Below are positions 1-34,044 of a stretch of 34,044 nucleotides of DNA, piece by piece. Position 1 is the stretch's first letter. Every line of letters starts with the position of its first letter. The notes below the pieces were generated by a model. It was not told the DNA's origin and made no database searches. It worked only from the letters and a program-made list of their open reading frames with translations. The translations under genes were made by a program, and so were the position numbers. The DNA comes from Actinomycetes bacterium (GTDB taxonomy: Bacteria; Actinomycetota; Actinomycetes; Streptomycetales; Streptomycetaceae): the NCBI GenBank assembly GCA_009783685.1, contig WRCZ01000004.1:1-34044 (forward strand). The letters are read 5' to 3'.

Positions 1-494
1 AGGGCGTCGGCGTACAGCGCGTTGCGCACCGCGGCGGCGCCCCGGTCCACGGCGGTCTCGGCGCACACCACGAGCAGGAACACCGCGAAGCTGTGCACCA
101 GGACGTAGCAGGCCATGCCGGCGGCCTCGGCGACGTTCAGCGCGATCAGCACCCGGCGGCTGCCCCAGCGGTCGGCGGCCCGGCCCGCCGGGATGCTCGC
201 CACGACCCCGCACAGGCCCGCGGCCGTCAGGCCCGCGCCGACCTGCCCCACGCCCAGTCCCGCGACGCGGGTGAAGTACAGGGCGCTGACCGTCATGAAC
301 AACCCGTCGCCCAGGGTGTTGACCAGCACCACCCACGACAGCCGCCGGACCACCGGGTCCGCGTGGAGGAGCCGCCGGAAGCGGCCGGTGCCGCCGGCGG
401 CCGGCGGGGGCGGCGTGCCAGGGGGCGCAGCAGCCGCCGCGGACGCGGCAGTCGGGGACGACGGTGCGGGTGACGGGGAGGACGGTGAGGCCAT
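1..494 (-). CDS. MFS transporter, partial (3' end outside window)
   Basis: The ATG at 494-492 opens a frame that stays open to the window edge (163 full codons). The first ~38 residues are Ser/Pro/Ala-rich and probably cytosolic. After that come hydrophobic helices with the major-facilitator pattern, including a loop reading AGRAADRWGSRRVLIALNV, which matches the MFS motif between helices 2 and 3 (G-x3-D-R-x-G-R-R). It is therefore probably a 12-helix secondary transporter, most likely an exporter; the substrate cannot be read. It is transcribed divergently from an ArsR-type regulator 55 bp away, a common arrangement in which the regulator represses the transporter. Only about the first third of the protein is present. 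Confidence 0.85.
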   Translation of the reverse strand, partial: MASPSSPSPAPSSPTAASAAAAAPPGTPPPPAAGGTGRFRRLLHADPVVRRLSWVVLVNTLGDGLFMTVSALYFTRVAGLGVGQVGAGLTAAGLCGVVASIPAGRAADRWGSRRVLIALNVAEAAGMACYVLVHSFAVFLLVVCAETAVDRGAAAVRNALYADA

Positions 495-536
495 GTTCCG
501 ATGACAACGGCTCCCCGCGCCGCCGGGAACTGATTT

Positions 537-542
537 AGCCTG
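537..542 (+). promoter_or_regulatory. Putative -10 of a leaderless promoter for the ArsR-type gene
   Basis: TAGCCT lies 7 nt upstream of the ATG at 550, with no ribosome binding site between them. This geometry is typical of leaderless actinobacterial transcripts. Pattern only; no -35 is obvious. Confidence 0.4.
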
Positions 543-549
543 GCGCTCA

Positions 550-1539
550 ATGATCCGCTTCCGCCTGGCACTTGCCGACCTCGCCTCGACCTCCTTCGCC
601 TGTTCGGCGCTTCAGGAGGCCACGTTGAGCCTGCGCATGTGGGATCACCCGGGTTATTACGTCGAGCAGACTCCCTGGTTCCGCCGGATGCGCCCGGACT
701 TCGAGGCGCTGCCGGGCCGCGAGCTGCTGCGGTCCCTCGTCGCGTCCAACCGGTTCACCCCCGACTTCCTCACGCCCCGGCCCACCACCACCTGGCCGGA
801 CATCGAGGACGAGCTGGCGGCGCTGCGGGCCACCCCTCCCGACCTCGTCCTGCCCGACCTGGAACGGGCGTTCCTGCCGCACGACCGCGTCCTCCCCGCG
901 CTGCTCAGGGAGGGCCGCGACGACCCGGAGGCGCTGCTCGACCGGATCGCGGAGGCACTGGCCGAGTACTGGGAGCGGTGCCTGGCGCCCGCCTGGTGGC
1001 CGCGGGCCCGGTCGGTGCTCCAGGCGGACCTGGTGTACCGGGCGCGGATGCTCGCCGAGGGCGGCGCGGACGCGCTGTTCGCCGATCTCGCCCACCGGCT
1101 GCGCTGGGCCGACGGGACGCTCACCATCCAGTGGGACCAGCCGCTGGCCCTGGCCCGCGACCACGTCGACGTGGACGGGCGGGGCCTGGTGCTGGTGCCC
1201 ACCTGCTTCGCCCGCGGCGCCAGCACCTTCATCGACCCCGGCGCCACGCCGGTCATCACCTACCCGGCGCGCGGCCGCGCCACGATGGCGGAGCACCTGG
1301 AGCCGCCGCCCGCGGCGCCGGCGCTGGCACGGCTGCTGGGCGGGCCCCGGGCGCGGCTGCTCCTGCTGCTGGACGAGCCCGCGTCCACGACGGAGCTGGC
1401 CCGCCGCCTCGACGTCACGCCCGGCGCGGTCAGCCAGCACCTGCGGGTGCTGTTCGAGGCGCGCCTGGTGAACCGGGCCCGGCACGGCCGCGCGGTCCTC
1501 TACGCCCGCAGCGCGCTCGGCGACGAGCTGTGCGCGTGA
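550..1539 (+). CDS. ArsR-type winged-helix transcriptional regulator
   Basis: A 329-residue protein. Its C-terminal part (about residues 275-318, containing TTELARRLDVTPGAVSQHLR) is a clear ArsR-like helix-turn-helix followed by a basic wing. The long N-terminal part (about residues 1-260) resembles the DUF5937-type region found in actinobacterial ArsR-like regulators and presumably senses a ligand or dimerises. I see no metal-binding Cys pair next to the helix-turn-helix, so a metal sensor is unlikely. TAGCCT at 537-542 sits 7 nt before the start with no Shine-Dalgarno, so the mRNA may be leaderless. The inferred role is control of the divergent MFS gene. Confidence 0.85.
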   Translation: MIRFRLALADLASTSFACSALQEATLSLRMWDHPGYYVEQTPWFRRMRPDFEALPGRELLRSLVASNRFTPDFLTPRPTTTWPDIEDELAALRATPPDLVLPDLERAFLPHDRVLPALLREGRDDPEALLDRIAEALAEYWERCLAPAWWPRARSVLQADLVYRARMLAEGGADALFADLAHRLRWADGTLTIQWDQPLALARDHVDVDGRGLVLVPTCFARGASTFIDPGATPVITYPARGRATMAEHLEPPPAAPALARLLGGPRARLLLLLDEPASTTELARRLDVTPGAVSQHLRVLFEARLVNRARHGRAVLYARSALGDELCA

Positions 1540-1547
1540 CGGCGCCG

Positions 1548-1623
1548 GGAGCACGTCCGGGAGCACGTTCAGAAGCACGTCCGGGAGCATGCACGTCCAG
1601 GAGCACGTCCAGGAGCACGTCCG
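1548..1623. repeat. Short tandem repeat, six 12-bp units
   Basis: Six head-to-tail copies of a unit close to GGAGCACGTCCG run from just after the ArsR-type stop codon. The units begin at 1548, 1560, 1572, 1584, 1600 and 1612. The fourth carries a 4-bp insertion and the second and third have substitutions. Each unit contains the near-palindrome CACGT. The array ends 154 bp before the PfkB-kinase start. Function unknown. Confidence 0.85.
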
Positions 1624-1777
1624 GCGCGGGCCCCGGGCCGGCGGCACCCTCCCGCCCCGGCCGGCGCGCGGCCCCTGCCCGGCCGCCGGGTACGGTGACC
1701 TGGGCCCGAGCGGGCCGCCAGGCGGCGGGGGCCGCCAGGCCGCCGCGAGCACCCAACGGCAGCGAAAGGCAGGAGCC

Positions 1778-2797
1778 ATGACCACCACCGGGCGGATCAC
1801 CGTCGTCGGCGAGAGCCTGGTCGACCTGGTGTGGCGTACCGGCGCCGGCACCGTGACCCCGCATCCCGGCGGCAGCCCGGCCAACGTGGCCATCGGCCTG
1901 CAGCGGCTCGGCGTGCCGGTCTCGCTGATCACCGCCTGGGGCGACGACGCGCCCGGCGCCCTGGTGGGGGAGTACCTCGCGGGCACCGGGCTCGACGTGC
2001 TGCGCGCCCCCGCCTGCTCCGGGCGCACCATGGTCGCGCTGGCCTACGTGGACGACGCGACCGGCTCGGCGCGGTACGACTTCCTCGCCGCCTGGGACCC
2101 CGAGCGCCTGGAGGTCCCCGAGGACACCGCGCTGCTGCACACCGGGTCGCTGGCCGCGGTGGTCGAACCGGGCGCCGGGCGGGTGCTCGACGCCTGCCGC
2201 CGGCTGCACGGGCGGCCGGGGACCGCGGTCGCCGTCGACCTCAACGTCAGGCCCGCCGTGCAGCCGGACCGCGACGCCTACCGCGCGGCCGCCGAGCGGA
2301 TCGCCCGGGCCGCCGACGTGGTCAAGGCCAGCGAGGAGGACCTGGCCTGGCTGTATCCGGGGCAGGACCCCGCCCGGTCCGCGCGGTCCCTGCTCGCGCT
2401 CGGGCCCCGGCTGGCGGTGCTCACCCGCGGCGAGAGGGGCGCCACCGGCTTCACGGCCGGCGCTGAGGTGCCGGTGCCGGCCCCGGTGACGGCGGTCGCC
2501 GACACCATCGGCGCGGGCGACGCCTTCCAGTCCGCGCTGCTGGCCGCGATGTTCGCACCGGGTCCCGGCGGCGCCCGGACGGTGCGGATCCCGGCCGCGC
2601 CGCAGGAAGTGGCGCAGGCGCTGCGGCAGGCCGTGGCGGCCGGCGCGCTGGCGACCACCCGCCCCGGAGCCCAGCCCCCGCACCTGCGGGAACTGCGCGA
2701 CGCCCTGGCCGAGGTCGGCAGCGCGGCCCCGGCCGCCGGCACCGGGACGCATCCCGCCGGGGACGGCGGCGCGCAGGACGGTGTCAAGAACGCGTGA
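1778..2797 (+). CDS. PfkB-family carbohydrate kinase (fructokinase-like)
   Basis: A 339-residue cytoplasmic sugar kinase of the PfkB/ribokinase family. The N-terminal substrate-side motif GGSPANVAIGLQRLG is present, and DTIGAGDAF near residues 242-250 carries the catalytic base (Asp248) and anion hole. The ATG at 1778 is chosen because AGGAG lies 2-6 nt upstream of it and homology begins at once (ITVVGESLVD); an in-frame extension upstream only runs through the tandem repeat. The sequence is closest in feel to fructokinases, but PfkB substrates cannot be assigned by motif. It is a single gene. Its last codons and stop overlap the regulatory repeat that serves the next gene. Confidence 0.88.
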   Translation: MTTTGRITVVGESLVDLVWRTGAGTVTPHPGGSPANVAIGLQRLGVPVSLITAWGDDAPGALVGEYLAGTGLDVLRAPACSGRTMVALAYVDDATGSARYDFLAAWDPERLEVPEDTALLHTGSLAAVVEPGAGRVLDACRRLHGRPGTAVAVDLNVRPAVQPDRDAYRAAAERIARAADVVKASEEDLAWLYPGQDPARSARSLLALGPRLAVLTRGERGATGFTAGAEVPVPAPVTAVADTIGAGDAFQSALLAAMFAPGPGGARTVRIPAAPQEVAQALRQAVAAGALATTRPGAQPPHLRELRDALAEVGSAAPAAGTGTHPAGDGGAQDGVKNA

Positions 2798-2832
2798 AGG
2801 CGGCGCCACGCCGCGCAAGGACCGCGTATGGG
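2783..2832 (+). promoter_or_regulatory. Putative KdpE-type direct repeat and promoter for the KimA-like gene
   Basis: Half-sites GTCAAGA (2783) and GTGAAGG (2794) are 11 bp apart. A third, weaker element GCAAGGA (2815) lies 21 bp further on, and TATGGG (2827-2832) occupies the -10 position. The same layout precedes the small membrane gene at 4866, the kdp operon and kdpE. The 15-mer GGACGGTGTCAAGAA is shared exactly with the site at 4770. The element overlaps the stop codon of the upstream kinase gene. Binding by KdpE is inferred. Confidence 0.6.
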
Positions 2833-2895
2833 CCCGCAGAAGGAACGTCGGCGGGAGCGCACGCTGAGGTGTCCGACTCACCTCAGGAGACGCCG

Positions 2896-4755
2896 ATGCC
2901 CGCTTCGACGACCACGCAGGACGCGGGCCGGGAGCCCACGCAACCCCCGCATACCGGCCCGGACGATTCCGCCGGGGACCGGCACCGGCTGTCCGCCCTG
3001 CAGGGCGTCTCCGCGCTGTCGCTGGACGCGCTCGCGTCGGTGGCCTACGGGCCGGAGGCGATCGTCCTGGTGCTGGCGGCTGCCGGCGCGCACGGGCTGG
3101 GTTTCACCCTGCCGGTGACGCTGAGCATCGCCGGGCTGCTGGCCTTCCTGGTGGCCTCCTACCGGCAGGTGATCGAGGCGTTCCCCGACGGCGGCGGCTC
3201 GTACGCCGTCGCCAAACGGCATCTCGGCCGCCGTACCAGCCTGGTGACGGCGGCCTCGCTGATCCTGGACTACGTGCTGAACGTGGCCGTCTCGGTGACG
3301 GCCGGCGTCGCGGCGCTCACCTCGGCGTTCCCCGCCCTGTACGGCGACCGGGTGTGGCTGTGCCTGGGCGTGCTCGCGCTGGTCACCGGCGTGAACCTGC
3401 GCGGCATCGTCGACTCCGCGAAGGCGTTCGTGGTGCCGACCGCGGTGTTCGTGGTGTCGATCCTGGCGATCATCGCGGTGGGGCTGTTCCGCGACTCCCC
3501 GGTCAGCACCGCCGCCGCAGACGGCCACGCCACGGTCCTGGCGTCGAACGCCTCCACCGTCGGCGCGCTGCTCCTGCTCAAGGCGTTCGCCTCCGGCTGC
3601 TCCGCGCTGACCGGCGTCGAGGCGGTGGCCAACGCGGTGCCGTCGTTCCGCGCGCCCGCCGTGCGCCGGGCCCAGCACACCGAGCTGGCCCTGGGCGGGC
3701 TGCTCGGCGTGATGCTCATCGGGCTGGCGGTGCTCATCGGCCGCTTCCACCTGCAGCCGGTGGCCGGCACCACCGTGCTCGCCCAGCTCGCGGATGCCTC
3801 TCTCGGCCACAACTGGGCTTTCTACGTCGTCCAGTTCGCCACGATGGTGCTGCTGGGGCTGGCCGCCAACACCTCCTTCGGCGGACTGCCCGTCCTGATG
3901 GGCCTGCTCGCCCGCGACAACTACCTGCCGCACCTGTTCGCGCTGAAGGCCGACCGCCAGGTGCATCGCTACGGCGTGCTGGCCCTGGCCGCCGTCTCCG
4001 CCGTGCTGCTGGTCGCGTCCGGCGGCGACACCAACACCCTGGTCCCGCTCTTCGCGATCGGCGTGTTCATCGGCTTCACCCTCTGCCAGGTCGGCATGGT
4101 GCGGCACTGGCGGCAGGCCAGGGTCGCCCACTGGCGGCGCAAGGCGCTGCTGAACGGGTTCGGCGCGCTGCTCACCGGTGTCGCCGCGGTCGTGGTGACC
4201 GCCACCAAGTTCACCGCGGGCGCCTGGCTGATCGTGCTGTCGGTGCCGGCGCTGGTCGCCTGCTTCGAGATGGTGCACCGCAGCTACGGCCGGATGGGCG
4301 CCGCCCTGGACCTCGGCAGGGTGCCGGCGGCGCCGCACCGGGATCGCTCGCTGGTCGTGGTGCCCGTCGCGTCCCTGTCCCGGCTGACCACGGAGGCGCT
4401 GACCGCGGCCGTGTCCCTCGGCGACGAGGTGCACGCGGTCACCGTCACGCACCCTGAGGACCGGGAGCGCACCGAGGCGCTGCACCGCGACTGGGCGCTG
4501 TGGTCCCCGGGCGTCGACCTCGTCGAACTGCCCTCCGCCCACCGCGATCTCGGCCGCCCGCTGGCCGGCTACGTGCGGGCGCTGGCCGCCGCGCACCCCG
4601 GTACCCGGATCACCGTGCTGATAGCGGAGATCGAGCCGTGCCACGCCTGGCAGCGGCTGCTGCAGAACCAGCGCGGCGCGGTCGTCGCGCACGCGGTGCG
4701 GCGCGACACCGACGCGGTGATCTGCCGGCTGCGGTTCCGGCTCAGGGCGCTCTGA
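2896..4755 (+). CDS. KimA-like APC-superfamily potassium transporter
   Basis: A 619-residue integral membrane protein with about 12 helices (residues ~35-470) and a ~150-residue cytosolic C-terminal domain of alternating strands and helices (DRSLVVVPVASLSRLTTEAL onward), resembling a universal-stress-type domain. This size and layout match Bacillus KimA (YdaO), a high-affinity K+ importer. The first helix has LSLDALASVAYGPEA, where Asp44 and Tyr51 keep the 7-residue spacing of the KimA K+-binding Asp36/Tyr43. A general amino-acid permease is the alternative. The ATG at 2896 is preferred because AGGAGA lies 6 nt upstream; a GTG at 2794 in frame would overlap the regulatory repeat. The adjacent kdp genes and the shared operator support K+ uptake. 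Confidence 0.78.
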   Translation: MPASTTTQDAGREPTQPPHTGPDDSAGDRHRLSALQGVSALSLDALASVAYGPEAIVLVLAAAGAHGLGFTLPVTLSIAGLLAFLVASYRQVIEAFPDGGGSYAVAKRHLGRRTSLVTAASLILDYVLNVAVSVTAGVAALTSAFPALYGDRVWLCLGVLALVTGVNLRGIVDSAKAFVVPTAVFVVSILAIIAVGLFRDSPVSTAAADGHATVLASNASTVGALLLLKAFASGCSALTGVEAVANAVPSFRAPAVRRAQHTELALGGLLGVMLIGLAVLIGRFHLQPVAGTTVLAQLADASLGHNWAFYVVQFATMVLLGLAANTSFGGLPVLMGLLARDNYLPHLFALKADRQVHRYGVLALAAVSAVLLVASGGDTNTLVPLFAIGVFIGFTLCQVGMVRHWRQARVAHWRRKALLNGFGALLTGVAAVVVTATKFTAGAWLIVLSVPALVACFEMVHRSYGRMGAALDLGRVPAAPHRDRSLVVVPVASLSRLTTEALTAAVSLGDEVHAVTVTHPEDRERTEALHRDWALWSPGVDLVELPSAHRDLGRPLAGYVRALAAAHPGTRITVLIAEIEPCHAWQRLLQNQRGAVVAHAVRRDTDAVICRLRFRLRAL

Positions 4756-4775
4756 GCGGCGCCCGGCCGGACGGT

Positions 4776-4825
4776 GTCAAGAAGGCGTCAGGGATGCGGA
4801 ATTCCGCGTCAGGACACCGTAAGAG
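4776..4825 (+). promoter_or_regulatory. Putative KdpE-type direct repeat and promoter for the small membrane gene
   Basis: Half-sites GTCAAGA (4776) and GTCAGGG (4787) are 11 bp apart. GTCAGGA (4808) follows 21 bp later, then TAAGAG (4820-4825) in the -10 position. The spacing is identical to the element in the kdp promoter. A second possible -10, TAGCGT at 4853-4858, would give a leaderless message starting at the ATG. Confidence 0.6.
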
Positions 4826-4865
4826 CCGGGTCCCGCGCGCGGGCGATGCTCCTAGCGTCGGAGAC

Positions 4866-5429
4866 ATGGGAAGGCGCCACAGCCAGCCACCGCTCGTCGC
4901 GGGCGGCCGGTCCTCCGGACCCGGGACGGTGCGCGACACCGCCCGCGCCCACGGCTGGCGCAGTGACCGCCGCTGGGCGATCGGATGTGCCTGCGCGGCC
5001 TTCGTCCTGGCCGAGCTCGCCGAGTGGGACACCGGCGACCTCAGCCTGCTGCACACCCTCCTCACCTGCGGCATCGCGCTGGTCGTCCTCGCCATGCTGT
5101 GGCCCGCCCAGGTGGTCGCGGGGGAGGGCTGGCTGACCGTGCGCGGGCCGCTGCGCACCCGCAGGGTGCGGACCGACGCGCTGTCCGGCATGTGGCTGAT
5201 CGGCGACCTCGCGTGCAGCCTGGTGCTGCGCGACATCCACGGCGGCCGGGCCGAGATCGACGCCGAGGTCGTCGTCGCGGATCCCGTGCTGTGGCACCTG
5301 CTGGAGAGCGGGGTGCACCGCTCTCAGGAGCGCGGCACCCTGCGCACCGGGGCCCGGGTGCTGACCGGGCTGGGCCGGCGCGTGGACGGCGAGGCCCGCG
5401 CGATCCTGCGGGCCTCCGGACTCGACTGA
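4866..5429 (+). CDS. Small two-helix membrane protein of unknown function
   Basis: I do not recognise a named family. The 187-residue product has a basic N-terminus, two hydrophobic helices (about residues 37-53 and 61-79), and then a soluble, strand-rich region (about 82-140, GEGWLTVRGPLRTRRVRTDALSGMWL...) that looks like the bacterial PH-like fold seen in small actinobacterial membrane proteins. The C-terminal ~45 residues are basic. The ATG at 4866 is chosen because the protein pattern begins after it, although its Shine-Dalgarno is poor (GGAG only 2 nt away). An ATG at 4794 is in frame but falls inside the regulatory repeat. Its promoter element suggests co-regulation with the K+ systems on both sides. 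Confidence 0.75.
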   Translation: MGRRHSQPPLVAGGRSSGPGTVRDTARAHGWRSDRRWAIGCACAAFVLAELAEWDTGDLSLLHTLLTCGIALVVLAMLWPAQVVAGEGWLTVRGPLRTRRVRTDALSGMWLIGDLACSLVLRDIHGGRAEIDAEVVVADPVLWHLLESGVHRSQERGTLRTGARVLTGLGRRVDGEARAILRASGLD

Positions 5430-5762
5430 CCGCCCCGAGCCGCGCCGCTCCCGGCCGCGGACACCCGCCCCGGGACGGCGCTGTGGCCCCCCCGCACCCG
5501 CCGCTCAGACGGTGCGGACACCCGCCCCGCGCGATCCGCCCACCCCGGGACGGCGCCGGCAGCCCGCCGCCGGCACCCCCGCACCTCCGCCCCGCCCGAC
5601 CCTGCCCGCCCCGGGACGGCGCCGGCACCCCCCGCAGCCCCACCCCCCTGCACCCGCCGCTCAGACGGTGCGGACACCCGCCCCGCGCGACCCGCCCACC
5701 GCGGGACGGCGCCGGCACCCCGCCGCCGGCACCCCCGAAGCCCCACCCTCCGCACCCGCCGC
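5430..5762. other. Non-coding stretch between convergent genes, C-rich and repetitive
   Basis: This is the gap between the convergent small membrane gene and kdpD. It is extremely C-rich on the plus strand and made largely of the direct repeats described separately. Frames that cross it are low-complexity Pro/Arg or Gly/Arg and look spurious. I see no convincing terminator hairpin. Confidence 0.7.
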
Positions 5763-5769
5763 TCAGACG
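5494..5769. repeat. Direct repeats around the 3' end of kdpD
   Basis: An 88-bp segment at 5494-5581 recurs at 5650-5737 with three mismatches and no gaps. A third, partial copy (the first 18 bp of the unit) lies at 5752-5769 and spans the real kdpD stop codon (5763-5765). The unit therefore looks like a duplicated copy of the kdpD stop region. A related CGGGACGGCGCCGGCACCCC block sits between the two full copies. Confidence 0.85.
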
Positions 5770-8348
5770 TCCTGGGCGTCCAGCCGGCCCGGCCCATCCC
5801 CGACCTGCTCGGGCGGTAGCGGTGACCCGCCGGCCGCGGGGAGGGAGACCACCATCGTCAGCCCGCCGCCGGGCGTCTCCTCGGGGGTGAGGGTGCCGTC
5901 CATGGCCTCGGTCAGGCCGCGGGACAGGGCCAGGCCCAGCCCGAGCCCGGTGGTGTTGTCGGTGTCGCCCATGCGCTGGAACGGTTCGAAGATCCGGTCG
6001 TGGTCCTCCGGCCGCAGCCCCGGCCCCTGGTCGATGACGCGCAGCTCGACGCGCTCGCCGAGGGCGCTCCCGCTGACCAGGACCTTGCCGCCGGGCGGGG
6101 TGTGCCGTACCGCGTTCGCCACCAGGTTGGCGATCACCCGCTCCAGCAGCGGCGGGTCGGCCAGGATGTCCGCGGTCTCCGCGACGCCCTGGGTGACCAC
6201 CGGCGTCCTCGTCGCCGGCAGCGTGTCGAGGGCCATCGGCAGCACTTCGGCGAGCGCGGTCGGCTGGAGGTTGAGGGTGAGCGCGCCGGCCTGCAGCCTG
6301 CTCATGTCGAGCAGGTTGTCCACCAGCCGGTTCAGCCGGACCAGCGACTCCTCGGCGGTGGCGAGCAGTTCGTCGCGGTCCTCGTCGGAGAAGCGCACCT
6401 CGCGGCTGCGCAGGCTGCTGATCGCCGCCCAGCCGCTGGCGATCGGGGTGCGCAGGTCGTGGCTGACCGCGGCCAGCAGCGCGGTGCGCATCCGGTCGGC
6501 CGCCTTGACCGGCTCCACCTCGGCCGCGGCCTCGGCCAGCCGGGCCCGCTCCAGCGCGGCGGCCACATGGCCGGCGAAGGCGACGAACACCCGGCGCTCG
6601 GAGGCGGCCAGCCGGCGCCCGCGCAGCACCAGGACGTCGTCGGGGCCGACCGGCGCGGTGACCAGGTCGGCCTTGTGCCCGCCGCCGGCCGCGGCCAGTT
6701 CGGCGTCGACGTCCGTGCGGTGCGCCAGTTCCGCCGACTCCATGCCGAACGCCTCGCGGGTGCGCTGCAGCAGCATGTCGACGCCCTGCTCGCCGCGCAG
6801 GATGCTGCCGGCCATCGAGGACAGCGTCTCGGCCTCCGCGGTCGCGTTGGCCGCCCGCCGCGAGAGCCGCAGCGAGTGGTCGACGATCGTCGCCACGGTC
6901 ACCGCGGCCATCGCGAAGACCACCAGGGCCAGGGCGTTGTTGGTCTCGCCGATGGTGAACTGGTGGATCGGCGGGATGAAGAACCAGTTCAGCAGCAGCG
7001 ACGCGGTGATCGAGGCCAGCAGCGCGGAGACCACGCCGCCGATGCACGCCACGCCCATCACCGCGAGCAGGAACAGCAGGGCGTCGGTGGTCAGGTTCAG
7101 GGTCCCGCGGGTGTGGCTGAGGATCATCGTGAGCACGATCGGCAGCACCAGGCCGGTGACCGGGCCGGCCACCTTCCGTACCCGCGACAGGCTGCTGTTC
7201 GGGGTGGGCAGCAGCCGGCCGCGGCCGGCGCGCTCGTGGGTGACCATGTGGACGTCGATGTCGCCGGACATCTCCACCGTGGTCTCGCCGACGCCCCGCC
7301 CGGTGACGAAGTGCGAGAGCCGGCCGCGCCGGCTGGTGCCCATCACCAGCTGGGTGGCGCTCTCGGCGCGCGCGAAGTCCAGCAGCGCGGAGGGCACGTG
7401 GTCGCCGACGACGGAGTGGAAGGTGCCGCCCAGCGACTCGACCAGCGCCCGCTGCTTGGCCAGCGCGGCCGGTGACGCCTCGGCCAGCCCGTCGCTGCGG
7501 GCGATGTGCACGGCGAGCAGGTCGCCGCCGGCGGACCGGTCGGCGATCCGCGCGGCGCGGCGGATCAGCGTGGTGCCCTCGGGCCCTCCGGTGAGCGCGA
7601 CCACCACCCGCTCCCGGGTCTCCCACACCCCTCCTATGCCGTGCTCCGACCGGTACTTCTGCAGCGCCTCGTCGACCCGCCCGGCCACCCACAGCAGCGC
7701 CAGCTCGCGCAGCGCGGTGAGGTTGCCGACCCGGAAGTAGTGGGACAGCGCCGCGTCGACCTTCTCCGGCGCGTAGACGTTGCCGTGCGCCATCCTGCGG
7801 CGCAGCGCGTCGGCCGGCATGTCGACCAGCTCGATCTGGTCGGCCCTGCGGACCACCTCGTCGGGCACGGTCTCGCGCTGCGGCACCCCGGTGATCTTGT
7901 GGACGACGTCGTTGAGCGACTCCAGGTGCTGGATGTTGACCGTGGTGATGACGTCGATCCCCGCGGCCAGCAGCTCGTCGATGTCCTCCCAGCGTTTGGC
8001 GTGCCGGCCGCCCGCCACGTTGGTGTGCGGCAGCTCGTCGACCAGGGCCACCTGCGGGGCGCGCTCCAGGACCGCGTCGAGGTCCATCTCGGTCAGCGTC
8101 GTGCCACGGTAGTCGCGCACCACGCGGGGGACGATCTCCAGGCCCTCCAGCATCTCCTCGGTGTGCGGCCGCCGGTGGCACTCGACGAACGCCACGACCA
8201 CGTCGGTGCCGCGGGCGGCGCGGCGCCTGCCCTCGTCGAGCATCCGGTACGTCTTGCCGACGCCGGGCGCCGCACCGAGGAACACCTTCAGCCTGCCGGG
8301 CCGTGCGTACGACGGCTGATCCGGGTCGGAGACGGCGGTGGATGCCAC
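5763..8348 (-). CDS. kdpD: KdpD sensor histidine kinase
   Basis: An 861-residue membrane sensor kinase that responds to K+ limitation and phosphorylates KdpE. Domains in order: N-terminal KdpD domain with Walker A GAAPGVGKT (residues 25-33) and the conserved VDELPHTNVAG; a universal-stress-type domain (~250-370); four membrane helices (DUF4118-like, ~395-510); a GAF-like segment; HisKA with SHDLRTPIA (phospho-acceptor His630); and HATPase_c with NAVRHTPPGG, DQGPGL and GLGLGLALSRG. The GTG at 8348 is chosen because AAGGAGG lies 7 nt upstream; an in-frame ATG at 8459 would add 37 low-complexity residues. It follows kdpC by 131 bp and is separated from its partner kdpE by the whole kdpFABC set. 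Confidence 0.95.
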   Translation of the reverse strand: MASTAVSDPDQPSYARPGRLKVFLGAAPGVGKTYRMLDEGRRRAARGTDVVVAFVECHRRPHTEEMLEGLEIVPRVVRDYRGTTLTEMDLDAVLERAPQVALVDELPHTNVAGGRHAKRWEDIDELLAAGIDVITTVNIQHLESLNDVVHKITGVPQRETVPDEVVRRADQIELVDMPADALRRRMAHGNVYAPEKVDAALSHYFRVGNLTALRELALLWVAGRVDEALQKYRSEHGIGGVWETRERVVVALTGGPEGTTLIRRAARIADRSAGGDLLAVHIARSDGLAEASPAALAKQRALVESLGGTFHSVVGDHVPSALLDFARAESATQLVMGTSRRGRLSHFVTGRGVGETTVEMSGDIDVHMVTHERAGRGRLLPTPNSSLSRVRKVAGPVTGLVLPIVLTMILSHTRGTLNLTTDALLFLLAVMGVACIGGVVSALLASITASLLLNWFFIPPIHQFTIGETNNALALVVFAMAAVTVATIVDHSLRLSRRAANATAEAETLSSMAGSILRGEQGVDMLLQRTREAFGMESAELAHRTDVDAELAAAGGGHKADLVTAPVGPDDVLVLRGRRLAASERRVFVAFAGHVAAALERARLAEAAAEVEPVKAADRMRTALLAAVSHDLRTPIASGWAAISSLRSREVRFSDEDRDELLATAEESLVRLNRLVDNLLDMSRLQAGALTLNLQPTALAEVLPMALDTLPATRTPVVTQGVAETADILADPPLLERVIANLVANAVRHTPPGGKVLVSGSALGERVELRVIDQGPGLRPEDHDRIFEPFQRMGDTDNTTGLGLGLALSRGLTEAMDGTLTPEETPGGGLTMVVSLPAAGGSPLPPEQVGDGPGRLDAQDV

Positions 8349-8355
8349 CGGGCTC

Positions 8356-8362
8356 CCTCCTT
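8356..8362 (-). promoter_or_regulatory. Ribosome binding site that sets the kdpD start
   Basis: AAGGAGG on the minus strand, 7 nt before the GTG at 8348. It is a near-perfect anti-16S match and supports this start over the ATG at 8459, where no comparable site is seen. Confidence 0.75.
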
Positions 8363-8479
8363 GCGTGAATTGACCGGACGCGCCGCCGCCCGGCCACCGC
8401 GGACGGCCGGGCCGTGGTGGCCGGGACGCTCCGCGGTGACCGGGGGCGGTCGTGCTCATGTGCGGTTGACGGACGGTGC

Positions 8480-9097
8480 CTAGCCGGCCTTGGCCAGGTC
8501 CAGGTTGAGGTTGACGACGTTGACGTAGTCCTGGCCGAGGAATCCGACGGCCCGGCTGTGGGTGTTGTCGGCCACCAGCTTGCGCACGGCGGCCGGGTCG
8601 AGCCCGCGGGCCCTGGCGACCCGGTCGACCTGCTCGTCGGCGTAGGCCTTCGAGATGTCCGGGTCGAGGCCGGAGCCGGAGGCGGTGACGGCGTCGACCG
8701 GCACGTCCTTGGGGTTGACGCCGTCGAACGCGGCGACCGCGGCCCTGCGCTCCTTGATCGTCTTGACCAGGTCGGCGTTGTTCGGGCCGAGGTTGGAGGC
8801 ACCGGAGGCCAGCGGGTCGTAGCCGCCCGCGGACGGGCGCGGCTGGAACCACTTCGGGTCCGGCTTTCCGGTGTCCTTGCCGTTCTTCATCAGGTTGAAG
8901 TTCTGGCCGATGAGGCTGGAGCCGACGACGTGGCCGTTCAGATGCACGAGCGAGCCGTTGGCCTGGTGGCTGAACGCGGTCTGCGCGATCCCGGTGACGA
9001 CCAGCGGATAGGCGATGCCGGTGATCACGGTGAGCACCAGCAGCATCCGCAGGGCGGCCAGGTGGTTGCGCACCGCGGCGGGAAGGGAACTGGGCAT
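8480..9097 (-). CDS. kdpC: KdpC subunit of the K+-transporting ATPase
   Basis: A 205-residue subunit with one N-terminal membrane helix (about residues 15-36, MLLVLTVITGIAYPLVVTGIAQ) and an extracytoplasmic domain. Family signatures are NGHVVGSSLIGQNF, PKWFQPRPSAGGYDPLASGASNLGP, AVTASGSGLDPDIS and the C-terminal VNVVNLNLDL. In the Kdp complex KdpC caps KdpA and is thought to aid K+ binding. The size is normal for the family. It starts 21 bp after kdpB and is co-transcribed with it. Confidence 0.96.
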   Translation of the reverse strand: MPSSLPAAVRNHLAALRMLLVLTVITGIAYPLVVTGIAQTAFSHQANGSLVHLNGHVVGSSLIGQNFNLMKNGKDTGKPDPKWFQPRPSAGGYDPLASGASNLGPNNADLVKTIKERRAAVAAFDGVNPKDVPVDAVTASGSGLDPDISKAYADEQVDRVARARGLDPAAVRKLVADNTHSRAVGFLGQDYVNVVNLNLDLAKAG

Positions 9098-9118
9098 GAT
9101 GGCTGCCTTCTTCCCCGG

Positions 9119-11256
<2,138 letters not shown>

Positions 11257-11257
<1 letters not shown>

Positions 11258-12921
11258 CAGTGCAGACCTTCCGCGAGCGGACCCAGCGCGAGGGCGGGGA
11301 AGTAGGTGAGGCCCACGACGATCAGGATCACGCCGCTGAGCAGGCCGACGAACTGCGGCCGGTGGGTGGGCAGGGTGCCGGTGGTGACCGGGACCGGCTG
11401 CTGCCTGGCCAGCGAACCGGCCAGCGCCAGGACGAAGATCATGGGCAGGAAACGGCCGAAGAGCATGGCCAGGCCCAGCGCGGTGTTCCACCAGTCCGAC
11501 GACACGGTCAGGCCGGCGAACGCCGAACCGTTGTTGTTGGCCGCGGAGGTGAACGCGTACAGCACCTCGGAGAAGCCGTGCGGGCCGGAGTTGAGCATGT
11601 TCGCGCGCTCGCCGCGCAGCGACATGGCCGTGCCGGCGCCGATCAGGACGATCGCGGGGGTGGTGAGGATGTACAGGGAGGCGAACTTCATCTCCCGGCT
11701 GCCGAGCTTCTTGCCCAGGTACTCCGGGGTGCGGCCGACCATCAGACCGGCCACGAAGACCGTGATGACCGCGAGGATGAGGATGCCGTAGAGGCCGGAC
11801 CCGGTACCGCCGGGCGCGATCTCGCCGAGCATCATGTTGAAGATCGTCATCCCGCCGCCGCCCGGCGTGTACGAGTCGTGGAAGGAGTTGACGGCGCCGG
11901 TGGAGGTGAGGGTGGTCGACGTGGCGAACAGGGCGGACGCCCAGATGCCGAACCGCTGTTCCTTGCCCTCCATCATCCCGCCGGCCGCGTGGCCCGCGGT
12001 GCTGCTGACGCTGTGCAGCTCGTTGACGGTGACCAGGACCACCGAGGCGACCCAGATCAGGGCCATCACCGAGACGATGGCGTACCCCTGGCGCTTGTCG
12101 CCGACCATCGTGCCGAAGGTGCGCGGCAGCGAGGTGGCGATGACCAGCAGCAGGTAGATCTCCAGCCAGTTGGTGAACGCGTTGGGGTTCTCGAACGGGT
12201 GGGCGGAGTTGGCGTTGTAGAAGCCGCCGCCGTTGGTGCCGAGTTCCTTGATGACCTCCTGCGAGGCCACCGGGCCGCCGGTGATCGACTGCTTGTCGCC
12301 GACGATGGTGGAGATCTCGTGCACCCCGTGCAGGTTCTCCACCGCGCCCGCCGCGACCAGGACGATCGCGAAGACGAAGGCGATCGGCAGCAGCACCCGG
12401 ACGGTGACGCGGGTCAGGTCGACCCAGAAGTTGCCGATCCGGTCGGTGCGTTTGCGGGTGAAGCCCCGGATCAGGGCGGCCACCACCGCGATGCCGACGG
12501 CTGCGGACACGAAGTTCTGCACCGCCAGGCCGGCCATCTGCACGAGGTGGCCCATGGTCGTCTCGCCCGAGTACGACTGCCAGTTGGTGTTGGTCACGAA
12601 GGACGCGGCGGTGTTGAAGGCGGTCCCCGGCGGAACCGCCTTCATCCCGATCGCCAGCAGCAGATGGCTCTGCAACCGCTGGAAGGCGTACAGGAAGATC
12701 ACGGAGACCGCGGAGAACGCCAGGACGCTGCGCAGGTAGACCGGCCAGCGCTGGTCCACGTCGGCGTTGACGCCGCCGAGCCGGTAGAGGAAGCGCTCGG
12801 CACGCAGGTGCTTGGGCGTGGTCAGGACGTGGGCGATGTAGTCGCCCAGTGGCCGGTACGAGAGGGCCAGCGCGCCGATCAGCGCGAGGGCCTGGAGCCA
12901 GCCGGCGAGGGTGTCGTTCAC
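11257..12921 (-). CDS. kdpA: KdpA K+-translocating subunit
   Basis: A 554-residue, about 10-helix membrane protein that forms the selective K+ pore of the Kdp pump. Selectivity-filter segments are visible: [11 protein letters not shown] (about residue 110), [19 protein letters not shown] (about 228) and [13 protein letters not shown] (about 460). Length matches the family. The GTG at 12921 is chosen because it shares one base with the kdpF stop (TAGTG) and the protein begins with the expected short periplasmic segment and first helix. It belongs to the kdp operon and is translationally coupled at both ends. Confidence 0.97.
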
Positions 12922-13010
12922 TAGAACTTCTCCGGGAAGATCAGGGCCAGCACGAGATAGCCGAGCAGGCCGCAGGCCACGACGAGGCCGACGATGTTCT
13001 CCGCGCTCAC
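12921..13010 (-). CDS. kdpF: KdpF small stabilising subunit
   Basis: A 29-residue single-helix peptide (hydrophobic core [20 protein letters not shown]) with the characteristic KdpF ending FPEKF. In Escherichia coli KdpF stabilises the KdpABC complex in the membrane. The GTG at 13010 overlaps the stop of the preceding 27-residue peptide (GTGA), and the KdpF stop overlaps the kdpA start, so three frames are chained by overlap. Confidence 0.92.
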
Positions 13011-13090
13011 AGCTTCTCGACCCCCTTGACGATGAGGGCGAGGACGGCGAAGACCGCCACGGTGATGGCGATGAAGGCTAGATCTGACAT
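13007..13090 (-). CDS. 27-residue membrane peptide, first gene of the kdp operon
   Basis: ATG at 13090-13088, stop at 13009-13007. The product is [20 protein letters not shown] followed by VKGVEKL: one hydrophobic helix with a basic C-terminal tail. It is too short for most gene finders. The 4-bp GTGA overlap with kdpF, the position as first frame after the kdp promoter and the KdpF-like size argue that it is translated. It could be an additional small Kdp subunit or a leader peptide that couples translation to kdpF. The Shine-Dalgarno is weak. Confidence 0.7.
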
Positions 13091-13135
13091 GTTCGGGGCA
13101 CCCCGGAGGTCGTTGTGCGGTAGCGGGATTGGAAC

Positions 13136-13152
13136 GCACCGTTTGTCGGTGC
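13136..13152 (-). promoter_or_regulatory. Small hairpin in the kdp 5' leader
   Basis: GCACCG and CGGTGC pair perfectly (6 bp, 5-nt loop) within the ~95-nt leader expected between the kdp promoter and the first start codon at 13090. It is a possible mRNA structure; no known riboswitch is recognised. Confidence 0.35.
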
Positions 13153-13203
13153 TCCGCTAGCAAACCCCTGCCCAGAGCCTTGGCCTTACCGCGTTAGCGG
13201 AGC
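13151..13203. repeat. 9-bp inverted repeat straddling the kdp start region
   Basis: GCTCCGCTA at 13151-13159 and its exact reverse complement TAGCGGAGC at 13195-13203, with 35 bp between. The right arm contains the proposed kdp -10. It could be a second regulator site or an RNA stem. Confidence 0.5.
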
Positions 13204-13241
13204 CCTGACGCCACCGGACGGGCTATTGACGCTGCCTTGAC
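13191..13241 (-). promoter_or_regulatory. Putative KdpE-type direct repeat and promoter of the kdp operon
   Basis: Read on the minus strand: GTCAAGG starts at 13241, GTCAATA at 13230 (11 bp on) and GTCAGGG at 13209 (21 bp on). TAACGC begins at 13196 in the -10 position. The hexamer at the -35 position is GTCCGG, far from TTGACA, as expected of an activator-dependent promoter with tandem half-sites just upstream. OmpR/KdpE-family regulators bind such direct repeats. Confidence 0.65.
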
Positions 13242-13315
13242 GGCGCAATCGGCCTCACGGCGTACGTCCCCAGGTGGAAGGCGTGAACGCGGCGTTACCG
13301 CTGCCCGCGGGACGC

Positions 13316-13366
13316 GTCAAGGACCCGTCAATGTGATGTCGGGCCCTGCCAGGAACGCGTTAACAC
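13316..13366 (+). promoter_or_regulatory. Putative KdpE-type direct repeat and promoter of kdpE
   Basis: GTCAAGG (13316), GTCAATG (13327) and GCCAGGA (13348) have the same 11 and 21 bp spacing as the kdp element. TAACAC at 13361-13366 takes the -10 position and GTCGGG the -35 position. A weaker pair, GTGAACG/GTTACCG, lies upstream at 13283/13294. This suggests kdpE autoregulation. Confidence 0.6.
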
Positions 13367-13488
13367 GGTGGCCCCTACAGGCTCATGCACGTTGGGTGGG
13401 TGCAGTGGTTCTTGGCGGCGCCGGCACGGCCGGGCGCCGCCCGAGGAGGTGCCGTGCACGGCAGGCGTGCCAACGAAGGAGCGGGGCA

Positions 13489-14175
13489 GTGAAGCGGGTG
13501 CTCGTCGTCGAGGACGATCCGCCCATGCTCAAGGCCCTGGGCATCGGGCTGCGCGCCTTCGACTTCTCGGTCGTGGCCGCGTCGGACGCCGGGACCGCGC
13601 TGGAACTGGCGGCCCGCAGCGCCCCCGAGGCGGTGCTGCTCGACCTCGGCCTGCCCGATCTCGACGGCCTCGACGTGCTGCGCTCGTTGCGCGCCTGGGG
13701 CGACGTGCCCGTCGTGGTGGTGTCCGGTCGCGCCGGCATCGCCACCCGCGTCGAGGCGCTCGACGCGGGCGCCGACGACTTCGTCACCAAGCCCTTCTCC
13801 ATCGACGAACTCGCCGCCCGGCTGCGCGCCGTGCTGCGCAGGCCGGCCGCGCTGCACCCGCCGGAGCAGGTCGTCCTCGGCCGCTACACGATCGACCTCG
13901 GCGCGTACGCGATCAGCCGCACCGACGGGAGGTCCGGCGACCCGGTACACCTCACGCCCACGGAATGGCGCCTGCTCTCGCTGCTGCTGCGCAACCCCGA
14001 CCGCCTGGTCACCGGGCGTGAGCTGCTGTCCGAGGTGTGGGGCAGTGACCATGTGCGCAACACCAATTACCTGCGCGTGTTCATGGCCGGCCTGCGCCGC
14101 AAGCTCGAACCCGATCCGGCGACCCCCCGCCACCTGCTCACCGAGCCGGGTCTCGGGTACCGTTTCCAGCCTTGA
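13489..14175 (+). CDS. kdpE: KdpE response regulator
   Basis: A 228-residue OmpR-family regulator. The receiver domain has acidic pocket Glu8-Asp9-Asp10, phosphorylated Asp52 (LLDLGLPDLDG), Ser79 and Lys101 (TKPF). The C-terminal winged helix carries HLTPTEWRLLSLLLRNPDRL and ends with the typical LLTEPGLGYRF. It activates kdp expression when phosphorylated by KdpD. The GTG at 13489 is chosen because AAGGAG lies 7 nt upstream and the receiver domain starts at once. The gene is divergent from kdpFABCD, unlike the common kdpDE order, so regulator and sensor come from different promoters that share one type of operator. Confidence 0.93.
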   Translation: MKRVLVVEDDPPMLKALGIGLRAFDFSVVAASDAGTALELAARSAPEAVLLDLGLPDLDGLDVLRSLRAWGDVPVVVVSGRAGIATRVEALDAGADDFVTKPFSIDELAARLRAVLRRPAALHPPEQVVLGRYTIDLGAYAISRTDGRSGDPVHLTPTEWRLLSLLLRNPDRLVTGRELLSEVWGSDHVRNTNYLRVFMAGLRRKLEPDPATPRHLLTEPGLGYRFQP

Positions 14176-14267
14176 CGGCGCCCGCGCCCGCGGCACTTGA
14201 GGGGATATGCACCGTCCCCCGGCGCGCCACCGCGGGCACCCGTGCGCGAGCCGCGTCAAAAGCCCGA

Positions 14268-14273
14268 TAAAAT
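14268..14273 (+). promoter_or_regulatory. Putative -10 for the antiporter gene
   Basis: TAAAAT is close to the consensus and unusually AT-rich for this DNA; it lies 94 bp before the antiporter start. No good -35 is seen. A GTCAAAA/GATAAAA pair 11 bp apart overlaps it and could be a degenerate form of the KdpE-type element, but it lacks the third element. Confidence 0.35.
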
Positions 14274-14366
14274 GCCGGTGGTGAGCCGGGAAGTCTGGTC
14301 GGCGCGGGGTGTGGTCTGTCATACGTGGTGGCAGAGTCCCCGCCGCACAGGCAGGAGACCGCTTTC

Positions 14367-15911
14367 ATGCGCGCCGTCGGGACGATCCTTTTCCTGGTGG
14401 TTCTGGCCACCGCGGTGGCCACCTTCGCCCGGCGATGGCGGATCCCCGCACCGTCCCTGCTGGTGCTGGCCGGCCTCGGGGTGGCGCTGATACCCGGCAC
14501 CCCGGCCCTGCACGTCCCGCCGCACACCATCGCCCTGGTCGTGCTGCCGCCGCTGCTGTACGCCTCCGCCGAGGAACTGTCGCTACGGGACCTCAAACAG
14601 GTGTGGCGCCCGGTGACCGTGCTGGCCTTCGGCCTGGTGCTCGCCTCGGCCGCGGCCGTCGGCGCGATCGTGATGGCGATCACCCCGCTGCCCGCGTCCA
14701 TGGCCTTCGTGCTCGGCGCGGTGCTGGCCAGTACCGACCCGGTGGCGGTCACCGCGCTGGGGCGGCGGCTGTCGCTGCCCGGCCGGGTCCAGGTGCTGGT
14801 GCAGGCCGAGAGCCTCTTCAACGACGCGACGTCGCTGGTGCTGTTCAAGGTGGCCGTCGGCATCGCCGTCGCCTCCAGCACCGTCCACTGGCCCATGGCC
14901 GTCGGCCAGTTCGCGCTGCTGGCCGGCGGCGGCACCGCCGTCGGCGCGGTGACGGCCGGCCTGGTCGCGCTGATCCGCCGGCGGACCACCGACCCCGTGC
15001 TGGACACCGTGATCGCGCTCGTCACCCCCTACGCCGCCTACGTCCTCGCCGAGTCGGCGCACACCTCGGGCGTCACCGCGGTGGTCGTCGCGGGCGTGCT
15101 GCTCGGCCGGTCCGGCCACCGGCTCAGCGACGCGCGGATCCGGCTGCAGGTGCACGCGGTCTACGCGGTCGTGGTGTTCCTGCTGGAGAGCGTCGTGTTC
15201 AGCATCGTCGGCCTCGAACTGCCCGCACTGGTCCGGGACCTGCCGGCCGACACCGGCAAGTGGCCGCTGCAGGCCGCCGTCATCGCCGTGGCGCTGCTCG
15301 GCATCCGCATCCTGTGGATGCTCCCGCTGGCCGCGGTGGCCAGACCGCGCCGCGACGGGCCGTCGTGGCGGACGGCCGCCGTGGTCACCTGGGCCGGCAC
15401 CCGCGGGGTGATGCCGCTGGCCGCCGCGCTGTCGATCCCGCTGGTCGCCGACAGCGGGCACCCGCTGCCCGGGCGCGAACTCGTGCTGGTGCTGACCACC
15501 GCGGTGGTGGTGCTCACCCTGGTCGTCCAGGGGCTGACGCTGGGCCCGGTGGTGAACCGCTCGGGCCTCGCCCTGGAGCCCGAGCACACCGCCAAGGAGG
15601 AGCTGCACGCCCGCGACGCCCTGACCCGCGCCGCGCTGGACCACCTGGACCAGCTCACCGACCTGGAGACCGTCCCGGAGGCCACCCTCACGCGCATGCA
15701 GCGCAACCTGAGCGCCCGCCTCGACGACGAGAGCGGCGGCCCGCCGGCCGACTCGGCCGACGCCGCCTACCGCGACCTGCGCCACGAGATCATCGCGGTG
15801 CAGAACACCGAACTGCGGCGCCTGTACGACGACCACGAGATCAGCGACACCACCCGGCGGCGGCTGCAGACCGACCTGGACCGCGAGGACTCGGCGCTCG
15901 GCGAGCGCTGA
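14367..15911 (+). CDS. CPA1-family Na+/H+ antiporter
   Basis: A 514-residue protein with about 12 membrane helices (residues 1-~400) and a ~110-residue charged cytosolic tail rich in Asp, Glu and Arg. Family signatures are LASTDPVAVTALG (Asp124) and AESLFNDATSLVLF, whose Asn152-Asp153 pair marks CPA1 exchangers, usually electroneutral Na+(K+)/H+ antiport at the cell membrane. The ATG at 14367 has AGGAG 9 nt upstream; an in-frame GTG at 14325 lacks one. It lies downstream of kdpE on the same strand, 191 bp away, and probably contributes to cation and pH balance with the K+ importers. Confidence 0.92.
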   Translation: MRAVGTILFLVVLATAVATFARRWRIPAPSLLVLAGLGVALIPGTPALHVPPHTIALVVLPPLLYASAEELSLRDLKQVWRPVTVLAFGLVLASAAAVGAIVMAITPLPASMAFVLGAVLASTDPVAVTALGRRLSLPGRVQVLVQAESLFNDATSLVLFKVAVGIAVASSTVHWPMAVGQFALLAGGGTAVGAVTAGLVALIRRRTTDPVLDTVIALVTPYAAYVLAESAHTSGVTAVVVAGVLLGRSGHRLSDARIRLQVHAVYAVVVFLLESVVFSIVGLELPALVRDLPADTGKWPLQAAVIAVALLGIRILWMLPLAAVARPRRDGPSWRTAAVVTWAGTRGVMPLAAALSIPLVADSGHPLPGRELVLVLTTAVVVLTLVVQGLTLGPVVNRSGLALEPEHTAKEELHARDALTRAALDHLDQLTDLETVPEATLTRMQRNLSARLDDESGGPPADSADAAYRDLRHEIIAVQNTELRRLYDDHEISDTTRRRLQTDLDREDSALGER

Positions 15912-15948
15912 GCCGCGCGCACGGCAGGGCGTCGCCGGGAGCGATCGT

Positions 15949-16024
15949 GCGCAGAACATGAGTGATCATGCGCGTAGTTGACCACAGTGGGGCAGTCTCG
16001 CGCATCGATCGCTCATGTTCGCGC
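15949..16024. repeat. Long imperfect inverted repeat after the antiporter gene
   Basis: The left arm 15949-15974 and right arm 15999-16024 pair over about 25 bp with one G-T pair and two single-base bulges, around a 24-nt loop. The core arm is GAACATGAGTGATC against GATCGCTCATGTTC. It begins 38 bp after the antiporter stop, but no T-run follows. It could be a factor-independent terminator of actinobacterial type or a protein-binding palindrome. Confidence 0.7.
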
Positions 16025-16026
16025 GG

Positions 16027-16055
16027 TTGACATGACGGATTCTTGACGCTTAACT
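16027..16055 (+). promoter_or_regulatory. Putative promoter for the GH114-like gene
   Basis: TTGACA at 16027-16032 is followed after 17 bp by TTAACT (16050-16055). This is a good sigma-70-type match 145 bp upstream of the ATG at 16200. A 7-bp hairpin (ACGCCGG/CCGGCGT, 16064-16086) would lie at the very 5' end of the transcript. Confidence 0.45.
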
Positions 16056-16199
16056 CCCTGCCAACGCCGGATATGAGCACCGGCGTCAGAGGTACGCCTA
16101 GCCGGTGGCCGGCCGTCGCGCCGCAAGCCCGGACAAAGTCGCCAGGACCGCGTGCGCGTCCGAGGCGGGGACGTACCCTCTCCCCACAGGAGCTCGAAG

Positions 16200-17084
16200 A
16201 TGCGCCTTCGCGTCCGTTCCGCTCGCGTCACCGCTCTGGCCGCCCTCGCGGCCGCCGCCGTCGCCGTACCGCTGGTCCTCGTCGACCGCGCCGGCGCCGC
16301 CCCCACCGCACCGCGCGCCCACACCCCGGCCGCCGCGCCCGCCTCCCACCGGGCGGCCGCGGCGCCGGCGGCGACCGTGGCACTGCCGCCGGCCCACGCC
16401 GGCTTCGACTACCAGATCGGCGGCGCCTACACCCCGCCGGCCGGCGTGCAGGTGGTCAGCCGGGACCACGACGACCCGCCGGCCGCCGGCCTGTACAACA
16501 TCTGCTACGTCAACGCCTTCCAGGTCCAGCCGGGCGCCGAGGGCGACTGGGACGCCGACCTGCTGCTGCGTGACGCGAGCGGGAAGGTCGTCGTCGACCA
16601 GGACTGGGGAGAGGCGCTGCTCGACGTGAGCACCGCCGCCAAACGGACCCGGATCGCCGACAAGGTCGGCGCCTGGATCGACCAGTGCGCGGCCAAGGGC
16701 TACCAGGCCGTCGAGCCGGACAACTACGACAGCTACAGCCGGTCCAAGAAGCTGCTGACCCCCGCCGAGGCCGAGGCGTACATCGGGCTGCTGTCCGCGC
16801 ACGCGCACTCCAAGGGCCTGGCCATCGCCCAGAAGAACACCGTGGAGCTGGCCGGCGACCGCACCGCCAACGGCCTGGACTTCGCGGTCGCCGAGGAGTG
16901 CGGCACGTACAACGAATGCGGCGACTACACCGCCGCGTTCGGCGATCACGTGATCGTCATCGAGTACACGGCCAAGGGGCTCACCAAGGCGTGCTCCGGC
17001 TGGGGCGACCAGCTGAGCATCGTCCGCCGCGACCGCGACGTGTCCCCCGCCGGCAGCTCAGGGTACGTGCGGAAGACGTGCTGA
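16200..17084 (+). CDS. Secreted GH114-like endo-alpha-1,4-polygalactosaminidase
   Basis: A 294-residue exported protein. An Ala-rich signal peptide (residues 1-~33, cleavage near GAA-PTA) and an Ala/Pro linker precede a domain with the GH114/spherulin-4-like pattern: FDYQIGGAYTPPAGVQVVSRD, YNICYVNAFQ, and AVEPDNYDSY with the acidic pair Glu172 and Asp174 at the expected catalytic strand. Six cysteines remain in the mature part, suggesting three disulfides. Family members hydrolyse alpha-1,4-galactosaminogalactan-like polymers. The ATG at 16200 has CAGGAG 7 nt upstream. It stands alone between the cation genes and the sugar operon; its natural substrate here is inferred only. Confidence 0.82.
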   Translation: MRLRVRSARVTALAALAAAAVAVPLVLVDRAGAAPTAPRAHTPAAAPASHRAAAAPAATVALPPAHAGFDYQIGGAYTPPAGVQVVSRDHDDPPAAGLYNICYVNAFQVQPGAEGDWDADLLLRDASGKVVVDQDWGEALLDVSTAAKRTRIADKVGAWIDQCAAKGYQAVEPDNYDSYSRSKKLLTPAEAEAYIGLLSAHAHSKGLAIAQKNTVELAGDRTANGLDFAVAEECGTYNECGDYTAAFGDHVIVIEYTAKGLTKACSGWGDQLSIVRRDRDVSPAGSSGYVRKTC

Positions 17085-17418
17085 CCGGGCGGGCCGCGGG
17101 ACGGCGAACCGGCCTGCCCGCGGCCCGGCCCTGCGCTCCTTTACCGCACCGCCCACCGCGCTGACCCGCAAGCCGCACCCGTAGCCGTATCCGTACCCGT
17201 ATCCGTGGCGCCGTGGCCGTATGCGCGGACGGCTGCGGCCGCAGTACCCCCGGCCCCCCACAGCCCGTCCTCGCCCGCTCCCTCTGTCCGCGTTCTCCGC
17301 TTGTCCGGTTGTCCAGTTCTTTGGTTTCCCGGTCTCCCGGTTCTCCGGCCCGCCGTCTCCCCGGCCGCCGGCTCGCCGAACCGTTCCCCGCACGCCCCTT
17401 CGCCACCGGTGGTGACCC
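17085..17418. other. Non-coding stretch before the CUT1 sugar operon
   Basis: This 334-bp gap is pyrimidine-rich on the plus strand. It contains a CCGTAN microsatellite (listed separately) and a run of related TTGTCCGG/TCTCCCGG words at about 17298-17355. I see no clear promoter, no LacI-type AACGTT operator and no convincing terminator, although the operon promoter must lie here. Frames crossing it are low-complexity. Confidence 0.6.
17179..17222. repeat. CCGTAN hexamer microsatellite
   Basis: Consecutive hexamers CCGTAG, CCGTAT, CCGTAC, CCGTAT, CCGTGG, then after 2 bp CCGTGG and CCGTAT. It is non-coding and probably a slippage product. Confidence 0.75.
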
Positions 17419-18762
17419 ATGCCCCTTCCCTCCGCCGCCCTCCGATCACCCCGCCCGGCCACCGGGCCCTCCCGCCGCACCCTGCTGCGGGCGGGCGCCG
17501 CGGGGTCGGCCGCGACCGCTGCCGGATCGCTGCTCGCCGCGTGCGGCGGCGGCAGCGGGGCCGCGGCCGGCGGCCCGGTCACCATCGAGATGTGGCACGG
17601 CCAGACCGACACCGGCAAGGCGGCGATCGCCGCCCTGGTCGCGGAGTTCCAGCGCACGCACCCGGGCATCCGGGTCGACATCGGCGGCGGCGTGCTGTCC
17701 GACGCGATGCTGCAGAAGGTCACCGCGGCCCTGGCCTCCGGCTCCTACCCCGACATCGCCTACATCTTCGGCTCCGACCTGGCGAGCATCGCCCGCAGCC
17801 CCAAGGTCGTCGACCTCACCGCCACCGTCCGGTCCGGCCCCACGCCCTGGAGCCGGTTCTGGGCGCCGGCCCGCGCCGCGGTCACCGTCAACGGCCGGGT
17901 CCGCGCCGCGCCCGCCCTGCTGGACTCCCTCGCGGTGGTGTGCAACAAGAAGATCTTCGCCGCCAAGGGCCTCGCCCTGCCGCAACCGGGCTGGACCTGG
18001 CAGGAGTTCGTCGACACCGCCCGCGCCCTCACCGACTCCCGCGCCGGGGTCTACGGCACCGGCTGGCCCGGCGCGGGCGACGAGGACACCGTGTGGCGGA
18101 TCTGGCCGATGGTGTGGGACCTCGGCGGTGAGGTCGTCGCCGGCGACGGCAAGCACATCGGCTTCCGGGACACCGGCGTCAAGGCGCTGGAGACCGTCGC
18201 CGCCCTGGCCCGCGACCGCAGCGTCTACATCGACCCCAAGCCGGGCAGCGAGCAGATGTACCAGGTGTTCCTCTCCGGCCGGATGGGCATGGTCGCCACC
18301 GGCCCGTGGCAACTGCCGGACATCGTCCAGGCGAAGACCGACTACCACGTGGTGCCGCTGCCCAGCTACAGCCGCCGCCCGATCACCATCTCGGGACCCG
18401 ACACCTGGACCGCGTTCGACAACGGCGAGGCCCGCGTCGCCGCCACCCGCACCTTCCTGACCTGGCTGATGCAGCCGGCCCAGGACGTGCAGTGGGATGT
18501 CCAGGCCGGCAGCCTCCCGCTCAGCCGGGCCACCCAGGCCCTGCCGCAGTGGACCCGCAAGACCCGTGAGACGGCCGGCCTCAACGTCTTCACCAAGGCC
18601 CTGGAGACCGCCAGGGTCCGCCCCAACCACGCGGCCTACCCGCAGATCTCCGAAGCGCTCGGCCAGGCCGTCACCGCGGTGCTGCTCGGCCGCAGCACCC
18701 CCGCGCAGGCCCTGCACGACTGCGCCCGCCAGGCCGACGCCGCACTGCTCATCCCGCGCTGA
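17419..18762 (+). CDS. Sugar ABC transporter substrate-binding lipoprotein (CUT1 type)
   Basis: A 447-residue family-1 extracellular solute-binding protein. The N-terminus has a Tat motif (SRRTLLRAG, Arg19-Arg20) followed by the lipobox LLAAC, so Cys42 would be lipidated and the folded protein anchored outside the membrane. The mature part has TIEMWHGQTDTGKAAIAALVAEFQ, the typical start of oligosaccharide-binding proteins, and a GRMGMVATGPWQLP segment. It heads the operon; the next gene begins 9 bp after it. The Shine-Dalgarno is weak (GGTGGTGA). Context with a GH4 enzyme suggests a galactoside or similar oligosaccharide. Confidence 0.92.
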   Translation: MPLPSAALRSPRPATGPSRRTLLRAGAAGSAATAAGSLLAACGGGSGAAAGGPVTIEMWHGQTDTGKAAIAALVAEFQRTHPGIRVDIGGGVLSDAMLQKVTAALASGSYPDIAYIFGSDLASIARSPKVVDLTATVRSGPTPWSRFWAPARAAVTVNGRVRAAPALLDSLAVVCNKKIFAAKGLALPQPGWTWQEFVDTARALTDSRAGVYGTGWPGAGDEDTVWRIWPMVWDLGGEVVAGDGKHIGFRDTGVKALETVAALARDRSVYIDPKPGSEQMYQVFLSGRMGMVATGPWQLPDIVQAKTDYHVVPLPSYSRRPITISGPDTWTAFDNGEARVAATRTFLTWLMQPAQDVQWDVQAGSLPLSRATQALPQWTRKTRETAGLNVFTKALETARVRPNHAAYPQISEALGQAVTAVLLGRSTPAQALHDCARQADAALLIPR

Positions 18763-18771
18763 GGAGGACCC

Positions 18772-19767
18772 ATGCCGCGCCTACCCGCCCCGCTCACCCT
18801 GCCACCGGAGCATGCCGCCTCCGCCGCTGCCTCCCCGTCCGACGACGCGACCGCGGACCGGCGTCGCCGTGCCCTGCGCCGCCGCCGGCGCACGGAGTCC
18901 GCCACCGCCTGGGCGTTCGTCGCGCCCTCGGTCGCGGTCATCCTGGGCCTGGCGATCCTGCCGGTCGTCTGGTCGCTGCTGCTGTCCTTCCAGGCCGACG
19001 ACCTGGTCACCCCCAGCCGCTGGGTCGGCCTGGACAACTACCGCGCGCTGCGGCAGGACCCGCACTTCAGCCAGGCGGTGGGCAACACCCTGAAGTACAC
19101 CGCGATGTACGTGCCGCTCAGCATGGTCCTGGGCCTGGGGCTGGCGCTCGCGCTCAACCGCAGGATCCGCTTCGTCGGCCTGTACCGGACGCTGTTCTTC
19201 GTCCCGTTCGTCATCTCGGCCACCGCGCAGGGCGTGCTGTTCTCGTTCATCCTCGACCCGCAGTTCGGCGCCGCCAACTCGCTGCTGCACCACCTCGGCA
19301 TCTCCCCGCAGGGCTTCCTCACCGACCCCGGCCAGGCGCTGTTCGTGCTGGTGGCGATCTCGCTGTGGAGCGGTACCGGCTTCTGCCTGGTGGTCTACCT
19401 CGCGGCCCTGCAGGACGTGCCCCCCTCGCTGATCGAGGCCGCCAGGCTCGACGGGGCCGGCCACCGGCACCTGCTGCGCCACGTGGTGCTGCCCACCCTG
19501 GCACCGGTCAACCTCTTCCTCGTGGTGTGGCAGTTGATCGAGTCCCTCCAGGTCTTCGACCTCGTCTACGTCACCACCAAGGGCGGCCCGCTCGGCTCCA
19601 CCACGGTGGTCGTCTACTTCGTCTGGCAGCAGGCGTTCCAGAACTTCACCGCCGGATACGGGGCCGCCGCCGCGTACGTGCTGGCCGTCGCGCTCTTCGT
19701 GATCGCGGCCGGCGCCCGCGCGCTGCGCCGCCGCGCCCCCGGCGGCCAGGAAGGAGCAGCACGATGA
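18772..19767 (+). CDS. Sugar ABC transporter permease, MalF/UgpA type
   Basis: A 331-residue permease with six predicted membrane helices after a ~45-residue Arg-rich cytosolic N-terminus. The coupling-helix motif EAARLDGAGHRHLLRHVVLP (EAA-x3-G) is present at about residues 222-241. GAGGAGG overlapping the stop of the binding-protein gene provides the ribosome binding site. The last 4 bp overlap the next permease (ATGA). It pairs with that permease to form a CUT1 channel. Confidence 0.94.
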   Translation: MPRLPAPLTLPPEHAASAAASPSDDATADRRRRALRRRRRTESATAWAFVAPSVAVILGLAILPVVWSLLLSFQADDLVTPSRWVGLDNYRALRQDPHFSQAVGNTLKYTAMYVPLSMVLGLGLALALNRRIRFVGLYRTLFFVPFVISATAQGVLFSFILDPQFGAANSLLHHLGISPQGFLTDPGQALFVLVAISLWSGTGFCLVVYLAALQDVPPSLIEAARLDGAGHRHLLRHVVLPTLAPVNLFLVVWQLIESLQVFDLVYVTTKGGPLGSTTVVVYFVWQQAFQNFTAGYGAAAAYVLAVALFVIAAGARALRRRAPGGQEGAAR

Positions 19768-20651
19768 CCGCAGCGTCCGCGCCCCCGCGGCCCGTTCCGG
19801 AGGACGCGCCCGCCGGGTCCGGCAGCCGCCCCCGCCGGCGGCTGCCGTTCAGCCCCTGGCACCTCGCGCTGGCCCCGCTCGCGCTGCTCTTCGCCCTGCC
19901 GCTGCTGTGGCTGCTGCTCAGTTCGGTGATGAGCGACGCGCAGATCAACCGCTTCCCGCCCGCCCTGTGGCCCTCGCACCTGGACTTCAGCGGCTACCGG
20001 TACGTGCTGGGCAACGCGATGTTCCCGCGCTGGTTCGCCAACTCGCTGATCGTGTCGGCCGCCACCGTCGCCTCCAACCTGGTCTTCGGCGCGCTGGGCG
20101 GCTACGCCTTCGCCCGGATGCGGTTCGCCGGATCGCGGCTGCTGCTGGTGACGATGCTGGCCACGATGGCCATCCCGTTCCAGCTCACGATGATCCCGAC
20201 GTTCCTGGTGATGAAGAAGCTCGGTCTGATCGACAGCCTGGGCGCGCTGATCGTGCCGTCGCTGGTCACGCCGTTCGCGGTGTTCCTGCTGCGGCAGTTC
20301 TTCCTGTCGCTGCCCCGGGAGCTGGAGGAGGCGGCCTGGATCGACGGCTGCAACCGGCTGCGGGTGCTGTGGTCGGTGGTCCTGCCGCTGTCCCGGCCGG
20401 CGCTCAGCACGGTGGCCGTGCTGACCTTCCTCACCACCTGGAACGACCTGACCTGGCCGCTGATCGCCATCAACCACGACACCCACTACACGCTTCAGCT
20501 GGGCCTGACGACGTTCCAGGGACTGCACCACACCAAGTGGTCGGCGGTGATGGCGGGGAACGTCATCACCGTCCTGCCGGTGCTGGTGGCGTTCCTGGCC
20601 GCGCAGAAGTCCTTCATCCAGTCCATCACCTCCAGCGGCCTGAAGGGATAG
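19764..20651 (+). CDS. Sugar ABC transporter permease, MalG/UgpE type
   Basis: A 295-residue, six-helix permease. The coupling motif EEAAWIDGCNRLRVLWSVVLP is present at about residues 189-209, and TFLTTWNDLTWPLIAI is typical of the MalG subgroup. The ATG at 19764 is chosen for the 4-bp overlap with the upstream permease and AAGGAG just upstream; longer in-frame extensions are shadow sequence. No ATPase gene follows, so the transporter probably uses a shared ATPase such as the MsiK protein known in Streptomyces. Confidence 0.94.
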   Translation: MTAASAPPRPVPEDAPAGSGSRPRRRLPFSPWHLALAPLALLFALPLLWLLLSSVMSDAQINRFPPALWPSHLDFSGYRYVLGNAMFPRWFANSLIVSAATVASNLVFGALGGYAFARMRFAGSRLLLVTMLATMAIPFQLTMIPTFLVMKKLGLIDSLGALIVPSLVTPFAVFLLRQFFLSLPRELEEAAWIDGCNRLRVLWSVVLPLSRPALSTVAVLTFLTTWNDLTWPLIAINHDTHYTLQLGLTTFQGLHHTKWSAVMAGNVITVLPVLVAFLAAQKSFIQSITSSGLKG

Positions 20652-20660
20652 GTCCAGCCG

Positions 20661-21680
20661 ATGCCGCACACCTTCGACCTGCTCGTCGTCGGGGACGCCA
20701 ACCCCGACGTCGTCCTCGGTCCCCTGGCCGGGCCGCTCGCCTTCGGGCAGCGCGAACAGCTCGTCCCCACCGGCCTGATCACCCTCGGCGGGTCCGCGGC
20801 CATCATGGCCTGCGGTGCCGCCCGCCTCGGGCTGTCCGTGGCCTTCGCCGGCCGGATCGGCGACGACGACACCGGCGCCTACGTCCGCAGCGCGCTGCAG
20901 GCGCGCGGCGTCGACACCGGGGCGCTGCGCACCGACCCGGCGCTGCCCTCGCCGCTCACCGCCGTGCTCAACCGCGAGCACGACCGGGCGATCCTCACCG
21001 CGCCGGGCACGCTGCCGGCGACCAGCGGGGCGGACGTCCCCGCGGAACTGCTCGCCGGCTGCCGGCACGTGCACGCCGCGTCGTACTTCCTGATGCCGCA
21101 ACTGGCCGCCGCGCTGCCCGCCCTGTTCGCGCAGGCCCGCGCGCACGGCGCGACCACCTCCCTGGACACCAACGACGACCCGGCGGGGGAGTGGGACCCG
21201 GCGGGCCTCGCGGCCCTCCTGCCCGTCACCGACGTGCTGCTGCCCAACGCCCAGGAGGCCAGGGCGCTGTCCGGCCTGGACGACCTCGCCGAGGCCGCCG
21301 CCCACCTGGCGAAGCAGGGGCCGCTGGTGGTGGTCAAGGACGGCGCCGACGGCGCGCTGGTCCACGACGGACGCGAGGCGCTGCGCGTCCCGTCCGTCCC
21401 CGTGCGAGCGCACGACACCACCGGCGCCGGTGACACCTTCGACGCGGGGATGGTCGCCGCACTGCTGGCCGGGCTGCCGCTGCCCGAGGCCGTCGCGCTC
21501 GCCGCGGCCTGCGGGGCGCTGTCCACCCGGGCGCCCGGCGGCACCACCGCGCAGCCCACCTGGGCCGAGGCCCGGGCCGCCCTCGCCGGCCCGGACGGCC
21601 CGACCGGCCCTGACGCACCTCACCGCGGGACGGCCCCGCACCACCCGAACGACCCGCACCACCACGGAAAGAGCCAGTGA
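20661..21680 (+). CDS. PfkB-family carbohydrate kinase in the sugar operon
   Basis: A 339-residue ribokinase-like sugar kinase. VVGDANPDVVL begins the fold, GGSAAIMACGAARLG is the substrate-side glycine motif, and DTTGAGDTFDAG holds the catalytic base Asp258. The C-terminal ~40 residues are a Pro/Gly/His tail with several His-His clusters, outside the normal fold. It lies 9 bp after the permease gene and overlaps the GH4 start. It probably phosphorylates the monosaccharide released by the operon's hydrolase or a derivative of it; the exact sugar is unknown. Confidence 0.9.
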   Translation: MPHTFDLLVVGDANPDVVLGPLAGPLAFGQREQLVPTGLITLGGSAAIMACGAARLGLSVAFAGRIGDDDTGAYVRSALQARGVDTGALRTDPALPSPLTAVLNREHDRAILTAPGTLPATSGADVPAELLAGCRHVHAASYFLMPQLAAALPALFAQARAHGATTSLDTNDDPAGEWDPAGLAALLPVTDVLLPNAQEARALSGLDDLAEAAAHLAKQGPLVVVKDGADGALVHDGREALRVPSVPVRAHDTTGAGDTFDAGMVAALLAGLPLPEAVALAAACGALSTRAPGGTTAQPTWAEARAALAGPDGPTGPDAPHRGTAPHHPNDPHHHGKSQ

Positions 21681-22990
21681 TGACCACCACGAAGATCGCG
21701 TTCATCGGCGCCGGCAGCGTCGTGTTCACCCAGGGGCTGCTCGCCGACCTGTTCGCCTTCGAGGAGCTGCGCGGGGTGCACATCGCCCTGCACGACATCG
21801 ACGCCGAGCGGCTCGCCACCGCCGAGGGCGCGGCCCGGCACATCGCCGCCCACCTCGGCGCCGCGCCGAGGATCACCGCGCACGCCGACCGCAGGGCCGC
21901 CCTGGACGGCGCGGACTTCGTCGTCAACATCGTCCAGGTCGGCATGCGCGAGTCCACCCGCACCGACTTCGAGATCCCGGCCCGCTACGGCGTGCGCCAG
22001 ACCATCGGCGACACCCTGGGCGCCGGCGGCGTGTTCCGCGCGCTGCGCACCTTCCCGCTGCTGAAGGCCCTCGGCGCGGACATGGCCGAACTGTGCCCCG
22101 ACGCCTGGCTGCTCAACTACACCAACCCGATGGCGATGAACGTCCAGTACCTCGCCCAGGCCACCGGGCTGACCCGGGTGGTGGGCCTGTGCCACTCCGT
22201 CTACTGGACCATGCGCGACCTCAGCGAACTGGTCGGCGTCCCCTACGAGGAGGTCCGCTACCTCGCGGCCGGCGTCAACCACCAGGCCTGGGTGCTGCGT
22301 TTCGAGCACGAGGGCCGCAGCCTCTACCCGGTGCTCGACGCGGCGATCGAGCGCGACCCCCAACTGCGCCGCCGGGTGCGGATCGACATGTACCGCAGGC
22401 TCGGCCACTACCCGACCGAGACCAGCGAGCACAGCTCGGAGTACGTGCCCTGGTACCTCGGCCACGCCGAGGAGGTCGAGCGGCTGCGGCTGCCCGTCGG
22501 CGCCTACCTCGGCATCGTCGACGACAACGTGGCCGAGTACGAGAAGACCCGGGACGCGCTGCGGTCCGGCACGCCGCTGCCGGTGGCCGGCACCATGGAG
22601 TACGCCCCGCAGATCGTGCACAGCATCGTCACCGGCACGCCGCGCACCGTCTACGGCAACGTGCCCAACCGCGGCCTGATCACGAACCTGCAGGCCGGCG
22701 GCACCGTCGAAGTGCCCTGCCTGGTCGACGCGTCGGGCGTGCAGCCGACCGCGGTCGGCGAGCTGCCGCCGCAGTGCGCCGCCCTCAACCGCACCTACCT
22801 CAGCATGAACGACCTGGTCGTGCGGGCCGCCCTGGAGGACGAGCCGCGGCACATCAGGCACGCCCTGATGGCCGACCCGGCCACCGCGGCGGCGCTGCCC
22901 GTGCCCCGGATCTGGGAGCTGTGCGACGACATGGTGCGCGCGCACGCCGACCTGCTCCAGCCGGGCCTGCGGGCCGTGCTGGGCAGCTGA
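21680..22990 (+). CDS. GH4-family glycosidase, alpha-galactosidase (MelA) clade
   Basis: A 436-residue cytoplasmic GH4 enzyme, which cleaves glycosides by an NAD+- and Mn2+-dependent oxidation-elimination mechanism. The N-terminal dinucleotide fold starts IAFIGAGSVVFTQGLL. LNYTNPMAMN and LCHSVYW follow; in GH4 the CHSV form marks alpha-galactosidases, as opposed to CHEV for phospho-alpha-glucosidases. Cys171 and His201 (GVNHQAW) are the expected metal ligands. The ATG at 21680 shares its A with the kinase stop; an in-frame GTG directly before it is possible. It hydrolyses an imported galactoside or relative; clade assignment by motif is good, the substrate is inferred. Confidence 0.9.
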   Translation: MTTTKIAFIGAGSVVFTQGLLADLFAFEELRGVHIALHDIDAERLATAEGAARHIAAHLGAAPRITAHADRRAALDGADFVVNIVQVGMRESTRTDFEIPARYGVRQTIGDTLGAGGVFRALRTFPLLKALGADMAELCPDAWLLNYTNPMAMNVQYLAQATGLTRVVGLCHSVYWTMRDLSELVGVPYEEVRYLAAGVNHQAWVLRFEHEGRSLYPVLDAAIERDPQLRRRVRIDMYRRLGHYPTETSEHSSEYVPWYLGHAEEVERLRLPVGAYLGIVDDNVAEYEKTRDALRSGTPLPVAGTMEYAPQIVHSIVTGTPRTVYGNVPNRGLITNLQAGGTVEVPCLVDASGVQPTAVGELPPQCAALNRTYLSMNDLVVRAALEDEPRHIRHALMADPATAAALPVPRIWELCDDMVRAHADLLQPGLRAVLGS

Positions 22991-23072
22991 CCGATCGGGC
23001 CGGGCAGGGGCTGCCCGGGGCGGAGGGAGAGCGGGGATCGTGGACGCTGCGGCACCGACGGGAGGGGAGACC

Positions 23073-24323
23073 ATGGCAGAGGTGACGCTGGTCCTGGCCG
23101 GGGCCGGGCTCCGCGGGCAGTCGTACGCCCGGCACGCGCTGGCCGCCGGCACCGGGCGGGTGGTGGCGCTGGCCGAACCCGACCCGGGCCGGCGGGCCGC
23201 CGCGGCACGGGAGTTCGCGGTGCCGCCGGACCGGGTGTACGGCGACTGGTCGGAACTGGCCGCGGCCGGGCGGCTCGCGGACGCCGCGATCGTGGCCACC
23301 CAGGACCGGCAGCACCGCGATCCCGCCGTCGCCTTCGCCGACCTGGGCTACCACGTGCTGCTGGAGAAGCCGATGGCCCCGACCGACGCGGAGGCGGCGG
23401 AGATCGCCGCGGCCGCCGAGCGCAACGGGATCATGCTCGCGGTCTGCCACGTGCTGCGCTACACGCCCTACACCCGGCTGCTCAAACAGCTCCTGGACGA
23501 CGGCGCGATCGGCCGGCTGGTGAGCGTGCAGCACCTGGAGCCGGTGGGCTGGTGGCACCAGGCGCACTCCTTCGTGCGCGGCAACTGGCGCCGCTCCGAC
23601 ACCTCGGCGCCGATGCTGCTCACCAAGTCCTGCCACGACATCGACTGGTTGATGTACCTGTTCGGCCGCGCGCCGCGCCGGGTCAGCTCGTTCGGCAGCC
23701 TCACCCACTTCCGTCCCGAGTCGGCGCCCGAGGGAGCGGGCACCCGCTGCACCGACTGCGCGGTCGAGAGCACCTGCCCGTACTCCGCCCGGCGCTTCTA
23801 CCTCGACTGCCTGGCCGACCCCGAGCAGCACTTCTGGCCGCTGTCCGCGGTCACCGCCGAGCGCACCGAACAGGGCGTCCTGGCCGCGCTGCGCACCGGC
23901 CCGTACGGCCGCTGCGTGTACGCCTGCGACAACGACGTGGTCGACCACCAGGTGGTCGCCATGGAGTTCGACGACGGCGCCACCTGCTCGTTCACCATGT
24001 CCGCGTTCACGCCCATGGGCCACCGCAGGACCCGCCTGCTCGGCACGCACGGCTACCTCGACGGCGACGGCGTCACCGTCACCCGCACCGACTTCCGCAC
24101 GGGCACCGAGTCCGTGCTGGACAGCCGGGCCGGCGCCGGCCCGTCCGCGGCCGACGGCCACGGCGGCGGGGACGAGGGGCTCATGGACGCCTTCCTCGCC
24201 GCCGTCGCCACCGGCGACCCCGGCCTCCTGAAGTCCGACGCCGCGATCTCGCTGGCCGGCCACCGCGTCGTCTGGGCCGCCGAACAGGCCCGCACCACGG
24301 GCACGGTCGTGACCCTGCCCTGA
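23073..24323 (+). CDS. Gfo/Idh/MocA-family oxidoreductase with Cys cluster
   Basis: A 416-residue NAD(P)-dependent oxidoreductase. The Rossmann start is VLAGAGLRGQSYARHAL, and LLEKPMAP (Glu98-Lys99) is the family signature. SCHDIDWLMYLFG matches the catalytic helix of sugar-acting members. An insert carries Cys226-x2-Cys229-x5-Cys235-x10-Cys246, which could bind a metal. The ATG at 23073 follows GGAGGGGAG; an in-frame GTG at 23040 also has a purine-rich leader. It is the last gene of the sugar operon, 82 bp after GH4, and probably oxidises, reduces or epimerises the imported sugar. Confidence 0.88.
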   Translation: MAEVTLVLAGAGLRGQSYARHALAAGTGRVVALAEPDPGRRAAAAREFAVPPDRVYGDWSELAAAGRLADAAIVATQDRQHRDPAVAFADLGYHVLLEKPMAPTDAEAAEIAAAAERNGIMLAVCHVLRYTPYTRLLKQLLDDGAIGRLVSVQHLEPVGWWHQAHSFVRGNWRRSDTSAPMLLTKSCHDIDWLMYLFGRAPRRVSSFGSLTHFRPESAPEGAGTRCTDCAVESTCPYSARRFYLDCLADPEQHFWPLSAVTAERTEQGVLAALRTGPYGRCVYACDNDVVDHQVVAMEFDDGATCSFTMSAFTPMGHRRTRLLGTHGYLDGDGVTVTRTDFRTGTESVLDSRAGAGPSAADGHGGGDEGLMDAFLAAVATGDPGLLKSDAAISLAGHRVVWAAEQARTTGTVVTLP

Positions 24324-24683
24324 CCCGCACCGCGTCGCCGCCTGCGCGGCCCGCCCCTTCTCGGACGTCAACTGCCGCATGAACGGCCACGGTTGCTGCG
24401 CATGCGCCGTCCGCCGCCCGTCGCCGCCGACGTTGTCTGCGCGGAACGCCTTCTCCCGCCGCCCCAGGGCTGCCCCCTTCTGACCGCCCCACGAAGCGCG
24501 TCCAGCCGGCAATTGGGGGGTCACTTGCCCGGATGCGGTCTCCGGGCTGCCGCGGCCGCCGGCCGCCGGAGGGGGACGCGGCGGTTCCGGCGAATCGGAC
24601 CGTCCGCACACCGTACAGTCGTGCCTTAATCCTCCGACCTCCGCGCGGGCGGGGCGGAGGGGGGCCCGGTACGACCCGGCAGG

Positions 24684-24700
24684 CGTTCAACGTTATAAAG
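24684..24700. promoter_or_regulatory. LacI-type operator O1 upstream of lacI
   Basis: TTCAACGTTATAAAG is centred on the palindrome AACGTT (24689-24694). Its centre is 177 bp from O2, close to 17 helical turns, compatible with looping. Confidence 0.6.
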
Positions 24701-24840
24701 CAGGGGTGTTCCGACGTGGCGGAGAAGGGGGCGGCGGATGCCGCGGCACGTCGCTGTGCCTGGTGGGGCGGTAGCGAAGTGCCCCGGTCCGCTGGTCGTC
24801 GTGTCCGCGTCACCTGCGGGGAGAACCCGCGGTCAGGGGC

Positions 24841-24868
24841 TTGCGGTGGCCTGATGCGGATATATAAC
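24841..24868 (+). promoter_or_regulatory. Putative lacI promoter
   Basis: TTGCGG (24841-24846), 16 bp, then TATAAC (24863-24868). The -10 overlaps operator O2, so LacI would repress its own gene. Confidence 0.5.
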
Positions 24869-24877
24869 GTTGTAAAA
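24861..24877. promoter_or_regulatory. LacI-type operator O2 at the lacI promoter
   Basis: TATAACGTTGTAAAA is centred on AACGTT (24866-24871), 59 bp before the lacI start and overlapping the proposed -10. It shares the ACGTTGNAAA core with the operators at 28559 and 28816. Confidence 0.7.
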
Positions 24878-24929
24878 CCTGAGCCAGGAACGCCGTGCCT
24901 GACGTAGGGAAGCCGAGGGAAGGAACTCC

Positions 24930-25946
24930 GTGGGCGCCAGCCTGAAAGACGTCGCGCAGCTGGCCGGCGTGTCCGTCAAGACCGTCTCCAACGTGGTCAA
25001 CAACTATCCGCACGTCACCCCGGGGATGCGCGAGCGCGTCCAGCGGGCGATCGACGAGCTGGGCTACCGGCCGAACCTGACCGCCCGCCATCTGCGCAAG
25101 GGCAGGACCGGCATCATCGCGCTGGCCGTGCCGGAGCTCGGCAACCCGTACTTCGCGGAGCTGGCCGGCGCGGTGATCGACGCGGCCGCCCGCCACGACT
25201 ACACCGTGCTGATGGACCACACGGCCGGCCAGCGGGAGAAGGAGGTGCTGGTCACCCAGGGCTTCCGGGCACACGTCATCGACGGCCTGATCCTCAGCCC
25301 GATCGAGCTGGAGACCTCCGATCTGCTCGGCCGCCGCGACGACGCACCGCTGGTGCTGCTCGGCGAGCGCGAGTACGACGCGCCCTACGACCAGATCGCC
25401 ATCGACAACGTGGCCGCCGCCCGCACCGCGGTGCGCCACCTCACCGGGCTCGGCCGGCGGCGGATCGCCTTCATCGGCGCCCGCCGGGAGATGGCCCGGC
25501 GGCCCGCGCACCTGCGCCTGCGCGGCTGGCGCGAGGAGCTGGTCGAGGCCGGACTGCCGTGCGACGAGGACCTGGTGGCGGCCACCGACGGCTACGGCCG
25601 CTGGGACGGCGCCGCGGCGATGAACGCGCTGCTCGACCGGGGCACGCAGCCCGACGCGGTCTTCGCCTACAACGACCTGATGGCCCTCGGCGCGATGCGC
25701 GCCCTGGTCGAACGCGGCCTGCGCGTCCCGCAGGACATCTCGGTGGTCGGCTTCGACGACGTGGAGGAGGGCCGCTTCTCGACCATCGCGCTGACGACCG
25801 TCTCCCCGGACAAGCAGGCCATCGCCCGGCTCGCCGTGGAACGTGTGGTGGCCCGGCTCACCGGCGCCCCGGAGATGAACCCCGAGCGGATCCAGCCCGG
25901 TTACACGCTCATCGCGCGCGAGTCCACGGCGCCGCCCAGCGCCTGA
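24930..25946 (+). CDS. LacI-family transcriptional regulator
   Basis: A 338-residue repressor. The N-terminal LacI helix-turn-helix reads SLKDVAQLAGVSVKTVSNVV, followed by the hinge helix RPNLTARHLRKGRTG. The C-terminal ligand domain (residues ~60-330) is periplasmic-binding-protein-like, with VFAYNDLMALGAMRALVERG and ISVVGFDDVEEG. It starts at GTG with GGGAAGGAA just upstream. Four matching operators (two before this gene, one before the DUF4965 gene, one before ytfQ) give the likely regulon: autorepression plus control of the exported enzyme and the CUT2 transporter. The inducer is probably the transported sugar. Confidence 0.93.
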   Translation: MGASLKDVAQLAGVSVKTVSNVVNNYPHVTPGMRERVQRAIDELGYRPNLTARHLRKGRTGIIALAVPELGNPYFAELAGAVIDAAARHDYTVLMDHTAGQREKEVLVTQGFRAHVIDGLILSPIELETSDLLGRRDDAPLVLLGEREYDAPYDQIAIDNVAAARTAVRHLTGLGRRRIAFIGARREMARRPAHLRLRGWREELVEAGLPCDEDLVAATDGYGRWDGAAAMNALLDRGTQPDAVFAYNDLMALGAMRALVERGLRVPQDISVVGFDDVEEGRFSTIALTTVSPDKQAIARLAVERVVARLTGAPEMNPERIQPGYTLIARESTAPPSA

Positions 25947-26021
25947 CGTTCCGTCAGGAAGGCTTTCAGCGGCCACCTTTCCCTCTGCCACCCGGCACTC
26001 GCCGCCGCCCCGACGGCCCGC

Positions 26022-26057
26022 GGGGCCCGCCGGCCTCCCGGGAGGCCGGCGGGCCCC
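26022..26057. terminator. Bidirectional terminator, 36-bp perfect palindrome
   Basis: Two 18-nt arms (26022-26039 and 26040-26057) are exact reverse complements with no spacer. It sits between the convergent lacI (ends 25946) and DUF4965 (ends 26080) genes. CTTG follows on the plus strand but no U-tract, typical of GC-rich actinobacteria. Confidence 0.85.
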
Positions 26058-26079
26058 TTGCTGCCCGGGGAACGCGAGG

Positions 26080-28317
26080 TCAGTGGTCCAGGCTGAGGAG
26101 GGCGAAGATGCCGCCGACCACCGGCCGGGCCTGGAAGCCGCCGCTCTGGTTGCCCGCGACCGTGTCGTACCAGTCGGTGAAGGGGACCCGGCTCGGCGTG
26201 GCCGTCGCGAAGTCGTACAACGTGTCGATCAGCACCTTGCTGACCGGGTGGCCGCGCAGCCACGCCGCGGTCCACATCTCCCAGTCGGCCTTGGTGTACG
26301 CGTGGCGCGGGTCGAGCGGCACGCCGAACTGGTTGACCTGGGTCGCGTACCAGTCGCCCTCCTCCTGGGCGACGGAGGACGGGACCAGGCCGAGGCCGAG
26401 CAGCGCGTCCGGGTAGCCGTTGTACTTCAGGCTCCAGGTGCCCGGCTGGTCGTAGGCGAGCTTGAGGTGGTCCGGCGTGGAGTCCTGCGCCTTGCTCACC
26501 CACTGGCCGGCGTAGTCGCGGGCGGTGGCCCGGTAGCGGGTGGCGTCGGTGGTGTTGCCCGCGGTGGTCGCCACGGACGCCATCGCGCCGATCGCGAGGA
26601 TGCCCTTGAGCGCCAGGTTGGCGCTGTGCGCGATGAACCCGGTGAAGTCGTCGGTCTGGTTCTGGAAGCCCGGGTCCAGCGCGTTGGCGACCAGGTAGTC
26701 GGCCCACTGCCGCAGGATCGGGTAGTGCGCGGCGGCGAACTCCTTCGCGGTCGCGGTGTCCGCGCGGGCGAGGTAGGCCGCCGCCATCAGCAGCATGTTG
26801 GCCGACTCCTCGACCGGCATGTCCTCCTCGTTGCCGTCGTTGTGGCCGGACGCGTTGGGGTAGCCGGAGCCCAGGTCGTGCTCGGCGAACTCCTTGGGCC
26901 AGCCGCCGTTCTCGGCGTAGTCCAGCATCGGTTCGATGAGCAGCCGCAGGTACTCCGGGTCGGTGTAGAGGAACACCGGCATCGTGGGGTACGTGACGTC
27001 CACCGACGAGACGTTGCCGTCGGAGGAGATCTCCTTCAGGAACGCCCACGGCTTGCCGTTCCTGCTGACCAGCTCGGTGGCGCCGTACGCCTGACGCAGT
27101 GAAAGGGCGCACAATGCCGCGTAGTTGGCCCCGCCGGCGGCGGTGGCGTCCCGCTTGATCCGGCGGTCCAGCGCGTCGGTCCTGGTCTGCGCGCCGGCGG
27201 AGTCGGCGTGGAAGAAGGCGGCCATGTCCTGCCAGGAGGACCAGTACGACCGCCACAGCGGCGGGAGTTGCTCGCCCAGGTAGCTCACCGCGGGCTCGCG
27301 GACATGGCCCACCGACAGCTGCGCGGTGGCCGGCGCGTTGCGGACGCTGCCCAGGTCGAAGTGGAAGGCGAACACCGGCCAGCGGTCGTTGATCGCCCGC
27401 GGCTGGTCGGTGTCGGAGGTGTTGCCCAGCTTGCCGTCGGCGAGCGCCGCGGGGCGCACGACGGTGTCCGGGCCGATCTGCCACGTCAGGCCCGACCGGG
27501 CGGTGGCGCTCCACACCACCGTGCCCCAGGACGCCGTGTCGCCGCTCTCCTTGAGCACCTGGGGGCTGTCGGGAGTGAAAGACAACGATGTCAGACTCGG
27601 CCCGGACCCGGTGCCCGCGATGTTCTGCTGCGCCCAGCGGATCTTCGTGCCGGAGTTGCCGTGCGCCCACTCGCCGGAGATGTCGAAGTACAGCGCGACG
27701 TCGTGCGCCTTGCCGTCGACCGAGCGGACCTCCGCCGTCACGTACGACATCGGGATCGACTGCCGCTTCAGGTCGCCCGGCTCCACCGGCGACAGGAACG
27801 TCAGGTTCAGCCGGACGCCGCCGCCCTCCAGCACGAACAGCGAGCGGGTCGCGGTCAGTTGGAGGGAGCGCTGGACCAGGCCGCGGGGCAGCGGGTGGTC
27901 CGGCACGTTGGGCGCGCCGAAGAACAGGTACGGGGTGCCGTCGATCACGGCGATGCCGGTCATCGCGGTGACCCGGCCGGTCCAGAAGGTGGGCCAGTGG
28001 CCGGACGGCACGTCGGCGGCCAGCCAGGTGCTCAGGTACGGGGAGCGCACCGCGAGCGGCACCGCCGGCGGCCGGATCGGGTCGAACGCGGGGAGCGCCG
28101 GGGCGGCCGCGGTGAGCGGGTCGGCGCCGGTGGACTGGGCGGTCGCGGTGGCCGGCGCGGCCTGCGCGCCGGTGACGGTCCCGGGCAGCAGTGCCGCCCC
28201 GGCCGCGCCCAGACCCACCGCGCCGGACCTGGCGAGCAGCCCGCGGCGGCTCACGCCCCCGGTGTCGCTGCGGGGCGCGCCGCCGGATGCGGCGGACGGC
28301 GTGGTGCTTTCGGACAT
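26080..28317 (-). CDS. Tat-exported DUF4965/DUF5127/DUF1793 (glutaminase A-like) protein
   Basis: A 745-residue exported protein. The N-terminus carries a Tat signal (SRRGLLARSG, Arg24-Arg25) followed by an Ala/Gly-rich hydrophobic stretch to about residue 60. The rest matches the glutaminase-A-like architecture: an N-terminal beta-rich DUF5127-type domain, then an alpha-barrel region (DUF4965/DUF1793) with YPNASGHNDGNEEDMPVEES, QTDDFTGFIAHSANLALKG and SLKYNGYPDALLGLGLVP. Most bacterial members are uncharacterised; the fold recalls six-hairpin glycosidases. The ATG at 28317 has AGGAGGT upstream; longer frames are rejected. A LacI operator 240 bp upstream and the divergent CUT2 transporter suggest it processes an extracellular glycan or glycoside rather than glutamine. 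Confidence 0.85.
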   Translation of the reverse strand: MSESTTPSAASGGAPRSDTGGVSRRGLLARSGAVGLGAAGAALLPGTVTGAQAAPATATAQSTGADPLTAAAPALPAFDPIRPPAVPLAVRSPYLSTWLAADVPSGHWPTFWTGRVTAMTGIAVIDGTPYLFFGAPNVPDHPLPRGLVQRSLQLTATRSLFVLEGGGVRLNLTFLSPVEPGDLKRQSIPMSYVTAEVRSVDGKAHDVALYFDISGEWAHGNSGTKIRWAQQNIAGTGSGPSLTSLSFTPDSPQVLKESGDTASWGTVVWSATARSGLTWQIGPDTVVRPAALADGKLGNTSDTDQPRAINDRWPVFAFHFDLGSVRNAPATAQLSVGHVREPAVSYLGEQLPPLWRSYWSSWQDMAAFFHADSAGAQTRTDALDRRIKRDATAAGGANYAALCALSLRQAYGATELVSRNGKPWAFLKEISSDGNVSSVDVTYPTMPVFLYTDPEYLRLLIEPMLDYAENGGWPKEFAEHDLGSGYPNASGHNDGNEEDMPVEESANMLLMAAAYLARADTATAKEFAAAHYPILRQWADYLVANALDPGFQNQTDDFTGFIAHSANLALKGILAIGAMASVATTAGNTTDATRYRATARDYAGQWVSKAQDSTPDHLKLAYDQPGTWSLKYNGYPDALLGLGLVPSSVAQEEGDWYATQVNQFGVPLDPRHAYTKADWEMWTAAWLRGHPVSKVLIDTLYDFATATPSRVPFTDWYDTVAGNQSGGFQARPVVGGIFALLSLDH

Positions 28318-28551
28318 GCGAGGACCTCCTGGTACGTCGCGCCGGCCGGCGTGCGAACGCCGGGCGGCGTCGTCGGTACGGCTCCGATCGCCCACCCGGA
28401 CAGGGGCGGTGAGGGTCCGGACGCGACGAGGCGGCCGCGCGGGGCCCGGGGGCTGCGATCGGTGGGGAACGGCGGGGAAGCAGGGAAGCGTCGGGAGCAG
28501 GGCATCGAGCGCGGATCCGGTGGACACCGCGGCGGCTCTCTCGGCCCTGAA

Positions 28552-28567
28552 GTAACAACGTTGGAAA
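28552..28567. promoter_or_regulatory. LacI-type operator O3 (DUF4965 side)
   Basis: AACAACGTTGGAAAG is centred on AACGTT (28557-28562). The 11-mer CAACGTTGGAA is identical in O4. It lies 240 bp upstream of the minus-strand start at 28317. Confidence 0.7.
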
Positions 28568-28778
28568 GCATCGGAATGACAGCACGCGACGCCCCTGTTG
28601 TCCAGACCCGCGGCGGATACTTCCGGGGCGGAACCGCCCGCGGGTGCGCGGCCGGGGCCGGTCGGCACCCCCTGCGACGCCATCCACCTGTGAATCTCGG
28701 GTCGTTCGGCATCCTGCGGGTCAACTCGTGTGACGCAAGGGCTTTCTGAGCGCCGGACAGAAATCTGTGCACGGACGC

Positions 28779-28807
28779 TTGACAGCGTCCGGTGGGTGCC
28801 GCAGGGT
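28779..28807 (+). promoter_or_regulatory. Putative ytfQ operon promoter
   Basis: TTGACA (28779-28784), 17 bp, CAGGGT (28802-28807). Operator O4 follows directly and would block transcription initiation. About 80 nt of leader precede the ATG at 28899. Confidence 0.6.
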
Positions 28808-28809
28808 CT

Positions 28810-28825
28810 CTACAACGTTGGAAAC
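28810..28825. promoter_or_regulatory. LacI-type operator O4 (ytfQ side)
   Basis: CTACAACGTTGGAAAC is centred on AACGTT (28814-28819), just downstream of the proposed -10, a classical repression position. Confidence 0.72.
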
Positions 28826-28898
28826 AGCGCGGGAGGACAGCGACTGCTCCCCGCACCCTCACCCGACCCTTCACTGCCCCTGAGGATGTGATCGGCGC

Positions 28899-30014
28899 AT
28901 GAAGACCCTTCCCCGTGCCAAGGCCGTGGCCGCCGCGATGATCACGGCTGGCCTGTGCCTGTCCGCCGCCGCCTGCACCAACTCCGGTAACGACTCGTCG
29001 AAGTCGCCGTCCAGCAGCGCCACGGACAACAGCGCTGCGGCCCAGCAGGTGGCCACCCCCACCGACAGCTCCGCGGGCCCGGGCTGCACCTTCGACAGAT
29101 ACGCCGGCGGCGTTCCCAAGCTGGACATCACCGACGGCAAGACGGTCGTCGGCTTCTCCCAGTCGGAGTCGACCAGCAACCCGTTCCGGGCGACCGAGAC
29201 CAAGAGCATCGAGAACGAGGCCAAGCGGCTCGGCGTCAAGCTCATCGAGCGCAACGCCAACGCCGACGTCAACGCCCAGAACTCGCAGATCCAGGACATG
29301 ATCGCGCAGGGCGCCAAGGTCCTCATCGTCGCGCCGGAGAACTCCGACGGCCTCGGCCCGGCCCTCGCGCAGGCCAAGGCCAAGAAGATCCCGGTGCTGA
29401 CCATCGACCGCACGGTCACCGGGACCGCCTGCACCGACTTCATCGCCTTCATCGGCTCGAACTTCTACGGCCAGGCGCAGATCGCCGCGGACGACCTGAA
29501 CACCGCGACCGGCGGCAACGCGCACGTGGCGATCCTCACCGGCACGCCCGGCAACAACGTCACGACGGACCGCACCAAGGGCTTCCAGGACCAGGTCAAG
29601 GCGAAGTACCCGAACATCAAGATCGTCGCCTCGCAGACCGGCAACTTCGCCCAGACCGACGGCCAGAAGGTGATGGAGCAGCTGCTCCAGGCGCACTCCG
29701 ACATCAACGCGGTGTACGCCGAGAACGACGAGATGGCGCTCGGCGCGATCCAGGCCATCAAGTCGGCCGGGAAGACCCCCGGCAAGGACGTCAAGATCGT
29801 CACGATCGACGGCATCCAGCAGATGGTGCAGAACGTCGCCGACGGCCTGGCCGTCGCGGACATCGAGACCAACCCGCGGTTCGGCCCGCTGGCCTTCCAG
29901 TCGCTGCAGAACTTCTACGGCACGGCGGGCGTCCAGGACAAGGTGATCATCAAGGACGGCCACTTCACCTCCGCCAACGCCAAGCAGGCGCTGGCCCAGG
30001 GCCTCGTCTACTGA
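28899..30014 (+). CDS. ytfQ: YtfQ-like sugar (galactofuranose-type) binding lipoprotein
   Basis: A 371-residue periplasmic-binding-protein-like lipoprotein. The signal peptide ends in LSAAAC (lipidated Cys26), followed by a Ser/Thr linker. The binding domain has VVGFSQSE, FRATETKSIENEAKRLG, IPVLTIDRTV, TTDRTKGFQDQVKAKYPNIK, ENDEMALGAIQAIKSAGKTPG and VTIDGIQQMVQ. These segments follow Escherichia coli YtfQ, the galactofuranose-binding protein, more closely than RbsB or LsrB. It is the first gene of the CUT2 operon under the LacI operator. The ligand is probably a furanose; identity is inferred from family resemblance. Confidence 0.88.
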   Translation: MKTLPRAKAVAAAMITAGLCLSAAACTNSGNDSSKSPSSSATDNSAAAQQVATPTDSSAGPGCTFDRYAGGVPKLDITDGKTVVGFSQSESTSNPFRATETKSIENEAKRLGVKLIERNANADVNAQNSQIQDMIAQGAKVLIVAPENSDGLGPALAQAKAKKIPVLTIDRTVTGTACTDFIAFIGSNFYGQAQIAADDLNTATGGNAHVAILTGTPGNNVTTDRTKGFQDQVKAKYPNIKIVASQTGNFAQTDGQKVMEQLLQAHSDINAVYAENDEMALGAIQAIKSAGKTPGKDVKIVTIDGIQQMVQNVADGLAVADIETNPRFGPLAFQSLQNFYGTAGVQDKVIIKDGHFTSANAKQALAQGLVY

Positions 30015-30045
30015 GTCCACCGACCGTTGCACCGGCAACACCGAC

Positions 30046-30087
30046 GGGCCGGCGGGACACGGCGATCGAGCCGCGTCCCGCCGGCCC
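30046..30087 (+). terminator. Intercistronic hairpin between ytfQ and ytfR
   Basis: Arms GGGCCGGCGGGAC (30046-30058) and GTCCCGCCGGCCC (30075-30087) pair perfectly over 13 bp. Beyond one A-C mismatch another 4 bp (CGGC/GCCG) pair, leaving a 6-nt loop. It lies in the 130-bp gap after ytfQ and probably attenuates read-through or stabilises the ytfQ mRNA, so that binding protein exceeds transporter. Confidence 0.75.
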
Positions 30088-30144
30088 GGAACCGGCGCCC
30101 GGGCCGCCGCACGGCAGCCCCGTACGAGGAGGCGGACAACGACC

Positions 30145-31809
30145 ATGGTCCAGCAGGACCTCGACCCCCGCAGTGACTCCGTGCTGGAGGTCTCGGGGGT
30201 GCACAAGAGCTTCGCGGGCGTGCACGCGCTGCGCGACGTGGACTTCGCCCTGCGGCCCGCCGAGGTGCACGCCCTGATCGGCGAGAACGGCGCGGGGAAG
30301 TCCACCCTGATCAAGGTGATCACCGGGGTCTACCGCCCCGACAGCGGCCAGGTCCGGCTGGCCGGACGCGACCGCGACTTCCGCAACCCGCTGGAGGCGC
30401 AGGCCGCGGGGATCTCCACGATCTACCAGGAGGTCAACCTCGTCCCGCTGATGTCGGTGGCCCGCAACCTGTATCTCGGCCGCGAGCCGCGGCGGTTCGG
30501 GCTGGTCGACGTGGGCCGGATGAACCGGGAGGCCACCGAGGTGCTCGGCCGGTACGGCGTCGACGTCGACGTCACCCGGCCGCTGCGCACCCTGGGCCTG
30601 GGCGCCCAGCAGATGGTGGCGCTGGCCCGCGCGGTCCAGGTCGACGCCCGCGTGGTCATCATGGACGAGCCCACCTCGTCGCTGGAACCGCGCGAGGTCG
30701 AGACGCTGTTCTCGGTGATCCGCCGCCTCAAGGAGCAGGGCATCGCGGTCGTCTACGTCAGCCACCGGCTCGACGAGCTGTACGCGATCTGCGACCGGGT
30801 CACCGTGATGCGCGACGGCGAGGTCGTCCACACCGGCGAGATCGCCCAGTTGGAGCGGCTGCGGCTGATCTCCCTGATGCTGGGCCGGGAGATGGCGACG
30901 GTACGCGACAAGGGCACCACCGCCTTCGACTCCGACCGGCACGAGCGGCGCACCGGCGAACCGGTCCTCGCCGCAGAGAATCTGACGGTCCGTCACCGGC
31001 TGCACGGCGTCTCGCTCGACATCCACCCCGGCGAGGTCGTCGGCCTCGGCGGGCTGCTCGGCGCCGGCCGCAGCGAGACCGCCAAGGCGATCGTCGGCGC
31101 GCTGGGCACCGACGCCGGCTCCGTCGAGGTGGAGGGCCGGCCGCTGCACCGGCGCAGTCCCGCCGCGGCGATCAGGGCCGGTGTGGTGATGCTGGCCGAG
31201 GACCGCAAGGCGGAGGGCATCATCCCCAACCTGTCGGTGCGCGAGAACATCTCGCTCGCCGCGCTGCCGCGCCTGTCCCGCGCCGGACTGGTCTCCCAGG
31301 CCAAGCAGGACGAGGTCGTCCGGTTCTTCATGGAGCGGCTGCGGATCAAGGCGTCCGGCCCCGACCAGAAGGTCAGCGACCTGTCCGGCGGCAACCAGCA
31401 GAAGGTCCTGCTGGCCCGCTGGATGTGCCTCAACCCCAAGGTGCTGCTGCTGGACGAGCCGACCCGCGGCATCGACGTCGGCGCCAAGGCGGAGGTGCAG
31501 TCCATCATCGACGAACTCGCCGCCGACGGGCTCGGCGTGCTGCTCATCTCCTCCGACCTGGAGGAGCTGATCGAGGGCTCGGACCGCGTGGTCATCCTCA
31601 AGGACGGCCGCGTGGTGGGGAACCTGGACGGCGCGGAGGTCAGCGAGGACGGCCTGCTGGACGCGCTCGCCACCGCGCCGCCGCTGTCGCCCGACGCCCC
31701 GGACCACCCCGAACCAGGAGGCCCGGAATCCGGGCCCGAGAACCCCGGCGGGACGCCGCAGGCCGCAGCGGAACCGGTCGCCGCGCCCGTGAAGGAGAAC
31801 CGGTCATGA
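30145..31809 (+). CDS. ytfR: YtfR-like sugar ABC transporter ATPase (two fused domains)
   Basis: A 554-residue CUT2 ATPase with two nucleotide-binding domains. The first has an intact Walker A (GENGAGKST), Walker B VVIMDEPTSSL and a degenerate signature LGLGAQQMV. The second has a degenerate Walker A (GLLGAGRSET), an intact signature LSGGNQQKV and Walker B VLLLDEPTRGID. This asymmetry is normal for RbsA, MglA and YtfR. The C-terminal ~45 residues are a Pro/Glu/Ala-rich tail beyond the usual end. GAGGAGG lies 12 nt before the ATG. The last 4 bp overlap the next gene. Confidence 0.94.
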   Translation: MVQQDLDPRSDSVLEVSGVHKSFAGVHALRDVDFALRPAEVHALIGENGAGKSTLIKVITGVYRPDSGQVRLAGRDRDFRNPLEAQAAGISTIYQEVNLVPLMSVARNLYLGREPRRFGLVDVGRMNREATEVLGRYGVDVDVTRPLRTLGLGAQQMVALARAVQVDARVVIMDEPTSSLEPREVETLFSVIRRLKEQGIAVVYVSHRLDELYAICDRVTVMRDGEVVHTGEIAQLERLRLISLMLGREMATVRDKGTTAFDSDRHERRTGEPVLAAENLTVRHRLHGVSLDIHPGEVVGLGGLLGAGRSETAKAIVGALGTDAGSVEVEGRPLHRRSPAAAIRAGVVMLAEDRKAEGIIPNLSVRENISLAALPRLSRAGLVSQAKQDEVVRFFMERLRIKASGPDQKVSDLSGGNQQKVLLARWMCLNPKVLLLDEPTRGIDVGAKAEVQSIIDELAADGLGVLLISSDLEELIEGSDRVVILKDGRVVGNLDGAEVSEDGLLDALATAPPLSPDAPDHPEPGGPESGPENPGGTPQAAAEPVAAPVKENRS

Positions 31810-32771
31810 CCTCCCTCACCTGGACCGGACCCGCGCTCGACCGCGCCCGGGTCCGGCGCCTGCTCCAGGAGTACGGCGTCTACGCCGCGCTGGTGGTGCT
31901 GTTCGTCGTCGCGGTCGGCCTGGACACGTCGTTCCTGCAGATGAGCAACATCCGCGTCCAGCTCTACCAGGTCGCGCCCACCCTGCTGGTGGCCCTCGGC
32001 ATGGCCCTGGTCATCGGCACCGAGGGCATCGACCTGTCGGTGGGCGCGGTGATCGCGCTGGCCGCCTCCGTGGTGCCGCTCTACGCCGGCTACGGGCTGC
32101 TGCCCTCCCTGCTGGTGGCCCTGGTGCTGGGCGCCGCGTCCGGCGCGGTCGGCGGCGCGATGGTGGCCCTGGCCCGCATCCAGCCGATCGTCGCCACCCT
32201 GTCGCTGATGATCGGCGTGCGGGGCCTGGCCGAGATCATCAACGGCAACTCCGCCAAGCCGGTCACCCAGTCCGGCCTGCTCGACCTCGGCTCGCGCAGC
32301 CTGGCCGGCATCCCCGAGATGGCCTGGATCGGCGGCATCTGCGCGCTGCTCACCGGGCTGCTGGTGCGGCGCACCACCTTCGGCCGGCAACTCGTCGCCA
32401 TCGGCGACAACCGCCAGGCCAGCCGGCTGTCCGGGCTGCCCGTGCGCCGCGTGCTGATCACCGTGTACGTGATCTCCGGTGTACTGTCCGCCCTCGCCGG
32501 CGTGCTGATCGTCGGCCACGGCGCCGAGGCGGACCCCGCCAACCAGGGCCTGAACATGGAACTCAACGCGATCACCGCGGTGGTCGTGGGCGGCACGCCG
32601 CTCAGCGGCGGCCGGGTCCGCGTCCTCGGCACGGTGGCCGGCGCGCTGTTCATGCAGCTGATCACCGCCGTGCTCACGCAGCACAACGTGCACACCTCGT
32701 ACACCCAGATCGTGGAGGCCGCGATCATCTGCTTCGCGGTCTACGCCTCCCAGGAGCGTGGTACCCGATGA
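31806..32771 (+). CDS. ytfT: YtfT-like sugar ABC transporter permease
   Basis: A 321-residue BPD_transp_2-type permease with about ten membrane helices. Family signatures are LGMALVIGTEGIDLSVGAVIALAA, FGRQLVAIGDNRQASRLSGLPV and the late GGTPLSGGRVRVLGT motif. The ATG at 31806 overlaps the ATPase stop (ATGA), and CGTGAAGGAGAA lies just upstream; in-frame upstream sequence is shadow. It forms the channel with the next permease as a heterodimer, as in YtfT/YjfF. Confidence 0.93.
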   Translation: MTSLTWTGPALDRARVRRLLQEYGVYAALVVLFVVAVGLDTSFLQMSNIRVQLYQVAPTLLVALGMALVIGTEGIDLSVGAVIALAASVVPLYAGYGLLPSLLVALVLGAASGAVGGAMVALARIQPIVATLSLMIGVRGLAEIINGNSAKPVTQSGLLDLGSRSLAGIPEMAWIGGICALLTGLLVRRTTFGRQLVAIGDNRQASRLSGLPVRRVLITVYVISGVLSALAGVLIVGHGAEADPANQGLNMELNAITAVVVGGTPLSGGRVRVLGTVAGALFMQLITAVLTQHNVHTSYTQIVEAAIICFAVYASQERGTR

Positions 32772-33772
32772 CCTCCGCCGTGTTGCCGCCGCCGGCCACC
32801 GCGAAGGCCCGCGCCCCGCGGGCCACGCTGGGCGAGCGGATCGCCTCCCAGGTGCAGCGCCGTGGCGCGCTGGCCGTCCTGGCGCTGGTGGTCGTCATCG
32901 CCTCGTCGACCTCCTCCACCTTCCCCACCTGGTCCAACATCAGCAGCATCCTGGGCAACAACGCCTTCGTGTGGCTGCTCGCCCTCGGCATGACGTTCGT
33001 CATCATGACCGGCGGCATCGACCTGTCGGTCGGCTCGATGTACGCGCTCGGCGGCGTCCTCGGCGCCTACGGGTCCACGCACGGCACCTGGCTCGCGATC
33101 CTGCTGCCGCTCGCGGTCGGCGCGGCCTGGGGCACCGTGCAGGGACTGCTGGTCGCCAAGGCCGGGATGGCGCCGTTCATCGTGACCCTCGTCGGGCTGC
33201 TCGGCCTGCGCGGACTGCTCCAGGCGGTCACCAGCGAGGGCGCCACCACCTATCTGGTGCCGCAGCACTCGGCGTTCCGGCACCTGGGCGCCGGCGTGTG
33301 GACCCCGGTGCTGATCACCGCGGCGCTGTTCGTGCTCGGCGCGGTGCTGCTCACCCGCACCGGCTTCGGCCACACCCTGACCGCGATGGGCGGCAACGAG
33401 AACGCGGCGGTCCTGCTGGGCCTGCCCGTCGCCCGCAGCAAGGTGCTGGTCTACCTGCTGTCCGGCACCCTCGCCGCGGCGGCCGGCGCCCTGGGCGGCG
33501 CCCGGCTCGGCTCCGGCGTGACCACCATCGGCATCGGATACGAACTCACCGCCATCGCCTCGGTGGTGATCGGCGGCACGCTGCTCACCGGCGGCAGCGG
33601 CTCGGTCGGCGGCACCGCGGCCGGCGTGCTGCTGCTCGCGGTGATCCACAACCTGATCGACCACTACTTCTCGCAGTACGGCTCCGCCTTCACCGACACC
33701 GTCAACGGCGGCTTCCTCGCGGTCGTCGTGCTACTGCAGACCCTGCTCAGCCGCAAGCAGCAGCTCGAATGA
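32768..33772 (+). CDS. yjfF: YjfF-like sugar ABC transporter permease
   Basis: A 334-residue BPD_transp_2-type permease, the second of the pair. Visible motifs are LGMTFVIMTGGIDLSVGSMYALGG, FGHTLTAMGGNENAAVLLGLPVARSKV and GGTLLTGGSGSVGGTAAGVLL. It overlaps ytfT by 4 bp (ATGA). Two distinct permeases after one fused ATPase are typical of the galactofuranose system (also seen for AI-2 and rhamnose transporters). It ends the operon. Confidence 0.93.
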   Translation: MTSAVLPPPATAKARAPRATLGERIASQVQRRGALAVLALVVVIASSTSSTFPTWSNISSILGNNAFVWLLALGMTFVIMTGGIDLSVGSMYALGGVLGAYGSTHGTWLAILLPLAVGAAWGTVQGLLVAKAGMAPFIVTLVGLLGLRGLLQAVTSEGATTYLVPQHSAFRHLGAGVWTPVLITAALFVLGAVLLTRTGFGHTLTAMGGNENAAVLLGLPVARSKVLVYLLSGTLAAAAGALGGARLGSGVTTIGIGYELTAIASVVIGGTLLTGGSGSVGGTAAGVLLLAVIHNLIDHYFSQYGSAFTDTVNGGFLAVVVLLQTLLSRKQQLE

Positions 33773-34044
33773 CGACCGCCCCGCGGTCGTTCCTGCTGCT
33801 CGCTTCCGCTGCGGACGGCCTGGTGTCCGGGCCGCGTAGTGGGGGAGTTGGGGTGTCGGGCGCCGGATTTCGGTCGGTCTTCCTGCTCGCTCCCTTCGCG
33901 GACGGCCTCGTACCTCGGTCGGCCACTGCGGGAGCTCGGGCGTCAGCCCTCCGTCGTACGTGTCCGGGCCGCGGTCCGCGCCGCACCCGCCAGGCGAGCC
34001 GAAGGCGCGGTCCGCGCTCCGGCTCGGGCAGCCCAAGGAGAGGA
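33773..34044. other. Non-coding tail with imperfect direct repeats
   Basis: No supported gene is seen to the window end. A TTCCTGCT...CGGACGGCC module occurs at 33790-33820 and again, altered, at 33880-33906. GTGTCCGGGCCGCG occurs at 33823-33836 and 33960-33973. The minus-strand frames here are Arg/Pro-rich and repeat-derived. Confidence 0.55.

Follow-up and report, generated by a model that had tools for sequence, protein, structure and literature searches.

ORF187, a candidate KdpE-regulated membrane protein of a potassium-uptake island in Streptomycetaceae

ORF187, an unnamed small membrane protein of Streptomyces-like soil bacteria, is a promising candidate for an accessory role in potassium uptake. 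Its gene lies among K+ genes in the 34,044-nucleotide stretch of an actinomycete genome analysed here (contig WRCZ01000004.1, hereafter the window). Its co-regulation with K+ uptake, which an earlier note on this DNA had proposed on slimmer grounds, is well supported at the sequence level by linkage of 51 of 66 relatives to K+ genes, by an operator common to these genes and by the fit of a footprinted KdpE site. To the more specific reading, that the KdpDE regulon includes ORF187 as a K+-starvation protein, induced by KdpE and serving as a membrane accessory of K+ uptake, we give an even chance.

The ORF187 gene and its linkage to potassium genes

ORF187 occupies positions 4866-5429 of the forward strand, with an ATG start at 4866 and the stop codon at 5427-5429, and encodes a predicted two-helix membrane protein of 187 residues with a bPH_6-like region. 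The GC content at codon positions 1, 2 and 3 (0.76, 0.57 and 0.95) and the dN/dS ratios against two relatives, 0.43 (0.206/0.479) and 0.53 (0.219/0.413), indicate a coding and constrained gene, in agreement with the gene call of the earlier note. Within the family Streptomycetaceae it occurs in at least 130 of 394 genomes, its own included, and at least 3 of the 396 genomes in a sample of the phylum matched it, namely the window's own and two more of the same family; with up to 8 candidates scored per genome, both counts are lower bounds. A plasmid search returned relatives in three records, all from Streptomyces, and a viral origin was rejected after three single-protein queries returned no relative from viral contigs. 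Comparison with Pfam and NCBIfam revealed no resemblance to KdpF, KdpA, KdpB or KdpC, and, given this lack of a family match, ORF187 was rejected as a subunit of Kdp or of a known transporter. Rfam, searched at the gathering threshold, returned nothing for the window, and a riboswitch or other known RNA element was accordingly rejected. In the portion considered of a study on Streptomyces orphan proteins (PMC13118837), kdpD and kdpE appear solely in company with an OB-fold protein and trkA.

The gene is preceded by kimA (2896-4755, forward strand), encoding a KimA-type K+ transporter that matches the KimA structure 6s3k with an E-value of 3.2e-115 and no other PDB entry below 0.001. On the reverse strand beyond ORF187 lie kdpD (5763-8459), kdpC (8480-9097), kdpB (9119-11257, with the start placed at the ATG of MSSPTT) and kdpA (11257-12921), followed on the forward strand by kdpE (13489-14175), the gene of an OmpR-family response regulator. 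KdpA, KdpB and KdpC pass their curated NCBIfam models. KdpD (483.5 of 1123 bits) and KdpE (206.9 of 325 bits) score below the respective cut-offs but still have KdpD and KdpE as their best models, and the best PDB chain for the latter is KdpE 4kny (E 4.7e-59). The flanks described by the earlier note, a KimA-like transporter and kdpD, were therefore recovered. The spacer between ORF187 and kdpD (5500-5770) holds imperfect GC-rich repeated stretches (CCGCTCAGACGGTGCGGACACCC occurs twice) resembling the 3' end of kdpD; a tandem repeat finder scored nothing between the two genes.

Gene neighbourhoods were compared for 66 relatives, drawn from 60 stretches (mostly of 20 kb) around the best 62 of at least 150 places, together with two of the three plasmid stretches; the window, a short contig (G138:C155) and a second, partial ORF187 copy on one stretch (L055, 777-1133) were left out. 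On the same stretch as the relative we found kdpA, kdpB or kdpC in 32 cases and KimA (at least 60% identity) in 26, one or the other in 43, and one of these or KdpD in 51, at distances of up to 12 kb. KimA lies within 1 kb of 15 relatives, always divergently oriented, and KdpD within 1 kb of nine. For the remaining 15 relatives no tested K+ gene was found in the vicinity, an upper bound since some of these stretches stop early at a contig end. Chance linkage is estimated at well under 1% per stretch, because kdp and kimA make up a few kb of some 9 Mb. An association of orthologues with K+ genes, whose absence the earlier note had listed among its grounds for refutation, is thus present. One kdp locus is unlike the others seen, with KdpB, KdpC, KdpA (48% identity) and ORF187 on the same strand (L063, 4660-10144).

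At the level of whole genomes, KdpA is present in at least 353 of the 394 family genomes, and lists compared by hand place it in 127 of 130 genomes with ORF187 versus 226 of 264 in which ORF187 was not detected, a comparison that is no clean test because the genomes are related. The presence of kdp in those 226 genomes implies that ORF187 is not a needed part of the pump.

A four-repeat operator and its probable regulator

Upstream of ORF187, at 4773-4827 on the forward strand, lies a candidate KdpE operator composed of two pairs of repeats with 11-bp phasing, four repeats in all, whose GTCA/GTAA cores start at 4776, 4787, 4808 and 4819. By pattern and matrix, the same operator was located upstream of kimA (2780-2834, forward, its short box carrying one mismatch), of kdpF/kdpA (13190-13244, reverse) and of kdpE (13281-13335, forward). 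With at most one mismatch, the short box GTCAAGNNNNCGTCA occurs five times in the window (2783, 4776, 13227 on the minus strand, 13316, and 16033 on the minus strand) versus 0.57 expected, a count reached by none of 100 shuffles, which bears out the promoter element common to ORF187 and kdp that had been proposed earlier. A looser pattern, GTGTCAN5GCGTCA with two mismatches, was not above chance in the window (7 versus 5.1 expected; 26 of 100 shuffles reach 7). Of six exact sites in the host genome, which is 71.5% complete, four lie within the 34-kb window, versus one site for the reversed control pattern; the two outside it are on contigs C10 and C36 (L098 and L099). The fifth box of the window, also exact (16033-16047, minus strand), stands between a Na+/H+ antiporter gene ending at 15911 and an ORF that possibly starts near 16201, and may add one of these two to the regulon.

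A 55-bp matrix trained on the promoters of 45 relatives, with the window left out, gave its best distinct scores in the window at ORF187 (25.3), kdpF (17.6), KimA (16.4) and kdpE (13.2), the next unrelated place scoring 9.5. Control scores of 9.3 (95%) and 18.4 (99%) were taken from 1632 pieces drawn at random from these stretches, operators possibly among them. Among 24 regions upstream of kdpA, the window's included, 23 score above the 95% level and 19 above the 99% level, with the operators 324-408 bp before the kdpA match; the single miss is L063, where kdpB and kdpC precede kdpA and the region upstream of kdpA therefore need not hold a promoter. Upstream of KimA, all 20 regions score above the 95% level and 10 of them also above the 99% level, 16 of the 20 lying within 1 kb of an ORF187 copy and four at 2.5-5 kb. 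When each relative was left out in turn and near-copies were dropped, the 99% score was reached by 53 of the 66 relatives (41 of the 51 with linkage to K+ genes, 12 of the 15 lacking it) and missed by 13, and five of the 15 KimA-divergent copies fell below even the 95% score. In 26 other genomes the exact short box shows just a mild excess (112 sites versus 71 for the reversed control), so that one box alone is not specific. The four of these genomes that belong to the window's own genus contain 22 sites versus six for the control; inspected by hand, six of these sites precede a kdpA (five) or an ORF187 relative (one) by at most 0.35 kb.

Between operator and gene, a -10 box TAGCGT (4853-4858, forward strand) is contained in CCTAGCGTC (4851-4859). 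Aligning the promoters of the relatives on whichever site close to the start best fitted CCTA[GC][GC]GTC, we found at least seven of nine positions matching in 59 of 67 rows, the window included, and all nine in 29; in these uncontrolled counts some of the seven-of-nine matches are chance-like. It begins 14-15 nt before the start codon in 44 of the 59 rows. As the start codon of ORF187 comes 7 nt after the -10 box, its mRNA is probably leaderless.

With regard to the regulator, the operator is common to kdpF and kdpE and resembles a mapped KdpE site, and ORF187 very probably belongs to the KdpE regulon. In Mycobacterium smegmatis, a 22-bp KdpE site has been mapped by footprint and EMSA (PMC5401905, as excerpted). 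This site fits, in register, a matrix built from 11 of the 24 kdpF operators, with one of 20000 shuffles as good, and also the ORF187 matrix, with 0.35% of shuffles as good. In agreement with this, the half-sites of Escherichia coli KdpE are 6-bp repeats 5 bp apart and have the same 11-bp period (PMC3264566, as excerpted). The mycobacterial regulon differs in that the target described in the excerpted text is kdpFABC and that binding of KdpE to the kdpDE promoter was not seen there, so the operator at kdpE in the window may not act alike; unlike that system, the window also carries the operator at kimA, kdpE and a new membrane protein, and with a second pair of repeats. We consider it very improbable that the operator serves a different OmpR-family regulator, with an indirect link to K+. 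Such regulators can have the same 11-bp period, as illustrated by M. tuberculosis PhoP, whose 7-bp repeats are set 4 bp apart in the excerpted description, and the KdpE of the window does score below its NCBIfam cut-off; against this, the element marks kdpF, kdpE and KimA, four of the six exact genomic sites are in the window, the footprinted KdpE site and the E. coli period agree with it, and both the best model and the best PDB chain of the response regulator are KdpE. On Streptomyces itself, a 2023 review, in the part considered, records no analysis of KdpDE in any model species and describes none of the K+ transporters listed for S. venezuelae as characterised (PMC10117811). A paper on two-component systems of S. 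coelicolor names KdpE once, in a table (PMC9739842), and our literature search, whose coverage leaves out most subscription journals, returned no paper on a Streptomyces KdpE site.

Membrane topology and the bPH_6-like region

The two helices claimed by the earlier note are reflected in the averaged profile of 43 sequences, the window's included, where 19-residue Kyte-Doolittle values have peaks around residues 43 and 73, of 1.46 and 1.64 respectively. By alignment and hydropathy, the two predicted membrane helices (4971-5105, codons 36-80) are joined by a nearly invariant turn, D53/G57/L59/R63, and in the family profile an Arg follows the second hydrophobic stretch. The turn, this Arg and the positive-inside rule suggest that both ends of the protein are cytosolic. 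Ten residues are invariant in the 43-row alignment: P80, T103, L106, D123, G126, W143, G157, L159, G162 and G185. Behind the helices follow a region of which the first part aligns weakly with bPH_6 in profile comparison (5106-5306, codons 81-147) and a conserved C-terminal region, RGTLRxG...ASGL (5307-5426, codons 148-187), which is helical in low-confidence AlphaFold models.

A PH-like fold, the other structural claim of the earlier note, is moderately supported by profile comparison, at scores that do not place the protein within the bPH_6 family. At E-values up to 1, neither Pfam nor NCBIfam returned a match for the window protein, and a separate scan gave it 13.3 bits to bPH_6 (PF10756), under the cut-off. 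Even so, bPH_6 is the most frequent Pfam match of the family (9 of 43 sequences, best E 0.00098), with none of the 43 sequences reaching the curated cut-off of 22 bits and the best relative at 19.5, and in four of ten relatives scanned separately the match begins directly after helix 2. Aligning the family by hhalign with 58 diverse bPH_6 rows gave a score of 34.3 (P 1.9e-4, probability 47.6%), compared with at most 26.7 for 50 column shuffles and 16.2 for the reversed alignment; with 30 bPH_6 rows the match was weak, at a score of 23.6 and a probability of 4.7%, where 20 shuffles reached no more than 16.3. Since the alignment covers only 46 columns, we term ORF187 bPH_6-like and not a member. 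AlphaFold models from alignments of two rows each have pLDDT values of 52.6 and 57.4. The order and register of helices followed by a PH-like region fit bPH_6 proteins at the level of these sub-cut-off sequence matches. Solved structures gave the family profile only two matches, at E 0.91 and 1, and the BilA-type and multi-ubiquitin proteins behind them are not credible as structural relatives.

The two-helix PH proteins of bPH_6 in Actinomycetota, also called Cfp-6, share with ORF187 two hydrophobic stretches directly before the PH-like region and the motif P-[RK]-V-x-A...L-x-V. ORF187 differs from them in its sub-cut-off scores, in the alignment of only the first part of the domain and in its extra conserved C-terminal region, and an ordinary bPH_6 protein is encoded by a separate gene of the host genome (G000:C311). 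The bacterial PH families PF08000 and DUF304 likewise comprise PH-like domains, but neither belongs to the 18 families for which at least one of the 43 sequences gave a match of E 1 or better.

Two branches and the possible partners of ORF187

In a quick tree of 67 rows, all 15 KimA-divergent copies fall in one branch of 23 rows (SH-aLRT 98), together with four rows labelled kdp and four others. The KimA-divergent label requires four changes on the tree versus 13.7 when shuffled, and none of 500 shuffles needed as few; the kdp label is scattered, with 15 changes versus 19.9. The other branch, of 44 rows, consists of the window, 20 rows labelled kdp and 23 others. Four genomes (G191, G320, G325 and G297) contain one copy of each branch; two paralogues, one per branch, occur on a single stretch in L056, L059, L061 and L071. 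The window copy is in tandem with KimA, yet belongs to the branch without KimA-divergent copies. Its nearest relatives are L052, L053 and L002, the last on a contig as long as that of L052 and probably the same record; in these PfkB adjoins ORF187, where the window has KimA between PfkB and ORF187, and kdpD is next door in all of them as in the window. As PfkB takes the place of KimA but kdpD is kept, the older tie of the window copy seems to be to kdpD.

In the mechanism that we propose, the regulatory steps are well supported by sequence, as distinct from experiment: at low K+, KdpD would activate KdpE, which would bind the two pairs of 11-bp-spaced CGTCA/CGTAA repeats and switch on the leaderless ORF187 promoter together with kdpFABC, kdpE and kimA. 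The product would be anchored in the membrane by its pair of helices, its N and C termini both cytosolic, as the positive-inside rule supports, and its cytosolic part, with moderate support, would comprise the bPH_6-like start and then the conserved, probably helical tail. Through the bPH_6-like domain it may bind or oligomerise at a K+ uptake protein and tune its activity, the KimA-divergent branch perhaps acting on KimA and the window's branch on KdpFABC or KdpD. That a K+ uptake protein or KdpD is the direct target of ORF187 we hold to be slightly favoured; either of the roles raised by the earlier note, transporter modulation or envelope sensing, may apply.

Two other accounts share the KdpE control of this mechanism and differ in the target. 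ORF187 might act on the membrane or envelope at low K+ or upon osmotic change and never on a transporter, which we regard as rather unlikely: the operator is kept in 12 of the 15 relatives without tested K+ genes on their stretch, and YozO under sigma-W provides a known case of envelope control over a bacterial PH protein (PMC2817789, as excerpted), but the gathering of the KimA-divergent copies in one branch and the nine relatives with KdpD within 1 kb suggest a specific partner. Such a partner could be the sensor alone, the PH-like part binding KdpD and setting its response threshold by feedback. The adjoining kdpD in the window and in L052, L053 and L002, where KimA does not separate PfkB from ORF187, is in line with this, as is the operator of ORF187 itself, which feedback would require; many copies of the KimA-divergent branch, however, have no KdpD on their stretch, and we judge this account improbable. 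Returning to direct action on K+ uptake, we put forward tentatively, as doubtful rather than probable, that ORF187 founds a family of PH-domain-like regulators of K+ uptake, KdpE-induced and leaderless, with branches for KimA and for Kdp/KdpD, that would adjust uptake post-transcriptionally.

Membrane-bound members of the bacterial PH families PF08000 and DUF304 have been proposed to oligomerise, and the same paper of 2010, in the part considered, describes the physiological functions of bacterial PH domains as not understood (PMC2817789). If the proposal holds, a K+-uptake partner would supply a physiological function for the PH-like ORF187 family. For the Streptomycetaceae, the analysis yields a candidate KdpE operator and a probable regulon that includes KimA, and ties to this candidate regulon, by sequence, a conserved membrane protein that had no name.
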